Positions 1-64,000 of a DNA stretch of 64,000 nt are shown in pieces. Each line of letters begins with the position of its first letter. The first letter of the stretch is position 1. This DNA is from Sphingobacterium cavernae (GTDB lineage: Bacteria > Bacteroidota > Bacteroidia > Sphingobacteriales > Sphingobacteriaceae). Under the pieces are notes generated by a model. That model made no database searches. It was not told the DNA's origin and was given only the letters and a program-made list of their open reading frames with translations. Location: positions 124,001 to 188,000 of the forward strand of contig NZ_VIQM01000025.1 of NCBI RefSeq assembly GCF_008520265.1, written 5' to 3'. The translations under genes were made by a program, and so were the position numbers.

Positions 1-412
1 AGTTGAATAAAACCGTTTCTACAGAATCATTCATGTGTTGTGCTACAGCTATTACCTTGCAATTTCTTTCTTCTCTTAATTCTTCAAACCATGCGTAACG
101 TAATTCGCGCGCAGCTACTTGAATGGAAACTTTATTTTCTTCCGAATAACGTAGCGTATCAATTTTTTTCACATGCAGTGGAATTGAATTTTTAGCTGCA
201 AACTCTCGAACTAGTGCCTCATCGCCATCCGATTCTTCGCCTCTAAGTTGAAAATTGCAATGCGCAATCTCTATGGCGTATTGGCTTTGCAAAAGCAACC
301 ACACTAACAACATAGAATCTCGCCCACCACTCACCGCAACAAGAATTTTATCCGACTTGCTAAACAGCTTATAATCTTCTACATAACGTTCAAAACGCTC
401 ATGAATATTCAT
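1..412 (-). CDS. tilS: tRNA(Ile)-lysidine synthase TilS (partial, N-terminal 137 residues)
   Basis: The minus-strand frame starts at ATG 412 and stays open to the window edge, so the C-terminal part is missing. TilS is an ATP-PPi synthase that attaches lysine to C34 of the CAU anticodon of tRNA-Ile so that it reads AUA. The PP-loop motif SGGRDS (residues 28-33) follows the hydrophobic strand ILVAV. Further on, CNFQLRGEESDGDE and AVAQHMNDSVET match the family pattern of the N-terminal ATPase domain. It is divergent from the OstA-like gene, with about 90 bp between the starts. A general PP-loop ATPase is the only alternative; the CNFQLRG context makes TilS much more likely. Confidence 0.92.
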   Translation of the reverse strand, partial: MNIHERFERYVEDYKLFSKSDKILVAVSGGRDSMLLVWLLLQSQYAIEIAHCNFQLRGEESDGDEALVREFAAKNSIPLHVKKIDTLRYSEENKVSIQVAARELRYAWFEELREERNCKVIAVAQHMNDSVETVLFN

Positions 413-493
413 GTATCAAAAGTATGTATTAAAAATTGATTTTATTTAACACGAAAAATGATTGTCTTAACATTTTTTTGCTATTTAATTCTC

Positions 494-501
494 TATTTTT
501 G
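494..501 (+). promoter_or_regulatory. Bacteroidota -7 box (TATTTTTG) of the OstA-like gene
   Basis: TATTTTTG is an exact match to the Bacteroidota housekeeping sigma -7 consensus TAnnTTTG. It ends 4 bases before the GTG at 506, so the transcript would be leaderless or nearly so. No well-spaced TTTG -33 box is obvious; a TTTTTTG at 474-480 is too close. The position argues against the ATG at 458 as start. Confidence 0.45.
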
Positions 502-505
502 CCTC

Positions 506-2788
506 GTGAAGAAGTATTTAGCCTTATTCTTATTTTTTGTTTCTGTTCAACTTTTGTTCGGACAAATTCCTGTGCAAGTAAGTGATGCCAGTAGAATGAA
601 TTTAGTATCATCAAGTTCAGGTCGTATCAATGCCAAGACAGGACACATGACATTTTACAATCCAGTATATGAGCACAAAGGGAATACTTTAGCTGCTGAC
701 AGTGGTTATATATATGAAAATGAAATTAAGCAGCAATTCTTCGAAGCTTTTGGCAATGTTGTTATTACTCAGCCCTCAGGAACGGTTATTTATTCGGATT
801 ACTTACATTACGATGCAACGACACAACAGGCTAAATTGACTGGAAATGTGAAAATGATTGATAAAAATTCAATTCTAACCACGAATTATTTAACCTACAA
901 TATGCGTTCAAAAATTGGAACTTATACAGGTGGCGGTCGAATTATCTCTCAAACAGACACTATCACTTCCAAAAACGCATATTATTTTGAAAACACGGGT
1001 GACGCATATTTCCGTCATCAAGTCATTGTTCGAAATCCATCTGTAAAAGTGTATACCGATACAATGCGATATAATGGCGCATCCAAAAATACTTTTTTCT
1101 TTGGACCTACTAATATTAAAGGCAATAAACAAGAAAATCTATATACTGAAAAAGGTGTCTACAATACATCTACTGGAGTTGCCAACTTTAATAAAAACAA
1201 TTTATACACAGAAGGAAGTCGTTTCTTAAAAGGAGACAGTCTACACTACGCGCGTGAAACAGGCGTTGGTAAAGCGTTCCGCAATGTTGTTTTTGTAGAT
1301 ACTTTAGATAAATTTTACGCTTATGGTGGTAAAGGGGAATATAGGCAAGAAGAAGAGTCAATCGTCATGACCGAAAAGCCATACATTATTACTGTCGTAA
1401 AAAACGAATCAGACACTACAACATCAGACTCCAGTAAAATTGATAAACCATTATTGGAGGTAAAAGTCCTTGATTCAACAGAAAAAAAAGAAGTAAAACA
1501 AAATAATAAAGATAAAAAGCGAACAGAGGCTAAAACTGATAGCCCAAAAGATGCTGAGGTAAATTATCTAGCTAAAAATTCCGTAGCCCAAAAGTCAGAA
1601 GCAAAAATGGACTCAGTGTACATGACGGCAGATACTTTGTTTTCACGTATGATACTTGCCAAAGATTATATTCCTTTGGATCTTAAGCTTGATCGTAGTG
1701 GAGGACAGATGCTAGAAGAAGCTGAAGAAGACTATGGTGATGATGAAAATGGAGAAGGTGATTTTACTGATTTACAAAATACAGACTCTCCCACTGGATT
1801 ACCAAAGCTGGAGAATACAGCGAATCAAACACTTAGCAAGCCAAATGAGTTAAAAAACAAGAAACAAGTAGCACCTAAAAAGACACAACAACTAATAAAT
1901 AATACTGGCGAAGGTCGTGAAGAGATTGAGAAAACGTTGAAAGCGGATTCTATTCTTCGCCAAAAAGCTATTATACCGCAAGCAGGGCATGCTGATAGTG
2001 CTATTAATCAAGCTTTAAAAATTGCACAACAGCCCGATGTAAAATTACAAACAACAGATTCTACCAAACAAGAAATATCAGACACCGCACGTACACGTAT
2101 TGTAAAAGCATATTATAATGTTCGCTTATTTAAATCCGATTTGCAAGCAGTAGCGGATTCCGTGTATTATGGTATGCAGGATTCTATGTTTAGATTCATG
2201 GGAAGACCGATGATTTGGGCACAAGATTCACAAATTTCTGCAGATACCATATTTATGCAAATTGTGAATCAGACCATGGACAATGCTTTATTGAAAGAGA
2301 ATGCATTTATGGTTAATGCGTTAGCTGATTCTACAAAATTCAATCAGTTAAAAGGTCGCAAAATCACAGCCTTCTTTGCTAAAAATAATATTGAAAGATT
2401 ATTTGTTGATGGTAACGCGGAGAATTTAGTTTTTTCAGAAAATGAAAAGACAAAAATAATAACGGAAATGTTCCATGACCGAGGTGGACGTATTAAAGTT
2501 AAAATGGAAGATCGAAAAATTATTGATTATACAACAATTAAGAAAGTAGATCAAAAAGTTTATCCTTTTGCGTTGGTAAACCAAGAAAATGAAATTTTAC
2601 CTGGCTTTTCATGGCGACCACAAGACCGTCCAAAATCCAAAGAGGATCTTCTAAATCGTAAACGTGAAGTTCCTAAAGAAACTGACGAAAAAGAAGATTC
2701 GGAAGGAAATAAAGAGACCGAAATAAAAGGCAAACCAATAGAAAATAAAGCTGAAGACACAAAACATGCTGAAGAAGCAGAACAATAA
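506..2788 (+). CDS. OstA-like (LptA/OstA_2 family) envelope protein
   Basis: This is probably a periplasmic LptA/OstA-type protein of lipopolysaccharide transport. The frame is open from ATG 458, but GTG 506 is preferred because it gives a clean signal peptide (VKKYLALFLFFVSVQLLFGQ) and sits just after a promoter box. That start gives 760 residues. Residues about 20-290 contain the repeated beta-strand pattern of OstA domains (for example GNVVITQPSG and LTGNVKMI). After TADTLFSR (near residue 380) comes a long low-complexity stretch rich in K, E, D, T and N. The OstA-like pattern resumes at AYYNVRLFKSD (near residue 535) and runs to about 690, followed by a charged tail. Bacteroidota homologues are generally shorter, so the linker is an expansion. 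Assignment to the family is firm; the exact role is by homology. Confidence 0.8.
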   Translation: MKKYLALFLFFVSVQLLFGQIPVQVSDASRMNLVSSSSGRINAKTGHMTFYNPVYEHKGNTLAADSGYIYENEIKQQFFEAFGNVVITQPSGTVIYSDYLHYDATTQQAKLTGNVKMIDKNSILTTNYLTYNMRSKIGTYTGGGRIISQTDTITSKNAYYFENTGDAYFRHQVIVRNPSVKVYTDTMRYNGASKNTFFFGPTNIKGNKQENLYTEKGVYNTSTGVANFNKNNLYTEGSRFLKGDSLHYARETGVGKAFRNVVFVDTLDKFYAYGGKGEYRQEEESIVMTEKPYIITVVKNESDTTTSDSSKIDKPLLEVKVLDSTEKKEVKQNNKDKKRTEAKTDSPKDAEVNYLAKNSVAQKSEAKMDSVYMTADTLFSRMILAKDYIPLDLKLDRSGGQMLEEAEEDYGDDENGEGDFTDLQNTDSPTGLPKLENTANQTLSKPNELKNKKQVAPKKTQQLINNTGEGREEIEKTLKADSILRQKAIIPQAGHADSAINQALKIAQQPDVKLQTTDSTKQEISDTARTRIVKAYYNVRLFKSDLQAVADSVYYGMQDSMFRFMGRPMIWAQDSQISADTIFMQIVNQTMDNALLKENAFMVNALADSTKFNQLKGRKITAFFAKNNIERLFVDGNAENLVFSENEKTKIITEMFHDRGGRIKVKMEDRKIIDYTTIKKVDQKVYPFALVNQENEILPGFSWRPQDRPKSKEDLLNRKREVPKETDEKEDSEGNKETEIKGKPIENKAEDTKHAEEAEQ

Positions 2789-2828
2789 AAATCAAAAAGC
2801 TCATCAAATGATGAGCTTTTTGATTTTT
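2789..2828 (+). terminator. Rho-independent terminator after the OstA-like gene
   Basis: A perfect inverted repeat starts at the stop codon: arms AAAATCAAAAAGCTCATCA and its complement around a two-base AA loop, followed by T-rich DNA. A-rich and T-rich flanks allow it to work from both strands, so it may also stop the convergent rdgB transcript. Confidence 0.85.
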
Positions 2829-2893
2829 ATTGTTCCTATTTATTTCGTCATATTCACCAACAGGAAGTATAATTTTTAACTTTTAAATGGTTT

Positions 2894-3469
2894 TTAATAA
2901 TTCTTTAAAAATTCCGCCAATTTACCAACAGCAATAGCGCGGTGACTAATTGCATTCTTCTCATCAGCAGACATTTCAGCGAAAGTCTTATCATATCCAT
3001 TTGGAATGAAAATAGGGTCATAACCGAAGCCTTTTTCTCCTCTTCTTTCTTTGATTATTTGACCTTCGATTGCACCTTCAAAAAAATGCTGTTGTTCATT
3101 TAGATATAATGATATCACTGTTTTGAAACGTGCTGTACGGTTAGGATTATCAGCTAATTTTTCCAATACCAAATCAATATTTTTTTCCATATCACGAGAA
3201 CCTGAATAACGTGCCGAATATACTCCTGGCTCACCATTTAACGCATCAATCTCTAATCCTGAATCATCACCAAAGCAATACAGACCATACTTATTTACCA
3301 AATAATCAGTTTTCTGTTGCGCGTTTTCCTCAAATGTAACTCCTGTTTCGGGTATATCATCTTGACAATCGATATCACTTAAAGATTTCAACACAAACTT
3401 ATTTCCTACCATTGCTTGTACTTCGTCAAGCTTATGTGTATTATTCGTCGCAAATACTAATTCTAACAT
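2894..3469 (-). CDS. rdgB: Non-canonical purine NTP pyrophosphatase (RdgB/HAM1 family)
   Basis: The enzyme hydrolyses ITP, dITP and XTP to the monophosphate plus PPi, which keeps deaminated purines out of DNA and RNA. At 191 residues it has the normal family length. The N-terminus LVFATNNTHKLDEV carries the substrate-binding T-N-N-x-x-K motif. GDDSGLEIDALNGEPGVYSA holds the acidic catalytic/metal region, GEKGFGYDPIF matches the base-binding loop, and SHRAIAV is the usual C-terminal motif. It is cytoplasmic, with no signal peptide. It converges with the OstA-like gene across the shared terminator and appears to be a single-gene unit. Confidence 0.97.
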   Translation of the reverse strand: MLELVFATNNTHKLDEVQAMVGNKFVLKSLSDIDCQDDIPETGVTFEENAQQKTDYLVNKYGLYCFGDDSGLEIDALNGEPGVYSARYSGSRDMEKNIDLVLEKLADNPNRTARFKTVISLYLNEQQHFFEGAIEGQIIKERRGEKGFGYDPIFIPNGYDKTFAEMSADEKNAISHRAIAVGKLAEFLKNY

Positions 3470-3580
3470 GCTGTAAAAGTAAAAAGTAAAAATGTAGAAG
3501 TCAAAATAAAGCTACTTTATTCAACTCCTTGTTAAAATTAAAAATTATTACCTTTAACAAATCCCTTAAATTGATGACAT

Positions 3581-4264
3581 ATGAAATACTGCTATTTTAT
3601 ATTCTTATTTATAATCTTCTCTTGTAGTCCAAATAAACTAATATTCAAAGAAAATTTTTCTAATAATAAAAATCAATGGGATATTTTAGACAACAAAGAT
3701 TTTAAAGTATTAGTTGACAGTGGGGTTTATCAAATTACTAAAAAAATTAAAAACTTTGATAGTAGAGGTTGTTTATGGCTAACTAAAGAAATGAAGAAAT
3801 TCTCTAGCAGTGATAATTTTTCAATTTCTTTTGATATAAGGGTTCTAAATCAAAAAGATGATGCGAAATTCTTTGACTTTATGTGGGGTAATATAAATTT
3901 GAAGTCAAATCTTAAAAAAGAAATTCAGTTTTATCAAATACAGATTTCAGAAGACCAAATTAAACTTAATCAATTTGGTTATCAAGACGAAAGAAAGCAA
4001 AACGGTTGGACCTCTGTAGCAAGAGGCATTGATGGACTTTATAAAAACTACTTTTTAAACAAATGGCATAATATTCAAATCCTTCAATTAAATTCGGAAT
4101 TAATAATTTATAGAGACCAAATTGAAATATTTAGATCTAAAATAAAACCAACTGAAGGAAATATGATAGGTATTCAAAATTGCATAAAGAGTGAAATTCA
4201 AATAGATAATTTGATAATCACAAAACTAAAAGTTAATAATATTGAAAAGATTAATCCACAATAA
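3581..4264 (+). CDS. Putative lipoprotein, jelly-roll-like, unknown function
   Basis: This 227-residue protein begins with a lipoprotein signal, MKYCYFIFLFIIFSCSPNK, with the lipobox Cys at residue 15. It is therefore probably anchored in a membrane facing the periplasm or cell surface. The rest is polar and rich in beta-strand patterns. ENFSNNKNQWDI at the start of the mature part and WHNIQILQLNSELIIYRD near residue 180 resemble laminin-G/concanavalin-like sugar-binding jelly rolls, but the similarity is judged by eye only. Composition is more Lys/Asn/Ile-rich than the neighbouring housekeeping genes, which suggests an accessory gene. Its last 14 bases overlap the 3' end of the convergent gene. 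Confidence 0.7.
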   Translation: MKYCYFIFLFIIFSCSPNKLIFKENFSNNKNQWDILDNKDFKVLVDSGVYQITKKIKNFDSRGCLWLTKEMKKFSSSDNFSISFDIRVLNQKDDAKFFDFMWGNINLKSNLKKEIQFYQIQISEDQIKLNQFGYQDERKQNGWTSVARGIDGLYKNYFLNKWHNIQILQLNSELIIYRDQIEIFRSKIKPTEGNMIGIQNCIKSEIQIDNLIITKLKVNNIEKINPQ

Positions 4265-4784
4265 AATTTTTAAATTCTCCCCAGAAAAGTTTCTTTTTAT
4301 TGACATCCGCAAACATTTCTTCGAATGAAAAGGTATTGAATACCGTAGCGATTCGACCTTTCATATACGAGTTGTGTGCTATTTCTGGAAGTTTTAAGGA
4401 TGTGGGTTCAACGCCTAGCAATGTAATTTTCTTCGGCGTGAAAAATTCCATAATACGTTTAAAGTCATTTGGATTTTGAGGATTAGCCAAATTGACTACA
4501 GCAACATTTTCAGGAGTCAGCTGCGATGCTCCGATAGTTTTGATAAAAGCTTCTTCAGCCGCTGGCGAAAAGTATGGATATGACGGATAACGCAAAATAA
4601 ATAATACGCCGGTAGTCTTATTGCCTTTATACACAAACTCTTCTCCTGAGGAATCCCAATTAACAGCAGAATCCACGTCTAGAGATTGTGACTGAACATC
4701 CTCCATAGCAAATCCTGTCGAAAACAAGGTTTCGCTCATCAAAGCCTGTAGTGCTATAGGATTATCTGTAAGAAGGTTGCTCAT
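4251..4784 (-). CDS. Conserved-looking cytoplasmic protein of unknown function
   Basis: This 177-residue soluble protein has no signal peptide or membrane segment. It reads as an alternating alpha/beta domain: strands at TTGVLFILRY, ENVAVVNLA and KITLLGVEP are separated by helices. That is loosely like the uracil-DNA-glycosylase-like fold of DNA polymerase III psi, but no diagnostic motif was seen and no function is assigned. It lies downstream of the deoxyhypusine-synthase homologue on the same strand, separated by a 143-bp repeat-rich gap, and may or may not be cotranscribed with it. Codon use looks native. Confidence 0.7.
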   Translation of the reverse strand: MSNLLTDNPIALQALMSETLFSTGFAMEDVQSQSLDVDSAVNWDSSGEEFVYKGNKTTGVLFILRYPSYPYFSPAAEEAFIKTIGASQLTPENVAVVNLANPQNPNDFKRIMEFFTPKKITLLGVEPTSLKLPEIAHNSYMKGRIATVFNTFSFEEMFADVNKKKLFWGEFKNFIVD

Positions 4785-4800
4785 TGTCTTTAGATTAACA

Positions 4801-4926
4801 GATATTGGATGTGAGATTTAAGATAATAGATATTAGATTGAATATACATCTCTGTTGAACTTCTAGAGTAAAGATATGAGACACAAGAAAAAATCTCATA
4901 TCTCATATCTAAATACTAATATCTAA
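4801..4926. repeat. Intergenic AT-rich inverted/direct repeat cluster
   Basis: The gap contains nested inverted repeats: AGATATTAG (4828-4836) pairs with CTAATATCT (4916-4924), and AGATATGAGA (4872-4881) pairs with TCTCATATCT (4901-4910). ATCTCATATCTCATATCT is also a short tandem direct repeat. It could form a branched hairpin between two minus-strand genes and act as an attenuator, a processing site or a dispersed intergenic repeat. Confidence 0.5.
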
Positions 4927-4927
4927 A

Positions 4928-5908
4928 CTATTGTCCTAAAATATATGCGAATACCAATGGAGCTACAATAGTTGCATCCGACTCGATCATAAATTTAGGC
5001 GTATCAATATCTAATTTACCCCAAGTGATTTTCTCATTAGGCACAGCACCTGAATAAGAACCGTATGAAGTCGTAGAGTCAGAAATCTGACAGAAGTACG
5101 ACCAGAAAGGAACATCCGTCCATTCTAAATCTTGGTACATCATCGGTACAACACAGATTGGGAAGTCACCAGAGATACCACCAGCAATTTGGAAAAATCC
5201 AACACCTTTACCGCTTGAGTTTTCGCGATACCATTCTGTCAAGTATATCATGTACTCAATACCTGATTTTACAGTAGAAGCCTTCAAATTACCTTTAATT
5301 ACATTTGAAGCGAAAATATTACCTGTAGTAGAATCTTCCCATCCTGGACACACGATTGGCAAGTTTTTCTCTGCTGCAGCAACAATCCATGAATCTTTAG
5401 GATCGATTTCATAGTATTGCTCCAATACACCAGAATTTACAACTTGGTACAAAAATTCGTGTGGTAAGTAACGCTCACCTTTTGCTTCAGCAGCATGCCA
5501 AACATCTTCTAAATGTGCTTGAAGACGACGGAAAGCTTCTTCTTCTGGAATACATGTATCCGTTACACGGTTGAAGTGCGTATCTAATAATTCTCGCTCT
5601 TGCTCTGGCGTCAAATCTCTCCAGTTTGGAATACGTTTGTAGTGCGAGTGCGCTACCAAATTCATCACATCCTCTTCTAAGTTTGCACCAGTACACGAGA
5701 TAATATGTACTTTATCTTGACGGATCATTTCCGCTAAAGAAACACCTAATTCAGCTGTTGACATTGCACCACCTAATGAAATCAACATTTTACCACCTTC
5801 TAGTAAATGTTGCTCATATCCTTTTGCTGCATCTACTAACGCAGCGGCATTAAAGTGACGGTAATTGTGCTCAATAAATTGACTAATTGGACCTTTTTGT
5901 GTACTCAT
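4928..5908 (-). CDS. Deoxyhypusine synthase family protein (possible homospermidine synthase)
   Basis: A 326-residue NAD-dependent aminobutyl-transferase homologue. Visible family motifs include LISLGGAMSTAELG, IISCTGANLEEDV, NLPIVCPGWEDSTTGN, GFFQIAGGISGDFP and NEKITWGKLD. The last contains the Lys (K298) equivalent to the imine-forming catalytic Lys of eukaryotic deoxyhypusine synthase, so the protein looks catalytically competent. Bacteria lack eIF5A, hence the substrate must differ. Many Sphingobacteriaceae and Flavobacteriaceae accumulate homospermidine, and transfer of an aminobutyl group from one amine to putrescine would yield it; that assignment is inference. A TACCTTTG promoter box lies 26 bp upstream of the start. 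The unknown protein ending at 4251 is the next gene on the strand. Confidence 0.9.
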   Translation of the reverse strand: MSTQKGPISQFIEHNYRHFNAAALVDAAKGYEQHLLEGGKMLISLGGAMSTAELGVSLAEMIRQDKVHIISCTGANLEEDVMNLVAHSHYKRIPNWRDLTPEQERELLDTHFNRVTDTCIPEEEAFRRLQAHLEDVWHAAEAKGERYLPHEFLYQVVNSGVLEQYYEIDPKDSWIVAAAEKNLPIVCPGWEDSTTGNIFASNVIKGNLKASTVKSGIEYMIYLTEWYRENSSGKGVGFFQIAGGISGDFPICVVPMMYQDLEWTDVPFWSYFCQISDSTTSYGSYSGAVPNEKITWGKLDIDTPKFMIESDATIVAPLVFAYILGQ

Positions 5909-5933
5909 CTTTATCTATTTTTAATAAGTAGCA

Positions 5934-5941
5934 CAAAGGTA
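5934..5941 (-). promoter_or_regulatory. -7 box TACCTTTG of the deoxyhypusine synthase homologue
   Basis: Read on the minus strand, TACCTTTG exactly matches TAnnTTTG and lies 26 bp upstream of the ATG at 5908, giving a leader of about 20 nt. No clear TTTG -33 element was found at the standard spacing. Confidence 0.5.
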
Positions 5942-6088
5942 CTGAATTAAATTTATTAAAGTATTTTGAACTGAGTAATCCCTGATAGCTGCTTCTTTTT
6001 TTAACAAATGTTAAAATTAACCTTTATCTTTAATTTTAGATTTTGTAGCAATTTATTTAATTCACACGTCCTATAGCAAAACCATTTT

Positions 6089-6583
6089 ATGAGAAGATTA
6101 GTTTTAATACCGCTTTTATTAAGTAACATTTTTTTATTTCAATCTTGTGAAAATGTTTTCTGTTGTGATTTGCCTCCTGATTGTTGTGATATACCAAAAG
6201 AAGTGGCTATTAGTGTGATCGACCGGCATGGTAACGACTTATTGGATCAAAGTAAAGTTGATGGCTTTAAAATGGATGATTTAAGAGTATTTCATTTTTA
6301 TAATAATCAAAATCATTACGTACTTAATTCCAATAATCCGAATCGACTAGCCTTAAATCCAAAGGAGAAATTAACTACGTATAATGTTAATCTCTCAGAA
6401 AAAATAGAAAACCAAAAATCTACGACAATTATAAAGTGGAGTAGCGATCAATTGGATACTATAGATGCTTTCTTTCAGAGTGAAAAGATATTATCGAAAC
6501 TTATAATCAATGCAAAAGATACCATAAGCATTGATACATTAAAAATGAAGTATAATAACTTATCTATTACACTGACTAAATAA
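6089..6583 (+). CDS. Putative Cys-rich lipoprotein, unknown function
   Basis: A 164-residue protein with a type II signal peptide; the lipobox ends LFQSC with Cys at residue 20. Directly after the anchor comes a cysteine cluster, ENVFCCDLPPDCCDIPK, with four Cys in nine residues, then a polar domain with beta-strand patterns and no recognised motif. The Cys cluster could form disulfides or bind a metal; that is speculation. The gene stands alone, divergent from the deoxyhypusine synthase homologue across about 180 bp. Confidence 0.7.
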   Translation: MRRLVLIPLLLSNIFLFQSCENVFCCDLPPDCCDIPKEVAISVIDRHGNDLLDQSKVDGFKMDDLRVFHFYNNQNHYVLNSNNPNRLALNPKEKLTTYNVNLSEKIENQKSTTIIKWSSDQLDTIDAFFQSEKILSKLIINAKDTISIDTLKMKYNNLSITLTK

Positions 6584-6702
6584 TCTATTCCCAATACCAC
6601 ATATTTGTTAAAAAATATTTAAAACAAACTTAATTAATCAGTCAATATTTACAAATTACTTTATACAGATAAAATATTTTAGAGAGTATCAGAAATTAAA
6701 TT

Positions 6703-6710
6703 TATTTTTG
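6703..6710 (+). promoter_or_regulatory. -7 box TATTTTTG upstream of the 124-residue protein
   Basis: TATTTTTG matches TAnnTTTG and lies 34 bp before the ATG at 6745. No -33 element is evident. Confidence 0.35.
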
Positions 6711-6744
6711 GGGCAAAATATAAATCTAACCAAAGACATAAGAT

Positions 6745-7119
6745 ATGAGTAATTCTAAATTAATTGATAAAATTCAAATTGGACAAGTGGAATTTGAAGC
6801 TTATATTATCAATGATGAGAATAATCTAGAGGCTTTTGCTATTTATTTTCAACAGAAAAAAGAGCCTTTAATATTGTTTCAACAAATATCAAGTGATCTT
6901 AAAGTAGAAATTAAAATAAATCAAGAATTAGTAAATGAGCTGCAGCTGCTAAAAGCTAAAGATTTAAAGCAGCGAAAAGAACATTACAAAATTTTTCAGG
7001 AATTTGCGCTTAACGCAGAACAGAAGGCAAAAGAAATCGCTTTCCAAGATGCAAAACTAACTTATATTTCAGACATACAAGTTATCAAATGCATAGAGCA
7101 AGCTTATTTAGCTGATTAA
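6745..7119 (+). CDS. Small cytoplasmic protein of unknown function
   Basis: A 124-residue protein without signal peptide or membrane segment. The first 60 residues look like beta strands (KIQIGQVEFEAYIIND, LEAFAIYFQQKK), and the second half is a Lys/Glu/Gln-rich helical region that may be a coiled coil (roughly residues 55-105). No family was recognised. A promoter-like box precedes it. Its stop codon at 7117-7119 directly abuts the stop of a small convergent ORF. Confidence 0.55.
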   Translation: MSNSKLIDKIQIGQVEFEAYIINDENNLEAFAIYFQQKKEPLILFQQISSDLKVEIKINQELVNELQLLKAKDLKQRKEHYKIFQEFALNAEQKAKEIAFQDAKLTYISDIQVIKCIEQAYLAD

Positions 7120-7233
7120 TTACTTTCTTTTCAAGAGTTTAGAAAAGAAAATATAGAAGAACACTAAAAATAGTATTAATACGAGTATAATTATTATTTC
7201 TTGCGTTCCTACGCCCCAAGACATTGTATTCAT
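7120..7233 (-). CDS. 37-residue single-pass membrane protein, TatA-like N-terminus
   Basis: This short frame on the minus strand runs from ATG 7233 to TAA 7120-7122. It encodes MNTMSWGVGTQEIIII followed by an Ile/Leu/Val/Phe-rich segment and the basic end SKLLKRK. That is one membrane helix with a positively charged cytoplasmic tail. The G-T-Q-E-I-I-I-I-L-V start resembles the N-terminal transmembrane segment of TatA, but the amphipathic helix and charged tail of TatA are missing. It lies just behind the terminator of the susE transcript and abuts the convergent gene without overlap. It may be a real small protein or chance; the fit of a full TM plus basic stop favours a gene. Confidence 0.45.
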   Translation of the reverse strand: MNTMSWGVGTQEIIIILVLILFLVFFYIFFSKLLKRK

Positions 7234-7248
7234 AGGACTAAGGTATAA

Positions 7249-7280
7249 AAAATGGGTGATTTCAACAATCACCCATTTTT
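7249..7280 (-). terminator. Bidirectional hairpin terminator after susE
   Basis: Perfect 14-bp arms, AAAAATGGGTGATT (7249-7262) and AATCACCCATTTTT (7267-7280), enclose a CAAC loop. In the minus direction it follows the susE stop and ends in a T tract, so it should end the susCDE transcript. Confidence 0.85.
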
Positions 7281-7286
7281 AGTTTA

Positions 7287-8264
7287 TTATTTTTTCTCAA
7301 TTTTTGCGGTGTACGCTCCCGGAGTAAGATCTAATGTTAAATCATACAAACCAGCTGATGCAATATTTATATCAGCACCTCCTTGCGTAATTTCACTCTC
7401 CGTACCGCCAAAATTTATATCCCAACCCTTGTTAGCTCTGAATTTAATTAAGCCAGGCACTAAATTGACAGTTACTTTCCAGATATATGTTCCTTTGCTA
7501 CCTACAAATTCCATATTTGTGTCGTTGTCCCAACCTCCGGGTGTAGCATTTCCGACCACTCCCATGTTTAGCTTTAATGCAGTATAAGTTAATGCATCAG
7601 AGTCCATACGAAGGCGATAGAATCCATTTTCAGACACAGTAATATTATCAGCCTCTTCATCTTGCAATAATGTACCAGTGGTAGTTCCTATTCCGAATGC
7701 ACCAGCCCAATCCACATTTGTAGGCAAAAACTTAAATCCTCCATCAGCAGTCAAGTATTCAAAAGTCTCAAACGTCGTTTTACTACCTTCACCATACAAT
7801 GTCATTGCCAATGCATTATTAGGTTCCCAACCTGCTCCTGTAGATCCACCTACGACAAACATTTGTGGATTACTTTCTTCGAAGGTTATTGGATGCGTTT
7901 TAGTCACTGTCTGCCCGCCCGATTGATAGGTAATTTTTAGGTTCGCTTCTCCTATATAGCTTTCATCTAAAGGAATATTAAATTCCTTTTCTAAAATATT
8001 TTGATTAGGCTCTACCGTAACCTGTTCAGTAAGCAATGCTGCAGCATCCTTCTCAATGCTAAATTCAAAGGTATTCACATTCAGTGCAATGAAACCTACT
8101 TTCAGCTTCTTACCTATCTGAATAGTTGACACTGTACTTTCATTTATCGAAACAATTTGATCGTCGATGCTGTGCTCTACCTTTTTACAGGCATTAATAC
8201 CTAAGAAAAGTAGACCACATAAACCAATTGTTAATAACTTATATATTGTTTTCATAACATTCAT
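7287..8264 (-). CDS. susE: SusE/SusF-type outer-membrane glycan-binding lipoprotein
   Basis: A 325-residue surface lipoprotein. The signal peptide ends LFLGINAC, with the lipid-bearing Cys at residue 26 (23 if the second ATG at 8255 is used), followed by KK. An Ig-like SusE N-terminal domain covers about residues 30-130. Two starch-binding-like modules then begin with the typical patterns VGGSTGAGWEPNNA and VGNATPGGWDNDTN. The protein ends in a beta strand. It is the last gene of a susC-susD-susE operon, 2 bp after susD. SusE proteins bind oligosaccharides beside the SusCD transporter; these modules are usual in starch/maltodextrin systems, so that substrate is likely but not proven. Confidence 0.88.
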   Translation of the reverse strand: MNVMKTIYKLLTIGLCGLLFLGINACKKVEHSIDDQIVSINESTVSTIQIGKKLKVGFIALNVNTFEFSIEKDAAALLTEQVTVEPNQNILEKEFNIPLDESYIGEANLKITYQSGGQTVTKTHPITFEESNPQMFVVGGSTGAGWEPNNALAMTLYGEGSKTTFETFEYLTADGGFKFLPTNVDWAGAFGIGTTTGTLLQDEEADNITVSENGFYRLRMDSDALTYTALKLNMGVVGNATPGGWDNDTNMEFVGSKGTYIWKVTVNLVPGLIKFRANKGWDINFGGTESEITQGGADINIASAGLYDLTLDLTPGAYTAKIEKK

Positions 8265-8266
8265 AA

Positions 8267-9823
8267 TTAGTAACCTGGATTAGGTGTTAGATTTGTGTTA
8301 TTTGCCAAGGCTGTCGCTGGTATTGGGAATAGGCGCTTATAGGTCTCTGCTGTGTTTGCTGGCTTAAACAACATAGCATCCTCCCACTTACCAAAACGAA
8401 TCATATCTGTACGACGCGTTACTTCAAATGTGAATTCCAACCCACGTTCTTTATAGATCGCATCCAAATTCAATGTTCCCGCTGTAAAGTGTTTTTCAGG
8501 ATTCACTGGGAATGCTCTTTTGCGAACTTGATTAGCTGCCTCTAAAGCTTGTGCGGTAGTGCCATTTGTTGCACCACGCAAAATAGCTTCTGCTTTCATT
8601 AATAAAACATCAGCTAGTCTGAATACGACTACGTCATTTCCTGCATCACTACCAATATGGCTTTTGTCTGGTTGGTATTTTACACAACGTGCACCAGCCA
8701 AACGACCGTCATCGTCTGCTCCACCAATATCAAAATCTGAACCCGGCAATAAATTATAACCTTCGGGATTGATAAATACATTCACCCCATTATTAATCAA
8801 GGGTTGACCTGTGGCATTGTACTGTTGACCGTATAACCATTGTTGCTTACGATTATCTAAATCTTCAAATAAATTGAAATAAGCGGGCTGCCCGCTCCAT
8901 CCATTCCATGGGTTACCATTCAACTCAAATGTTTGGCGATGCGCATAATGCAATACTTTGTTGAACAAAGCATTACCTTTTGCTCTTGATGCATCAAATG
9001 GGATTGAAAAAATTGGTTCTGGACTGTCCGCGCCATTGTCTGCCTTAAATTGAGCTAAGAAATCATTTTCTAAGGAATATTTCTCTGACGCAATTACCGC
9101 ATTCGCATTTTCTACGACTTTGTTCCATTGTGCTGTACCTGTGTATACTTGCGCATTGAGATAGGTTTTCGCCAATAATGCGTGTGCAAACCATTTTGTA
9201 GGTCTTCCATATGTTGCTAAAGATTTTTCTTCACTCAATAACGGTAGATTTTCTTCCAATTCGGAAACAACAAATTCAAATATCTGCGCTCGAGGCGTCG
9301 TACTTGGCAACTCTGTACCTGTATCAAAAGATGTTACCAATGGAATATTTCCATACGCATCCATCATCAAATAATAGTACCAAGCACGCATAGTTTTAAT
9401 TTCTGCTAATGTTTGGTTCTTTTGTTCTGAATCCTCGGATTTTTCCAACACACTTAATACCCGATTACATGTACCGATAGCATTGAAGCCCCAATTCCAA
9501 GCATTACGAACGACTTCGTGCGAAGGCGACCAGGTATGAAAATGCATATCACGCCATTTACCCCCATCAAACCAGTCACCTCCACGTGTCGGAATAATCA
9601 CTTCGTCCGAGCCTGCGGTCTGTAAATCAAAGTAATCCCCAAAATATCCCCTAGCCGAGGTATATACAGGTCCCGTAACCGCAACAAACTGCTCGGGCGT
9701 TTTTGGAAAAGTATCTTCTGTGTAAGCTGAATAAACTTTATCATCGAATTTGGTACACGAAGCGCCAAAAAATGTAAGTCCAGCCAACAGAAATATATGT
9801 AGTTTATTATTTTTCGCTTTCAT
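8267..9823 (-). CDS. susD: RagB/SusD-family nutrient-binding outer-membrane lipoprotein
   Basis: 518 residues with a lipoprotein signal ending FFGASC (Cys 23). SusD proteins form the surface lid that captures glycans for the partner SusC channel. The N-terminal half shows the helical TPR-like scaffold typical of the family, including AEIKTMRAWYYYLMMDAYGNIPLVT and an ALLAKTYLNA helix. The C-terminal part contains VVFRLADVLLMKAEAILRG, ANQVRKRAF and ERGLEFTFEVTRRTDMIRFGKW, all standard SusD signatures. The length is normal. It is encoded between susC (12-bp gap) and susE (2-bp gap) and is presumably transcribed with them under control of the operator upstream of susC. Confidence 0.97.
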   Translation of the reverse strand: MKAKNNKLHIFLLAGLTFFGASCTKFDDKVYSAYTEDTFPKTPEQFVAVTGPVYTSARGYFGDYFDLQTAGSDEVIIPTRGGDWFDGGKWRDMHFHTWSPSHEVVRNAWNWGFNAIGTCNRVLSVLEKSEDSEQKNQTLAEIKTMRAWYYYLMMDAYGNIPLVTSFDTGTELPSTTPRAQIFEFVVSELEENLPLLSEEKSLATYGRPTKWFAHALLAKTYLNAQVYTGTAQWNKVVENANAVIASEKYSLENDFLAQFKADNGADSPEPIFSIPFDASRAKGNALFNKVLHYAHRQTFELNGNPWNGWSGQPAYFNLFEDLDNRKQQWLYGQQYNATGQPLINNGVNVFINPEGYNLLPGSDFDIGGADDDGRLAGARCVKYQPDKSHIGSDAGNDVVVFRLADVLLMKAEAILRGATNGTTAQALEAANQVRKRAFPVNPEKHFTAGTLNLDAIYKERGLEFTFEVTRRTDMIRFGKWEDAMLFKPANTAETYKRLFPIPATALANNTNLTPNPGY

Positions 9824-9835
9824 ATTATTTACGTA

Positions 9836-12800
9836 TTAAAATGTGAAATTGACACCAAAAATGAACGAACGAGTTTTTGGATAATAGCTTCTATTATCAA
9901 TACCTGGAGATAGTCCGCCTAAGCTCAACTCAGGATCTACGCCCGTGTAATCAGTCAATGTAAATAAGTTTTGTGCGGTCAAATACAATCGCGCTTGTTT
10001 AAAATATTTAGCTTGGCTTGTGTTGAATCGGTAACCTAAAGTCATATTATCTAGGCGCAAAAACGAACCGTCTTCTAAAAATCTGCTCGACGCAATCAAT
10101 GGTGTTTCAAAAATTCCTTCTTCTAACGCGTCCTTAGAAATATTCGTCACATTCGCCTGTTGCAATCTCGATAAATCTGCACGTGTAGCATTGAAGATTT
10201 GGTTGCCATATACGCCTCTCAAGAAAATATTTAAATCCCAACTTTTGTATCTGAAATTGTTGTTCCAGCCATAAGTAAATTTAGGGAGTGCATATCCCAT
10301 GATTTGGTAATCGTCTGGTGCCGAAATTTGGTCTTGCGTTACCAATTCGCCTGATGGTTTTTGGTAAATTGTACGCTTTGCAACTTCGTCGTAACCCACA
10401 TATTTAGCGACATAGAAAGTTCCCAAAGGTTGACCTGGCAATACAATCGATGCCGTTTGTCCAGTCCATCCTTCCAAACCTATACCACCTTCATAACGTT
10501 GTGACACACCGATATTCTCAATGTTAGAAGAAAGTGAACCAACTTCGTTTACATTCCTAGCAAAATTCACAGTAGTGGAATAGCGGAAATTTTCATTGGA
10601 ATATACATTGGCGTTCAACACCACTTCTATTCCTTTATTACTCATACTTGCACCATTTGCCAATAATCTGTTGAATTGATAAGGTGGAGACGGTACATCG
10701 TATTCATACAATAAGTCTTTGGTTTCTTTATTGTAATACTCAATTGTACCACCAATACGACCTCTCCACAATTCGAAATCCAAACCTACATTGAACATGG
10801 ATGTGCTTTCCCATTTCAAATCTGGGTTTTCATTTTGACTTACACCATATGCATTTACCCATTTACCATTGTAGAAAAATTGTCCATCACGTGGTCCAAA
10901 CAAAATAATACTACGGTAAGGATCAATATTTTGGTTACCCGATACACCATAACCTGCTCTTATTTTCAATTCAGAAAATAACTGTTGGTCTTGCATGAAT
11001 TCTTCACGTGTCAATCGCCATGCCGCAGAAATGGACGGGAATGTTGCCCATCTGTTATTCACACCAAATTTGGATGAACCATCACGACGAATAGAAGCAC
11101 TTAACAGGTATTTCTCATCGTAATTGTAGCCCAAACGACCGTATCCAGAAATTAATAATGATTCTTTGATGTGTGGAAAATCACTGTATGGATTGTACCC
11201 TTCGGGCAAAGAGCCCAAATTCAAATTATTATCCAACAAATCATCTGACATGAAGCCTACAGATGTACCGCGAAGACCATCATCATTCTTAGTTTTTTGG
11301 TAAGAATAACCTGCCATCGCCTCAAATGTGTGCAAATCTGAAGTGAAAGAATAATTCAAATAAGATTCTAGAATCTTGTCAATATGTTTTAAGGCAGTAC
11401 GATCTGCAAATCCTCTTCCTAAAGCGAAAGAATCAAAATCAGTACGCGCCATATAATAATTCTTGTCCCAATGTGTACGTTGGTAAGACAAAACATTCGA
11501 CCAAATTAAGCCATCAACAAGCTTCAAATCTGCTTTGAAGTTTCCAAGCAACGTGTTATTACTTCTGTTTTCATCTCGAAGATTCAACATCGAAACTGGA
11601 TTCATATAGCCTGTACGACCAACAACCTGAAAATAACCACCATATTGCGCATATCCTGGATCATCGGTCATAATCGGCGAAGTCGGCACAAAACGTGCTG
11701 CGCCATTAAAAATACCATAATCGATATGCGTAGATGTATTGATGCTATTCGCTAAGTTAAATGATAATTTCAGTCGATCTTCAAAAGCGTTTTGATCAAC
11801 GCCTACACGCGCAACAATTTTTTCTACACCACTACGCTTCACAATACCTTGATTGTTGAAGTAATTCACAGAAGCATTGTATCGTGTGCCCTCACTTCCA
11901 CCTGTCAGCGATAAATTATGGTTGTGCGATACACCATTTCTGGTGATAGCATCTTGCCAATCCGTTTCGAAACCTGTTTCAGTCGGCGCTACTGCAAGAC
12001 CATTTGCTTCGACAAAAGCTTTATGCTCTGCAGCACTTAATACATTCACACGATTAGAAACTGATTCTGATGCAGCATACCCGCTGTATGAAAGTACAGG
12101 CGCGCCTGCTTTACCTCTTTTGGTCGTCACAAAAATAACTCCATTGGCTGCGCGCGAACCGTAAATTGCTGTCGAAGATGCATCTTTCATCACGTCCATA
12201 GATACAATATCATCTGGCGCAATCAGTTCAATATTAGCGCCTACAATTCCATCAATGACATATAATGGCGAAGAACTCGCTGTCAATGAAGAAGGTCCAC
12301 GCAATTGCATCGTCGATCCAGCAGTTGGATCACCACCAGACCTGTTCACCGTAAGACCTGCTACCTTACCTGCCAACAATTGGTCTGGAGAACTCACCAC
12401 ACCTCTATTGAATTCTTCTGGTGTAACACTGGAAATTGAACCCGTCACTTGCTTACGTCTAGCTGTACCGTATCCTATGACTACGACTTCCTCCAATTCA
12501 TCAGAAGCAGACATTAAGACAATATCCAACTTATTTGCTCCCGAGACTACATTGATACTGGTTTCTGATTTCTCATAACCAATCATATTCACGACAACTA
12601 TTTGACTCCCTTGCGGTACATTAGTCAACAAATAATCACCATTCGCATCTGTTGAAGTTGCGGTAGCTGAATTTTTAATACTTACAGTTGCCCCTACTAC
12701 TGCTCCTCCATTCCCATCTGTGATTTTCCCAGCAATGGAATTCGCCTGTAGATACGACGAAGCATAACCAGAAAATGAGAACAGGTTGAGAAGCAAAAAC

Positions 12801-12841
12801 AAATAGAAAAGCAACGAATTACGAAATGTAAAGTTTTGCAT
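9836..12841 (-). CDS. susC: SusC/RagA-family TonB-dependent outer-membrane transporter
   Basis: A 1001-residue TonB-linked beta-barrel importer. After a signal peptide (about residues 1-33), a carboxypeptidase-regulatory-like domain covers about 37-110, followed by the TonB box EEVVVIGYGT. The plug carries the family marker PLYVIDGIVG, an SMDVMKDASSTAIYGSRAANGVIFVTTKRG block, and then a long barrel ending in an aromatic strand (FIFGVNFTF). All hallmarks of SusC are intact. It leads the susCDE operon. A perfect LacI-type palindrome lies about 105 bp upstream, shared with the divergent sugar transporter, so repression by the LacI protein encoded at 14365 is likely. Confidence 0.98.
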   Translation of the reverse strand: MQNFTFRNSLLFYLFLLLNLFSFSGYASSYLQANSIAGKITDGNGGAVVGATVSIKNSATATSTDANGDYLLTNVPQGSQIVVVNMIGYEKSETSINVVSGANKLDIVLMSASDELEEVVVIGYGTARRKQVTGSISSVTPEEFNRGVVSSPDQLLAGKVAGLTVNRSGGDPTAGSTMQLRGPSSLTASSSPLYVIDGIVGANIELIAPDDIVSMDVMKDASSTAIYGSRAANGVIFVTTKRGKAGAPVLSYSGYAASESVSNRVNVLSAAEHKAFVEANGLAVAPTETGFETDWQDAITRNGVSHNHNLSLTGGSEGTRYNASVNYFNNQGIVKRSGVEKIVARVGVDQNAFEDRLKLSFNLANSINTSTHIDYGIFNGAARFVPTSPIMTDDPGYAQYGGYFQVVGRTGYMNPVSMLNLRDENRSNNTLLGNFKADLKLVDGLIWSNVLSYQRTHWDKNYYMARTDFDSFALGRGFADRTALKHIDKILESYLNYSFTSDLHTFEAMAGYSYQKTKNDDGLRGTSVGFMSDDLLDNNLNLGSLPEGYNPYSDFPHIKESLLISGYGRLGYNYDEKYLLSASIRRDGSSKFGVNNRWATFPSISAAWRLTREEFMQDQQLFSELKIRAGYGVSGNQNIDPYRSIILFGPRDGQFFYNGKWVNAYGVSQNENPDLKWESTSMFNVGLDFELWRGRIGGTIEYYNKETKDLLYEYDVPSPPYQFNRLLANGASMSNKGIEVVLNANVYSNENFRYSTTVNFARNVNEVGSLSSNIENIGVSQRYEGGIGLEGWTGQTASIVLPGQPLGTFYVAKYVGYDEVAKRTIYQKPSGELVTQDQISAPDDYQIMGYALPKFTYGWNNNFRYKSWDLNIFLRGVYGNQIFNATRADLSRLQQANVTNISKDALEEGIFETPLIASSRFLEDGSFLRLDNMTLGYRFNTSQAKYFKQARLYLTAQNLFTLTDYTGVDPELSLGGLSPGIDNRSYYPKTRSFIFGVNFTF

Positions 12842-12945
12842 AATTTGAGTTTTTGGTTTATAAAATAGATGTATTCAGGTAAAAATTCTATAATGAATAG
12901 AACAGTTACATAATAGCTTTTGTTTTTCTTTTGGTTATCACAAAC

Positions 12946-12963
12946 TTTGGGAACGTTCCCAAA
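12946..12963. promoter_or_regulatory. LacI-family operator (perfect 18-bp palindrome)
   Basis: TTTGGGAACGTTCCCAAA is a perfect inverted repeat with the central CG typical of LacI/GalR-type operators. It lies in the divergent susC/MFS intergenic region, 105 bp from susC and 112 bp from the transporter start. The LacI gene lies just beyond the transporter, so autologous control of both transcripts is the natural reading. Confidence 0.75.
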
Positions 12964-13010
12964 CACTTGACGTAAAGATAGAAATTAAATTTATTTAAAC
13001 CAAAAATTTA

Positions 13011-13045
13011 TTCAAAATAAGTATTTCGAAATTTTCAAAATAAGT
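13011..13045 (+). repeat. Direct repeat TTCAAAATAAGT, two copies 23 bp apart
   Basis: Identical 12-mers at 13011-13022 and 13034-13045 are spaced 23 bp start to start, with a small palindrome ATTTCGAAAT (13023-13032) between them. They sit 30-64 bp upstream of the sugar transporter start, in the promoter area. Two-turn spacing suggests a binding site for a second activator, but chance in AT-rich DNA is possible. Confidence 0.4.
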
Positions 13046-13074
13046 TTCTATATTACTAGCTCCAAACCCATTTT

Positions 13075-14376
13075 ATGCAAGAAAAAACGACTAAGTCCAC
13101 GCTACAAATCACTTCATTATGTATTGGCTCTCTAGGTATACAAATTGGTTTTGCATTACAAGCGGGAAATGTAACGCGCATACTACAAAATTATGGAGCA
13201 GATCTCACACAAGTTTCACTTTTTTGGCTTATAGCTCCGCTTTCAGGAGCAATTATTCAACCCTTAATCGGTTATTGGAGTGATAGAAATATAAATTCGG
13301 GTAGTACAAGAACTCCCTATCTACTGACAGGTGGAATTTTGTGTGCTTTATCATTGTTTGCCTTACCAAATTCAGACGTTCTTCTCGCGTTATGGTCACC
13401 GCTTTTTATAGGCGCATTACTCATAATCATTATAGATTTATCCTTTAATGTCAGCATGCATCCGCTTCGCGCAGCTATCACAGACTACCTTCCCACATTT
13501 CAGCAGCCCAAGGGGTTTGCGATTCAAACTTTTTTAATAAGTATTGGAGCCATTATTGGGTCAATATTGCCTTATATATTACACGAATTTCTATCCTTTA
13601 GCTCCACTTCAGAATCACAACAGATTGCCGATAATGTAAAATGGTCTTTCTATATTGGTGCATCTCTATTGTTGATCACCGTCTTAATCACAGCAAAAGC
13701 AATTACATCTAATAGCATAAAGCCCATATTCACATCTCAACTTAAATCAAGCAAAACTTTTTATCTGCCGCAGATTCCTAAAAAAATGTGGCAATTGGGA
13801 TTAATACAATTCTTTAGCTGGGCTGGATTCTTTTTGGTTTGGATTTATATGACTCCAGCCATCGCCCAACATATCTATGCGGAGTTTGATTATTCTTCCC
13901 AATCAAAATTGTATGCCGAAGCTGCTAATTTTACAGGAATTTTATTCGGATGCTACCATTTAGCTGCAAGTGTATTTTCCCTCACTTTGCCCTATTTATA
14001 TAAGAAAACGAATGTTATCACTACACACATGATCGCTTTATTTATTGGCGGAATAGGCTTGTTAGTTGTATTTAACAGTAATACTGTTGATCAACTGTAT
14101 CTCCCAATGCTTTGTATAGGAATAGCTTGGGCAAGTATTTTAGCTTCGCCATTTGCTTTATTAAGTCGACTGATTCCACAACAAAAAATTGGATTGTACT
14201 TCGGAATATTCAACTTATTTATTACCGTACCGCAAATATTAGTCGGCTTAAGCAGTGGTATTCTTATACAAGATTACTTTCAAGGAAGGGCAATATTTGC
14301 AATCGTAATCGCTGGAATATCATTATTACTAGCTGGATCCACAGCGTTTATATTTAGAAAGTCTCTAAAATTGTGA
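13075..14376 (+). CDS. MFS sugar transporter (SLC45/GPH-like, maltose type)
   Basis: A 433-residue inner-membrane protein with 12 predicted membrane helices. The N-terminal half has LGIQIGFALQAGNVTRILQNYG, the loop PLIGYWSDR (an MFS A-type loop) and SLSFNVSMHPLRAAITD-like sequence typical of the SLC45/maltose-transporter branch of the superfamily. In Bacteroidota such genes accompany maltose and maltodextrin loci and move sugars released in the periplasm into the cytoplasm by proton symport. It is divergent from susC and shares its operator region. Its 3' end overlaps that of the LacI gene by 12 bp. Specificity for maltose is inference from the family and neighbours. Confidence 0.87.
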   Translation: MQEKTTKSTLQITSLCIGSLGIQIGFALQAGNVTRILQNYGADLTQVSLFWLIAPLSGAIIQPLIGYWSDRNINSGSTRTPYLLTGGILCALSLFALPNSDVLLALWSPLFIGALLIIIIDLSFNVSMHPLRAAITDYLPTFQQPKGFAIQTFLISIGAIIGSILPYILHEFLSFSSTSESQQIADNVKWSFYIGASLLLITVLITAKAITSNSIKPIFTSQLKSSKTFYLPQIPKKMWQLGLIQFFSWAGFFLVWIYMTPAIAQHIYAEFDYSSQSKLYAEAANFTGILFGCYHLAASVFSLTLPYLYKKTNVITTHMIALFIGGIGLLVVFNSNTVDQLYLPMLCIGIAWASILASPFALLSRLIPQQKIGLYFGIFNLFITVPQILVGLSSGILIQDYFQGRAIFAIVIAGISLLLAGSTAFIFRKSLKL

Positions 14377-15375
14377 CGATTTGCGAATGCGCAATTCTGA
14401 CTTTAAAACTATAGTATTGGTATCCAATTCTTGCTGCTCGCCTTTTAATTTATTTAACAATAATTTGGCTGCCTCCTGTCCTATTTGCTCTGCCGGTTGC
14501 GTCACTGTAGAAAGTGGAGGTGACAGAAGCTCCGCAATCTGAAGACTGGAAAAAGCGACCACTTTCAGATCTCTTGGAATATTTAAATCCAAATCATTAC
14601 ACACAAAATAGGTAGAAAAAGCTAGGCGCTCGACCGAAGCAAATACCGCATCGGGTTTATGATTAATCAGAACTTCTTTGATGATATTAAAATTTTCATC
14701 GTAAGAATTCGAACAGTCAACTATTAGCTCTTCTTGTATCGCGATATTGTGTTTCTTAAGGGCGTCTTTATACCCCAAAGCTCTTTCTTTACCTATAGAA
14801 TAATCTTTGTCAACCACCAGATACGCTATGGAAGTACAGCCCCCCAATAGCAAATGTTCTGTCGCATCAAAGCTACTCTTGTAATCATCTGTAACAATTT
14901 TCGTAATATCCACATCGTCATATACACGATCAAAAAAAACAATAGGCATTTTTACCAAGTCTATATTATGCAGATAACTGTGGTTATCACGTTCACCGAC
15001 AACCGACATTAGCACACCATCCACTTTACCATTCGAAATACTGGTTATAAATTCGCGCTCTTTGTTAATATCATCATCCGTAGCATAAATCAAGATATGA
15101 TAGCCCTCTCGCTTTGCAATCTCTTCGGCACCTTTGATTATTTGCGTAAAATAGTTGTTTTCCAATTCGGGAACCACAACTGCTATGGTTTTACTCTTTT
15201 GCTCACGCAAATTACTAGCATAATGGTTTGGGCGATAATTAACTTCATTGGCATACGCCAAAATTCGATTACGAGTATTTGGATTTATATCACTTTTCTC
15301 TTGAAAAGCACGAGAAACAGTTGACTTTGATAAGTTTAATGCTTTAGCTATGGATATAATATCTACTTTACTCAT
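14365..15375 (-). CDS. LacI-family transcriptional regulator
   Basis: 336 residues. The N-terminal helix-turn-helix IISIAKALNLSKSTVSRAFQ and hinge YRPNHYASNLREQ are classic LacI features. The periplasmic-binding-like effector domain starts at KTIAVVVPELENNYF and carries VDGVLMSV, PIVFFDRV, ATEHLLLGGC and FSSLQIAELLSPPLSTV, where the last segment is the usual dimer/effector region. It probably binds the palindrome at 12946-12963 and controls susCDE and the MFS gene; the ligand would be a sugar. It converges with the transporter, sharing the last 12 bp. The epimerase gene lies upstream on the same strand but is separated by a terminator. Confidence 0.95.
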   Translation of the reverse strand: MSKVDIISIAKALNLSKSTVSRAFQEKSDINPNTRNRILAYANEVNYRPNHYASNLREQKSKTIAVVVPELENNYFTQIIKGAEEIAKREGYHILIYATDDDINKEREFITSISNGKVDGVLMSVVGERDNHSYLHNIDLVKMPIVFFDRVYDDVDITKIVTDDYKSSFDATEHLLLGGCTSIAYLVVDKDYSIGKERALGYKDALKKHNIAIQEELIVDCSNSYDENFNIIKEVLINHKPDAVFASVERLAFSTYFVCNDLDLNIPRDLKVVAFSSLQIAELLSPPLSTVTQPAEQIGQEAAKLLLNKLKGEQQELDTNTIVLKSELRIRKSSQF

Positions 15376-15414
15376 AATTTTAGGTTTCTGATATTTTGGA
15401 AAAACAAAGTAAAC

Positions 15415-15444
15415 AAAAAATGGATGATTAAATCACCCATTTTT
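15415..15444 (-). terminator. Hairpin terminator overlapping the epimerase stop codon
   Basis: The arms AAAAATGGATGATT and AATCACCCATTTTT form a 14-bp stem whose single A/C mismatch on the plus strand becomes a G-U wobble in minus-strand RNA. The stem uses the last four sense codons and the TAA of the epimerase, followed by a T tract. The arm AATCACCCATTTTT is identical to the susE terminator arm. Confidence 0.7.
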
Positions 15445-16525
15445 CGCATTTATCTAAAAACTCCTGCTTGATATCCGCTCCAATTCCGATATCATCCGAA
15501 ATATGTATCTCGTAACCATTATATTGAACACCTCCAATTACTGGATCTTCAAGATGACCGACCATGCACGTATCCAAATCATAGAATTTCACATTCGATG
15601 ATGCATATGCAAAATGCACTTTTGCTGCCAATGCCAAACGAGATTCTAGCATTCCACCAATCATACATGGAATATTGTATTCACCAGCTACTGCTTGAAT
15701 TTTCAATGCTTCGTTTATTCCTGAAGATTTCGAAAACTTAATATTAATATAATCACAAGCATCTGCTTTGCAAAGACGTTCAGCATCATGATGCGAATAA
15801 ACAGACTCATCTGCCATAATAGGCACAATAGTTTGCGTACGCAATTCAGGCAACAGATGATCATTGTATGTTCGCATCGGTTGCTCGCAAAATTGAATTT
15901 TATAAGGTTCTAATCCTTGAAGAGCTTCGATAGCACCTTGATAAGACCAGCCTTGATTTGCATCTATACGAATTGGAATATCAAAACCTACAGCTTGACG
16001 AATCGCTCTGATACGCGCAATATCATCTTGCGGCTTCTTACCCAATTTCACTTTTAAAGCGAAAGCTCCACCATCTTTTAATTTCAATGCCTTTTGCGCC
16101 ATTTCTTCAGGCGAAGCAATTCCTAACGTAATATCTGTTACAATATCCTTCTTCGTTCCACCTAAATATTGATACAACGGCAATCCAGCAGCCTTAGCCG
16201 CTAGGTCGTACAATGCCATATCAAATGCTGATTTTATTGTTGCATTGCCAGCGATATATAAATGCAATTCAGCTAAACGCTCTTCTAGAACCAAGGCATC
16301 TTTGCCTTTCCAAATTTTTGCAAAGTCTTGTGCTATAGCCAAACAGGTATTTTGTGTCTCTCCCACAATCATAGGAAATGCCGAACATTCTCCCACGCCA
16401 TAATGCGCTGTGTCTGTAATTAACTTAATAAAGGTGTTCTGCGCATAATCCATTGTACCTGTAGCGATAACAAATGGTTCCATAGGAATACTAAGGCGGT
16501 AGACTTGAATTTCTGTAATAATCAT
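15428..16525 (-). CDS. Dipeptide epimerase (L-Ala-D/L-Glu epimerase type, enolase superfamily)
   Basis: The frame is open from 16597, but the start at ATG 16525 (MIITEIQVYRLSIPM) matches the family N-terminus, giving 365 residues. Catalytic residues are complete: K158-V-K160 in ALKVKLG, metal ligands D188 (RIDANQGW), E214 (FCEQP) and D239 (MADES), and the second base K263 (NIKFSK). The enzyme epimerises L-Ala-D-Glu to L-Ala-L-Glu during recycling of murein peptides, though family members act on other dipeptides too. No transporter or peptidase for murein peptides is adjacent. It is not obviously linked to the sugar locus. Confidence 0.9.
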   Translation of the reverse strand: MIITEIQVYRLSIPMEPFVIATGTMDYAQNTFIKLITDTAHYGVGECSAFPMIVGETQNTCLAIAQDFAKIWKGKDALVLEERLAELHLYIAGNATIKSAFDMALYDLAAKAAGLPLYQYLGGTKKDIVTDITLGIASPEEMAQKALKLKDGGAFALKVKLGKKPQDDIARIRAIRQAVGFDIPIRIDANQGWSYQGAIEALQGLEPYKIQFCEQPMRTYNDHLLPELRTQTIVPIMADESVYSHHDAERLCKADACDYINIKFSKSSGINEALKIQAVAGEYNIPCMIGGMLESRLALAAKVHFAYASSNVKFYDLDTCMVGHLEDPVIGGVQYNGYEIHISDDIGIGADIKQEFLDKCEKWVI

Positions 16526-16731
16526 AACTGTTTGTATAGAAGGACAAAAAAACGAATGAAATTCCATATTACCAATCAAACTACGCAATAAATACAAATC
16601 AAGTCTAAAAAAAGCTACAGGATTAAAAATAAATCAAATTATATTAAACTTTATTGAAAATTTTTCAATTATTTTGGTTGAAAATTTTTATATTAGCAAA
16701 CTCAAATTAGGTAACATAATTTATATTAAGA

Positions 16732-19700
16732 ATGCAGCAAGAAGGACTTTACAACCCAGAATTTGAACACGACGCTTGTGGTGTTGGTTTTGTAGCACAT
16801 ATAAAAGGTAAAAAATCGCATAACCAAGTGCGTGACGCCTTGATTATGCTAGAAAACATGGAACATCGCGGGGCTTGCGGATGTGATCCTGAAAGTGGTG
16901 ATGGTGCAGGAATAATGATTCAAGTACCACATGAATTTTTTTGGGAAGAATGCATTGATCTAGGCATACAACTTCAAGAGCCTGGATACTATGGTGTGGG
17001 TATGGTATTTTTACCAAAAGAAAAAACGCTAAACGACCTATGTCGTCAAGTTATAAAAGAAGCAGCCGCAGATAGAAAAATGGATTTCTTAGGTTTTCGA
17101 GCTGTTCCAGTAAACAAAGAAGGAATTGGACCTACAGCTCTAAGCGCAGAACCTGAAATCGTTCAGTTCTTCGTGTCAAGACCTGAAGGAGTGACAAACA
17201 CAGAAGATTTCGAAAGAAAATTATACGTTCTCCGAAGACTTATAATCCAAAAAATCAAATCAACCCAAGAATACCCTCTTCCGCTCTACATCGCTTCGCT
17301 TTCTTGCAAAACAATTATTTACAAAGGTCAATTGACAACTTATCAAGTTGGCACATATTATAAAGACTTAAAAGATTCACGTGTCGTATCTGCTTTCGGT
17401 TTGGTACACTCGCGTTTTTCTACAAATACATTTCCATCATGGTCATTGGCGCAGCCTTTCCGCATGATGGCACACAATGGTGAGATCAACACCTTGACGG
17501 GTAACTTAAACTGGTTCTACGCAGCAGTACGCTCTCTTTCTTCTCCGTATTTCACAAAAGAAGAAATGGAAATTTTGTTGCCTGTTGTGGACAAAGGTCA
17601 ATCCGATTCAGCTTGTCTGGATAATGTGGTTGAAATTCTATTACACAGTGGACGCAGCTTGCCACACGTGATGTTGATGTTAGTTCCTGAAGCATGGGAC
17701 GGCAACACACAAATGGACCCATTGAAAAGAGCATTCTACGAATACCACGCGACATTGATGGAGCCATGGGATGGTCCAGCAGCATTGTGTTTCACAGATG
17801 GTAAAATTATCGGTGCTACTTTAGATAGAAACGGGTTACGTCCTTTACGTTTTGCGGTAACTTCTGATGATCGCGTAATCGTGGCTTCCGAAGCTGGTGC
17901 ATTGCCAATTGATGAATCTATTATCATCAAAAAAGGTCGTCAACAACCTGGTAAAATCTTCGTGGTAGACATGGAGGCTGGAATAATCCGTACAGACGAA
18001 GAAGTTAAAGGCGAATTGGTTCGTCAACAACCTTACGGTGAATGGATCAACAATTATAAAATTAAACTAGAAGAATTAGCGGAGCCGCGTGTTACGTTTA
18101 CATACCTGTCAAAAGAATCTGTTTTCAAATACCAACAAGCTTTTGGTTATTCGAGAGAAGATATTGAGACAATATTAACACCAATGGCAACTACTGGTTA
18201 TGAGCCAATCGGTTCTATGGGTACGGATGTTCCTTTGGCTGTATTGTCGGATCAACCGCAACACATTTCTAGCTATTTCAAACAATTTTTCGCACAAGTA
18301 ACGAACCCACCAATCGACCCAATTCGCGAGCGTTTGGTAATGAGTTTGGCTACTTTTATAGGTAATTCTGGCAATATTCTTGTTGAAGACAAAAAATCTT
18401 GTCATTGTGTGACGTTAGAACACCCAATCTTAACTTCAAGCGAATTAGAGAAATTACGTTCTATCGACACAGGAGTTTTCCAAGCGAAAACATTACAATC
18501 ATACTTCCGTGCAGATGGCAAGCCAGGTTCATTAGAAGCAGGTATCGAAAGATTATGTCGTTATGCAGATGATGCGGTACGTGATGGATTCGAAGTCATT
18601 ATCTTATCAGACCGTGCTATTGATTCTCAACACGCAGCTATCCCTTCGATTCTGGCGGTATCAGCAGTACATCACCACTTGATTAAAACAGGTAACCGTG
18701 GTGCGGTAGGTTTGGTCGTAGAAGCGGGTGACGCTTGGGAAGTACACCATTTCGCATGTTTATTAGCTTTCGGAGCGACAGCAATCAACCCATATTTAGC
18801 TTTAGCTAGTATCCGTACGTTAAAAGCAGAAGGCCAACTTGAAACAGAGTTAGAATGGGAAGTATTACGCAAGAACTACGTAAAAGCAGTTTGCAATGGC
18901 TTGTTGAAAATATTCTCTAAAATGGGTATTTCGACATTGCAATCGTACCATGGTGCTCAAATCTTTGAGGTATTAGGTATCGATAAATCTGTGGTGGACA
19001 AATATTTCTGTGGCGCAGTATCACGTATTGGCGGGTTGGCTTTGGATGATATCGCACGCGAAGCACTAACTAAGCACTGGCGTTCGTTTGAAGCACCTCG
19101 CAACGTAAAACCATTATTACCAGAAGGTGGTATTTACCAATGGAAACGTCGCGGTGAAGGTCACTTGTGGAATCCACAAACTGTCCACTTGTTACAACAA
19201 GCTTGTCGTAACAATGACTACGAATCATTTAAAAAATATTCTGCATTAATCAATAACCAAAAAGAAGCAATGTTTACGCTTCGCGGATTATTGGATTTTG
19301 CAAAACATAGAAACTCAATCTCGATTGACGAGGTAGAACCAGCAAGCGAAATCCTGAAACGCTTTGCTACAGGAGCGATGTCTTTCGGTTCTATTTCACA
19401 CGAAGCACACAGCACATTAGCTATTGCAATGAACCGTATAGGCGGTAAATCCAATACTGGTGAAGGTGGTGAGGATGAAATCCGCTACCAAAAGTTACCA
19501 AATGGAGACTCTATGCGTTCGGCAATCAAACAAGTAGCTTCTGCACGTTTTGGTGTTACATCAAACTACTTGACTCAAGCCGATGAGATCCAAATCAAAA
19601 TGGCGCAAGGTGCTAAACCAGGGGAAGGTGGTCAATTACCAGGACACAAAGTTGACGATTGGATCGCTAAAACACGTCACTCTACGCCAGGTGTAGGTCT

Positions 19701-21231
19701 TATTTCTCCTCCACCACACCACGACATTTACTCAATCGAGGATTTGGCACAATTGATTTTCGATTTGAAAAATGCCAACCGCGATGCACGTATCAATGTG
19801 AAATTGGTATCGAAAGCAGGTGTAGGTACAATTGCTGCTGGTGTTGCGAAAGCGCACTCCGATGTAATCTTGATCGCAGGATATGACGGTGGTACTGGAG
19901 CTTCTCCAATCAGCTCAATCAAACATGCAGGTCTTCCTTGGGAACTTGGTTTGGCTGAAGCACACCAAACATTAGTACAAAATAAACTACGCAGTCGTGT
20001 CGTATTACAAGCGGACGGTCAAATGAAAACTGGTCGTGATTTAATCATTGCAACTTTATTAGGTGCTGAAGAATGGGGTGTGGCTACAGCGGCATTAATT
20101 GCTGGTGGATGTATTATGATGCGCAAATGTCATTTGAATACGTGTCCAGTAGGTGTTGCGACGCAAGATCCTGAATTACGTAAACTTTTCTCTGGAAAAC
20201 CAGAAGACATAGTGAATTTGTTCCATTTCTTAGCAGAAGAAATGCGTGAGATTATGGCTCAATTAGGATTCCGTACTATCAATGAGATGGTAGGTCGTGC
20301 ACAATTCTTGAAAAAACGAGAAGATGTAGGGCATTGGAAAGCTTCCAAAGTGGATTTCTCTGGGATCTTACACGTAGCACGCAACGAAGTTGGTCAATCT
20401 CTTTACAATACCGAAGAACAAGATCATGGCATGAGCATGATCCTAGATTGGGGATTGTTAAAACAAGCTAAAGATGCTTTAGATAATAAAACTCCAGTAT
20501 TCGGAACATTTATCGTAAAAAATACGGACCGTACTATTGGTACTTTACTTTCAAACGAAATATCAAAAATTTATGGTTCGGAAGGTTTGCCTGACAATAC
20601 AATCAACTTCAAATTTGAAGGTTCTGCTGGTCAATCATTCGGAGCATTTAATACAAAAGGAATTTCATTCGAATTAGAAGGTGAAGCGAACGATTACGTA
20701 GGTAAAGGTTTATCCGGTGCACAATTAGCAATTTATCCAGCTAAAGAAAGCACGTTAACACCTCACGAAAACATTATTATTGGTAACGTAGCCTTATATG
20801 GCGCGACTTCAGGTCACTTGTTTATCAATGGTATGGCTGGTGAGCGTTTTGCAGTTCGTAACTCGGGAGCTACAGCAGTTGTTGAAGGAATCGGAGACCA
20901 CGGATGTGAATATATGACAGGTGGCCGTGCTTTAATCTTAGGTGGCACAGGTAGAAACTTCGCAGCAGGTATGAGTGGTGGTATAGCCTGGATTTATGAC
21001 ATCAATGGTAATTTCAAAGAAAATTGCAACCAAGAAATGGTGGATCTTGACCCACTTGAAACTCAAGATGAAACTGAAATCATCGCGCTATTAAAACGTC
21101 ATGTGAATTTGACAAAAAGCGCGAGAGCATCATATATCTTAGAGAATTGGGCTACCGAAAAGAACAGATTCATCAAGGTATTCCCTCGTGAATATAAAAA
21201 TGTGTTATTGAAAAAAATGGTTGTAGCTTAA
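16732..21231 (+). CDS. gltB: Glutamate synthase, large (alpha) subunit
   Basis: A 1499-residue GltB that makes glutamate from 2-oxoglutarate and glutamine-derived ammonia in the cytoplasm. A 15-residue propeptide precedes the catalytic Cys16 (HDACGVGF) of the class II glutaminase domain (to about 420). Then follow the central domain, the FMN/synthase domain with TGEGGEDEIRYQ and SAPGEGGQLPGHKV-like GAKPGEGGQLPGH, and the [3Fe-4S] ligands C1127, C1133 and C1138 in the spacing CX5CX4C. The GXGXG beta-helix domain ends the protein (GLSGAQLAIYP, GGRALILGGTGRNFAAGMSGG). The length is normal. It forms an operon with gltD, 19 bp downstream. Confidence 0.99.
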   Translation: MQQEGLYNPEFEHDACGVGFVAHIKGKKSHNQVRDALIMLENMEHRGACGCDPESGDGAGIMIQVPHEFFWEECIDLGIQLQEPGYYGVGMVFLPKEKTLNDLCRQVIKEAAADRKMDFLGFRAVPVNKEGIGPTALSAEPEIVQFFVSRPEGVTNTEDFERKLYVLRRLIIQKIKSTQEYPLPLYIASLSCKTIIYKGQLTTYQVGTYYKDLKDSRVVSAFGLVHSRFSTNTFPSWSLAQPFRMMAHNGEINTLTGNLNWFYAAVRSLSSPYFTKEEMEILLPVVDKGQSDSACLDNVVEILLHSGRSLPHVMLMLVPEAWDGNTQMDPLKRAFYEYHATLMEPWDGPAALCFTDGKIIGATLDRNGLRPLRFAVTSDDRVIVASEAGALPIDESIIIKKGRQQPGKIFVVDMEAGIIRTDEEVKGELVRQQPYGEWINNYKIKLEELAEPRVTFTYLSKESVFKYQQAFGYSREDIETILTPMATTGYEPIGSMGTDVPLAVLSDQPQHISSYFKQFFAQVTNPPIDPIRERLVMSLATFIGNSGNILVEDKKSCHCVTLEHPILTSSELEKLRSIDTGVFQAKTLQSYFRADGKPGSLEAGIERLCRYADDAVRDGFEVIILSDRAIDSQHAAIPSILAVSAVHHHLIKTGNRGAVGLVVEAGDAWEVHHFACLLAFGATAINPYLALASIRTLKAEGQLETELEWEVLRKNYVKAVCNGLLKIFSKMGISTLQSYHGAQIFEVLGIDKSVVDKYFCGAVSRIGGLALDDIAREALTKHWRSFEAPRNVKPLLPEGGIYQWKRRGEGHLWNPQTVHLLQQACRNNDYESFKKYSALINNQKEAMFTLRGLLDFAKHRNSISIDEVEPASEILKRFATGAMSFGSISHEAHSTLAIAMNRIGGKSNTGEGGEDEIRYQKLPNGDSMRSAIKQVASARFGVTSNYLTQADEIQIKMAQGAKPGEGGQLPGHKVDDWIAKTRHSTPGVGLISPPPHHDIYSIEDLAQLIFDLKNANRDARINVKLVSKAGVGTIAAGVAKAHSDVILIAGYDGGTGASPISSIKHAGLPWELGLAEAHQTLVQNKLRSRVVLQADGQMKTGRDLIIATLLGAEEWGVATAALIAGGCIMMRKCHLNTCPVGVATQDPELRKLFSGKPEDIVNLFHFLAEEMREIMAQLGFRTINEMVGRAQFLKKREDVGHWKASKVDFSGILHVARNEVGQSLYNTEEQDHGMSMILDWGLLKQAKDALDNKTPVFGTFIVKNTDRTIGTLLSNEISKIYGSEGLPDNTINFKFEGSAGQSFGAFNTKGISFELEGEANDYVGKGLSGAQLAIYPAKESTLTPHENIIIGNVALYGATSGHLFINGMAGERFAVRNSGATAVVEGIGDHGCEYMTGGRALILGGTGRNFAAGMSGGIAWIYDINGNFKENCNQEMVDLDPLETQDETEIIALLKRHVNLTKSARASYILENWATEKNRFIKVFPREYKNVLLKKMVVA

Positions 21232-21250
21232 TTAAAGAGGAAATAAAATC

Positions 21251-22717
21251 ATGGGAAAAGCAACTGGATTTTTAGAATTCGATAGAGTACTTCCTCAAAA
21301 AGAGGCTGTAGAAAATAGAAAACAAAATTACCAAGAATTTGTACACACTTATTCTGACGAGCAATTGAACAATCAAGCTGCACGTTGTATGAACTGTGGT
21401 ATTCCATTCTGTCACTCAGGATGTCCTCTTGGAAATGTTATACCAGAATTTAACGATGCTGTGTATGACGGCAAATGGGAAGAAGCATACAATATATTAT
21501 CATCAACTAATAACTTTCCAGAGTTTACAGGACGTATTTGTCCTGCGCCATGCGAGTCCGCATGTGTATTGGGTATCAACAAAAATCCTGTAGCCATTGA
21601 GGAAATCGAAAAACATATCATTGAGATTGCTTACAAAAAAGGCTACGTACAACCTAATAAGTCTGCAATTAAAACAGGTAAAAAAGTTGCTGTTGTTGGT
21701 GGCGGTCCTGCTGGACTTGCTGCTGCAGCACAGTTAAACAAAGCTGGTCACGATGTTGTTGTGTACGAACGTGATGACAAAGTGGGCGGATTATTGCGCT
21801 ACGGTATTCCTGATTTTAAATTAGATAAATCGGTTATCGACAGACGCGTAGACGTAATGAAAGAGTCGGGAATTGAGTTCCGCACAAATGCAGAAGTTGG
21901 TAAAAACGTACCAGCATCTGAATTGGATCAATATGATGCTGTAGTATTGTCTGGTGGATCTACAATTCCTCGTAATTTGAATATCCCTGGACGTGAACTA
22001 AAAGGCGTTTACTATGCAATGGAATTCTTGAAACAACAAAACCAACGTGTAGGTAACTCCCCTATCGAAACAGAAGAAATCTTAGCTACTGGCAAAAATG
22101 TATTGGTAATCGGTGGCGGTGATACTGGATCTGACTGTGTTGGTACTTCAAACAGACACGGTGCAAAATCCGTGACACAGTTTGAATTGATGCCGCAACC
22201 ACCACAAGCTCGTTCAGCTGCTATGCCTTGGCCGACTTATCCGATGTTGTTAAAAACAACGACTTCGCACGAAGAAGGATGTCAAAGACATTGGAGTATC
22301 AGCACCAAAGAATTCTTAGGCGACGGAAACGGTAATCTTCGCGCTGCTTTAGTTGTTGATTTGGAATGGGAAACTGACGCTTTAGGCAGACCTACAAAAT
22401 TCAAAGAAGTTGAAGGTTCTCAACGTGAAATTCCTTGCGAATTGGTAACATTAGCGATGGGATTCTTACACCCACAATATGATGGCCTTTTACAACAATT
22501 AGGCATCGCATTGGATGAAAGAGGAAACGTTAAAGCTGTAGAAGGTTCTTACCAAACTAGTGCAAACAAATATTTCGCTGCTGGCGATATGCGTCGCGGT
22601 CAATCATTAGTCGTATGGGCGATTTCAGAAGGTCGCGAATGTGCGCGGAAAGTGGATGAATTCTTAATGGGTTCGACGGTATTAGAAAGTAAAGAAGCTG
22701 TCTATACATATGCATAG
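21251..22717 (+). CDS. gltD: Glutamate synthase, small (beta) subunit
   Basis: A 488-residue NAD(P)H-oxidising subunit that feeds electrons to GltB. The N-terminal Cys clusters CMNCGIPFCHSGCP and CPAPCESACVLG ligate two [4Fe-4S] centres. The FAD fold begins with VAVVGGGPAGLAAA, and the NAD(P)H fold is at LVIGGGDTGSDCVGTS. The C-terminal FAD contact is FAAGDMRRGQSLVVWA. A purine-rich GAGGAAA-type ribosome site (AAAGAGGAAAT) precedes the ATG, which is unusually clear for this phylum. A terminator follows the stop. Confidence 0.99.
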   Translation: MGKATGFLEFDRVLPQKEAVENRKQNYQEFVHTYSDEQLNNQAARCMNCGIPFCHSGCPLGNVIPEFNDAVYDGKWEEAYNILSSTNNFPEFTGRICPAPCESACVLGINKNPVAIEEIEKHIIEIAYKKGYVQPNKSAIKTGKKVAVVGGGPAGLAAAAQLNKAGHDVVVYERDDKVGGLLRYGIPDFKLDKSVIDRRVDVMKESGIEFRTNAEVGKNVPASELDQYDAVVLSGGSTIPRNLNIPGRELKGVYYAMEFLKQQNQRVGNSPIETEEILATGKNVLVIGGGDTGSDCVGTSNRHGAKSVTQFELMPQPPQARSAAMPWPTYPMLLKTTTSHEEGCQRHWSISTKEFLGDGNGNLRAALVVDLEWETDALGRPTKFKEVEGSQREIPCELVTLAMGFLHPQYDGLLQQLGIALDERGNVKAVEGSYQTSANKYFAAGDMRRGQSLVVWAISEGRECARKVDEFLMGSTVLESKEAVYTYA

Positions 22718-22743
22718 AAACTAATCATCATCTATATTTTTTT

Positions 22744-22788
22744 AATATTCCCTTTTATTACATTCGTAAAAAAGGGAATTATTTTTTT
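22744..22788 (+). terminator. Rho-independent terminator after gltBD
   Basis: The arms AATATTCCCTTTT and AAAAAGGGAATTATT flank a loop containing ATTACATTCGT and run into a T tract. It ends the gltBD operon. Confidence 0.75.
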
Positions 22789-22927
22789 AAAGTATTTTTC
22801 AATAAAATAATTGAAAATCAAGTTTTATAACCAATTAAACATTTAACCCGTACTTTATTTTCAAAATTAAAAAGCACTTCAAAATCTTAGATTAATAATG
22901 TATTTTTATTAAAAATATCATCTACAC

Positions 22928-24231
22928 ATGAAGCGGTTTCTTAATTATTGGAATAAAATTAAGAATATAGGAAAGGATTCATCCTTATCTTTGTATAATA
23001 TTAAGGTGCTTAATAATATTAATGCTGCGTCATTTATTTTTATACTTGTTTCATTCTCCTATGCTGTTCTAAATTTCTTTCAAGGAAGACCCTTATTGAC
23101 AACTATCAATCTGTCTATAACACTAAATCTTACTACAGTATTAATACTTAATCATTACAGAAAATATGATTTAGCAAAAATCGTATTATTGTTCTTCAAT
23201 GCTTTTTCACTCACCTTATCATGATTTATTTATAAAAACCAATCAGAACTATACTTACTGAGCGTGCTGATAGCCATTACACTTATTTATAGAAATAGAA
23301 GTATCCAAATAATATCGAGTGTTATTTTAAGTGCAATATTCATTGCTATTAAATTTGTTCCGTATCCATTTGATGTCGACTTACCCGTACTGCCCGAACG
23401 AACAATTTTAAATGTATGTGGAGGATTATTCTGTTTGATTTACATCATAATGATACAATACAATGCCCAAATTTCGACTAATAGAATAATACGTAAACAA
23501 CATTTATTAGTTCAGAAAAACAATCAAAACATGAAAAAGATCCTAACGATTATCGCTCATGATGTACGTGCTCCTTTAGGGTCAATTCAAAATTTGCTTT
23601 TTCTTTATAAAGAAAAGATTATTTCAAGAGAAATAGCTACTGACACTTTTGAATCTATAAATGATCGATTAACGAATCTTGACAGCACACTTGTCGAATT
23701 ATTAAATTGGAGCTCCACAAGTCTGCGTCGCTCTCGGGTCGAGCCAAAAGACATTAAATTAATTGAAGCCATAGATCATTTATGTGTATTCTTAAAATCA
23801 CAATTTGAAAATAAAAACTTACAAATACTGACCGATATTCCAAGTGATTTAAGTGTATTTGCAGATCCATATCATTTAAATATTATAGTTCCAAACTTAC
23901 TGAACAATGCAATTAAGTTTTCACACAATGAGGGTAAATTGTGGTGTCTGCTAGTCAGGAAAATGATCAAATAAGATTGAAAATTCAAGATTATGGTATT
24001 GGAATTTCGACAGAAAAAATGAAGAATTTTCTCGAAACTATTCAAACACCCAATTTAGGAACAGCAGGTGAGAGAGGCACTTGCTTTGGACTCGTACTTG
24101 TAAATGATCTTATCCAACAAAATAATGGCCATATCACTTTAAAAAGTAAATTAGGTGAAGGTTCGACTTTCATTATATCGCTACCAAAAAGTAAGGCCTT
24201 ACAGCAGACAAATGTTTTAGTAACATCATAG
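22928..24231 (+). pseudogene. Sensor histidine kinase, disrupted by stop codon and frameshift
   Basis: Three fragments add up to one membrane histidine kinase of about 434 residues. An in-frame TGA at 23222-23224 interrupts the transmembrane region; the same frame then continues through the dimerisation domain (IIAHDVRAPLGSIQNL, H-box) and the N-box NLLNNAIKFSHNEGK. Near 23935-23938 one A appears lost from an AAAATTG run, which shifts the frame. The ATP-binding part continues in another frame from VVSASQENDQIRLKI through the G1 box DYGIGIS to the G2 region GTCFGLVLVNDL. In G2 a Cys replaces the usual central Gly, a further sign of relaxed selection. No response regulator is adjacent. Either a decayed gene or, less likely with two lesions, sequencing errors. 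Confidence 0.85.
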
Positions 24232-24338
24232 ACTCCATCTCTGTTGGAAAAAGGATCAGATAATAATAATGAAAAGAAATATAATCTACTAGATTAGTAT
24301 ATTTTCATTTTTTATAGCGCAATTCATACGATTTACGT

Positions 24339-24346
24339 ATGTTTGT
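24339..24346 (+). promoter_or_regulatory. -7 box TATGTTTG of the nuoH-N operon
   Basis: TATGTTTG matches TAnnTTTG and lies 30 bp before the nuoH TTG start, in the gap after the broken kinase. It suggests that nuoHIJKLMN is transcribed independently. Confidence 0.45.
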
Positions 24347-24376
24347 ACTTAATTAAGAATTAATCTAAAGAGTACT

Positions 24377-25450
24377 TTGGGCGAAATTTTACTTCATATT
24401 CTAGTACCGCTTGTCATTTTTGGCTTCATCGCTTTGTTCACGCTATTTGCTGTGTATGCAGAGCGTAAAATTGCAGGTTTTGTACAAGATAGACTTGGCC
24501 CAATGGAAACTGGAAAATACGGCTTATTACAAACTTTTGCCGACATTCTTAAACTCCTTCAAAAAGAATTGATAAACCCTTCTGCTGCAGATAAAATATT
24601 ATTTGCTGCAGCGCCAGTCGTTATTTTTGTAGCTGTATTTATTGGGTATTCCGTAGTACCTTGGGCGCCTGACTTTATTCCTGCAAATACAAACACAGGA
24701 CTCTTCTTCATCATGGCTGTAGTATCTATCGATGCGTTAGGCATCTTGATGGCGGGTTGGGGTTCTAATAACAAATACTCTTTATTGGGTTCCATTCGCG
24801 CGATCGCGCAAATGGTATCGTATGAAATTCCGGTTGGATTATCTTTAATCGCAGCAGTAATGATTACACAAACTTTGAATCTAAACGCAATCGCATTCAA
24901 TCAAGGAATTCTCAGTACAGAAAGTATTCATTTCCTAGGATTTTGGGATGTTTCTGAGATTGGTGGAATATTCGCTTGGAATATATTCCAAGCTCCTCAT
25001 TTGATTGTTGTTTATGTCATCTTTTTTGTGGCTACACTCGCAGAATGTAATCGTGCTCCATTTGATATTCCAGAGGCTGAATCGGAGCTGATTGGTGGTT
25101 TTCATACAGAATATGGAGGAATTCGCTTTGCCTTTGTATTCTTAGCAGAATATGCCATGATGTTTTTGGTGGCTATGCTTGGTGTAGTTATATTTTTAGG
25201 CGGATGGAATACCCCCTTACCAAATATTGGTGCTTTAAAATTGGCAGATTGGACGACAGGTTTAGTTTGGGGTATTTTTTGGACTTTTGCAAAATCATTG
25301 ACCATAGTAGGTATTCAAATGTGGATTCGTTGGACTTTACCTCGTTTTAGAGCAGACCAACTAATGAACTTATGTTGGAAAGTGATGATTCCAATTGCTT
25401 TTGCCTGCATGGCAATATCAGGATTGTGGCGCATATTAGTAATGAATTAA
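24377..25450 (+). CDS. nuoH: NADH-quinone oxidoreductase subunit H
   Basis: A 357-residue complex I membrane subunit at the junction of the peripheral and membrane arms, contributing to the quinone-binding channel. It is multi-spanning and carries the family signatures YAERKIAGFVQDRLGPMETGKYGLLQ, LAECNRAPFDIPEAESELIGGFHTEYGG and IRWTLPRFRADQLM. No ATG is available at the right place; the frame begins with TTG at 24377, an uncommon start. It heads a compact operon; the usual upstream genes nuoA-G are absent here. Confidence 0.97.
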   Translation: MGEILLHILVPLVIFGFIALFTLFAVYAERKIAGFVQDRLGPMETGKYGLLQTFADILKLLQKELINPSAADKILFAAAPVVIFVAVFIGYSVVPWAPDFIPANTNTGLFFIMAVVSIDALGILMAGWGSNNKYSLLGSIRAIAQMVSYEIPVGLSLIAAVMITQTLNLNAIAFNQGILSTESIHFLGFWDVSEIGGIFAWNIFQAPHLIVVYVIFFVATLAECNRAPFDIPEAESELIGGFHTEYGGIRFAFVFLAEYAMMFLVAMLGVVIFLGGWNTPLPNIGALKLADWTTGLVWGIFWTFAKSLTIVGIQMWIRWTLPRFRADQLMNLCWKVMIPIAFACMAISGLWRILVMN

Positions 25451-25451
25451 G

Positions 25452-26015
25452 TTGATTTTAAAAACAACAATACACGGCTTTGCGACAGCGGTAAAAGGAT
25501 TACTTTTGACCGTAGGTCACCTCTTTGGAGCGAAGAAATCACGTGAAACACGCGATATTCGCCAAGCTGACTATTTTGAGAAACAAGAAGGTGTTACTAC
25601 AGTGCAGTTTCCACACGAGAAAATGCCAATTCCTGAGGTAGCACGTTATCAATTAGACGTCGAAATAGATGATTGCATCGTGTGTGATTTGTGCGCAAAA
25701 GCTTGTCCTGTGGATTGTATAACTATAGAATCTATAAAATCACCTGAGGCAATAGGAAAAACATCGGACGGCAGTGTAAAACGTCTGTACGCCGCGCAGT
25801 TTGATATTGACATGGCCAAATGTATGTATTGTGGATTATGTACTGTGGTATGTCCGACAGAATGTATCACGATGACCAATCAATACGATCGAAGCACGAC
25901 AAAATTAACAGATTTGATCTATGATTTCGGTGAAATGACCGATGATGAAATAGCCAAACGTAAAGAAGAATGGACACGTTTCCAAGCTGACAAGGAGGCA
26001 GCGAAAAAGAAATAA
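25452..26015 (+). CDS. nuoI: NADH-quinone oxidoreductase subunit I (2x[4Fe-4S])
   Basis: A 187-residue peripheral subunit that carries the last iron-sulfur centres before quinone. Two ferredoxin motifs are complete: CIVCDLCAKACPVDC and CMYCGLCTVVCPTEC. The N-terminal amphipathic helix GFATAVKGLLLTVGHLFG and the EKMPIPEVARYQLDV segment are typical. The start is a TTG, one base after the nuoH stop, which suggests translational coupling. The ATG of nuoJ overlaps its stop codon. Confidence 0.97.
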   Translation: MILKTTIHGFATAVKGLLLTVGHLFGAKKSRETRDIRQADYFEKQEGVTTVQFPHEKMPIPEVARYQLDVEIDDCIVCDLCAKACPVDCITIESIKSPEAIGKTSDGSVKRLYAAQFDIDMAKCMYCGLCTVVCPTECITMTNQYDRSTTKLTDLIYDFGEMTDDEIAKRKEEWTRFQADKEAAKKK

Positions 26016-26563
26016 TGAATCTAGAAGTATTTCTTTTTTATGCTTTTGCAGCTTTAGCAATAGGTTCTTCGCTTTTAGTGGTGAGTCTAAAAAATACAGC
26101 ACGTGCTTTATTCTTGTTCTTCATTACTTTATTTGCGATGGCTGGGTTGTTCTTATTCGCTTTAGCAGATTTTGTGGCTATCACGCAAATTATGGTGTAT
26201 GTCGGTGGAGTTTTGATATTGATGATATTTGCTTTTATGCTTTCAAACAAAGAGCTATTGGCAGATTTACAGCAGATTTCAGGCTCTTTTATAAGTATGC
26301 CGAGTTGGCAATCCTTATTACTAGCTTTAGGATTTTTTAGCGTTATTTTACTTGGCTTGAAAGAATGGAATAATGACATGCCCGAATGGATAATGAGTAA
26401 TATCAAATCCGGTGATGTCATCTCGCCCAACGATAACAATATACATCAATTGGGCATCAAGTTCATGACACAATACGTGTTGCCATTTGAGGTGATTTCT
26501 ATATTCTTGTTGATGGCACTTATTGGTGCAGCACATTTATCTAGAAAGGAGGAAACGCAATGA
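26015..26563 (+). CDS. nuoJ: NADH-quinone oxidoreductase subunit J
   Basis: A 182-residue membrane subunit with five hydrophobic segments. The conserved third-helix pattern QIMVYVGGVLILMIFAFML is clear, including the pi-bulge region important for proton pumping in characterised enzymes. Its ATG overlaps the nuoI stop, and its last bases overlap the nuoK start by 4 bp. Confidence 0.96.
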   Translation: MNLEVFLFYAFAALAIGSSLLVVSLKNTARALFLFFITLFAMAGLFLFALADFVAITQIMVYVGGVLILMIFAFMLSNKELLADLQQISGSFISMPSWQSLLLALGFFSVILLGLKEWNNDMPEWIMSNIKSGDVISPNDNNIHQLGIKFMTQYVLPFEVISIFLLMALIGAAHLSRKEETQ

Positions 26564-26865
26564 TTACGTTGACACATTTTTTGGTGGTAAGTGCTTGTAT
26601 TTTTTGCATCGGACTGTACACGGTATTAGCTAAACGCAATGCCATCATGATTTTAGTCGGCATTGAATTGATGATTAATGCAGCTATTCTGAATTTTGTA
26701 GCTTTCAGCAAATACGATAAAATCAATTACGGCGGTCAAGTGTTTGCTTTGTTCGCTATTGTGTTAGCGGCAGCTTCTGTTGCAGTAGGATTGGCAATAA
26801 TTCTAAACGTGTACAGACATTACAAAACCATTAACCCTGATAATATTACGGATTTAAGAGATTAA
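26560..26865 (+). CDS. nuoK: NADH-quinone oxidoreductase subunit K
   Basis: A 101-residue three-helix membrane subunit. The signature RNAIMILVGIELMINAAILNFVAF contains the conserved membrane Glu (GIELM) used in proton transfer, and a second buried Glu region precedes AAASVAVGLAIILNVYRHY. Start and end overlap nuoJ (4 bp) and nuoL (1 bp), so translation is probably coupled. Confidence 0.97.
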   Translation: MITLTHFLVVSACIFCIGLYTVLAKRNAIMILVGIELMINAAILNFVAFSKYDKINYGGQVFALFAIVLAAASVAVGLAIILNVYRHYKTINPDNITDLRD

Positions 26866-28874
26866 TGCACTACCTACTTAACATATCGCCCATTACAGCA
26901 AGTATGCTAGTCGTGCTTTTGCCGTTTGTTGCCTTTATAATTCAGGGAATATTGGGTAAGAAGTCCACTTCTGGTATATTTTCGTTGGTTGCTATCGTAC
27001 TGAGTACAATTTTATCTGGTGTTTTTGTGTTTGCAGAAGTGTGGAACAGTACGCCCTTGCAAGCAGATTATACGTGGTTTACAATTGGTGAAAAGACATT
27101 CAGCATTGGGGTAATACTAAATAATCTGACGGTTTTAATGCAGTTTATTGTCTGCATTATTGCATTGCCCGTTCATATATATTCTAAATCCTACATAAAA
27201 GGTGATGCAGGTTTACATCGTTATTGGATGTATTTGAGCTTGTTCTGCTTTGCTATGTTGGGTTTGACCATTTCCAAAAATCTACTTGTCATGTACATTT
27301 TCTGGGAATTGGTGGGTTTCGCTTCTTACTTGTTAATTGGATTTTGGTTTACCAAGGAATCTGCTGTACAAGCAAACAAAAAAGCCTTTTTGATCAATAG
27401 AATTGGAGATTTGGGATTTTTAATCGGTCTAGCCATTCTATTCAGCACCTTTGGAACATTAGATTTAGTAGAAATATTGGGCAAAGACGGGTTAATCTTC
27501 CAAGGTATCATTGATACTAATTCGGGATTAATAACCGCAGCAGGAATTTGTTTCTTCTTAGGAGCAATGGCAAAATCAGCTCAGTTTCCGCTACATCTTT
27601 GGCTGCCTGATGCAATGGAAGGACCAACTTCTGTTTCATCTTTAATTCACGCTGCGACCATGGTTGCTGCAGGGGTATTTTTATTGAGTTCGATTTTTCC
27701 ATTATTCAACGGAACGGTTTTAATCATTATCGCATTCATAGGCACCATAACCGCTATTACCTCGGCTATTTTTGCGTTAGCACAATACGATATTAAAAAA
27801 GTATTAGCTTTCTCTACCATTTCTCAATTAGGTTATATGATGGTAGCGGTAGGAATTGGCGCATGGGATGCGGGTATGTTTCACTTAGCAACACACGCCT
27901 TTTTCAAATGTCTTTTATTCTTGAGTGCAGGTGCAGTTATTCACGAAATGGCGCATTTGAAAGCACATACCAATCTAGATTTTGACCCACAGGATTTGCG
28001 TAACATGGGCGGACTTCGTCAATATATGCCAAAGACATTTGTGATGATGGCTATTGCTTCATTGGCATTGGCAGGATTTCCATTGACTTCGGGATTTCTG
28101 TCGAAAGACGCTATTGTGATTTCTGCTTTTGAATGGGCAGTACAGCAAGGAGGAATCGCACTTCTGATTCCAATTGTTTTGGTAATTGTCAGTATTCTAA
28201 CGTCATTCTACATTGGAAGATTAATTTTCAAAGCATTCTTTGGAACCTTACGAGTTGATGTTGGTGATAAAGTACATTTGCATGAGGCACCCAAAACAAT
28301 GCTGATCCCAATGGCTTTCTTAGCAGTTTGTTCTTTATTCATTGTATTTTCATGGAATCCCTTTTCGTATGCGAATGCTGCAATTTTAAATGGATTAGTA
28401 GTAGATTATACGTTCCCTGAGATTCACACTTTACACCTAATAATTCCAATTGTATTGACCGCTACTGCGATAATTAGTTGGTGGATTGGCTACAATTGGT
28501 ATGTAAAAGGCAAGTATCCTTTGAATGCGAATAGCAGTTGGATTCATTTTACTCAAAATCAATTTGGCATGAATGAATGCATGATGAAAACTTTCGTCAA
28601 TCCAACGCTGAAAATCGGAAAAATCAGCTTTTGGTTTGATAAATACATCGTGGATGGCATCGTGAATGGCTCAGCTTATATTACTCGCCAAGTCAGTGCC
28701 TTGATAACTTGGATTGATAAATACATTGTCGACGGTATAGTGAATGGCGTTGCTAGCTTAGCATATGAATTTGGAAATGCACTACGCACATTTCAGAATG
28801 GTCGTTTACAAAGTTACTTGGGACTCACGATGACTGTGCTTTTGATTGGAATAATTTATTTGATATTAAAATAA
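26865..28874 (+). CDS. nuoL: NADH-quinone oxidoreductase subunit L (antiporter-like)
   Basis: A 669-residue antiporter-like proton-pumping subunit at the distal end of the membrane arm. Motifs include FWELVGFASYLLIGFW, FLGAMAKSAQFPLHLWLPDAMEGPTSVSSLIHAATMVAAG and DIKKVLAFSTISQLGYMMVA, with the key Lys and Glu of the proton channel. The C-terminal lateral-helix region is unusual in holding two copies of DKYIVDGIVNG about 27 residues apart. A final membrane anchor follows (YLGLTMTVLLIGIIYLILK). Its start overlaps the nuoK stop by one base. Confidence 0.98.
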   Translation: MHYLLNISPITASMLVVLLPFVAFIIQGILGKKSTSGIFSLVAIVLSTILSGVFVFAEVWNSTPLQADYTWFTIGEKTFSIGVILNNLTVLMQFIVCIIALPVHIYSKSYIKGDAGLHRYWMYLSLFCFAMLGLTISKNLLVMYIFWELVGFASYLLIGFWFTKESAVQANKKAFLINRIGDLGFLIGLAILFSTFGTLDLVEILGKDGLIFQGIIDTNSGLITAAGICFFLGAMAKSAQFPLHLWLPDAMEGPTSVSSLIHAATMVAAGVFLLSSIFPLFNGTVLIIIAFIGTITAITSAIFALAQYDIKKVLAFSTISQLGYMMVAVGIGAWDAGMFHLATHAFFKCLLFLSAGAVIHEMAHLKAHTNLDFDPQDLRNMGGLRQYMPKTFVMMAIASLALAGFPLTSGFLSKDAIVISAFEWAVQQGGIALLIPIVLVIVSILTSFYIGRLIFKAFFGTLRVDVGDKVHLHEAPKTMLIPMAFLAVCSLFIVFSWNPFSYANAAILNGLVVDYTFPEIHTLHLIIPIVLTATAIISWWIGYNWYVKGKYPLNANSSWIHFTQNQFGMNECMMKTFVNPTLKIGKISFWFDKYIVDGIVNGSAYITRQVSALITWIDKYIVDGIVNGVASLAYEFGNALRTFQNGRLQSYLGLTMTVLLIGIIYLILK

Positions 28875-28875
28875 A

Positions 28876-30480
28876 ATGGGATTACTCTCACTACTCATAT
28901 TTTTGCCATTGCTTGCAACAGCTTTAATTTTACTGTTGCCTGCGACTATGCGCCAAAGCTATAAATATATTGCTTTGGGAATTACGGTTGTGCAATTTGC
29001 GCTATCAGGTTGGTTGTATAGCCAATTTGATAATGCTGCTACAGGAATTAATCAAATCAATGGCTTTCAATTCGTGGAACAACTTCCTTGGATACGTTTG
29101 GATTTGGGCAGTTTAGGTCAATTAGAAATTGATTACTTCCTTGGCGTAGATGGTGTATCGCTCCCATTATTGGTATTGAGTGCTTTTGTCATGCTAATGG
29201 CCATTGGGGCTTCTTGGAATGTGACGAAGAGTTCAAAAGGCTATTTCTCTCTGCTGATGCTTTTAAATATGGCGGTAATGGGGATTTTCTGTGCATTGGA
29301 CTTTTTCCTTTTCTACATCTTCTACGAAGTAATGTTGCTTCCATTATATTTCCTAATCGGAATTTGGGGAGGTGCAAATCGTGAATATGCAGCCATTAAG
29401 TTCTTTATATATACGCTATTTGGTTCAGTATTCATGCTGCTAATCATCGTAGGTTTATATTTCTCCGTTATTAACCCAGAAACTGGCGCACATACGTTCA
29501 ACATGTTGCATATGATGAATCCTAACAATTATGTGGATGGTTCATTCTTTGCATACTTGAATAATTATTACGAAGTATTGGGGATACCAGCACGTATGTT
29601 GGGCTTTATCGTCTTATTTATTGCTTTTGCAATCAAAGTTCCCATCGTTCCATTGCATACGTGGCTACCTGATGCACACGTGGAAGCACCTACTCCAGTT
29701 TCCATTATACTTGCGGGTATTTTGTTAAAAATCGGAGGATACGGTATTATCCGTGTCTGTTTGAGTATATTTCCAGATGCAGCGGTTGACGCCAATTGGT
29801 GGTTAGGATTAATAGGTGTGATCTCTATTTTATATGGTGCTCTAAATGCCTTAGCACAAAAAGATTTAAAGCGTTTAATCGCTTATTCTTCTGTTTCGCA
29901 TATGGGCTTTGTACTTTTAGGTGTTGCCTCCTTAACTGCTGAAGGTATTTCAGGTGCGTTATTCCAAATGCTTTCACATGGTTTCTTATCAGCAGCTTTA
30001 TTCTTTTTAGTAGGAGTCATTTACGACCGTGTACACGACAGAAATATCCATAATTTCCGTGGATTAGCTACACATATGCCAGCTTATACAGGATTTGTTG
30101 CTGTAGCTTTCTTTGCCTCATTAGGCTTACCTGGTTTCTCTGCATTCATCGGTGAAGCGTTTGTGATTATCGGAACATTCAATGCTGAATCAGTTGGTAC
30201 TGGTGTACCTCGCTGGATGGCAATTGCGGGTTCGGTAGGTATTCTATTAAGTGCAGCGTATTTATTATGGACTTTGCAACGTATGTTTTTTGGACTAACA
30301 CGTTTCAAAGGTGGCGAAGATTGGGCTTTAGCTTTGACGGATGTCAGTGCACGTGAGCGTACCATCCTGTTCCCTACTTTGGCATTAGCGTTATTATTAG
30401 GAATCATGCCTTCATTGGTTTTTGACAAAATGAACGCAACGGTTCTTAATTTAGTTTCATTGGTTACACAGTATCTATAA
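28876..30480 (+). CDS. nuoM: NADH-quinone oxidoreductase subunit M (antiporter-like)
   Basis: A 534-residue antiporter-like subunit. Signatures include FFLFYIFYEVMLLPLYFLIGIWGG with the conserved helix-5 Glu, FAIKVPIVPLHTWLPDAHVEAPTPVSIILAGILLKIGGYG with the channel Lys residues, and DLKRLIAYSSVSHMGFVLLG. The length is normal. It starts one base after nuoL, and its stop overlaps the nuoN ATG by one base. Confidence 0.98.
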   Translation: MGLLSLLIFLPLLATALILLLPATMRQSYKYIALGITVVQFALSGWLYSQFDNAATGINQINGFQFVEQLPWIRLDLGSLGQLEIDYFLGVDGVSLPLLVLSAFVMLMAIGASWNVTKSSKGYFSLLMLLNMAVMGIFCALDFFLFYIFYEVMLLPLYFLIGIWGGANREYAAIKFFIYTLFGSVFMLLIIVGLYFSVINPETGAHTFNMLHMMNPNNYVDGSFFAYLNNYYEVLGIPARMLGFIVLFIAFAIKVPIVPLHTWLPDAHVEAPTPVSIILAGILLKIGGYGIIRVCLSIFPDAAVDANWWLGLIGVISILYGALNALAQKDLKRLIAYSSVSHMGFVLLGVASLTAEGISGALFQMLSHGFLSAALFFLVGVIYDRVHDRNIHNFRGLATHMPAYTGFVAVAFFASLGLPGFSAFIGEAFVIIGTFNAESVGTGVPRWMAIAGSVGILLSAAYLLWTLQRMFFGLTRFKGGEDWALALTDVSARERTILFPTLALALLLGIMPSLVFDKMNATVLNLVSLVTQYL

Positions 30481-31973
30481 TGCAAGATATCAATATACAA
30501 TTACCGAGCATACTTGACCAGGTTATCCAATCTATTCCGGCTTTCAAAGCGGAGTTGGCTTTGATATTTGCTTTCTTGGGAAGTATTATAGCGACTTTGT
30601 TTTTGGATAAAATTTGGAAGCAGAGTTCTTTTGTTATCACAATAATCGGTATTGTTACATCATTAATTCTATCTACACAACAATTAGGAGCACCACAGAA
30701 TGGATTTTTTGGAATGCTCACAATTGACGATTTTTCGGTATACGCTAGAGGAATTATTCAAGTTGCATTATTGATCTGTATCATCTTTATACAACAACAT
30801 TTTCAGCATAAAAAGTTTGGCAAAAACTTAGGTGATGTGTACAGTATATTGCTTGCTGCAGCTTTAGGGATGAATATTTTGACAATGACGAGCAATTGGT
30901 TGTTGGCATTCATTGCTATTGAGACCGTTTCGATAAGCTCGTATATTTTGGTGGGTTATTTTTCGGAAAACAAAAAGCAGTCAGAAGCTTCGATGAAATA
31001 TGTGCTTTTCGGATCTGTTTCCGCTGCTGTTATGCTTTACGGTTTATCCTTGATATATGGATTTACAGGAAATTTAGATTTCACGTCATTCGAACATATT
31101 CAAGGATTAATAGAAGCACCGAAAATATTATTATCCATAGCATTGCTGTTTATGTTTGTGGGAATAGGTTTCAAATTGAGTTTTGTGCCTTTCCACATGT
31201 GGGCACCAGATGTGTACGAAGGTGCATCTACTCCTATCACAACATTCTTATCTACAGTACCTAAAATTGGTGCTTTAGTTTTATTAGCACGCCTTTTTGA
31301 AGAATGGACATCTACATCATTCTTCTTCTCAGAATTGGTATTAATATTGGTAAGCGTGGCGGCAATTGTCACCATGCTAGCCGGCAATTTAATTGCCTTG
31401 CGTCAATCGAATATCAAGCGTATGATGGCGTATTCTTCCATTGGTCATACAGGTTTTCTACTGATGGCATTGGTTGGAAACTTAGCTTCGGAACCGCAAG
31501 TATTATTATTTTACATCGCAGTGTATACAATTATGAACTTGGCAGTTTTTGGATTAATCGACGTATTAGAGCAAAAAACAGGTTCAGCACAACTGGAGAA
31601 TTACCAAGGTTTAGGTAAACAATTTCCTATAGTGTTTAGCATTCTTACACTATTGGGTATTTCATTAGTCGGCTTACCTCCTACTGCAGGATTTGTCGGA
31701 AAACTATTTGTCTTTACTTCTATCTTCGATTTATTCCAATTCAACAACAATCGTTATTACTTAATTTTATTGGTTGTAGGAGCTTTAACATCGGTAATTT
31801 CGTTGTTCTATTACTTCAAAATTCCTTTATTTGCTTTCTTACGCAAAGGCGAAGAAATAAAAATATTTCCGACCACTTCTACACAAATCGTGTATATCAT
31901 TTCAGTAGTTTTAGGTATTTCGACATTGGTTTTGGGCATTTTTCCTAACATCCTTTTGACATTATTTAAATAA
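30480..31973 (+). CDS. nuoN: NADH-quinone oxidoreductase subunit N (antiporter-like)
   Basis: A 497-residue antiporter-like subunit. ETVSISSYILVGYF carries the conserved helix-5 Glu; FKLSFVPFHMWAPDVYEGASTPITTFLSTVPKIGALVLLARL and SNIKRMMAYSSIGHTGFLLMAL are typical. It is the last nuo gene. No clear terminator follows, but a promoter-like box is present before the next gene. Confidence 0.98.
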   Translation: MQDINIQLPSILDQVIQSIPAFKAELALIFAFLGSIIATLFLDKIWKQSSFVITIIGIVTSLILSTQQLGAPQNGFFGMLTIDDFSVYARGIIQVALLICIIFIQQHFQHKKFGKNLGDVYSILLAAALGMNILTMTSNWLLAFIAIETVSISSYILVGYFSENKKQSEASMKYVLFGSVSAAVMLYGLSLIYGFTGNLDFTSFEHIQGLIEAPKILLSIALLFMFVGIGFKLSFVPFHMWAPDVYEGASTPITTFLSTVPKIGALVLLARLFEEWTSTSFFFSELVLILVSVAAIVTMLAGNLIALRQSNIKRMMAYSSIGHTGFLLMALVGNLASEPQVLLFYIAVYTIMNLAVFGLIDVLEQKTGSAQLENYQGLGKQFPIVFSILTLLGISLVGLPPTAGFVGKLFVFTSIFDLFQFNNNRYYLILLVVGALTSVISLFYYFKIPLFAFLRKGEEIKIFPTTSTQIVYIISVVLGISTLVLGIFPNILLTLFK

Positions 31974-32002
31974 AGACTACAGAACTTCTTAGGAATAAGT
32001 AA

Positions 32003-32010
32003 TACATTTG
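32003..32010 (+). promoter_or_regulatory. -7 box TACATTTG before the first glycosyltransferase
   Basis: TACATTTG matches TAnnTTTG. It lies 8 bp before the ATG at 32019, which would give an almost leaderless transcript for the glycosyltransferase genes. No -33 box is clear. Confidence 0.4.
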
Positions 32011-32018
32011 TACCAACT

Positions 32019-32735
32019 ATGATACAAAATAAAGCTATCGTCATCACTCCTGTTAAAAATTCACTAGAAAACACTTTAGTGACTATTAAAAGTATAAAAA
32101 ACAGCAATCTGCATGTCGATTACTATATATATGATGATTATAGCGAGTCTAATATTTCTAAAACATTAGAATCAAAAGCTGATGAATTAGGCTATCATTA
32201 CATTCATCTCTCATCTTTGACTGACTCTCCTTCGCCAAATTATTTTACGGTTTTGAAGGATGCGCAAAAGAAAAGTATTCATCATCAACTACCACTCATT
32301 ATTGTTGAGTCAGATGTAGAGGTTAACCCAGACACTTTTGAAAAATTATTGAACTATCATCAAGCAAACTCATACGCAGGAATGATCGGAGCAATAACCG
32401 TAGATTACGATGGGAAAATCAACTTTCCATATCTAAAATTTAAAGACACAAAAGAAAATATTATCGAGACGAATAGAAGTCTTAGTTTTTGCTGTACATT
32501 CCTTAGTTTAAGTTTTCTTGAGAAATTCAGTTTTGAAAATTTGGATCAAAGTAAAGATTGGTTTGATACAAGTATTTCGTATGCCTCGATAGAAAATGGT
32601 TTTAAAAACTTTGTACTTATCAATACGCCAGTCTTACACAAACCCCATGGTAGCAGACCTTGGAAACAATTGAAATATACGAATCCATTAAAATATTATT
32701 GGTTGAAATTCACTAAAAGAAGAGATAAAATCTAA
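32019..32735 (+). CDS. Glycosyltransferase-like protein (GT2/GT-A fold)
   Basis: A 238-residue protein with a GT-A-like start, AIVITPVKNSLENTLVTIKSIKNS, then YYIYDDYSES and the acidic motif VESDVEVNP in place of the canonical DXD, which could bind a nucleotide-sugar-bound metal. It has no membrane segment. It starts a block of sugar-transfer genes and is followed after 4 bp by the Caps_synth-like gene, so the two are probably cotranscribed and act in surface polysaccharide assembly. Donor and acceptor are unknown. Confidence 0.75.
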   Translation: MIQNKAIVITPVKNSLENTLVTIKSIKNSNLHVDYYIYDDYSESNISKTLESKADELGYHYIHLSSLTDSPSPNYFTVLKDAQKKSIHHQLPLIIVESDVEVNPDTFEKLLNYHQANSYAGMIGAITVDYDGKINFPYLKFKDTKENIIETNRSLSFCCTFLSLSFLEKFSFENLDQSKDWFDTSISYASIENGFKNFVLINTPVLHKPHGSRPWKQLKYTNPLKYYWLKFTKRRDKI

Positions 32736-32739
32736 CAAT

Positions 32740-33507
32740 ATGTTTATCCAATCTCCAAATGAATTAAGCTATCGACATGGAGTTCCCTTTGTCATTTGGT
32801 GCTATTGGGAGGGTGGAGAAATGTCTCCGAATAGAAAAAAATCTTTTGATTTTTTAATGCAGAATATAGAAGTTCCAATTGCATTAATCACACGTGAAAA
32901 TTTGTCAAAATTTATCAAACCTGATTATCCGCTCTCGGAAGCATTCGAATATATCAGTATTGTTCATCGTTCGGACTATATAAGAGCCTATCTTATGCAT
33001 CACTACGGCGGTGGATGGCATGACATCAAAGCGACATTAGTGTCTTATAAATCCGTTTGGGCTGAGTTTGTTGACCCGAAAATTTGGATTATCGGCCGTA
33101 AAGAAATTCAAAAAGGTGCAGCAAAAGTATTAGATGAATATGGTAATTTTATCCCAGAACATTACCAAGATTTAATAGTCGTTCCTTCTTGGGTTGCAAG
33201 GCCAAATACACTTCTTTCAAAGGAAATTTTAGTGGGTATAGAAAATATTTTAGCGCAAAATTTAGATTGTTTAAAAGAAAACCCAGCTATTCATCCAAGA
33301 GAAAAAAGACTTCCGAAAGGCAACATTTTCAAAGAAATATTCAATATAATAAAGTTCAAATATCAAAAGAGATCAACAAAGTATCCACTCGAATGGACTT
33401 TATTTGGTAATGTTTTTCATCCCAAAATATTAAAATACAAACAACACATTTCTGTTAGCTTACCTGTAGATCAAGAAAAGAATGCGGGAATTTACCACAG
33501 AAATTAA
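32740..33507 (+). CDS. Capsular polysaccharide synthesis protein (Caps_synth/GT32-like)
   Basis: A 255-residue putative sugar transferase. FVIWCYWEGGEMSPNRKKS at the N-terminus and IVHRSDYIRAYLMHHYGGGWHDIKAT near residues 75-100 match the capsular polysaccharide synthesis (PF05704-like) family, where the second motif corresponds to the DXD-containing donor site. Here the acidic pair reads H-D-I-K, so only one Asp is kept in the DXD position. It follows the preceding glycosyltransferase by 4 bp and faces the next gene tail to tail with only 7 bp between. Confidence 0.78.
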   Translation: MFIQSPNELSYRHGVPFVIWCYWEGGEMSPNRKKSFDFLMQNIEVPIALITRENLSKFIKPDYPLSEAFEYISIVHRSDYIRAYLMHHYGGGWHDIKATLVSYKSVWAEFVDPKIWIIGRKEIQKGAAKVLDEYGNFIPEHYQDLIVVPSWVARPNTLLSKEILVGIENILAQNLDCLKENPAIHPREKRLPKGNIFKEIFNIIKFKYQKRSTKYPLEWTLFGNVFHPKILKYKQHISVSLPVDQEKNAGIYHRN

Positions 33508-33514
33508 GTGTAGC

Positions 33515-34261
33515 TTAAGAAAACATATTTATCAATTTAGATAAAGATCTATTTCTACGAAGTGGGCCATTTAAATATTTCTTGAAAAATTCGCTATGGT
33601 GCTGATTTAAATAATCTATTTCTGCATTCTTCTTATCTGTCGACATGCTTTTGCGACGCGAAGTCGTATGTATACGATAATAGAATCCTACAAAAGGCAG
33701 TTGAATTACTTTTCCTCCATCCTTTAAAAGCTTAATCCAAAATTCCCAATCCTCGCGCACCAAAACCTTATTTTCTGTATAGCCATTTACACGCTCCCAA
33801 TCCGATTTTCTAAATATAGCACTTACGTAAATTAGATTATCCATTGCAAGGTTATATAGCGAAAACTTCTTAAGACTCCATGGCTTATTTACTTTTCCAA
33901 ACTTATGGGCTTTAGCATAAACTACTTTCAAATCGGGATCTTCGTTCAACTTACTAATAGCTTCTACTATGTAATTGTCGCTTATTAGGTCATCGGCGTC
34001 CAACGGCAAGATATATTCACCAGAGGACTGAGAGATTCCAAAATTTCGTGCTACAGAAGGACCTGAATTAGCTTGAAAATAATAACTAACATTGCTAAAT
34101 TTTGAACATAATAACATTGCAATTTCCTTAGAATTATCAGTGGAACCATCATCTACTATAATTATTTCCAACTCATCATACTTCGAATTCAAGACACTTT
34201 GAACGGTTTCTTCTAAATAAAGTCCATGATTAAAACAAGGAATTACGACACTTACCAACAT
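33515..34261 (-). CDS. Glycosyltransferase family 2
   Basis: A 248-residue GT-A enzyme. The N-terminus VSVVIPCFNHGLYLEETVQSVL and EIIIVDDGSTDNS is a textbook GT2 nucleotide-binding region, and LPLDADDLI is the metal-binding DXD-type motif. VREDWEFWIKLLKDG holds the probable catalytic acidic ED. It has no membrane anchor. It lies on the opposite strand to the genes on either side. It probably adds a sugar to a surface polysaccharide; the linkage cannot be told. Confidence 0.9.
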   Translation of the reverse strand: MLVSVVIPCFNHGLYLEETVQSVLNSKYDELEIIIVDDGSTDNSKEIAMLLCSKFSNVSYYFQANSGPSVARNFGISQSSGEYILPLDADDLISDNYIVEAISKLNEDPDLKVVYAKAHKFGKVNKPWSLKKFSLYNLAMDNLIYVSAIFRKSDWERVNGYTENKVLVREDWEFWIKLLKDGGKVIQLPFVGFYYRIHTTSRRKSMSTDKKNAEIDYLNQHHSEFFKKYLNGPLRRNRSLSKLINMFS

Positions 34262-34782
34262 TATTCTTCTAGATTTTGCAATTAAATATATAATAAGATT
34301 TAGTGTAGTATTTCAATTATTCCGAATGAAGCTTAAATTAAACAACCTAATACCTACAATTGATTGTAAAACTATAAATTGTTAGCGACCTTTCAAATAT
34401 TTTAAATGAGTTCGATATTTTATCATAGTGATTTTAAAATAAAACATAACCTTTATTTAAGAGAGATTAATTCAATCCAATAGTAATTCAACTATTAAAT
34501 ATCTTTACCTTATTTGTAAGAACACTAAATACTACAAATCACCAAAACATCCCTTTTAAACACAATCCATAGCAAATTTTAATAATCGAAAATTAATAAA
34601 TAAAGTAAATTATGAGTATGTTTGGAAGATCATTCAATATGTTAATAAAGTCCAAAATTATAAAATCCATGTAGGACAAGGTATGTTCGATTAACAAACT
34701 TGAATAAAAGTTAAATAAATTAAATGTAGTATTATTACCCGTCGCTGCGTTTAATATTATAAACCATGCGAATGAGAATTAT
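34262..34782. other. 521-bp AT-rich non-coding gap in the glycosyltransferase block
   Basis: No gene, RNA or clear terminator was recognised between two divergent glycosyltransferase genes. A 20-codon frame at 34612-34674 (start MSMFGRSFNML) is too short and featureless to call. The region is strongly AT-rich and presumably holds both promoters, though no exact TAnnTTTG box stands out. It may be debris of recombination. Confidence 0.5.
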
Positions 34783-35619
34783 ATGTTATTAAGTGTACTA
34801 ATTCCTAATTATAACGGAAAAGAATTATTAAAAAAAAATATACCCTCAATTCAAGCTGCATTAGAATATGCTGGAGTATCCCATGAAATAATTATAGTTG
34901 ACGATTGTTCAAAAGACGACTCAATAATTTTTTTACAGCAAAATTATCCTGATATTAAGGTTGTGAAAAACGATGTTAATTTAGGATTTTCGAAAACTTG
35001 TAATAACGGAATTTCACATTGCAAAGGTAAATATTTGTTACTCTTAAATTCAGACATTGAACTTACCCCTACATATATCCAAATATGTTTAAGTCATTTT
35101 ACAAATGACAGCATATTTTCTATCACAGGAATAGCTAAAGATGATAGTACTCATCCTCAAAATACAGGTATCCTTTATCGCAAAGGATTATTTACTATAA
35201 AAAAATATCCAAATCACATTAACAACGAAACGCATTTTATATCAGGCGCAAACTCAATTTATGATACGGCAAAATTGAACGAATTAAGTGGATTTAACCC
35301 CATTTATAGTCCTTATTATTTTGAAGATGATGATCTTAGTTATCGAGCGTCTCAAAAAGGTTGGAAGAGTTATTTTATAAGAGAAGCGATATCTTACCAT
35401 CAAGGCTCAGTGTCGATTAAATCATCTGCCTCTAAGAAAAAAATAAAACAAATTTACTTTCGTAACAAAATGATTTTTAACCATCTACATTCTAATACCT
35501 CATATAAACTATATAACATTAAAATTCTTCTTTTCAATGTTATACCCAAAATTATTGTGGGACAATTTTGGATTTGGAAAAGCTACAACGATTACTTATT
35601 ACTTACTAAAAAAAGATAA
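34783..35619 (+). CDS. Glycosyltransferase family 2 (rhamnosyltransferase-like)
   Basis: A 278-residue GT-A protein. LLSVLIPNYNGKELLKKNI, EIIIVDDCSKDDS and VVKNDVNLGFSKTCNNGI are the nucleotide-sugar site of the GT2 branch related to rhamnosyltransferases. YLLLLNSDIEL carries the DXD-type motif (NSD), and YFEDDDLSYRASQKGW carries the catalytic-base region. It is monocistronic, preceded by a 521-bp gap. Confidence 0.9.
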   Translation: MLLSVLIPNYNGKELLKKNIPSIQAALEYAGVSHEIIIVDDCSKDDSIIFLQQNYPDIKVVKNDVNLGFSKTCNNGISHCKGKYLLLLNSDIELTPTYIQICLSHFTNDSIFSITGIAKDDSTHPQNTGILYRKGLFTIKKYPNHINNETHFISGANSIYDTAKLNELSGFNPIYSPYYFEDDDLSYRASQKGWKSYFIREAISYHQGSVSIKSSASKKKIKQIYFRNKMIFNHLHSNTSYKLYNIKILLFNVIPKIIVGQFWIWKSYNDYLLLTKKR

Positions 35620-35653
35620 TTGAATTAATTTTAATAATCTTTCACCTATGATT

Positions 35654-35677
35654 AAAGAAATTAGTAATTCTTTTTTT
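35654..35677 (+). terminator. Weak AT-only hairpin terminator
   Basis: AAAGAAATTA and TAATTCTTT can pair around a single G with one bulge, followed by seven Ts. It has no G-C pairs in the stem, so strength is doubtful. It lies 35 bp after the glycosyltransferase stop. Confidence 0.35.
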
Positions 35678-35766
35678 AAAATTTAACCTTTTTTAGCATA
35701 TAATGTGTAGCATTTTTGCTGATTTATACGTTGTATAATGTATAAGTAAGTAAACAAACTATAAGT

Positions 35767-36810
35767 ATGCCGCACACTAAAGAAACAATTTTATTTGGAG
35801 CCCCTACTAACTTCGGATTTTCAGATGCTATAAAAAGTGAATTAACTTCTCTAGGATTCCTCGTAATTGATTTTTCTACGATCCAAGGCATACCTTTCAA
35901 ATATAAATGTTTAGGAGATCGATTATATAATTGTTATAGAAAAACATTTTTTAATGATTATTCGCATAAAGAAAAATTAAGAGCTCAAGGTCATAAAGAT
36001 CACCTAATAAGTATATTAGATACTATTCCACAATGTGATTATGGACTATTTATACGTCCTGATTTTTTTCCAATTGAGTTCCTAGAAGCTTTAAAATCAA
36101 AGGTAAACACTTTGATAGGTTATCAGTGGGATGGACTTAAACGATTCCCTTTTATTAATGACTATATACCTGTATTCGACAAATTTTATGTTTTCGATGC
36201 TGAAGATTTAAAGAATGCCAGTACTTTACCTACCACAAATTTCTATTTCGATATAGCTAATCCACAAGAGTATAAACCTATAAATGATGAAGCATACTTC
36301 ATTGGGAGCTACATTCCAGAAAGGATGGAACATATTATAGACTTAAAAAATGTACTGAATACCAATAATATTAAAGATAATATTATGCTATATACCAACA
36401 GCAGTAGCGAAAGAAAAGATATATTAAAGAATGGTTTAACGCATATATCCCAATTTATAAATTATAAAGAAAACCTTAATCACACACTTAAAGCATCAGT
36501 ACTAATTGATATGCATAACCCTATACATCAGGGATTAACTTTTCGGGCTTTTGAATCATTAGGATATGGAAAAAAACTTATCACATCAAATCCAGAAATA
36601 AAGAAATATGACTTTTACCGACCTGAAAATATTTTTGTTTGGAATAGCACAAATACTAATGAATTAGAGTCCTTTCTAAATGTCCCTTACATTGAAGTTG
36701 ACCCAATAATTCGCGAAAAATACAGTTTTAAGAATTGGATTAGATATATACTAAATCTCGAAAATCATATTCCAATAACACTTCCTCGTAAAGAATTAGT
36801 ATTTACATAA
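35767..36810 (+). CDS. Putative glycosyltransferase, GT-B-like (LPS/CgeB-type)
   Basis: 347 residues without membrane segments. The protein looks two-domained: an N-terminal Rossmann-like half (ETILFGAPTNFGFSDAIKSELTSLGF) and a C-terminal half ending HNPIHQGLTFRAFESLGYGKKLITSNPEIKKYDFY. The latter resembles the donor-binding part of GT-B enzymes and CgeB-like proteins, in which F-E-S/A-L-G-x-G-K-x-L-I-T is conserved. Function in lipopolysaccharide or capsule assembly is inferred from this and the neighbours. No DXD motif is expected in this fold. Confidence 0.65.
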   Translation: MPHTKETILFGAPTNFGFSDAIKSELTSLGFLVIDFSTIQGIPFKYKCLGDRLYNCYRKTFFNDYSHKEKLRAQGHKDHLISILDTIPQCDYGLFIRPDFFPIEFLEALKSKVNTLIGYQWDGLKRFPFINDYIPVFDKFYVFDAEDLKNASTLPTTNFYFDIANPQEYKPINDEAYFIGSYIPERMEHIIDLKNVLNTNNIKDNIMLYTNSSSERKDILKNGLTHISQFINYKENLNHTLKASVLIDMHNPIHQGLTFRAFESLGYGKKLITSNPEIKKYDFYRPENIFVWNSTNTNELESFLNVPYIEVDPIIREKYSFKNWIRYILNLENHIPITLPRKELVFT

Positions 36811-36863
36811 ATAAGGCCCTCATATAAAAAAACTTAGCTTACAGTGTGTACTATTTAGTCGAG

Positions 36864-38387
36864 TTATTTCCTTCTTTCCATCTCCAGCAATTCTTTTAAT
36901 TCTTTCAATTTTTCTGGATATTTAGAAGCTAGATTATATTTTTCCCCTTGATCGATAGTCAAGTTATAAAGTTGAGGTAATTTAGAATTACCAAGCTCAA
37001 TATCTGTCAATGGATTGTATTCCGAAGCATTGCTAGGCTCTATATATTTCCAATTATCTTTGATGATAGCTAAAGAATAACCTTGTTTAATATAATAAGA
37101 TCTTCCCTTATCGTCTAGACCTTGCAATGTAGAAAATAATGCTTCACTATCTTTTGCGTCCATTGGATTGGGCTGCTCCAGCATTTGGGCAAATGATGCT
37201 ATAAGATCGATTTGACTAAATAGCGCATTAGATACATAATTTTTTCGAATCCCCTTTCCAGCAATTATAAACGGAACACGTGTTCCCGCTTCAAAAATAC
37301 TGTATTTGCCACCCCTAAAGGGTCCTACTGATTTATGATTATTATTCTTTTCAACAGACTCATCCTGATATCCATCGTCCAATACCGGTCCATTATCACT
37401 TGTAAAAACAATAATTGTATTTTTAGAAATACCTAATTGATCCAATTGTTTCATAATCTGTCCCACAGTCCAATCTAATTGTAAGATTGCATCACCTCTG
37501 TAGCCAAGTTTGCTTTTACCTTTGAAATATGTAGCAGGCATCCTAGGCACATGTGGCTCTGTTAGGGAAAATAATAGAAAAAATGGACGTATTTTATTTT
37601 CTTCAATAAAATTTTGGGCAACATGTAAGAATGTCCCTGAGACTTCTTCGTCTACCCAACGAGCCTTGTGTCCGCCTTCCATATAGCCAATTCGACCAAT
37701 TCCATTTACGATAGTATTGTTGTGTCCATGATTAGGAGATGCTTTCATTTTCAAAAGCTCGGGATTGTCTCTTCCAGTAGGATCAGCTCCTACCTTCTCA
37801 ACATAGTTTACACGGATTGGATCAGATGCATCTAAACCTACTACACGATGATTTTCCAAGAAAACCGTAGGAACACGATCTGCAGTTGCGGGAAATATAA
37901 AAGAATAATCGAAACCAATTTCATTTGGTCCTGGTCTTATATCTTGATTCCAATCCTTCTCTACCGCGTTTCCTAACCCCAAGTGCCACTTACCTACTAT
38001 AGCAGTTTTGTATCCAGATTTTTTAAAAACTTTCGGTAATGATGTTTTATGTATTGGAACTATCAATTTAGCATCTCCAGGCAATACACCTGTTCCTTGT
38101 AATCTCCAAGGATAATTTCCTGTAATTAAAGCGAAACGAGAAGGTGTACATGTAGCAGATGTACTATGAGCATTCGTAAATCTTGTACCTTCTTTGGCCA
38201 ATTTATCTAAGTTTGGAGTTTGAATGTCAATCGCACCATAACTACTTAAATCTCCATATCCTAAATCATCGGCATATATAATTATAACATTTGGTTTATA
38301 ACTATCAGTTTGAGCTATCAACATTTGAATTATTAACAAATTAACAACTACTAAACTTGTCCGAATAAACACCAAAATTCTTATCAT
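36864..38387 (-). CDS. Secreted sulfatase (arylsulfatase family S1)
   Basis: A 507-residue sulfatase with a cleavable signal peptide (about residues 1-26). PNVIIIYADDLGYGDLSSYG gives metal-binding Asp residues. ATCTPSRFALITG carries the formylglycine-forming motif C-T-P-S-R, so a maturation enzyme elsewhere must activate it. VGKWHLGLG and IVFTSDNGPVLDDG complete the active site. It probably removes sulfate from glycans or other sulfate esters in the periplasm. No SusCD or other sulfatase lies beside it, so the substrate is unknown. It is convergent with the CgeB-like gene and lies on the 3' side of tRNA-Ser. Confidence 0.93.
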   Translation of the reverse strand: MIRILVFIRTSLVVVNLLIIQMLIAQTDSYKPNVIIIYADDLGYGDLSSYGAIDIQTPNLDKLAKEGTRFTNAHSTSATCTPSRFALITGNYPWRLQGTGVLPGDAKLIVPIHKTSLPKVFKKSGYKTAIVGKWHLGLGNAVEKDWNQDIRPGPNEIGFDYSFIFPATADRVPTVFLENHRVVGLDASDPIRVNYVEKVGADPTGRDNPELLKMKASPNHGHNNTIVNGIGRIGYMEGGHKARWVDEEVSGTFLHVAQNFIEENKIRPFFLLFSLTEPHVPRMPATYFKGKSKLGYRGDAILQLDWTVGQIMKQLDQLGISKNTIIVFTSDNGPVLDDGYQDESVEKNNNHKSVGPFRGGKYSIFEAGTRVPFIIAGKGIRKNYVSNALFSQIDLIASFAQMLEQPNPMDAKDSEALFSTLQGLDDKGRSYYIKQGYSLAIIKDNWKYIEPSNASEYNPLTDIELGNSKLPQLYNLTIDQGEKYNLASKYPEKLKELKELLEMERRK

Positions 38388-38618
38388 ATTGTGTATATAA
38401 TTAAATGGTTCAACATAAAGATTAAAACTTGTGACTTATAAACTAAAAATAGATAAAGGTTCAGGAATTTAATCAATAAGACAACTGTAATGAATAAATA
38501 TTATGTAAATTTACAAATATATAAGAAATTTTATTCAAATGAAAATCACATATGCTGCAAATGCCATATTTGTAATGATTTTATGGATAGTAATGGCTAC
38601 AATATCTTTTAAAAAAAT

Positions 38619-38648
38619 AAAAAGTCCAATCTTAAGATTGAACTTTTA
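38619..38648 (-). terminator. Terminator of the tRNA-Ser transcript
   Basis: CCAATCTTAAGATTGG is a perfect core palindrome extended by AAAAGT/ACTTTT arms with one bulged base. In the minus direction it follows the tRNA by 8 bp and runs into a T-rich tract. Confidence 0.8.
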
Positions 38649-38655
38649 TTGATGC

Positions 38656-38742
38656 AGAGAGGAAGGGATTCGAACCCTCGATACAGTTACCCGTATACTA
38701 GCTTTCCAGGCTAGCTCCTTCAACCACTCGGACACCTCTCTG
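38656..38742 (-). tRNA. tRNA-Ser (anticodon GGA)
   Basis: An 87-nt class II tRNA on the minus strand. The acceptor arms AGAGAGG and CCTCTCT pair exactly, with G as discriminator as expected for serine. The anticodon stem CTAGC/GCTAG encloses loop CTGGAAA, with GGA at 38706-38708 (read on the minus strand). A long variable arm (TATACGGGTAACTGTA) and the T-arm GAGGGTTCGAATCCC(TTC) complete the fold. The CCA end is not encoded. It reads UCC and UCU codons. Confidence 0.97.
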
Positions 38743-38827
38743 TATGGTATGTGGGCAAAAGTAATGAAAAACGCTAAATTTCAAAGACATTATTTAAATC
38801 TATTTAGTTTCTCTTATCTTTATTAGT

Positions 38828-39319
38828 ATGAAAACTAAAACACTCTTTCTTATTCGCCATGGTAAAGCTGAAAATCATTCATTTCTGAAAAGAGATTATG
38901 AGCGAAATCTTGTACAAAAAGGGAAAGAGAGAGCTGAAATTGTAGCTAAAAAGTTAAAACAAGAACTTGTTGAAAGCAAAAACCTAGTTATCAGTTCAAG
39001 TGCCAATCGCGCAATACAAACTGCGCATGTATTCTGCAAGCATATTGATTATCCAATAACGTCCATTCAACAAGAGAAAGAAATATATGAAGCTTATTAC
39101 AGAGAAATTTTGAAAGTAATAAATCTGATAGATGATAGCATAGAAACCGTTTTGATATTTGGGCACAATCCAGGATTATCGGATTTGACAAATTATTTAT
39201 GTGATTCTTTCATCGATCTAAAAACTTCGCATGTATCAAAAATTAGACTGCCGGAAAACTTTAATTTTAGCGAAGTATCAGGAGGCACCTGCCATTTAGA
39301 AACTGTTATCACTGAATAA
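38828..39319 (+). CDS. sixA: SixA-type phosphohistidine phosphatase (histidine phosphatase superfamily)
   Basis: A 163-residue cytoplasmic protein. The catalytic motif RHGKAE (R10-H11-G12) near the N-terminus, the second Arg in SSSANRAIQTA, and the second His in IFGHNPGLSDL are all present. Together with the short length, these define the SixA branch, which removes phosphate from histidine in phosphorelay or phosphotransfer proteins. The true target here is unknown. The next gene starts 21 bp downstream on the same strand. Confidence 0.9.
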   Translation: MKTKTLFLIRHGKAENHSFLKRDYERNLVQKGKERAEIVAKKLKQELVESKNLVISSSANRAIQTAHVFCKHIDYPITSIQQEKEIYEAYYREILKVINLIDDSIETVLIFGHNPGLSDLTNYLCDSFIDLKTSHVSKIRLPENFNFSEVSGGTCHLETVITE

Positions 39320-39340
39320 TTTTCAGTACCTTCGTTAGAT

Positions 39341-41341
39341 ATGGCAAACAAACTTCAACACGAGAATTCTCCATATCTAAAGCAGCACGCGCACAATCCT
39401 ATACATTGGTTTCCTTGGGGACAAGAGGCGCTCGCTAAAGCAAAAAAAGAAAATAAACTCATCTTAATAAGTATAGGCTATTCTGCCTGTCACTGGTGTC
39501 ATGTGATGGAACGCGAAAGTTTTGAAAATGAAGCCATCGCCGAAACCATGAACAAATTTTACGTTTCGATCAAAATCGACCGCGAAGAAAGACCTGATAT
39601 CGATCAGATCTACATGATTGCAGTTCAATTGATGACGAATGCAGGAGGCTGGCCACTGAATGTGATTTGCTTGCCCGACGGAAGACCTATTTATGGAGGT
39701 ACTTATTTCAAACCACACGATTGGCAAAGTGTACTGTTACAAATTGCTCAAATGTGGGAAGAAACACCACAAACAGCTATTGACTATGCGGAAAGGTTGA
39801 CAGCAGGAATCAACAAGGCTGAAAAACTCTCCATTGCTCCTATAGCTGAAGAATATAGCATTCAAGATATTAAAACTATAATACTACCGTGGAAAGAACA
39901 ATTTGATCTACGTGATGGTGGCTATCGAAGAGCACCCAAATTTCCGCTACCAAATAATTGGTTATTCTTTCTTCGCTACGGCGTACTTTCACAAGATGAA
40001 GAAACGATCAACCATGTGCATTTCACATTAGAAAAAATTGCTAACGGTGGAATTTATGATCACATCGGCGGCGGTTTTTCACGCTATTCAGTTGATGGCA
40101 AATGGCATGTGCCTCATTTCGAGAAAATGTTATATGATAATGGTCAATTGATAGGTTTGTACAGCGAGGCATATCAACAAAAGCCAAATTCACGCTATAG
40201 AAATGTAGTTTTTGAAACAATAGAATGGGCCAAACGAGAAATGTTAGCCGACAACGGTGGATTCTATTCCGCATTGGATGCAGACAGTGAAGGAGTAGAA
40301 GGTAAATTTTACACATTCGATTATAGTGAATTTGATGTTCTAGGCGAGGATGCAGATTTAGCACGTGAATACTATAACATTACGAAGAATGGAAATTGGT
40401 CAGAAGAGCAGATTAATATTCCATTTGTCGATTCATCAAACAACAAATTAATTCAAGATGCTGGATTTTCTGAGGAAGAACGGTATTCGTATTTAAAAGA
40501 AATTAAAGCTAAATTATTGGCTTACCGAAGCCATCGCGTACGTCCAGGATTAGACCACAAACAATTAACTACATGGAACGCACTTTTGCTGAAAGGACTC
40601 GTAGATGCTTACCGTGTATTTGACGATTCAGCGCATTTGGATTTAGCTTTGGGCATTGCTCATTTTATCGAAAGAGAATGCATGTCAAATGATATACTTT
40701 TGCATCAGCCCGAAGATCAGAATCGAAAAATTGAAGGATTTTTGGATGATTATGCCTTCACAATCGAAAGTTATATCGCGCTATATGAAGCTACTTTTGA
40801 AGAAAAGTGGATTTACAACGCAAAAGATTTGGCTGATAAAGCCATCAAATTATTTTATGATGCGGAAGTAAAAACATTTTACTACACATCTTCTAACGCG
40901 GAAGAACTTATCGCACGCAAAAGTGAAATAATGGATAATGTAATCCCAGCTTCTTCATCTACCATAGTACGTCAATTGTACAAATTGGGTTTACTTTTAG
41001 ACAATGAGGATTTCACGGCCATTGCCGATCAAGTTTTTGCCAATGTATTTCCGCACATCAAAAGCTACGGTTCGGCGTATTCCAATTGGGCTATACAGTT
41101 GTTAGAGCATCACTATGGCACAAATGAAATTGCGCTAACTGGCGAAAACGCTTTAGAATGGCGTAAGGAAATAGATTCCAAGCAATATATACCGAATAAA
41201 ATTTTTCTGGGAGGAACAAAAAGTACACTTCCATTGTTAATAAATAAGGAACAATTGCTGTCAAAAGCATACCTTTGTCGAAATAAAACTTGTAGTCTTC
41301 CACAATCGTCGATTACACAACTTTTAGAATTAATCAAATAA
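39341..41341 (+). CDS. DUF255 thioredoxin-domain / YyaL-like protein
   Basis: A 666-residue soluble protein. The N-terminal thioredoxin-like DUF255 domain opens with [23 protein letters not shown] and contains [14 protein letters not shown], whose CHWC pair is the redox motif of the family, then [16 protein letters not shown]. The rest (about 190-660) is an alpha/alpha toroid like that of N-acylglucosamine epimerases and glycoside hydrolases ([25 protein letters not shown]). The biochemical activity of YyaL/SPATA20-type proteins is not established. It lies between sixA and the FKBP gene on the same strand. Confidence 0.93.
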
Positions 41342-41376
41342 AAACGGGATGTAAAGCATCTCATAATCATTACAAA

Positions 41377-41877
41377 ATGGCAATAGAAAACAACAACGTA
41401 GTAACGTTGAATTACATTCTTCACACAACTGAAGAAAACGGCGAAAAAACATTTGTTGAACAAACGACTACAGAAAACCCTTTAACATTTTTATATGGCG
41501 TAGGCATGATGTTACCAAAATTTGAGGAGAACATCGCAGGATTAAACGAAGGTGATAAAACATCTTTTGACTTAGCTGCAGCTGACGCATACGGCGAAAG
41601 AGACGACAAAGCGATCGCTCAATTACCTGCTGAAATGTTCCAAGAAACTGGTTTACCTCCAGTTGGCGAAGTATTACCATTACAAGACAACCAAGGCAAT
41701 CAATTCCGCGCAGTAGTAGTTGAAGTAACTCCTGAGGCTGTAATTGCTGACTTAAACCACCCAATGGCTGGAAAATCTTTAAGCTTCGAAATTGAAGTAT
41801 TAAACGTACGTCCTGCAACAGAAGAAGAATTGTCTCACGGACATGCGCACGGTGTTGACGGTACTGAAGGTCACTAA
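41377..41877 (+). CDS. FKBP-type peptidyl-prolyl isomerase, SlyD-like
   Basis: 166 residues. The FKBP core begins NNNVVTLNYILHTTEENGEKTFVE and has the GVGMMLPKFEENIAGLNEGDKTSF strand-turn that forms the proline pocket. An insert-in-flap chaperone domain (about 70-125, AYGERDDKAIAQLPAEMF onward) marks the SlyD subgroup. The His-rich tail HGHAHGVDGTEGH could bind Ni or other metals as in SlyD. It is cytoplasmic and probably a folding helper. A strong terminator follows. Confidence 0.95.
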   Translation: MAIENNNVVTLNYILHTTEENGEKTFVEQTTTENPLTFLYGVGMMLPKFEENIAGLNEGDKTSFDLAAADAYGERDDKAIAQLPAEMFQETGLPPVGEVLPLQDNQGNQFRAVVVEVTPEAVIADLNHPMAGKSLSFEIEVLNVRPATEEELSHGHAHGVDGTEGH

Positions 41878-41894
41878 TTCATATTGAATAGCAT

Positions 41895-41926
41895 AAGAAA
41901 GCCGATTTTTACAAATCGGCTTTCTT
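41895..41926. terminator. Bidirectional terminator between FKBP gene and mnmD
   Basis: Perfect 14-bp arms AAGAAAGCCGATTT and AAATCGGCTTTCTT with loop TTAC lie between two convergent genes, so one hairpin serves both. Confidence 0.88.
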
Positions 41927-41947
41927 GTTTAGTGACTATACTAGAAA

Positions 41948-42634
41948 CTACAACTTTACTGCGCGTAGCATTTCTCTTTTTCCTGGAGCACCAGGTGCTT
42001 TCTCTATCGTAAAACCTAAAGCCTTCATACTTCGTTTTAGATTTCCGGTAATAGCATAAGTCACGAACACACCTCCAGGCTTAAGGAATTTCGAAACATG
42101 CGTCAGTGTTTCATCTGACCACATTTCGGGTTGATGAATAGCTGCAAATGCATCAAAGTAGATGACATCAAATAACTTGGAAGATGAAAACTCTAAAACC
42201 TTTGTGTGCGCAATTGCCAAAGAAATACCGTTATTTAGCTGAACTTCCTGCTTTAATCCTTGCTCATAATTTCCGAGATAATCCGCCCACAGTCCTTCTG
42301 ACACATACTCATTGTAACCAATATTCTCGTTCACTTCTCTTTCTAATGGAAAAGCTTCTATCCCGCAATAATCCAATTTGATATTTTCAGAAATGCAAAA
42401 ATCTGCTGTTAAAATAAAATTCAATCCTGTACCAAAACCTATTTCCAAAACAGCAGCTTCTGTTGCGTTTTCCCTTTCTAAATAAAACTGTAAGCCAGTT
42501 TTCAAAAACACATGTTTGCTTTCTTGTAAAGCACCGTGCTTGGAGTGGTAATTCTCTCCTATCTGTGCGTTAAAAATAGTTTTCGAACCGTCGCCTGTCG
42601 TCACAAAATCCATAATCCATATTTTTTGAGTCAA
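41948..42634 (-). CDS. mnmD: tRNA (mnm5s2U34) methyltransferase MnmD (stand-alone MnmC N-domain)
   Basis: A 228-residue SAM-dependent methyltransferase that completes the mnm5s2U34 modification in tRNA wobble positions. VLEIGFGTGLNFILTADF is the SAM-binding motif I. LFDVIYFDAFAAIHQPEMWSDETL and KPGGVFVTYAITGNLKRSMKALGFTIEKAPGAPGKREMLRA match MnmC N-terminal domains. The FAD oxidase half of MnmC is absent, as in stand-alone MnmD proteins. A second start, ATG 42613 (MDFVTTGDG), is equally possible. It is divergent from the symporter gene. Confidence 0.92.
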   Translation of the reverse strand: MTQKIWIMDFVTTGDGSKTIFNAQIGENYHSKHGALQESKHVFLKTGLQFYLERENATEAAVLEIGFGTGLNFILTADFCISENIKLDYCGIEAFPLEREVNENIGYNEYVSEGLWADYLGNYEQGLKQEVQLNNGISLAIAHTKVLEFSSSKLFDVIYFDAFAAIHQPEMWSDETLTHVSKFLKPGGVFVTYAITGNLKRSMKALGFTIEKAPGAPGKREMLRAVKL

Positions 42635-42651
42635 ATCTAAAACAAAAAAAC

Positions 42652-42659
42652 TATTTTAG
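42652..42659 (+). promoter_or_regulatory. Promoter of the dicarboxylate symporter (TATTTTAG with upstream TTTG)
   Basis: TATTTTAG is one base off TAnnTTTG and has a TTTG at 42626-42629, 22 bp upstream, close to the usual 19-21 bp spacing. It lies 17 bp before the ATG at 42677. Confidence 0.4.
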
Positions 42660-42676
42660 CTTTAGATTATCTCTAC

Positions 42677-43927
42677 ATGAAAACTATTCTTAAAAGTTAT
42701 AACAGTATTATGTTACTTTTAGTCGGTATAACCATCGGCAGTTTGGTTGGTTTGTTCCTGCCAGATACGGTACAGTATATAAAACCTATTGGAGATATCT
42801 TTTTGAATTTACTTTTTGTTGCTGTTATTCCATTACTGTTTTTCGCAATATCGTCAGCTATTGCCAATATTGAAAGCAACGGAAAATTAGGTAAAATACT
42901 CGGTGTGATGAGTGCTGTATTTATCAGTACAATCGCTATCGCAGCGATTCTTACTATTTTCGGCTTGTGGGCATTTCCCGTAACGGCTATTAAAGACTCA
43001 AGCGCAATTACGGAAGCATTAAATTCAAATCCCGAAGACACTTGGGGCGATAAACTCGTTCGTTTTGTAAGTGTTGGTGAATTCGTAAACTTACTATCTA
43101 GACAAAATATCCTAGCCTTCGTTATATTCTCTTTCCTTATCGGTATATCAGTACGAAAAAGTGGAGAGGCTGGGAAGCCATTTTTGAATTTCCTAATTGC
43201 AGGAAACGAAGTAATGAAAAACTTATTGACCTTAGTCATGCAACTCGGTCCAATTGGCTTGGGGGCTTATTTCGCATATCAAGTTCAATCTCTAGGTCCT
43301 GAATTGTTTGGATTTTACGCCAAACCACTAGCATTCTATTACATTTTTGGAATAGTTTTCTTTTTTAGTATTTACTCCTTGTATGCTTTTATAGCGAATG
43401 GTAATTCTGGAGTAAAAGATTATTGGCGGTCCAATATTACACCATCTTTGACAGCTGTCAGCACCTGCAGTAGCTTAGCTACATTGCCAGCTAATTTGCT
43501 TGCCGCAAAGAAAATGGGTGTCCCTAATTATATTGCATCTGTAGTCGTTCCGTTAGGAAATACATTATACAAAAACGGTTCTTCTATTTCCTCTATTCTT
43601 AAAATATATGTGGCCTTTGCAATATTAGATTGGAATTTTTTCGAACCCACGACGATGATTACGGCAGTAGGAATTACCTTATTGGTCAGCATGGTAGCCG
43701 GTGGCATTCCCAATGGAGGCTTTATTGGTGAGATGCTGATGATTTCCATTTATGGCATACCAAATGAAGCTGTCCCTGCAATTATGATTATTGGTGCGTT
43801 AGTCGATCCACTTGCTACAATTCTTAATGCCACAGGTGATACAGTAGCTGCAATGCTGGTAACTAGATTTTCGGGCGACAAATTTATTAAATCGTCTATT
43901 TCAGAAGTACATTCCACAGAATTGTAA
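42677..43927 (+). CDS. Dicarboxylate/amino acid:cation symporter (DAACS family)
   Basis: A 416-residue inner-membrane transporter of the glutamate/aspartate/C4-dicarboxylate symporter family with eight helices and two re-entrant loops. Family marks are FLNLLFVAVIPLLFFAISSAI near the start, the serine-rich re-entrant loop TAVSTCSSLATLPANL, GNTLYKNGSSISSILKIYVA, and IIGALVDPLATILNATGDTVAAMLVTRF with the substrate-binding Asp/Asn/Thr residues. It probably takes up glutamate, aspartate or dicarboxylates with H+ or Na+. Substrate cannot be fixed from sequence by eye. Confidence 0.94.
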   Translation: MKTILKSYNSIMLLLVGITIGSLVGLFLPDTVQYIKPIGDIFLNLLFVAVIPLLFFAISSAIANIESNGKLGKILGVMSAVFISTIAIAAILTIFGLWAFPVTAIKDSSAITEALNSNPEDTWGDKLVRFVSVGEFVNLLSRQNILAFVIFSFLIGISVRKSGEAGKPFLNFLIAGNEVMKNLLTLVMQLGPIGLGAYFAYQVQSLGPELFGFYAKPLAFYYIFGIVFFFSIYSLYAFIANGNSGVKDYWRSNITPSLTAVSTCSSLATLPANLLAAKKMGVPNYIASVVVPLGNTLYKNGSSISSILKIYVAFAILDWNFFEPTTMITAVGITLLVSMVAGGIPNGGFIGEMLMISIYGIPNEAVPAIMIIGALVDPLATILNATGDTVAAMLVTRFSGDKFIKSSISEVHSTEL

Positions 43928-44084
43928 AATTGCAGTTGTATTAATATTTCAACTCAACAATATTTTAATACCATACGTTAAGAAGAATAAAATCAACAGG
44001 TTACACAAAACACCCTGTCCTATTAAGAATAATTCTAAATAAATAGCTAAACTTTGTAAATTCATTCTTTCAATTACCTTTTCG

Positions 44085-44092
44085 TAATTTTG
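44085..44092 (+). promoter_or_regulatory. -7 box TAATTTTG before ccmE
   Basis: TAATTTTG matches TAnnTTTG, 24 bp before the ccmE ATG. An ACTTTG at 44051-44056 is rather far upstream (28 bp) to be a standard -33 box. Confidence 0.45.
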
Positions 44093-44116
44093 TAGTTGGA
44101 TTAGAGAAAATTTAGT

Positions 44117-44527
44117 ATGAAAAAAAGTTCAATCATTCTGATTGTAATTATTGCTGTAGCTATAGCAATGATTTTGGTTATCTATACAGATTCAAGTACG
44201 TATTCAACATTTTCTGAAGCAAAAGAAAAAAAGACTGAATTATACGTAGTCGGTGTATTGAATAAGGAAAAGGATTTATTCTACGATCCAGTTCAAGATG
44301 CCAACCATTTTTCTTTTTACATGTACGACAACGATAGTACGGAATGTAAAGTTGTATTTAATGGATCAAAACCCCAAGATATTGAACGTTCAGAACAAAT
44401 TGTTTTAACAGGAAAAATGGAGGGAGACACATTTCATGCTTCTAAAATCTTGATGAAATGTCCTTCTAAGTACAATAAAGACGAAATGGAAATCAAAGAA
44501 GCTGTAAGAACAAGTGCTTCTTTATAG
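44117..44527 (+). CDS. ccmE: Cytochrome c maturation protein CcmE (CxxxY type)
   Basis: A 136-residue haem chaperone with one N-terminal membrane anchor (about residues 5-23) and a periplasmic OB-fold domain (ELYVVGVLNKE, HFSFYMYDNDSTECKVVFNG, VLTGKMEGDTFHASKILMKCPSKYNKDE). The haem-attaching residue, His in E. coli (HxxxY), is here Cys115 with Tyr119 (C-P-S-K-Y). That is the CxxxY variant known from some other bacteria and archaea. It precedes ccmF by 28 bp. Other ccm genes are not adjacent. Confidence 0.93.
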   Translation: MKKSSIILIVIIAVAIAMILVIYTDSSTYSTFSEAKEKKTELYVVGVLNKEKDLFYDPVQDANHFSFYMYDNDSTECKVVFNGSKPQDIERSEQIVLTGKMEGDTFHASKILMKCPSKYNKDEMEIKEAVRTSASL

Positions 44528-44555
44528 GCATATTTTTTAGCAATAATATTAATCG

Positions 44556-47030
44556 ATGGATATCAATTACATAGGTGAAAACCTTTTGCCTGGTAAGATA
44601 GGTCAGTTCTTTGTGATTTTGTCATTTGGAGCGGCTTTATTTTCCTTAATAAGTTACTTTTTTGCGACCAAAAACCCTGATGAGAAATCATGGAAAAAAA
44701 TGGGTCGTATAGGTTTTATACTCAATGCTATTTCAGTAGTTACGATAGGTTCCTTATTGTTCTACATGATCTACAACCATATGTTCGAGTACTACTACGT
44801 GTGGTCACACTCGGATACTACGTTGCCAACACATTATATTATTTCCTCATTCTGGGAAGGTCAAGAAGGTAGTTTTTGGTTGTGGATGTTTTGGCAAATG
44901 GTGATTGGTATCGTGCTTTTATTCCGTGCCAAATCTTGGGAAGCTCCTGTAATGACCTTTGTCATGCTTTGTCAGACTTTCTTAGCAAGTATGCTTATTG
45001 GAGTGGAAATATTAGGAAGCCGAATTGGTAGTTCGCCATTTATCCTACTGCGTGATGCAATGGATGTGCCAATTTTTAAAGACCCCAATTATCTTTCTAT
45101 GATTGATGGTAAAGGTCTTAATGCTCTACTACAAAATTATTGGATGGTTATCCACCCTCCTACTTTATTCTTAGGCTTCGCTTCGATGATTGTTCCATTT
45201 GCCTATGCGGCAGCTGGATTGTGGACACGTCGTTACAAAGAATGGGCAACTCCAGGATTACCTTGGGCACTATTTGCTGTGATGATCTTAGGTGCGGGTA
45301 TTATTATGGGCTCTTTCTGGGCATATGAAGCTTTAAACTTCGGTGGTTTCTGGGCTTGGGATCCTGTAGAAAATGTTTCTATTATTCCCTGGTTTACACT
45401 GATCGCGGCAGTACACGTTATTTTAGCTTTCAAACATTCAGGTCATGGATTTTTTACCGCTACATTATTATCGTTAGTAAGTTTTGTATTGGTAATCTAT
45501 GCGTCCTACTTGACACGTTCGGGTATTTTAGGTGAAACATCTGTACACTCTTTCACCAGTTTAGGAATGTCAGGACAGTTGATAATCTTCAACTTATCGT
45601 TTCTCTTAATCATGATCGGTTTATTGATCTGGAGAAGAAAAGAACTTCCTACTACGCAAAAAGAAGAAGAAATTTATTCAAGAGAATTTTGGTTATTCAT
45701 AGGCGCATTGGTATTGACAGTTGCCTGCGTACAAATGATTGCTACAACTTCTATCCCAGTATTCAATGCATTATTCGGAACAAAAGTAGCACCTCCTATT
45801 GACCCTATTGCACATTATAACAAATGGCAAGGTGCTTTTGCTGTAGTTATTCTATTGTTAACCGCGATTGCACAATTCTTGAAATACAAGCGTTCTGATT
45901 CAAATAAATTCTGGGCTGCTACAATAGCTTCTTTAATTGTCTCAATTGTACTTTCTGCAGGAGCTATTTATCTGACTAAGACATACACCAACGTAATGTA
46001 TATACTCATTATGTTCACAGGTATTTTCTCTGTGGTCGTTAACGTACGTATTCTTGGTGATGCCGTTAAAGGCAAATGGAAATTAACAGGCTCTGCAGTT
46101 TCACATATTGGTTTCGGTTTATTGGTTGTGGGTGCTTTAGTTGCGGCTGCTACAAACGAGGTTATGTCTGTTAATCAAAGTGGCTACATCGGCGTAAAGA
46201 ATTTTGGTAAAGAAGGTGATAAGTTTACCGATCCTGGTGAAAATCTTTTCTTGACAGAAGGCGAACCTGTACAAATGGGAGAATACCGCATAACATATAC
46301 AGGAGACAGCGTATCTGCACCAAATGTTTATTACCATATCAAATACGAGAAAATTGATGAGGAAAGTGGTAAAGTGAAAGAATCATTTACACTAAGTCCA
46401 TTTGCGCAAAACAACCCAGAAATGGGTGGATTGATTGGTACACCTGATACACGTCACTATATTTCGCATGATATATATACTTTGATCACTGCTGCTGCTG
46501 CAGATTCGCATGCTCCATTAAACAAAATTAAAAATGAAGAAAAAACTGGTTTTGAAGAATACGATGAGCCAGCAACTTATGAAGTTAATATAGGTGATAC
46601 TTTACGTTACCGCAATGGAATTTTCGTAATTGAGGGTGTAAATAAAGAAGCTAAATTGGAGAATATTCCTTTGAAAGCAGACGATATCATCGTTGGGTTG
46701 AAAATCAAAGTTATTGCGGCAGATCAAAAAGAATATAAAGCGGAGCCTATCTTTTTATTAAAAGATGGTAATGCATTTGATTTCAACAAAGATGTAACAG
46801 AACAAGGTTTGAAGTTCAGATTTACGAATATAGTTCCGGACAAGGATAAATTAGAAATCATGGTTTATCAAAAACCTTTACCGGAGAAAAAGTGGATTGT
46901 ATTCAAAGCGATTAAATTCCCATACATCAATTTCTTCTGGGCTGGTACTATTATTATGACTATTGGTTTCATTATGGCAATCGTAAGACGCATCAAAGAA
47001 GCCAAATCCAAACCTCAACCTGCAGAATAA
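44556..47030 (+). CDS. ccmF: Haem lyase CcmF / cytochrome c assembly protein (CcsA/HelC family)
   Basis: An 824-residue multi-spanning inner-membrane protein that attaches haem to apocytochrome c with CcmE as donor. The tryptophan-rich haem-handling motif GGFWAWDPVENVSIIPW is exact. Haem-ligand His candidates are in SFWEGQEGSFWLWMFW, QNYWMVIHPPTLFLGF and HVILAFKHSGHG. A large periplasmic domain (about residues 550-780) lies before the last helix. It forms an operon with ccmE (upstream) and the DUF2520 gene (1 bp downstream). Confidence 0.96.
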   Translation: MDINYIGENLLPGKIGQFFVILSFGAALFSLISYFFATKNPDEKSWKKMGRIGFILNAISVVTIGSLLFYMIYNHMFEYYYVWSHSDTTLPTHYIISSFWEGQEGSFWLWMFWQMVIGIVLLFRAKSWEAPVMTFVMLCQTFLASMLIGVEILGSRIGSSPFILLRDAMDVPIFKDPNYLSMIDGKGLNALLQNYWMVIHPPTLFLGFASMIVPFAYAAAGLWTRRYKEWATPGLPWALFAVMILGAGIIMGSFWAYEALNFGGFWAWDPVENVSIIPWFTLIAAVHVILAFKHSGHGFFTATLLSLVSFVLVIYASYLTRSGILGETSVHSFTSLGMSGQLIIFNLSFLLIMIGLLIWRRKELPTTQKEEEIYSREFWLFIGALVLTVACVQMIATTSIPVFNALFGTKVAPPIDPIAHYNKWQGAFAVVILLLTAIAQFLKYKRSDSNKFWAATIASLIVSIVLSAGAIYLTKTYTNVMYILIMFTGIFSVVVNVRILGDAVKGKWKLTGSAVSHIGFGLLVVGALVAAATNEVMSVNQSGYIGVKNFGKEGDKFTDPGENLFLTEGEPVQMGEYRITYTGDSVSAPNVYYHIKYEKIDEESGKVKESFTLSPFAQNNPEMGGLIGTPDTRHYISHDIYTLITAAAADSHAPLNKIKNEEKTGFEEYDEPATYEVNIGDTLRYRNGIFVIEGVNKEAKLENIPLKADDIIVGLKIKVIAADQKEYKAEPIFLLKDGNAFDFNKDVTEQGLKFRFTNIVPDKDKLEIMVYQKPLPEKKWIVFKAIKFPYINFFWAGTIIMTIGFIMAIVRRIKEAKSKPQPAE

Positions 47031-47031
47031 A

Positions 47032-47799
47032 ATGAATATCGTTATTATTGGTAGTGGAAATATTGCTACACATCTAGCACAGGCGTTATATTCAGCCAAT
47101 AACACGATTTTACAAGTATACAGTCGTACATTAGCCAATGCGCAAGCATTGGCTAATGTTGTAAATAGCGCAGCTACAGATGATTTAACACAAATTAATA
47201 CAGAAGCGGATTTGTATATTATCGCTGTTTCCGATAGCGCTATCCATGCCTTAATAGCTGATTTACCAAAATCTTTACAAGGAATAGTTGCACACACTTC
47301 TGGCGCAACAAACTTAGATGTGTTAGCTAATTTTATAAATTTTGGTGTTATTTATCCACCCCAAAGTATAAACAAAGCTATAGAAACAGATCTTTCTGTA
47401 ATCCCATTTGGAATAGAAGGTAATTCTACACAGACTTTTGAAAAGCTTTTTTCATTAATTCAGGCAATCGCACCTAAAACATTTGCTTGTACTTCGCAAC
47501 AAAGGCTAGCTCTACACTTGTCTGCAGTAATCGCCAACAACTTTAGCAATGCGTTATTTTTGATGGCAAAGGAAATAATGGACAAGGAAAATTTAGACTT
47601 TGAATTGCTGAAACCTATAATTTTAGAAACAGCAATAAAAGTTCAAAACCATATGCCTGTTGACACCCAAACTGGCCCTGCGCGCAGAGGCGATTTCAAT
47701 ATCATAGATAAGCATTTACAATTCTTAACTCAATACCCAGAGGAAAGCAAAATATATCAAGTATTAACAGATTTTATTATTAAAAGATATACTAACTAG
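47032..47799 (+). CDS. Rossmann-fold and DUF2520-domain oxidoreductase-like protein
   Basis: A 255-residue protein. The NAD(P)-binding start MNIVIIGSGNIATHLAQAL is a G-x-G-x-x-A dinucleotide fold related to F420/NADP reductases and pyrroline-carboxylate reductases. The second half is the helical DUF2520 domain (LSAVIANNFSNALFLMAKEIM and QTGPARRGDFNIIDKHL), which probably forms the dimer interface and active site. The substrate is unknown. It starts 1 bp after ccmF, so it is cotranscribed with ccmEF, though no functional tie to cytochrome c maturation is evident. Confidence 0.92.
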   Translation: MNIVIIGSGNIATHLAQALYSANNTILQVYSRTLANAQALANVVNSAATDDLTQINTEADLYIIAVSDSAIHALIADLPKSLQGIVAHTSGATNLDVLANFINFGVIYPPQSINKAIETDLSVIPFGIEGNSTQTFEKLFSLIQAIAPKTFACTSQQRLALHLSAVIANNFSNALFLMAKEIMDKENLDFELLKPIILETAIKVQNHMPVDTQTGPARRGDFNIIDKHLQFLTQYPEESKIYQVLTDFIIKRYTN

Positions 47800-47859
47800 T
47801 CTTTTAATTACGAAATAAGCAAAAGTGCTATAAGCTGTCTGAATGCTGAAATTACTTAC

Positions 47860-47867
47860 TAATTTTG
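47860..47867 (+). promoter_or_regulatory. -7 box TAATTTTG before the glutamate-synthase-like gene
   Basis: TAATTTTG matches TAnnTTTG and lies 51 bp before the ATG at 47919, in an otherwise gene-free gap of 119 bp. Confidence 0.35.
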
Positions 47868-47918
47868 TAGAATATTTTAAAACAAATATTAGTATATACT
47901 ATAACTTCAGATTGAATC

Positions 47919-49478
47919 ATGGCAGTTAGAAAACTAATTCTTATATCCATAATTGTAATAAACCTTATCATCATCTCCTTTGGATTAATATTCACACCAA
48001 GATGGTTTTGGTTATTAATAATTCCTATTCCATTATTAGTCGTTGCAATTTATCACAGTCTACAGACACATCATGCTATTCTTAGAAATTACCCTGTTGT
48101 AGGAGCTTTTCGCTATTTCTTTGAATCTTTTAGACCAGAGCTAAGACAGTATTTTTGGGAATCAGATACGGATGGTAGACCGTTCAATAGAAGACAACGT
48201 TCTATCGTCTATCAACGAGCTAAAAACCAACGCGAGACGGTTGCATTCGGTATGCAAACTGATCCGCAAGCAGTAGGTAATGAGTGGGTAGCACACTCCA
48301 TTTTCCCTACACATATAGAAAACCACGATTTGCGCACGATGGTGGGTAATGCAGCTTGTAAGCAACCTTATAGTTTGAGTATTTTCAATATTTCTGCTAT
48401 GAGTTATGGTGCATTGAGCAAAACTGCTATTACCGCATTAAACAAAGGTGCAGCATTACAGAAATTTGCACATAATACAGGAGAAGGTGGTATTTCAAAT
48501 TACCACATCAATGGTGGAGATTTGATTTGGCAGATTGGCACAGGGTATTTTGGATGTAGAGATGAAAATGGATATTTTAATGGAGACCTTTTCGCTGAAA
48601 AAGCGAATAGACCTTACGTTAAAATGATTGAGTTGAAAATGTCGCAAGGTGCGAAGCCTGGTCATGGAGGTATCCTTCCAGCTGCTAAAAATACACCAGA
48701 AGTTGCGGCAATCCGTCACGTCATTCCGGGAACAGATGTCATGTCACCTCCAGCGCACAGTGCATTTGGCAATCCAGAGGATATGATGTATTTCATTCAA
48801 AAACTTCGCGAATTGTCGGGATACAAACCTGTAGGTTTCAAAATTTGTATAGGTGACAAACAAGAGTTTATAGACATCTGTCATGCAATGCAGAATACGC
48901 AGATCTACCCAGACTTTATCTCCATTGATGGCTCTGAAGGTGGAACAGGGGCAGCTCCGTTAGAGTTTACTGACAATATCGGTATGCCGTTATACGACGC
49001 GTTGACTTTTGTGACAACTACATTAATCAATTATGGGTTGAAAAAACATATAAAAATCATCGCTTCGAGCCGAATTGTAACAGGATTTGATTTAATGAAA
49101 GCACTAGCTTTGGGAGCAGATGCATGTTACAGTGCCCGTGGAATGATGTTCGCCTTAGGATGTATTCAAGCTTTGAAATGTAATGAAGACGTATGTCCAG
49201 TAGGAGTTGCAACGCAAAAACCGCACTTATACAAAGGACTAGATGTTGCTGATAAACATGTGCGCGTTGCGCAATTTCACCGAAATACATTACGTGCAAC
49301 TGTAGAAATCATGGAAGCATGTGGATTCAAAACAGTGGATGATATCAAAGCAGAAAAATTCTTCAGAAAAGTTGACGCCGTGAATACAGTAAGTTTCCAC
49401 GATATATATTTCAACAAAACTGGAAAATATAATAAGAGAGAAAATTCATTCCAAAAAGAAGAATTTTTGGATGACTAA
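47919..49478 (+). CDS. Membrane-anchored FMN-binding glutamate synthase-like protein
   Basis: 519 residues. Two N-terminal hydrophobic segments (about residues 5-24 and 28-45) anchor a domain homologous to the synthase domain of GltB. Shared motifs are HNTGEGGIS, IELKMSQGAKPGHGGILPA, DFISIDGSEGGTGAAP and the Cys-containing segment GCIQALKCNEDVCPVGVATQKP, whose Cys residues match those of the GltB [3Fe-4S] site. The glutaminase domain is absent. The true glutamate synthase is encoded at 16732-22717, so this is a different enzyme. Family members are annotated as FMN-binding glutamate synthase family proteins; the substrate is unknown. A strong terminator follows. Confidence 0.93.
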   Translation: MAVRKLILISIIVINLIIISFGLIFTPRWFWLLIIPIPLLVVAIYHSLQTHHAILRNYPVVGAFRYFFESFRPELRQYFWESDTDGRPFNRRQRSIVYQRAKNQRETVAFGMQTDPQAVGNEWVAHSIFPTHIENHDLRTMVGNAACKQPYSLSIFNISAMSYGALSKTAITALNKGAALQKFAHNTGEGGISNYHINGGDLIWQIGTGYFGCRDENGYFNGDLFAEKANRPYVKMIELKMSQGAKPGHGGILPAAKNTPEVAAIRHVIPGTDVMSPPAHSAFGNPEDMMYFIQKLRELSGYKPVGFKICIGDKQEFIDICHAMQNTQIYPDFISIDGSEGGTGAAPLEFTDNIGMPLYDALTFVTTTLINYGLKKHIKIIASSRIVTGFDLMKALALGADACYSARGMMFALGCIQALKCNEDVCPVGVATQKPHLYKGLDVADKHVRVAQFHRNTLRATVEIMEACGFKTVDDIKAEKFFRKVDAVNTVSFHDIYFNKTGKYNKRENSFQKEEFLDD

Positions 49479-49479
49479 T

Positions 49480-49517
49480 AAAAACTAAGGTCGACTAAAT
49501 AGTCGACCTTAGTTTTT
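49480..49517. terminator. Bidirectional terminator between glutamate-synthase-like gene and marR
   Basis: A perfect 17-bp stem with loop AAAT: arms AAAAACTAAGGTCGACT and AGTCGACCTTAGTTTTT. The A and T flanks allow termination in both directions. Confidence 0.92.
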
Positions 49518-49957
49518 TATTTAATATTTTGAAATACTTTATCTAGAATATGTTGTGCAGCACGAAGTTCCTCCAAATTCAATCCAGCTACAGCTTCATT
49601 TAATGTAATAGTGGATTGCTTCATACCTTCCTCTTTCAGTTTGCGCCCTTCTTTGGTTAAATAGATTAAGTTTGAACGACGATCCTGTTTATCATTTACA
49701 CGAATAACTAACGATATTTTCTCTAAGTTATTAATTAATCGCGTTATACTTGGCTTATCGCGAAATGTTAAGTTTGCTAATTCTTGTTGTGTCAATCCTT
49801 CCTCTTGCCACAAATGATATAAAATCGTCCATTGTTCAGAAGTAATATTCAATTTTGCGAGCTTCAAGTTACGTTGAAGCCGCCGAGATATAGCGGTCGA
49901 AACTTTCCCTGTAAGGAAAGAAAAAAATTCATCTGATTGTAGTAGTTCGTCACTCAT
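49517..49957 (-). CDS. MarR-family transcriptional regulator
   Basis: A 146-residue winged-helix regulator. ITSEQWTILYHLWQEEGLTQQELANLTFRDKPSITRLINNLEKISLVIRVNDKQDRRSN contains the recognition helix and the wing with the conserved D-x-R-[RS] motif. The N- and C-terminal helices form the dimer. It is monocistronic, convergent with the glutamate-synthase-like gene, and divergent from the small membrane protein gene. Its ligand and target are unknown; self-regulation across the 107-bp divergent region is possible. Confidence 0.94.
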   Translation of the reverse strand: MSDELLQSDEFFSFLTGKVSTAISRRLQRNLKLAKLNITSEQWTILYHLWQEEGLTQQELANLTFRDKPSITRLINNLEKISLVIRVNDKQDRRSNLIYLTKEGRKLKEEGMKQSTITLNEAVAGLNLEELRAAQHILDKVFQNIK

Positions 49958-50064
49958 TATTTAGTAATAATTTAGGTTGCTTATGCAATTAAAGAAGAAT
50001 ATGTGAATTTTGCAAATTTTTATCATTTTTCAAATTAAATATTTAATATTTAATATATTTAGCT

Positions 50065-50442
50065 ATGGAAAATTTCATTATAGTGCTAATTGCAATTGGA
50101 GGGTTAATATATAATGTATATAAAAACTATCAGAAAGAAATGGAGAAATCCAAATCTCGTAGACCGAATGTGCGTCCGCAACCCACTCGTATTCCTCCGA
50201 TTCAACAAACTATAGAAAAAGCCAAACGTCAGGAAACATATACTGCCCCATTGGAGAGAACTTATCCAGAGGAAATTCCGGCAGAAGTAATCGCTGCACA
50301 ACAAAGAAGAAGGCAAAATCAAATAAAAAATCCATTACCAACACCACGTATTGAAGAGAAACAATCAGAAAAAAATGTAGTTGATTTTGATTTGAGACAA
50401 GCGGTAATTCAAGCAGCTATATTGGAAAGACCTTATAAATAA
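50065..50442 (+). CDS. Single-pass membrane protein with conserved C-terminal tail
   Basis: A 125-residue protein with one N-terminal membrane helix (about residues 3-18), then a basic, Pro/Arg/Gln-rich disordered middle and the C-terminal end DFDLRQAVIQAAILERPYK. The pattern F-D-L-R-x-A-V-I-x-x-x-I-L-x-R-P-Y recurs at the end of short Bacteroidota proteins as far as I recall, and is probably a binding tail. No enzyme domain is present. It has its own terminator and is divergent from marR. Confidence 0.75.
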   Translation: MENFIIVLIAIGGLIYNVYKNYQKEMEKSKSRRPNVRPQPTRIPPIQQTIEKAKRQETYTAPLERTYPEEIPAEVIAAQQRRRQNQIKNPLPTPRIEEKQSEKNVVDFDLRQAVIQAAILERPYK

Positions 50443-50475
50443 AAAATGCTCGTAAATAAATTACGAGCATTTTTT
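50441..50475 (+). terminator. Terminator after the small membrane protein gene
   Basis: The arms AAAAAATGCTCGTAA and TTACGAGCATTTTTT form a perfect 15-bp stem with loop ATAAA and a T tract. It overlaps the stop codon region and also faces the convergent amidase gene. Confidence 0.9.
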
Positions 50476-50489
50476 TTAGAATATTTTTT

Positions 50490-51281
50490 TTACAAAATGT
50501 TAAATTTATCGCCATCCTGCAAGAATGGAAACTGTTCTCTCGATTTTTGAAGGTCTTGCGGATTTAATGTAAAAGTATATAAATCTTCATCCTCAGGCTT
50601 GTAATATATTACATCTCCTAGTGGCGAAATACACATTGATCCGCCTGAATAATACACTTCATTGCCATCATGCCCGACACGATTTACCCCAATCACGTAA
50701 GCTTGATTTTCAATAGCACGTGCAGGAATCAACGCACGCCAATGTGACGAACGCTTGTCTGGCCAACTTGCAGTATACACTAACAAATCATAGCCATTTT
50801 CGGCATTTCTAGACCAAACTGGAAATCTTAAATCATAACAAATCATCGGACAAATTTTCCACCCCTTCAGCTGCAACATGATTCGCGATTTTCCAGCAGA
50901 AAACAAATCGCTTTCCTTCGGCGCGCCTTCTTTCGCCATTCCAAATAAATGACGTTTGTCATAGTGTACATAACTACCATCGGCAGACATCCACACAAAA
51001 CGATTATAATAATTACCGCCCTCCCGTACTATAAGAGTTCCAGCTACAACACAATCAAATTTCTTTGCTGTCTCGTACAACCATCGCATCGTCATCCCGT
51101 CCATCTCTTCTGCACATTTCTCCACATTCGTCGTAAAACCAGTATTGAACATTTCGGGTAAAATAATCAAATCTGTCTTTTCACGCAAAGATGATAGGCG
51201 CAAGCTTAAATTCTGAAGGTTTTTTTCAACATTTTCCCAAAAGAGATAAGCTTGAAATATGGTGATTTTTATAGGTTCCAT
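50490..51281 (-). CDS. Nitrilase-superfamily amidase (omega-amidase / YafV-like)
   Basis: 263 residues. The nitrilase catalytic triad is complete: E43 (IILPEMFNTGF), K109 (HYDKRHLFGMA) and C148 (MICYDLRFPVWSRN). The overall pattern matches the YafV/omega-amidase branch, which hydrolyses 2-oxoglutaramate and 2-oxosuccinamate produced by transaminases using glutamine or methionine. It is cytoplasmic and monocistronic, and lies on the same strand as the polyprenyl synthase upstream with a gap of 75 bp. Confidence 0.92.
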   Translation of the reverse strand: MEPIKITIFQAYLFWENVEKNLQNLSLRLSSLREKTDLIILPEMFNTGFTTNVEKCAEEMDGMTMRWLYETAKKFDCVVAGTLIVREGGNYYNRFVWMSADGSYVHYDKRHLFGMAKEGAPKESDLFSAGKSRIMLQLKGWKICPMICYDLRFPVWSRNAENGYDLLVYTASWPDKRSSHWRALIPARAIENQAYVIGVNRVGHDGNEVYYSGGSMCISPLGDVIYYKPEDEDLYTFTLNPQDLQKSREQFPFLQDGDKFNIL

Positions 51282-51356
51282 TAATAGGTGATTCCTTCTT
51301 TACAATTATTATATTCTAATATACTAAAATTCAACAAAAAACATAATTCTTAACCG

Positions 51357-52334
51357 TTATTTACTACGATTCAATAAATTATTAGACAAAATAATCAAAT
51401 CTTGTTTATTTTCTGATGAAACATTTATTGCCGATAAACTTTCCAAAGATTTTGACGAATACTCTCCTTTTAACGCATTTGCTTGTTCAAATATTTTATA
51501 CTTGGTGTATAAATTTTTCATTCTTTCAACCTTTGCTATTCCCTCAGACTCATTCAAAGATAAAATACTTTCAAATTCTACCAGATCATCCGAATTCAAG
51601 GCCTTTTTCAGCATAATATGTAGAATTGTCTTTTTATTCACTATAATATCTCCACCTACTTGCTTTCCAAACGTCTCTGGATCACCGAAAGTATCTAAAA
51701 TATCATCTTGAAGTTGGAATGCAATTCCGAGATTCACACCAAAATCATATAGTTTTTTCCGCACCAATGCATCTACACCCGCAATAATCGCACCCATTTC
51801 TAAAGCACCGCCCAATAAAACTGAGGTTTTTAACCGAATCATATTGATGTATTCGGACTCGCTGACATCATTCCGAAGTTCAAAATCCATATCATGTTGC
51901 TGACCTTCACATACTTCCAGAGCCACACGATTAAATGTTTTTAATAATTCTGGCACCGTTTGAGCAGGACATTTTGATAATTCTTCGTATGATTTTACCA
52001 ATAGAGCATCTCCAGAAAGTATAGCTACACTATCATTCCACTTTTGATGTACGGTTTGCTTACCACGACGAAGCGGCGCTTTGTCCATGATGTCGTCATG
52101 CATCAACGAGAAATTGTGAAAATATTCTATCGCAATAGATGCCGGAAGAACATCTTCAATATTATCATACCCAAATAAACTTGCTCCCATAAACACCAAT
52201 TGCGGACGAATACGCTTTCCTGAAAGAGACAGAATATAATGAATAGGATCGTAAAGATTTTTCGGTGATTCAGGTAATTGTATATTTTCTAATGCATCAC
52301 TGATTTTCTCAGCATAGTACGGATTTCCAAACAT
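51357..52334 (-). CDS. Polyprenyl synthetase (farnesyl/geranylgeranyl diphosphate synthase type)
   Basis: 325 residues from ATG 52334; a GTG at 52355 would add seven residues, but a TATCTTCG promoter-like box at 52357-52364 on the minus strand makes that start unlikely. Motifs: LSGKRIRPQLVF (isopentenyl diphosphate binding), FSLMHDDIMDKAPLRRGKQTVH (first DDxxD), LKTSVLLGGALEMGAI, and FQLQDDILDTFGDPETFGKQVGGDI (second Asp-rich motif). It extends prenyl chains for quinones, carotenoids or undecaprenyl lipids; product length cannot be read safely by eye. Confidence 0.95.
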   Translation of the reverse strand: MFGNPYYAEKISDALENIQLPESPKNLYDPIHYILSLSGKRIRPQLVFMGASLFGYDNIEDVLPASIAIEYFHNFSLMHDDIMDKAPLRRGKQTVHQKWNDSVAILSGDALLVKSYEELSKCPAQTVPELLKTFNRVALEVCEGQQHDMDFELRNDVSESEYINMIRLKTSVLLGGALEMGAIIAGVDALVRKKLYDFGVNLGIAFQLQDDILDTFGDPETFGKQVGGDIIVNKKTILHIMLKKALNSDDLVEFESILSLNESEGIAKVERMKNLYTKYKIFEQANALKGEYSSKSLESLSAINVSSENKQDLIILSNNLLNRSK

Positions 52335-52420
52335 ATGTAGTACGTGAATATTCACACGAAGATACTATATATATTTTAACTGTTTTACAATTCCTTGTAA
52401 TTTGACGGTGGTATTAATAG

Positions 52421-52428
52421 TATATTTG
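52421..52428 (+). promoter_or_regulatory. -7 box TATATTTG before the GT4 gene
   Basis: An exact TAnnTTTG match 14 bp before the ATG at 52443. A CTTG at 52394-52397 lies 23 bp upstream as a possible -33 element. It is divergent from the polyprenyl synthase promoter. Confidence 0.55.
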
Positions 52429-52442
52429 TAGAAAAAAATCTC

Positions 52443-53603
52443 ATGCGAATTTTGGTTGTCCATAATTATTACCAACATAAGGGTGGTGAAGATGTGGTGT
52501 TTCACCAAGAGGTGGAAGCTTTGAAAAAAGACCATCAAGTGGAGACTATTACTTTTCAAAATCGCAAAGGATTGGAAGGACTAATTCAGTTTTCCTTGTA
52601 TCCTTGGAACATCTTCGCCGCAGCCAAAATACTTCGAAAAGCGAGAGAATTCAGAGCAGACATTGTTCATATTCATAATTTACATTATGCGATTGGACCT
52701 TTGGTAATTCGACGATTACATCAGTCAGGATTCAAAATGGTTAATACTTTACATAACTATCGACTACTTGATCCTTCAGCAACTTTATTTGCACATGATG
52801 AAATCTTCTTGGATACGATTGACAAAGAATTCCCATGGAAGTCTGTTAAAATGAAATCTTTAGACAATTCTTTTTTCAAAACTTTTTGGGTTGCTTTCAC
52901 ATATTATTTACATAAGAAATTAGGAACTTGGAAGCAAATTAATAAGTATTTGGTTTTCTCCAAATTCATGAAAACCTTGATTTTAAAATCTTCCAAAAAT
53001 ATAGAAGAGAATCAAATTGCGTTAAAAGTTAATGCGATTGAACCAACAGCATTAAAAAATCATACTGAAAGTAATAGTTTTGTATTTATAGGTAGGCTTT
53101 CTATCGAAAAAGGTATAAAAACCTTATTAGTTGCATTTGTAGATAGACCAGATTATAATCTTGAAATTTACGGAGACGGTCCTCTTATCGAAGAAGTAAA
53201 AAATACCTCAAATAATAGCAACAATATTCAATATCGGGGTTTTCAAAATAAAGAAGTATTAAATCAAGCATTAGCGTCAAGTCAAGCGTTGATTGTTCCA
53301 TCCGTATGGTTTGAAGGAATGCCAATGACTGTTTTGGAGGCGTATGCAGCAGGAACTCCTGTTATTGCGAGTAAGATTGGGGTTTTAGATGAAATGATAA
53401 TAAATGGGGAGACAGGCTTTCATTTCGCACCTGGAGAAGTAGAAAGCTTGATAACAATACTAGATAAATTTTCTGGTTTGTCGGATCAATCAAAACAAGA
53501 AATCAGTAAAAATTGTATAAAAGAATATAATAAAAAATATACACTGGAAAATAATATCAAATCACTTGAGATGATTTATACAACAGTCTTAAACAATAAT
53601 TAA
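52443..53603 (+). CDS. Glycosyltransferase family 4
   Basis: A 386-residue GT-B enzyme. The N-terminus MRILVVHNYYQHKGGEDVVFHQEVEAL is the acceptor-side start of GT4 proteins. FVFIGRLSIEKGIKTLLVAF, YGDGPLIEEVKN and PSVWFEGMPMTVLEAYAAGTPVIASKIGVLDEMI are the donor domain with the E-x7-E motif (E in FEGMP and E in LEAYA). It makes a surface polysaccharide or glycolipid linkage; the sugar is unknown. It is not part of the block at 32019-36810. The SufT-like gene follows after 5 bp. Confidence 0.94.
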   Translation: MRILVVHNYYQHKGGEDVVFHQEVEALKKDHQVETITFQNRKGLEGLIQFSLYPWNIFAAAKILRKAREFRADIVHIHNLHYAIGPLVIRRLHQSGFKMVNTLHNYRLLDPSATLFAHDEIFLDTIDKEFPWKSVKMKSLDNSFFKTFWVAFTYYLHKKLGTWKQINKYLVFSKFMKTLILKSSKNIEENQIALKVNAIEPTALKNHTESNSFVFIGRLSIEKGIKTLLVAFVDRPDYNLEIYGDGPLIEEVKNTSNNSNNIQYRGFQNKEVLNQALASSQALIVPSVWFEGMPMTVLEAYAAGTPVIASKIGVLDEMIINGETGFHFAPGEVESLITILDKFSGLSDQSKQEISKNCIKEYNKKYTLENNIKSLEMIYTTVLNNN

Positions 53604-53608
53604 AAACG

Positions 53609-53941
53609 ATGAGCAACATAATCATTATAGATCATTTGGGGTTGGCACCCAAAATTAGAGAAGTATTAGAAAGCATTTACGATCCAGAGTTGAAACCTGC
53701 GAATATTGTGGATTTGGGATTGGTATATGAAATAATCACGAAAGAAGGCGGTATAGCAAAAGTCGTAATGACGTTGACTGCGCCAGGCTGCCCTGTTGCG
53801 GGTGAAATCATGGACGAAGTACAACGCAAGGTAGCGTCTATTGAAGGTGTAAATGAGTCATTAGTAGAACTAACATTCGATCCACCATGGAATAGAGATA
53901 TGATGAGCGAAGAAGCTAAATTAGAATTAGGTTTTCTTTAG
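53609..53941 (+). CDS. MIP18/SufT-like iron-sulfur assembly protein (DUF59)
   Basis: A 110-residue soluble protein. VLESIYDPELKPANIVDLGLVYEI and KVVMTLTAPGCPVAGEIMDEVQRKV are the two conserved blocks of the DUF59 family. The reactive Cys is in APGCPV, and DPPWNRDMMSEEAKLELGFL is the conserved end. Family members help load Fe-S clusters into client proteins. No suf genes are adjacent. Stop codons of this gene and the convergent antiporter overlap by 4 bp. Confidence 0.92.
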   Translation: MSNIIIIDHLGLAPKIREVLESIYDPELKPANIVDLGLVYEIITKEGGIAKVVMTLTAPGCPVAGEIMDEVQRKVASIEGVNESLVELTFDPPWNRDMMSEEAKLELGFL

Positions 53942-55242
53942 TCTTTCTCCGCCACTGAAGCTTCCAACTCAGCTAAAGTCTTTTTGGGTTTGGGAGCTTT
54001 TTTATCTTCACCAAATAATACATTCCAAAGATTTCTTGATTCTTTAGTCAGTAATGGAGAGACAATAGATAATATCAAAACATATACTACTACGAAAGAT
54101 TGAATGACAGGCAACAAACCACCTGCTTTACCAATATTTGCCATAATAATAGAAAATTCACCTCTTGCGGATAACGTTAAACCAATATCAAATGAAGCGC
54201 GCGGTTTCATTTTCGCAAAATGAGCGGCGAAATATCCAGAAGCCACATTGCAAATAACAGTAAATACTGCCGCTATAGCCGCCCAACCTACTGCACCACC
54301 TAGTGAATAAATATCTATCGAAAGTCCAAAACTAAAGAAGAACATGGCGCCAAAGAAGTCCTTATAAGGAAGAACCATTGCTTCAATCTTCTTTATATAT
54401 TTTGAATCTGCAAACACTAATCCAGCCATTAACGCACCGATAGCTTCAGCAACGTGGATGGTTTCGGAAAATCCCGCTATTACAAAAAGTAAACTAAAAA
54501 TGATGAGTATAAATAATTCAGATGATTTATCGTGAAGTATCTTATCGATAAAAGGAACGAGTTTTCGCCCTAAAATTAAAAATGTAAGTATAAATCCAAG
54601 TGCCAGCAAAGATGTTCCTGCAACTGCCCAAACCGACGTACTTCCTGTCAAAATAAGTCCCGATAGGAACGAAATGTGCATTGCAATAAACAAATCATCA
54701 AACATAATCATACCCATGATTACTTCCGTTTCTGCATTTGCTGTACGCTTCAAATCAGTTAATACCTTGGCTACAATAGCAGTAGAAGAACTGGTCATCA
54801 GACCGCAGAGTACCATCAATTCCTTGAAAGGCAAATCCATCAACCAGCCAATAAGCAGCCCCGAAACAAAATTCAGGATTACATAAAGCGTTCCACCCGT
54901 AAGAATGGATTTCCCAGATTTAATCAATCTACTTACAGAAAACTCTAATCCGAGGTAAAACAGGAGAAACAGCACACCCAGCCTACCCATAAAATCGATG
55001 AATGGTTTACTTTCGGAAAAAGTAAGGAAAGACCAAACGCTATCCACTGTTGTAGTGACAGCGGGAACATTGATAGATGAGAGGAAATTCGCAATAAAGT
55101 CAGGATATTCCTTATTGCCTAATAACATGCCTATAATAATAAAAAATGGAATGACAGAAAAACGTAATCTATTCGCCAGTAAACCAACTGATGCGACCAG
55201 TAAGACAGCTATTCCTATTTCTAAAATTATGATATGCGACAT
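53938..55242 (-). CDS. CPA2-family K+/H+ antiporter (KhtU-like)
   Basis: A 434-residue inner-membrane protein with about 12 helices. GLEFSVSRLIKSGKSIL and SSSTAIVAKVLTDL are CPA2 exchanger motifs, and EAIGALMAGLVFADSKYIKKIEAMVLPYKDFFGAMFFFSFGLSI is the Kef/KhtU-type core. LTLSARGEFSIIMANIG carries the conserved acidic exchange residue region. It is preceded by the TrkA-C domain protein (4-bp gap), the same arrangement as khtTU in Bacillus, so K+/H+ exchange controlled by that subunit is likely. Confidence 0.9.
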   Translation of the reverse strand: MSHIIILEIGIAVLLVASVGLLANRLRFSVIPFFIIIGMLLGNKEYPDFIANFLSSINVPAVTTTVDSVWSFLTFSESKPFIDFMGRLGVLFLLFYLGLEFSVSRLIKSGKSILTGGTLYVILNFVSGLLIGWLMDLPFKELMVLCGLMTSSSTAIVAKVLTDLKRTANAETEVIMGMIMFDDLFIAMHISFLSGLILTGSTSVWAVAGTSLLALGFILTFLILGRKLVPFIDKILHDKSSELFILIIFSLLFVIAGFSETIHVAEAIGALMAGLVFADSKYIKKIEAMVLPYKDFFGAMFFFSFGLSIDIYSLGGAVGWAAIAAVFTVICNVASGYFAAHFAKMKPRASFDIGLTLSARGEFSIIMANIGKAGGLLPVIQSFVVVYVLILSIVSPLLTKESRNLWNVLFGEDKKAPKPKKTLAELEASVAEKD

Positions 55243-55246
55243 ATTT

Positions 55247-55726
55247 TTACACTAATAATTCTTTGAGTAATTTGATGTTTTTTGCTTTACCTGCGATTAC
55301 TAACGTTGCTCCTGGTTCGATTACATAATCTGGCCCTGGATTGATGATGGTATCCGAATCTTTGATAGCGGCAATGATAGAAGCACCTGTTTTTTGACGT
55401 ACGCCCAATTCACCAATGCTTTTGTTCACGCCATCATTTGAAGCTTCTACTTTATACCATTCGATGCGCAAGTCATCCAACGCGACCTCAATGGTTTCCA
55501 AAGCTTTTGGCTTGTAGGATAATCCTCCAATAATTCCAGCTACTTGACGCGATTCTTCATCGGATAATGTCATCACACAATGTGTTTCATTATCTTCGTC
55601 ATCATGACGGTACAGTTCACGACGACCATCATCATGAATTACTACGACCATATTGTCACCAGCTTCTGTTTCAATCTGAAACTTTTTACCAATACCAATA
55701 AGATCACTTTCTCTAACTACTGACAT
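55247..55726 (-). CDS. TrkA-C domain regulatory subunit of K+/H+ antiporter (KhtT-like)
   Basis: A 159-residue cytoplasmic protein. The N-terminal half (VRESDLIGIGKKFQIETEAGDNMVVVIHDDGRRELY) is the KhtT N-domain, and the C-terminal RCK_C domain (LGVRQKTGASIIAAIKDSDTIINPGPDYVIEPGATLVIAGKAKNIKLLKELL) binds the regulatory nucleotide in characterised KhtT. It starts the two-gene operon with the antiporter and has a TATATTTG promoter box. Confidence 0.9.
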   Translation of the reverse strand: MSVVRESDLIGIGKKFQIETEAGDNMVVVIHDDGRRELYRHDDEDNETHCVMTLSDEESRQVAGIIGGLSYKPKALETIEVALDDLRIEWYKVEASNDGVNKSIGELGVRQKTGASIIAAIKDSDTIINPGPDYVIEPGATLVIAGKAKNIKLLKELLV

Positions 55727-55763
55727 AGTACTATGTTATTAGTTTTAAAACAACTGATTTATT

Positions 55764-55771
55764 CAAATATA
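55764..55771 (-). promoter_or_regulatory. -7 box TATATTTG of the KhtTU operon
   Basis: Read on the minus strand, TATATTTG is an exact TAnnTTTG match 37 bp upstream of the ATG at 55726, giving a leader of about 30 nt. Confidence 0.5.
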
Positions 55772-55782
55772 ATAAAAATGGG

Positions 55783-56565
55783 CTATTTGTTAGGATCAAC
55801 TAACATATAAGTCCCATCGTCTTTCAATTTCGGTAGTCCCATAGCCAAAGATTTGCCATGGTAAAATAAATAAATCCAACCCTCTGGAGCACCTTGTTCC
55901 CAATATTCTTTACGCTTATCGCGCGATGCTCTTCCATCAAAATCATATTTCGCTATGAAATTTTTGAACAACTCTTCGGGCTCAGGCAATACATCACCAC
56001 CAAAGAAGAAATGTTCGCCACCCGTCTCAATATGAAAGGCTTGATGATATTCTGTGTGTCCGCCATTTATTTCGTAACGAATTTCATTATTTACAATTCC
56101 TTCTCCTTCGACTAAAGTCAAGTTTCCAGAACGTTGAATAACATCAAACACTTCCGTGCGGTAAGAAGCTGATTCCGTAGAATATGCATTCTCCCATTCG
56201 CCTCGCTGAATAATATATTCCGCCTCGGGAAATGCTACACGCCCAACTCCATCTTTAAAATCAACCAAACCTCCTGTATGATCTTTGTGCAAATGAGACA
56301 TCAATACGTATTTCACATCTTCAGGTTCAAACCCCAATTTACGAATATTCTGATGAATCAATAATTCGTCCTCATCTGTACGAAATCCGAGTCCTGCGTC
56401 ACACAATATTAAACCATTAGTTGATTCAATCAAAAAAGGATGAACGTGAACAAATAAAGATGCTGGACGGCTTTTAGGATCATCCTTTTCAGGATCAAAA
56501 GGAACAAATTTTTTCGATGCATCAACAGAGAAGGAACCTTCGAATAAAGAATACGCTTGAATCAT
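55783..56565 (-). CDS. Metallo-beta-lactamase-fold hydrolase
   Basis: A 260-residue soluble MBL-fold protein. The zinc motif is SHLHKDHTGG (HxHxDH), with further His in NGGHTEYHQAFHI and the Asp in FFFGGDVLPEP. The final His ligand is likely in YLFYHGKSLAMG. No signal peptide. The substrate is unknown; lactonase-like or thioester-hydrolase roles are typical for this group. The start is ATG 56565, upstream of recJ and divergent from it. Confidence 0.88.
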   Translation of the reverse strand: MIQAYSLFEGSFSVDASKKFVPFDPEKDDPKSRPASLFVHVHPFLIESTNGLILCDAGLGFRTDEDELLIHQNIRKLGFEPEDVKYVLMSHLHKDHTGGLVDFKDGVGRVAFPEAEYIIQRGEWENAYSTESASYRTEVFDVIQRSGNLTLVEGEGIVNNEIRYEINGGHTEYHQAFHIETGGEHFFFGGDVLPEPEELFKNFIAKYDFDGRASRDKRKEYWEQGAPEGWIYLFYHGKSLAMGLPKLKDDGTYMLVDPNK

Positions 56566-56681
56566 TCTTTTATTTTATTGTAAATATGATAGTTAGGAAA
56601 CAACAATTTAATTATCAACTGCGAGTATTAGGTTACTACACCTATAAAATGTATATTTACATACAAATACTGTGCAAAGAT

Positions 56682-58382
56682 ATGCAAAAAAGGTGGGTCC
56701 TAAAACCAAAAAATAATAGCAACAAAGTTAATCATTTAAAAGCAGAACTAGGTGTCAATGACATCGTTGCAAACCTTTTGGTCAGCCGTGCTATTGACAC
56801 CTTCGAACAAGCAAGACTTTATTTCAGACCTTCGTTGGATCATTTACATGATCCTTTTTTGATGAAGGATATGGACGTCGCGATAACCCGCATTGAGCAA
56901 GCAATCGGCAACAAAGAAAAAATCCTAATTTACGGAGATTACGATGTTGATGGCACTACAGCAGTCTCTGTTGTATACAGCTTTTTTCGGGCGTTTCATT
57001 CCCGTATTGAATTTTATATTCCGGACCGCTACGCGGAAGGTTATGGTATCTCCACACAAGGAATAGATTACGCCGCAGAAAATGGCTTTTCGTTAATCAT
57101 TGCGTTAGATTGTGGTATTAAAGCATTGGATAAAATCGATTATGCGAATAGTAAAGGCATAGATTTTATCATTGGCGATCACCATCTACCAGGTGAAAAT
57201 ATTCCAAATGCTGTTGCTGTATTAGATCCAAAGCGCGAAGATTGCGACTATCCGTACAAAGAACTTTCAGGCTGTGGCATAGGCTTTAAAATTATCCAAG
57301 CTTTCATCAAGAAAAACAATATGGATATGGAAGCTGCTTATCAGTATTTGGATTTGGTGGCCGTAAGCATTGCGTCAGATATTGTTCCCATCACTGGAGA
57401 AAATAGGACACTAACACATTTTGGTCTTAAAAAATTAAACACAAATCCATCCGTAGGTTTTAAAGCCTTGATTGATTTATCCACCAACCGCACACGTACT
57501 TTCTCTGTAAATGATATAGTCTTTCAGATTGGGCCTCGAATCAATGCTGCTGGAAGAATTGAACATGCCAAAGACGCTGTGCGACTTTTGATTTCTAAAT
57601 CTGAAGAAGAAGCTAAGAACTTTTCAATGGCTGTCGACGATCAAAACAATCTGCGTAAAGATTTTGATCTGAATATCACGAATGAAGCACTATCCATTAT
57701 AGAAGCGTCTGCAGAGAATCAATTGCGAAAATCTACCGTTTTATATAAATCAGATTGGCACAAAGGTGTAATAGGAATTGTTGCATCGAGACTGACAGAA
57801 AAATATTACCGTCCTACTGTAATTTTAACACAGACAAATGGACATATTGCTGGATCGGCGCGTTCAGTAATTGGCTTTGATTTATACGAAGCATTAAGTG
57901 AATGCAGTGACTTACTCGATCAATTTGGTGGACATAAATATGCTGCTGGCTTGACCATGCGTGAAGAAAACATCAGTTTATTTCAGCAAAAATTCGAAGA
58001 TGTCGTTCAAAAATCCATCAAACCAGAGATGCTTCAGCAAGAAGTAACAATCGATCTGGAAATAGAATTGAAAGATATTGATGGCAAACTTAACCGGATT
58101 TTAAAACAATTTGAACCATTTGGTCCGCAAAATGAAGCTCCGGTATTCATGTCAAAAAATGTTAAAATTCTCGGCTCAGCATATATTGTTGGAAACAATC
58201 ACTTAAAATTGTCTGTTCATCATGAAGGTTCACCAAGTTTTGATTGTATAGCCTTCGGATTAGCCGAACAATTGCCATACATACAAAATCAAAAGCCCTT
58301 CGACATTTGCTATACGATAGAAGAAAACAATTGGAGAGGCAAAAAGAATTTGCAATTAAATATCAAAGCAATCCGATATTAA
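56682..58382 (+). CDS. recJ: Single-stranded-DNA-specific exonuclease RecJ
   Basis: 566 residues from ATG 56682 (MQKRWVLKPK), which fits the family N-terminus; the frame stays open upstream to 56517 but that part overlaps the MBL gene and lacks homology. The DHH phosphoesterase motifs are YGDYDVDGTTAVSVV, IALDCGIKALDKIDYA and IIGDHHLPGEN, with GRIEHAKDAVRLLIS. The DHHA1 domain carries DWHKGVIGIVASRLTEKYYRP, AGSARS and DQFGGHKYAAGLTM. RecJ degrades single-stranded DNA 5' to 3' in repair and recombination. lptB follows after 31 bp. Confidence 0.97.
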   Translation: MQKRWVLKPKNNSNKVNHLKAELGVNDIVANLLVSRAIDTFEQARLYFRPSLDHLHDPFLMKDMDVAITRIEQAIGNKEKILIYGDYDVDGTTAVSVVYSFFRAFHSRIEFYIPDRYAEGYGISTQGIDYAAENGFSLIIALDCGIKALDKIDYANSKGIDFIIGDHHLPGENIPNAVAVLDPKREDCDYPYKELSGCGIGFKIIQAFIKKNNMDMEAAYQYLDLVAVSIASDIVPITGENRTLTHFGLKKLNTNPSVGFKALIDLSTNRTRTFSVNDIVFQIGPRINAAGRIEHAKDAVRLLISKSEEEAKNFSMAVDDQNNLRKDFDLNITNEALSIIEASAENQLRKSTVLYKSDWHKGVIGIVASRLTEKYYRPTVILTQTNGHIAGSARSVIGFDLYEALSECSDLLDQFGGHKYAAGLTMREENISLFQQKFEDVVQKSIKPEMLQQEVTIDLEIELKDIDGKLNRILKQFEPFGPQNEAPVFMSKNVKILGSAYIVGNNHLKLSVHHEGSPSFDCIAFGLAEQLPYIQNQKPFDICYTIEENNWRGKKNLQLNIKAIRY

Positions 58383-58413
58383 AATATATTTGCAATAGCT
58401 GAAATATTAATTC

Positions 58414-59148
58414 ATGATACTTAGAGCAGAACATCTCATCAAAAAATATAAACAACGTACTGTTGTTAATGATGTTTCATTTCATGTGGAACAAGGTGAA
58501 ATCGTTGGATTATTAGGTCCTAATGGTGCTGGAAAGACGACATCGTTTTATATGATTGTAGGTCTTATCAAACCTAATGAAGGCGCTGTATATCTGAATG
58601 ATGAAGAAATCACCAAAGATGCGATGTTTCAACGTGCTCAAAAAGGCATTGGCTATTTAGCGCAAGAGGCTTCTGTATTTCGTAAGCTTTCTGTAGAAAA
58701 TAATATTCTCGCTGTTCTTGAAATTCATTACCCGAATAAAGCAGAGCGAATGGCAAAATTGGAGGAGCTTCTTAGCGAATTCAGCTTGCACCGCGTACGT
58801 AAAAACCGTGGTGACTTACTATCTGGAGGAGAACGTCGTCGTACCGAAATCGCGCGTGCTTTAGCCGCAAACCCCAACTTTATTCTTCTCGATGAACCTT
58901 TTGCTGGTGTCGATCCTATTGCGGTAGAAGAAATCCAGTCTATCGTTTCGAAATTGAAAGCCAAAAATATTGGCGTATTGATTACGGATCACAATGTGCA
59001 AGAAACTCTTTCGATCACCGACAGAGCTTATCTCTTGACAGAAGGTAAAATCATGCTAACGGGCAAGCCAGAAGATATTGCAGAAAACGAGATGGCACGT
59101 AAATTCTACTTAGGTCAGAATTTTGTATTACGCAGAAAAAAACTCTAA
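58414..59148 (+). CDS. lptB: LPS export ABC transporter ATP-binding protein LptB
   Basis: A 244-residue ABC ATPase. Walker [10 protein letters not shown], the Q-loop at [10 protein letters not shown], signature [16 protein letters not shown], Walker [14 protein letters not shown] and the switch His in ITDHNVQET are intact. The C-terminal [27 protein letters not shown] is characteristic of LptB. It powers extraction of lipopolysaccharide from the inner membrane with LptFG (not seen here). A protein of the OstA/LptA family is encoded at 506-2788. Confidence 0.97.
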
Positions 59149-59174
59149 CTTAAAGCTAGATTACTAACTAAGTT

Positions 59175-60692
59175 ATGGCGCTACTCAATTCTATCTTTAC
59201 TTGGATTATGCAAAAAAGAATTCATCAGATTGAACTCTTTATCAAATATCCGCACGATGTACAAGAAGAATGGTTCCAAAATTTAATTTCCGCTGCTGAA
59301 GCAACTGAATGGGGCAAAAAATACGATTACAAAAGTATTTTGACGCCTGAAGAATTTAAGAGTAGAGTACCAATAAGTGATTACGACGATTTAAAAGTCT
59401 ACATCGACCGTATGATAAAAGGCGAACAAAATATTTTGTGGCCATCGGATATCAAATGGTTTGCGAAATCTTCGGGTACAACTGCAGATCGCAGCAAATT
59501 TATTCCTGTCAGTTTAGAAGCTTTAGAAGGCTGCCATTTTCAGGGTGGAAAAGACATGTTAACGATTTATTGCCATAATAAACCTAATAACAATCTATTC
59601 ACCGGAAAATCAGTTGTTATTGGTGGATCTTCGCAAATTAACAATTTTAGTCCCGATTCATATTATGGTGATTTATCATCAATTCTGCTGCGAAATCTTC
59701 CTTCTTGGGCAGAATTCATGCGTACGCCAAATTTAGAAGTCACGCTAAATCCCAATTTTGAAGAAAAAATTGAACAAATCGCTCAACTCACGATAAAAGA
59801 AAATGTGACGAGCCTTGCAGGTGTGCCAACCTGGAATATCGTGATGGCTAAGCGTATTTTAGAGATAACAGGCAAAGAAAACTTATTGGAAGTATGGCCA
59901 AATCTTGAGTTTTATGGTCATGGTGGTGTAAGCTTCAAACCTTATAGGGAACAATTTAAGCAGTTGATTCCATCTGAAAACATGTATTATCTGGAGAATT
60001 ACAATGCTTCAGAAGGTTATTTTGGTATTCAAGATGAATCGGACTCCGAAGATTTATTGTTGATGTTGGACTATGGAGTTTATTACGAATTCCTTCCAAT
60101 GGAAAATTTAGACGATGAGCATCCGAAAACTTTAGGATTACACGAGGTGGAATTAGGTAAAAATTATGCACTCATCATTTCCACCAACGCAGGTTTGTGG
60201 CGTTATAAAATTGGAGACACCATCAAATTTACGTCTCTATCTCCTTATCGTTTCCAAATTTCTGGACGTACTAAACAATATATTAATACTTTCGGAGAAG
60301 AAGTCATAGTCGACAATGCAGATCAAGCATTACATACTGCTTGCAATGCTACCGATGCGATAATCAAAGATTATACAGCTGGACCAGTATATTTCAGCAA
60401 CAAAGATGCTGGAGCACACGAATGGATTATTGAATTTGAAAAACAGCCTTCAGATTTCAATAAGTTCTGTGAAACCCTAGACACGACATTGCGCGAAATC
60501 AACTCGGATTATGACGCCAAACGTTTTAAAAATTTAGCATTGGTTCAGCCCTTAATCCATAACGCACCAAAGGATACATTTTACACTTGGATGAAATCAA
60601 GAGGTAAATTGGGTGGACAAAACAAAGTGCCTAGACTAGCAAATAATAGAGATTATTTAGAGCCATTGCTGAAGCTTATTCATCAAATTTAA
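59175..60692 (+). CDS. GH3-family protein (acyl-acid-amido synthetase-like)
   Basis: A 505-residue soluble protein of the plant-type GH3 (auxin-responsive) family, which belongs to the ANL adenylating superfamily. Motifs are FAKSSGTTADRSKFIPVS (ATP P-loop-like), FYGHGGVSFKPYREQF, YYLENYNASEGYFGIQDE, TNAGLWRYKIGDTIKF and ISGRTKQYINTFGEEVI (hinge). The C-terminal domain contains MKSRGKLGGQNKVPRL. Plant enzymes conjugate amino acids to acids such as jasmonate and auxin; the bacterial substrate is unknown. The stop overlaps the convergent TPR gene by 4 bp. lptB lies 26 bp upstream, so cotranscription is likely. Confidence 0.93.
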   Translation: MALLNSIFTWIMQKRIHQIELFIKYPHDVQEEWFQNLISAAEATEWGKKYDYKSILTPEEFKSRVPISDYDDLKVYIDRMIKGEQNILWPSDIKWFAKSSGTTADRSKFIPVSLEALEGCHFQGGKDMLTIYCHNKPNNNLFTGKSVVIGGSSQINNFSPDSYYGDLSSILLRNLPSWAEFMRTPNLEVTLNPNFEEKIEQIAQLTIKENVTSLAGVPTWNIVMAKRILEITGKENLLEVWPNLEFYGHGGVSFKPYREQFKQLIPSENMYYLENYNASEGYFGIQDESDSEDLLLMLDYGVYYEFLPMENLDDEHPKTLGLHEVELGKNYALIISTNAGLWRYKIGDTIKFTSLSPYRFQISGRTKQYINTFGEEVIVDNADQALHTACNATDAIIKDYTAGPVYFSNKDAGAHEWIIEFEKQPSDFNKFCETLDTTLREINSDYDAKRFKNLALVQPLIHNAPKDTFYTWMKSRGKLGGQNKVPRLANNRDYLEPLLKLIHQI

Positions 60693-61408
60693 TCTAATTT
60701 TTTTAACAGTTGTTGAGCTTTTTCTCCCAGTTGACCTTGTGATGGAATAGTTTTTAATAGTGCAATTGCTTCCTGTTTATTGCCCAATTTTTCCAAACTT
60801 ACGGCTAAATAATATTTCGCCTCATCCTTAAAAACAGAATGACCTTCAACAATAGGTGTTAACTTTTCTTTAGATTCAGCCCAATTCTCCTCACCCAAAT
60901 ATGTCAAAGCTGCATAATACTGATATTGTACAACTTCGGGTTCTGCAAGAATCAAAGAATTTAATATAGCTCTAGCTTGAGAATATAATTTTTCATTATA
61001 TAATTTTACAGCTTCTTCATATTGATTATTTGATTCTTGACCACGAACGATTTCAGATTGCATATCAGGCAACTCGTAAAGGGCATTGTTGGTATTGAAG
61101 AAAAATAAATATCCAAATAAAAGGACACATGCAACGCTTGCAACAGCTAAAAATGGCCTTATTGCCACAAGAAAACGTCTATTCCTTTTGAAACGTACTT
61201 CTGTTTCTGCATGAAACAAAGTCTTTCGTAGATCAGTTTCATTGGATGAAAGACGTCTGTTGATGATTTCATGTACCTCACTTTGCAAATGAACAAGATT
61301 TCGAAAATCAGTGTCTTTCTCCATCAGCTGTTCAAATTCCAGCAACTCCTCTCCTTGCAATTGCCCTTCTATATAATCTTGTATTTTGTCTGCTAAATGT
61401 TCCATCAC
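60689..61408 (-). CDS. TPR-containing single-pass membrane protein, anti-sigma-like
   Basis: 239 residues. The first 75 residues are cytoplasmic in character (MMEHLADKIQDYIEGQLQGEELLEFEQLMEKDTDFR), resembling the N-terminal zinc-less anti-sigma domain of ECF systems. A membrane helix follows near residues 82-105 (FLAVASVACVLLFGYLFFF). The rest holds two or three TPR-like units (YEEAVKLYNEKLYSQARAIL, YYAALTYLGEENWAESKEKL, AKYYLAVSLEKLGNKQEAIALL). It lies 9 bp after the sigma-factor gene, in the same operon, so it probably restrains that sigma factor in response to an envelope cue. The role is inference. Confidence 0.78.
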   Translation of the reverse strand: MMEHLADKIQDYIEGQLQGEELLEFEQLMEKDTDFRNLVHLQSEVHEIINRRLSSNETDLRKTLFHAETEVRFKRNRRFLVAIRPFLAVASVACVLLFGYLFFFNTNNALYELPDMQSEIVRGQESNNQYEEAVKLYNEKLYSQARAILNSLILAEPEVVQYQYYAALTYLGEENWAESKEKLTPIVEGHSVFKDEAKYYLAVSLEKLGNKQEAIALLKTIPSQGQLGEKAQQLLKKLD

Positions 61409-61417
61409 AATTAATTT

Positions 61418-61972
61418 TTAAAATAATCCGCTTTCTTTAATCTTCTTAACCAGTGATGCCATGCATTCACTTTTCTTTTTCCGAAGATAGGCATAGGATA
61501 TTCCCATAGATTCAGCTATTTTCTCTTGATGTTTTTCGACCATACATCTTTTGATTATTTGCTGACAGCTTTCTCCCAAAGTGTTAAGTAAAGACATCAC
61601 AGCATTCTCGCGATTTACTGTTTCCAACATCTCCTCCCAATCTCGAGTTGATTCATCTTCAACATATAATACAGTTTGTTCTAGATTTGTTACCGGCATA
61701 CGTTGATTTTTCTTCAACACATTCAGCCATTTGCGTTTACATACCAAACTTAAGAAAGACCCAAAATTTATAGTAAGCACAAAATCTTTCTTATTTACCA
61801 TATGGTAAATGTCCACTAAAGATTCTTGAAAAATATCGTAACCATCATCTTCTGACCCACTATTTTGCTGAATGAGGGTAACAATTTGTTTAGAATATTT
61901 ATTATATATTAATTGAATACCAGTACTATTATTTTCTTTTAGGTATTGAATATATATTTGATCAATATGCAT
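61418..61972 (-). CDS. Sigma-70-family (ECF-like) RNA polymerase sigma factor
   Basis: 184 residues. Region 2 (LIYNKYSKQIVTLIQ, DIFQESLVDIYHMV and FGSFLSLVCKRKWLNVLKK) and region 4 (LGESCQQIIKRCMVEKHQEKIAESMGISYAYLRKKKSECM, a helix-turn-helix) match extracytoplasmic-function sigma factors. It is the first gene of a two-gene operon with the TPR membrane protein. The region upstream is only 69 bp and is shared with the divergent surface-protein gene, which is the most likely target. Confidence 0.9.
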   Translation of the reverse strand: MHIDQIYIQYLKENNSTGIQLIYNKYSKQIVTLIQQNSGSEDDGYDIFQESLVDIYHMVNKKDFVLTINFGSFLSLVCKRKWLNVLKKNQRMPVTNLEQTVLYVEDESTRDWEEMLETVNRENAVMSLLNTLGESCQQIIKRCMVEKHQEKIAESMGISYAYLRKKKSECMASLVKKIKESGLF

Positions 61973-62041
61973 TTAATTGGCTATTAATTAGTAAATTTAA
62001 TAATATTTCTAAAACTTCATTATCTTAATGAACCTAAAAAT

Positions 62042-64000
62042 ATGATGACCAAAATACTCCCTATATTACTCATTTTTATTTCTAACATGTGTTATGCGCA
62101 AAATGATACTTCAACGACCCCTATCGACACATTTCAGAATAATATAGATATCTACGAACAAGATGGAGTTTTTCATTTTAAGCCGATATTAAGGCCATTG
62201 GTACAGATACCCGGAGGAAGAACACCATACTACAAATATTTATGGGATTTTGGAGACGGACATTTTAATACGCAACCCGAACCTACGCATCAATACGCTA
62301 AACCTGGAGATTACGAAGTCTCAGTATATGCTGTCAATAATTATGATTATGGCCCAAAGCCAAAAAGAACTAAGAAACCTGTCAATAATAAAAAGGCAAA
62401 TACTGCAATAGCCAGTGTGCAAACTAATAATTTTGAACAAAATTTCTTTGCCTCTAATGGAATTTTTCAAATATTCAAACTTTCGGATGCTAAACCTGGA
62501 GAAGACATTCAATTGGTTGTCGGTGTGAATACAAATGGACAAAAAGGGAAAGTTTATATTCTCTCGAATGAAAAAATAGCTGGTCTGGATGGCTTCAAAC
62601 TTGCACACCAAAGCCAATATTATGCAGAAAAGATTGACAGCCTACTACAAAAAGATAACCTTCACAGCATGTGGGCGTCTGTAAAGCAGTCGACTTTTAC
62701 CAAAACAGGAAGTCCAGATTATGGGATTAAGGAAGTTTCCGATTTCAGTTCTAGCCAGCAAGCTGTTAGTTATTTTAAAGAACTGTATGGCGCTTATAAT
62801 TCACTTTCAGCATATGACGTAGAGCCTGCTACTGCTGAGCAACAATTCTCGCTCATCAATTTGGATGTGACCGAAGATATGTTGGTCGACACGAATGCAA
62901 TTGTAACTATTACAGGGGTTTTTATTCCTGAAAATGGAATAGCTAATGTACATCAAGTGGATATCCCTGTAGTAAAATCACACGATCCGAATAAAATGTC
63001 GGTAAGACCTGCGCGCATGAGCTATCGCTTGCAATCGAAAAATAAGACGCTGACTTACAAAGTACAGTTTCAAAATGATGGCGAAGGTGACGCACGTCAG
63101 GTACGTTTAGAAATGTTCTTGCCACCAGAAATACGCAAAGAAACGTTCCGACTGAAATCCCTATATCCACAATGCGATACCTGCGCAACCCCAACTGCAA
63201 TGAGCTGTTATCAATATTATATCAAAGAGAATGGGGCATTAGTCTTTCATTTCAAAGACATCGCCTTACCGGGAACCGCATCTAAAACGTTAACAGATCC
63301 CGATAGCTCCAAAGGTTTTATACTTTTTGAAGTTGATATGGAAAAGAAAAAGTTCAGAAACAAATCTTTTAATTCTTACACGGATATTTATTTCGATAAG
63401 AATCCAGCTATTACGACCAATATTTCCTCTTCAAGATTTAGACAAATCTGGTCGCCAATTATCACTATTGGTACAGCTGCAACATTTGGTACACCAAAAG
63501 AAAACACATTGAAACACCAATTCAAACCGGGTATTCAATTGGGTTTTGGATTAGCCCCAATGGCACCTTATAAAAAAACATTCTGGCAAGCGGAAATCTA
63601 CACGTCCTATTACAGTCGTAACAGTACAACAGGACGAATGGACGAAAAAGGTGTTATCTCCTTCCAAGAAAATGGACGTGATGTGAAATATGAATATCAA
63701 GCTGCTGACAGTACGGTAAATAGAGATTTTTTATCCGTACAATTGCCTGTGCAAATTCGGTATAATATCAATTCTTGGTTTTCAATCGGCACTGGAGTTG
63801 CTTTACGCAAAGATTTTAACACAAAATTCAGCAATTCAAAAAACTATTATTACGCAACCGCACAAGGAACCATCGACAATGTGTATACTGAAAATAATGT
63901 CAATGTGGAAAAAGAGAATAGTGTATTAAAATATAATCCATTTTTAGATATTAATGTCGGAAGAGTTTACATGGGACCGGCAGTAGGTTTTAGACTTTCT
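62042..64000 (+). CDS. PKD-domain surface protein with C-terminal beta-barrel (partial at 3' end)
   Basis: The frame starts at ATG 62042 and is open for 653 codons to the window edge, so the C-terminus is missing. A Sec signal peptide (about residues 1-20) ends at MCYAQ. A PKD domain follows, with YLWDFGDGHFNTQPEPTHQY around residues 60-82 and YEVSVYA. Further on, SHDPNKMSVRPARM is the D-P-N-[DK] motif of a Bacteroidota extracellular repeat domain (DUF7619/DUF11-like), with QFQNDGEGDARQVRLEMFLP. Residues about 490 to the end have alternating aromatic/polar strands (FWQAEIYTSYYSR, FLSVQLPVQIRYNI) as in an outer-membrane beta-barrel. A Cys pair C-D-T-C lies in the extracellular part. Divergent from the sigma-factor operon. 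Confidence 0.8.
   Translation, partial: MMTKILPILLIFISNMCYAQNDTSTTPIDTFQNNIDIYEQDGVFHFKPILRPLVQIPGGRTPYYKYLWDFGDGHFNTQPEPTHQYAKPGDYEVSVYAVNNYDYGPKPKRTKKPVNNKKANTAIASVQTNNFEQNFFASNGIFQIFKLSDAKPGEDIQLVVGVNTNGQKGKVYILSNEKIAGLDGFKLAHQSQYYAEKIDSLLQKDNLHSMWASVKQSTFTKTGSPDYGIKEVSDFSSSQQAVSYFKELYGAYNSLSAYDVEPATAEQQFSLINLDVTEDMLVDTNAIVTITGVFIPENGIANVHQVDIPVVKSHDPNKMSVRPARMSYRLQSKNKTLTYKVQFQNDGEGDARQVRLEMFLPPEIRKETFRLKSLYPQCDTCATPTAMSCYQYYIKENGALVFHFKDIALPGTASKTLTDPDSSKGFILFEVDMEKKKFRNKSFNSYTDIYFDKNPAITTNISSSRFRQIWSPIITIGTAATFGTPKENTLKHQFKPGIQLGFGLAPMAPYKKTFWQAEIYTSYYSRNSTTGRMDEKGVISFQENGRDVKYEYQAADSTVNRDFLSVQLPVQIRYNINSWFSIGTGVALRKDFNTKFSNSKNYYYATAQGTIDNVYTENNVNVEKENSVLKYNPFLDINVGRVYMGPAVGFRLS

Follow-up and report, generated by a model that had tools for sequence, protein, structure and literature searches.

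The locus at the end of the 64,000-nucleotide stretch of Sphingobacterium cavernae DNA analyzed here (the window) probably encodes a sigma switch, in which a caspase-like CHAT protease would cut the putative membrane anti-sigma protein TPRas and thereby release an ECF-type sigma factor. The data point to TPRas as the putative substrate of this protease, rather than to the roles suggested by the sequence-only reading of the window, in which the surface barrel was the output or the TPR domain sensed barrel assembly.

Conservation of the four-gene locus

The gene pair of sigma factor and one-TM TPR protein, divergent from a large PKD/barrel gene, was found with the ORFs and the spacing first described (Table 1). 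The barrel gene reaches its stop codon beyond the window and is followed by a fourth gene, encoding a TPR-CHAT protease. The same gene order was present in 24 of 24 relatives, even with differing flanking genes, and the arrangement is therefore non-random. The proposal of a compact signalling module is thus well supported as a conserved four-gene unit, although the module as first read lacked the TPR-CHAT protease, its most informative part.

Table 1 Features of the locus in window coordinates; positions above 64000 lie outside the window.
Feature	Position	Strand	Remarks
TPR anti-sigma protein (TPRas) gene	60689..61408	-	cytosolic helical N-terminus, TM, periplasmic linker, TPR repeats (predicted)
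Periplasmic juxtamembrane linker, candidate cleavage site	61037..61096	-	TPRas residues 104-123, NTNNALYELPDMQSEIVRGQ
Arg121 codon of TPRas linker	61043-61045	-	invariant in complete systems
ECF-type sigma factor gene	61418..61972	-	184 aa; first gene of sigma/TPRas pair
Divergent intergenic region	61973..62041		sigma start codon to barrel start codon, 69 bp
Barrel gene	62042..64054	+	stop 54 bases past window end (64000)
PKD domain of barrel protein	62231-62344	+	Pfam match above cut-off
DUF7619 domain of barrel protein	62984-63427	+	Pfam match above cut-off
DUF7849 domain of barrel protein	63449 onward	+	Pfam match above cut-off
TPR-CHAT protease gene	64060-66600 (L002:8061-10601)	+	co-directional with barrel gene, directly 3', outside window

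All four genes occur together in each of the 24 Sphingobacterium-group loci. Two further families also have the set, there accompanied by an additional lipoprotein gene, which sits between the sigma and barrel genes in most other genera. The linkage was found in 21 of 26 loci at the family level, where four are re-draws of contigs already among the 24, and in 4 of 5 loci at the class level. Among 151 genomes of the family, all 27 with the barrel gene also carried CHAT, and TPRas was present in 37 of the 41 with CHAT (Fisher p 7e-23, uncorrected for relatedness). The genes are split, yet both kept, in four genomes (G040, G103, G118 and G289), and one (G133) has barrel and CHAT genes and no TPRas. 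In 62 wider TPRas loci, counted with 12 loci (barrel family and orphans) set aside, a TPR-CHAT gene accompanied TPRas in 43 and a sigma gene in 56; the fetched stretch held no CHAT in the remaining 19, 11 of which score RG/RS at the linker.

The position of the barrel gene beside the sigma/anti-sigma pair in all 24 loci would also suit a FecA-like receptor passing a ligand signal directly to TPRas, with CHAT as an accessory. We consider this very improbable, as Pfam scans of three window proteins (E up to 1) gave no match to a FecR domain or a TonB-dependent receptor, which sets the locus apart from FecI/FecR/FecA systems, CHAT is a constant companion of the barrel, and many related systems have CHAT with no barrel match recorded.

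The sigma factor and the barrel protein

The sigma factor belongs to the ECF group by its match to NCBIfam TIGR02937 (sigma70-ECF; 46.7 bits vs a cut-off of 42.9). Its matches to Pfam sigma regions 2 and 4 were both under their cut-offs, as was that to TIGR02985 despite an E-value of 9.5e-14. Mean column identity was 73% in the sigma factor alignment (A4, which omits L009, L011, L012 and L002). Near the sigma start, a block like GTAAATTTA is kept in many Sphingobacterium relatives; on the sigma strand it reads TAAATTTAC and is promoter-like, with a possible resemblance to a Bacteroidota -7 box. The intergenic alignment of relatives showed no motif common to both sides that would indicate autoregulation.

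The barrel protein, presumably of the outer membrane, has a predicted signal peptide, and its final residue in 55 relatives is Phe (42), Leu (11) or Ile (2). Its description as a PKD/barrel surface protein was borne out for the PKD, DUF7619 and DUF7849 domains, but not for surface exposure: an even-stranded C-terminal barrel would place PKD and DUF7619 in the periplasm. Matches of its sequence to the PDB were confined to the PKD part. The protein may act as a sensor, a partner or an output of the system.

The putative TPR anti-sigma protein and its linker

TPRas starts at a GTG (61408) or, as suggested by relatives, at an ATG (61405), and has a single hydrophobic segment (residues 85-103). Its mean net charge in 56 sequences is +3.4 before this segment and -1.7 after it, a bias that indicates an N-in/C-out orientation; together with the hydrophobic stretch, this is the topology of a one-TM membrane anti-sigma protein. 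The TPR part matches TPR_19 of Pfam (30.4 bits vs a cut-off of 25). The N-terminus is a putative anti-sigma domain, on the basis of weak profile matches (NF047528, E 2.5e-5, 23.6 bits vs a cut-off of 200) and of the sigma gene adjoining that of TPRas in nearly all loci; binding to the sigma factor is assumed. A Foldseek search with the AF2 model (mean pLDDT 80.4) gave general TPR matches only and none for the N-terminus.

The linker is a coil in this model. Arg121 is present in 56 of 56 complete systems, followed by Gly (51), Ser (4) or Asp (1); these include four (L079-L082) whose contigs match those of L024, L003, L007 and L004 in length, leaving about 52 distinct sequences, and one (L194) with CHAT beside it and the barrel not. 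The residue is lost in five of six orphan TPRas copies, which are without a cognate intact sigma gene (that of G094 is a remnant with 4 stops).

The TPR-CHAT protease

The CHAT domain match (PF12770) has an E-value of 1.1e-32 and 114.1 bits vs a cut-off of 24, measured on ortholog L014 (95% identical), and this is the sole CHAT gene found in the genome. The protein has a signal sequence or lipobox, a C-terminal TM and an intact His-Cys dyad (His681/Cys718), shared by all 83 aligned CHATs; with the Pfam match, the dyad places the protein among CHAT (separase-like) peptidases. Alignment A1 was built without L005, whose frame is broken, and without the window's own copy, L002; the latter is likewise absent from A2 and A3, where the window's or L014's copy replaces it. 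In fold, the CHAT model resembles Csx29 most (VIA Z 29.3, 549 aligned), followed by separase (Z 25.1, with 314 residues at rmsd 3.5) and then RgpB (Z 17.0).

A pure scaffold is also conceivable: CHAT could be a sensor that binds the linker without cutting it, as the TPR-CHAT part of Myxococcus DdvA may do. DdvA is among the fold matches (8rot, Z 21.3) and also heads the sequence matches of the CHAT profile (E 2.3e-9), and the linker-CHAT covariation described below is compatible with binding too. We nevertheless judge this improbable, since a dyad without exception in the aligned CHATs is unexpected for a pure binder.

Separase binds Arg through Asp D2151, which is aligned with K670 of Csx29 according to PMC9729208; the corresponding position here, via K670, is Leu759, which argues against Arg recognition of the separase type. 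Two candidates were discarded: D755 as the S1 acid, at a distance from the Cys like that of D2151 in separase, because the Csx29 alignment puts the position at Leu759, and a separase-like ExxR motif (SEIVR), because its Glu is not conserved beyond the Sphingobacterium group.

Covariation of linker type and CHAT residue 643

Further evidence for the proposed cut comes from 96 CHAT/TPRas pairs (CHAT within 3 kb of TPRas; L168 and L182 dropped from this first set). Residue 643 of CHAT is Glu in 78 of 78 pairs with an Arg-type linker and in 0 of 18 with other linkers, and it is the sole column of 427 that separates the two groups without error. L160 fits both patterns and counts as Arg-type among the 62 wider loci and as Met-type in the pairs, where the Met pattern has precedence; 9 "other" linkers of the first set were assigned by eye to the Arg or the non-Arg group. 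An Arg is found elsewhere in several linkers of the Met or non-Arg type (L154, L157, L159, L160, L161, L171). Glu643 lies within helix 639-650 of the CHAT model (helix alpha-1), and in clan CD peptidases the S1 regions are described as alpha-1, L4 and L5, with Asp163 of alpha-1 as the ligand of P1-Arg in RgpB (PMC4357240).

As column 643 was chosen post hoc in the first 96 pairs, only fresh pairs, with the rule fixed beforehand, are out-of-sample. Here the rule held in 19 of 20 (Fisher p 7e-5), with Glu in 11 of 12 Arg-type and a non-acidic residue in 8 of 8 Met-type pairs; the misses were L250 (Arg-type, residue 643 an Arg) and L230 (linker Arg, a gap at 643). Six of the eight Met-type rows share a DPGLPV-P/A-MS linker with many earlier rows and look like one clade. 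In a tree of 59 of the 96 CHAT rows, including 16 of the 53 barrel-family ones, linker type and residue 643 change four times, together, with one pair only on well-supported branches.

These results bear on the output role in a modified form, in which the sigma factor activates the barrel-CHAT operon, CHAT acts on another protein and some other signal relieves TPRas. The barrel/CHAT pair is co-directional and divergent from the sigma gene in all 24 loci, and CHAT genes without a nearby TPRas exist (16 of 56). This remains an unlikely explanation, as the tracking of linker type by a helix alpha-1 residue requires contact or shared selection, CHAT adjoins TPRas in wider systems that have no barrel, and one genome (G019, locus L194) keeps CHAT and TPRas side by side, Arg included, with neither barrel nor sigma gene nearby. 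For Csx29 orthologs, the described cleavage sites (A|S, L|D, M|K; PMC11106740) are not conserved, so conservation alone marks no cleavage site.

Model for a proposed sigma switch

In the mechanism that we favor, cleavage of TPRas by CHAT, (i) in the resting cell, the cytosolic N-terminus of TPRas would tether sigma to the inner membrane, with the CHAT domain in the periplasm, anchored by its own C-terminal helix beside the exposed linker, (ii) an incoming signal would rearrange the TPR/CHAT parts, with the barrel protein as a possible relay, perhaps joined in most other genera by the lipoprotein encoded between sigma and barrel, (iii) CHAT would cut the linker after Arg121, just outside the inner membrane (site-1 cut), with Glu643 of alpha-1 holding the Arg, (iv) an RseP-type protease and cytosolic proteases would complete the breakdown of TPRas, and (v) the freed sigma factor would switch on its target genes, the barrel-CHAT operon perhaps among them. 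An RseP-like protease was identified at 255.6 bits vs a cut-off of 147.55. In a sister group, an LPxxM|S/G linker would be paired with CHATs without the acid.

Relation to known systems

The proposed cascade resembles that of RseA, DegS and RseP for sigma-E in its membrane anti-sigma protein, proposed periplasmic site-1 cut and RseP-like protein. DegS is a serine protease, whereas the proposed site-1 protease here is a caspase-fold cysteine protease. To our knowledge, proteolytic sigma release by a TPR-CHAT protease has so far come mainly from CRISPR loci.

A close parallel is type III-E CRISPR, where the TPR-CHAT protein Csx29, our best fold match, is described to cut the inhibitor Csx30, relieving CASP-sigma (RpoE) (PMC10028731); both systems combine a TPR-CHAT protease, an anti-sigma-like inhibitor and an ECF sigma factor. 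Here, however, both protease and inhibitor have membrane anchors and predicted periplasmic portions, which makes an RNA trigger unlikely, and the linker has a conserved Arg, unlike the Csx30 sites as reported in PMC11106740. The RAMP protein (Cas7-11/gRAMP, PF03787) expected of a type III-E (Craspase) system had no match in the window's genome, and the four proteins had 0 matches to known anti-phage systems (PADLOC models, E 0.001). In the type III CRISPR system CalpL/CalpT/CalpS, a protease also cuts an anti-sigma factor and frees an ECF sigma factor, although that protease is described as Lon-type with a cA4 signal (PMC11417357). DdvS/DdvA of Myxococcus xanthus likewise couples an ECF sigma factor and a transmembrane anti-sigma protein to a TPR-CHAT-like part, to judge from PDB titles (8rot, 8rw5) and PMC4374960; in DdvA the CHAT part is described within the anti-sigma chain, whereas the present locus encodes CHAT as a protein of its own, alongside a barrel partner.

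In our search of the open-licence literature, no account of a CHAT/anti-sigma system on a Bacteroidota chromosome was found. It is tempting, if still doubtful, to speculate that CRISPR-free sigma switches with periplasmic caspase/separase-like TPR-CHAT proteases occur Bacteroidota-wide and follow a two-letter cleavage code, in which an acidic alpha-1 S1 residue goes with an Arg linker and a neutral one with a Met linker, and that type III-E captured such a protease/anti-sigma/sigma cassette, its envelope trigger swapped for RNA recognition. If so, such cascades would have an everyday role and a likely evolutionary source in membrane-anchored systems encoded on chromosomes throughout Bacteroidota, the P1/S1 residue code would predict which protease cuts which anti-sigma protein, and possible functions would emerge for DUF7619/DUF7849 barrel proteins and many unassigned TPR-CHAT genes.

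Layout and conservation of the unit

On re-examination, the three window genes are arranged as the sequence-only reading described them, with 69 bp separating the two divergent starts. The window edge falls within the barrel gene, which could be completed as that reading had proposed, its stop lying at the window-equivalent position 64054 in the next stretch of the contig. A fourth gene follows (Table); the ortholog of this 846-residue ORF in locus L014 is 95% identical and carries a CHAT domain (PF12770, E 1.1e-32) plus TPRs, and a search of the window's genome at an E threshold of 1e-10 gave one CHAT match in all. The stop codons of the TPR gene (- strand) and of the gene at 59175-60692 (+), which we take to be GH3-like, overlap by four bases (window 60689-60692). 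In the presumably RecJ-like ORF at window 56517-58382, the first ~50 residues resemble an over-long start, and the gene probably starts further downstream.

The same gene order was sought in relatives, and all four genes, in the same order, were present in 24 of 24 loci from Sphingobacterium, Parapedobacter and one Sphingobacteriaceae bacterium. In L006, L019-L021, L023, L025 and L026, the four genes are still together, with no lptB or GH3-like gene seen at their flanks. In Sphingobacterium sp. T2, the CHAT gene (L005:6434-8945) lies in two frames with a break near the catalytic region, through sequencing error or decay. The barrel profile matched 27 of 151 family genomes, and 21 of the 26 fetched family neighbourhoods hold the complete unit. 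Regarding the other five, (i) a contig end cuts locus L064, (ii) L066, L073 and L076 have no cognate sigma and TPR genes nearby, and (iii) L075 has no CHAT nearby; sigma and TPR are located elsewhere in genomes G040, G103 and G118, CHAT is retained ~20 kb away in G130, and a profile search of genome G133 gave no TPR anti-sigma match. DUF7849 occurs in 8/395 class genomes. Beyond the family, five loci were fetched; four contain the whole unit, and in the fifth (genome G289) sigma and TPR are on another contig. Most other genera carry an additional, lipoprotein-like gene of ~320 codons between sigma and barrel; the two proteins tested had no Pfam match. Beside sigma and TPR anti-sigma genes, L142:2001-5318 encodes 1105 residues with a weak barrel-profile match (41 bits), possibly a diverged barrel partner.

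Coordinates of additional features of the unit and its relatives
Feature	Position	Character	Context
TPR-CHAT ORF	window-equivalent 64060-66600	846 residues	directly after barrel gene, co-directional
Lipoprotein-like family	L061:8093-9064; L072:4908-5879; L091:11205-12182	~320 residues	tied to barrel-CHAT unit outside Sphingobacterium
Second TPR anti-sigma-like genes	L182:5463-6227; L070:2118-2867; L071:11522-12136	linker Arg absent (seen for L182)
Sigma remnant	G094:C16:494219-494584	four stop codons	beside TPR anti-sigma gene L188:7427-8155

The TPR anti-sigma and its linker

The TPR protein has a single hydrophobic stretch. The 15 residues preceding it have a mean net charge of +3.4, those following it -1.7 (56 sequences), so that the TPRs should be periplasmic. 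In an AF2 model (25 sequences; pLDDT 80.4, pTM 0.54), residues 109-123 form a coil that links the TM helix to the TPRs. Among the 56 TPR anti-sigma proteins sharing a genome with a CHAT, Arg121 is the only invariant linker residue (followed by G in 51, S in 4 and D in 1), and elsewhere in the protein Met1 and Ala132 alone match this conservation. Six homologs outside complete units, four from genomes without any CHAT match and two with CHAT elsewhere, served as a natural test: Arg121 is lost in five, and Phe24, Asn137, Leu148, Tyr164, Ala201, Leu217, Leu233 and Tyr11 are kept in all six. Because four of the six come from one genus group, the independent losses are fewer; a cognate intact sigma is likewise missing from these genomes, so that the loss follows the system as a whole rather than CHAT by itself. 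In some g14 genomes, a second TPR anti-sigma-like gene, shorter or diverged, directly adjoins the CHAT gene (Table).

The CHAT protein

The CHAT proteins begin with a signal sequence. All 23 sequences of alignment A1 share a Cys there that is compatible with a lipoprotein; in the three f54 relatives the signal sequences look ordinary. At the C-terminus, a hydrophobic stretch precedes a tail whose charge averages +4.0 over 53 sequences. The predicted structure (pLDDT 82.8, pTM 0.81) is closest in fold to Csx29 (8eex_B, Z 29.3, rmsd 6.8, 549 aligned; Foldseek with 8eey_B, E 1.1e-14), followed by separase (5fby_A, Z 25.1, rmsd 3.5, 314 aligned), DdvA (8rot_A, Z 21.3) and RgpB (Z 17.0); as TPR repeats alone raise Z, the separase-domain match is more telling. 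The unit is not a type III-E CRISPR system, since no RAMP protein was found in the window's genome and PADLOC models gave no match for the four proteins.

Linker types and CHAT column 643

The TPR anti-sigma profile matched 69/395 class genomes, many with several copies. At 62 loci outside the barrel family, a sigma gene is adjacent in 56, a CHAT lies within the fetched stretch in 43, and both occur in 38; CHAT is not a common background, as 26/99 class genomes have any. The linker is of type R[GS] at 31 of the 62 loci and LPxxM[SG] at 14, all 14 with a CHAT.

Two CHAT columns fully separate the two linker types: Glu643 (Arg-type) and Glu683 (Met-type), the latter two residues past the catalytic His. 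Nine remaining pairs were added afterwards, Arg and non-Arg being sorted by eye; with all pairs, column 643 is Glu in 78/78 Arg-type and non-acidic in 18/18 others, the sole column of 427 that sorts Arg-type from others. This column had been found by looking, and the rule was therefore set down before 40 new TPR anti-sigma loci were fetched (adjacent sigma gene in 35/40, CHAT within 3 kb in 26/40). The new pairs gave Glu in 11/12 Arg-type (the miss being L250), non-acidic residues in 8/8 Met-type and 4/4 other linkers without Arg, and agreement in 1/2 other linkers with Arg (L230 has a gap). Over the 20 typed pairs, Fisher's test gives p 7e-5, uncorrected for relatedness, and six of the eight new Met-type rows look like one clade. 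In a tree of 59 CHATs, linker type and column 643 change four times, together, but with only one such pair on well-supported branches.

Position 643 is a plausible site for matching the linker type: in the model it belongs to the opening turns of helix 639-650, ahead of the strand bearing His681. According to excerpts of PMC4357240, clan CD S1 specificity resides in alpha-1/L1, L4 and L5, and Asp163 of alpha-1 holds the P1 Arg in the Arg-specific gingipain RgpB. Counting against this, a separase-kind Arg pocket is not present, because the separase-type Asp is absent from CHAT. The Met-type arrangement resembles Di-Csx29, which also has a Glu two residues past its His (H615/E617, excerpt of PMC10028731) and cuts M|K (excerpt of PMC11106740).

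Mechanism

Given the unit, the topology signs, the catalytic residues, the invariant Arg, the covariation and the RseP-like protease present in the genome, the best reading is that the CHAT protein would act as site-1 protease of the anti-sigma. The N-terminus of the anti-sigma would bind sigma, and CHAT would cut the anti-sigma; we infer the cut and its place, as well as the trigger and regulon of the switch. The barrel protein, whose C-terminal residue is Phe, Leu or Ile in 55/55 relatives, is most likely the outer-membrane input, although it is possibly the output. The protease/anti-sigma/sigma logic is already known from RseA/DegS, Csx29/Csx30 and CalpL/T/S, and DdvA unites TPR-CHAT and anti-sigma in one chain; we found no description, in the openly licensed literature, of a periplasmic TPR-CHAT protease that is a protein in its own right and has a matching linker.

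Co-occurrence and decay

Across the 151 family genomes, CHAT is present in 41, the TPR anti-sigma in 45 and both in 37 (Fisher p 7e-23), and all 27 barrel genomes have CHAT (p 7e-20), both values uncorrected for relatedness; a TPR anti-sigma gene lies within 12 kb of 40/56 CHAT genes. In genome G094, where CHAT and barrel are absent and a sigma remnant adjoins the TPR gene (Table), the unit is decaying together.
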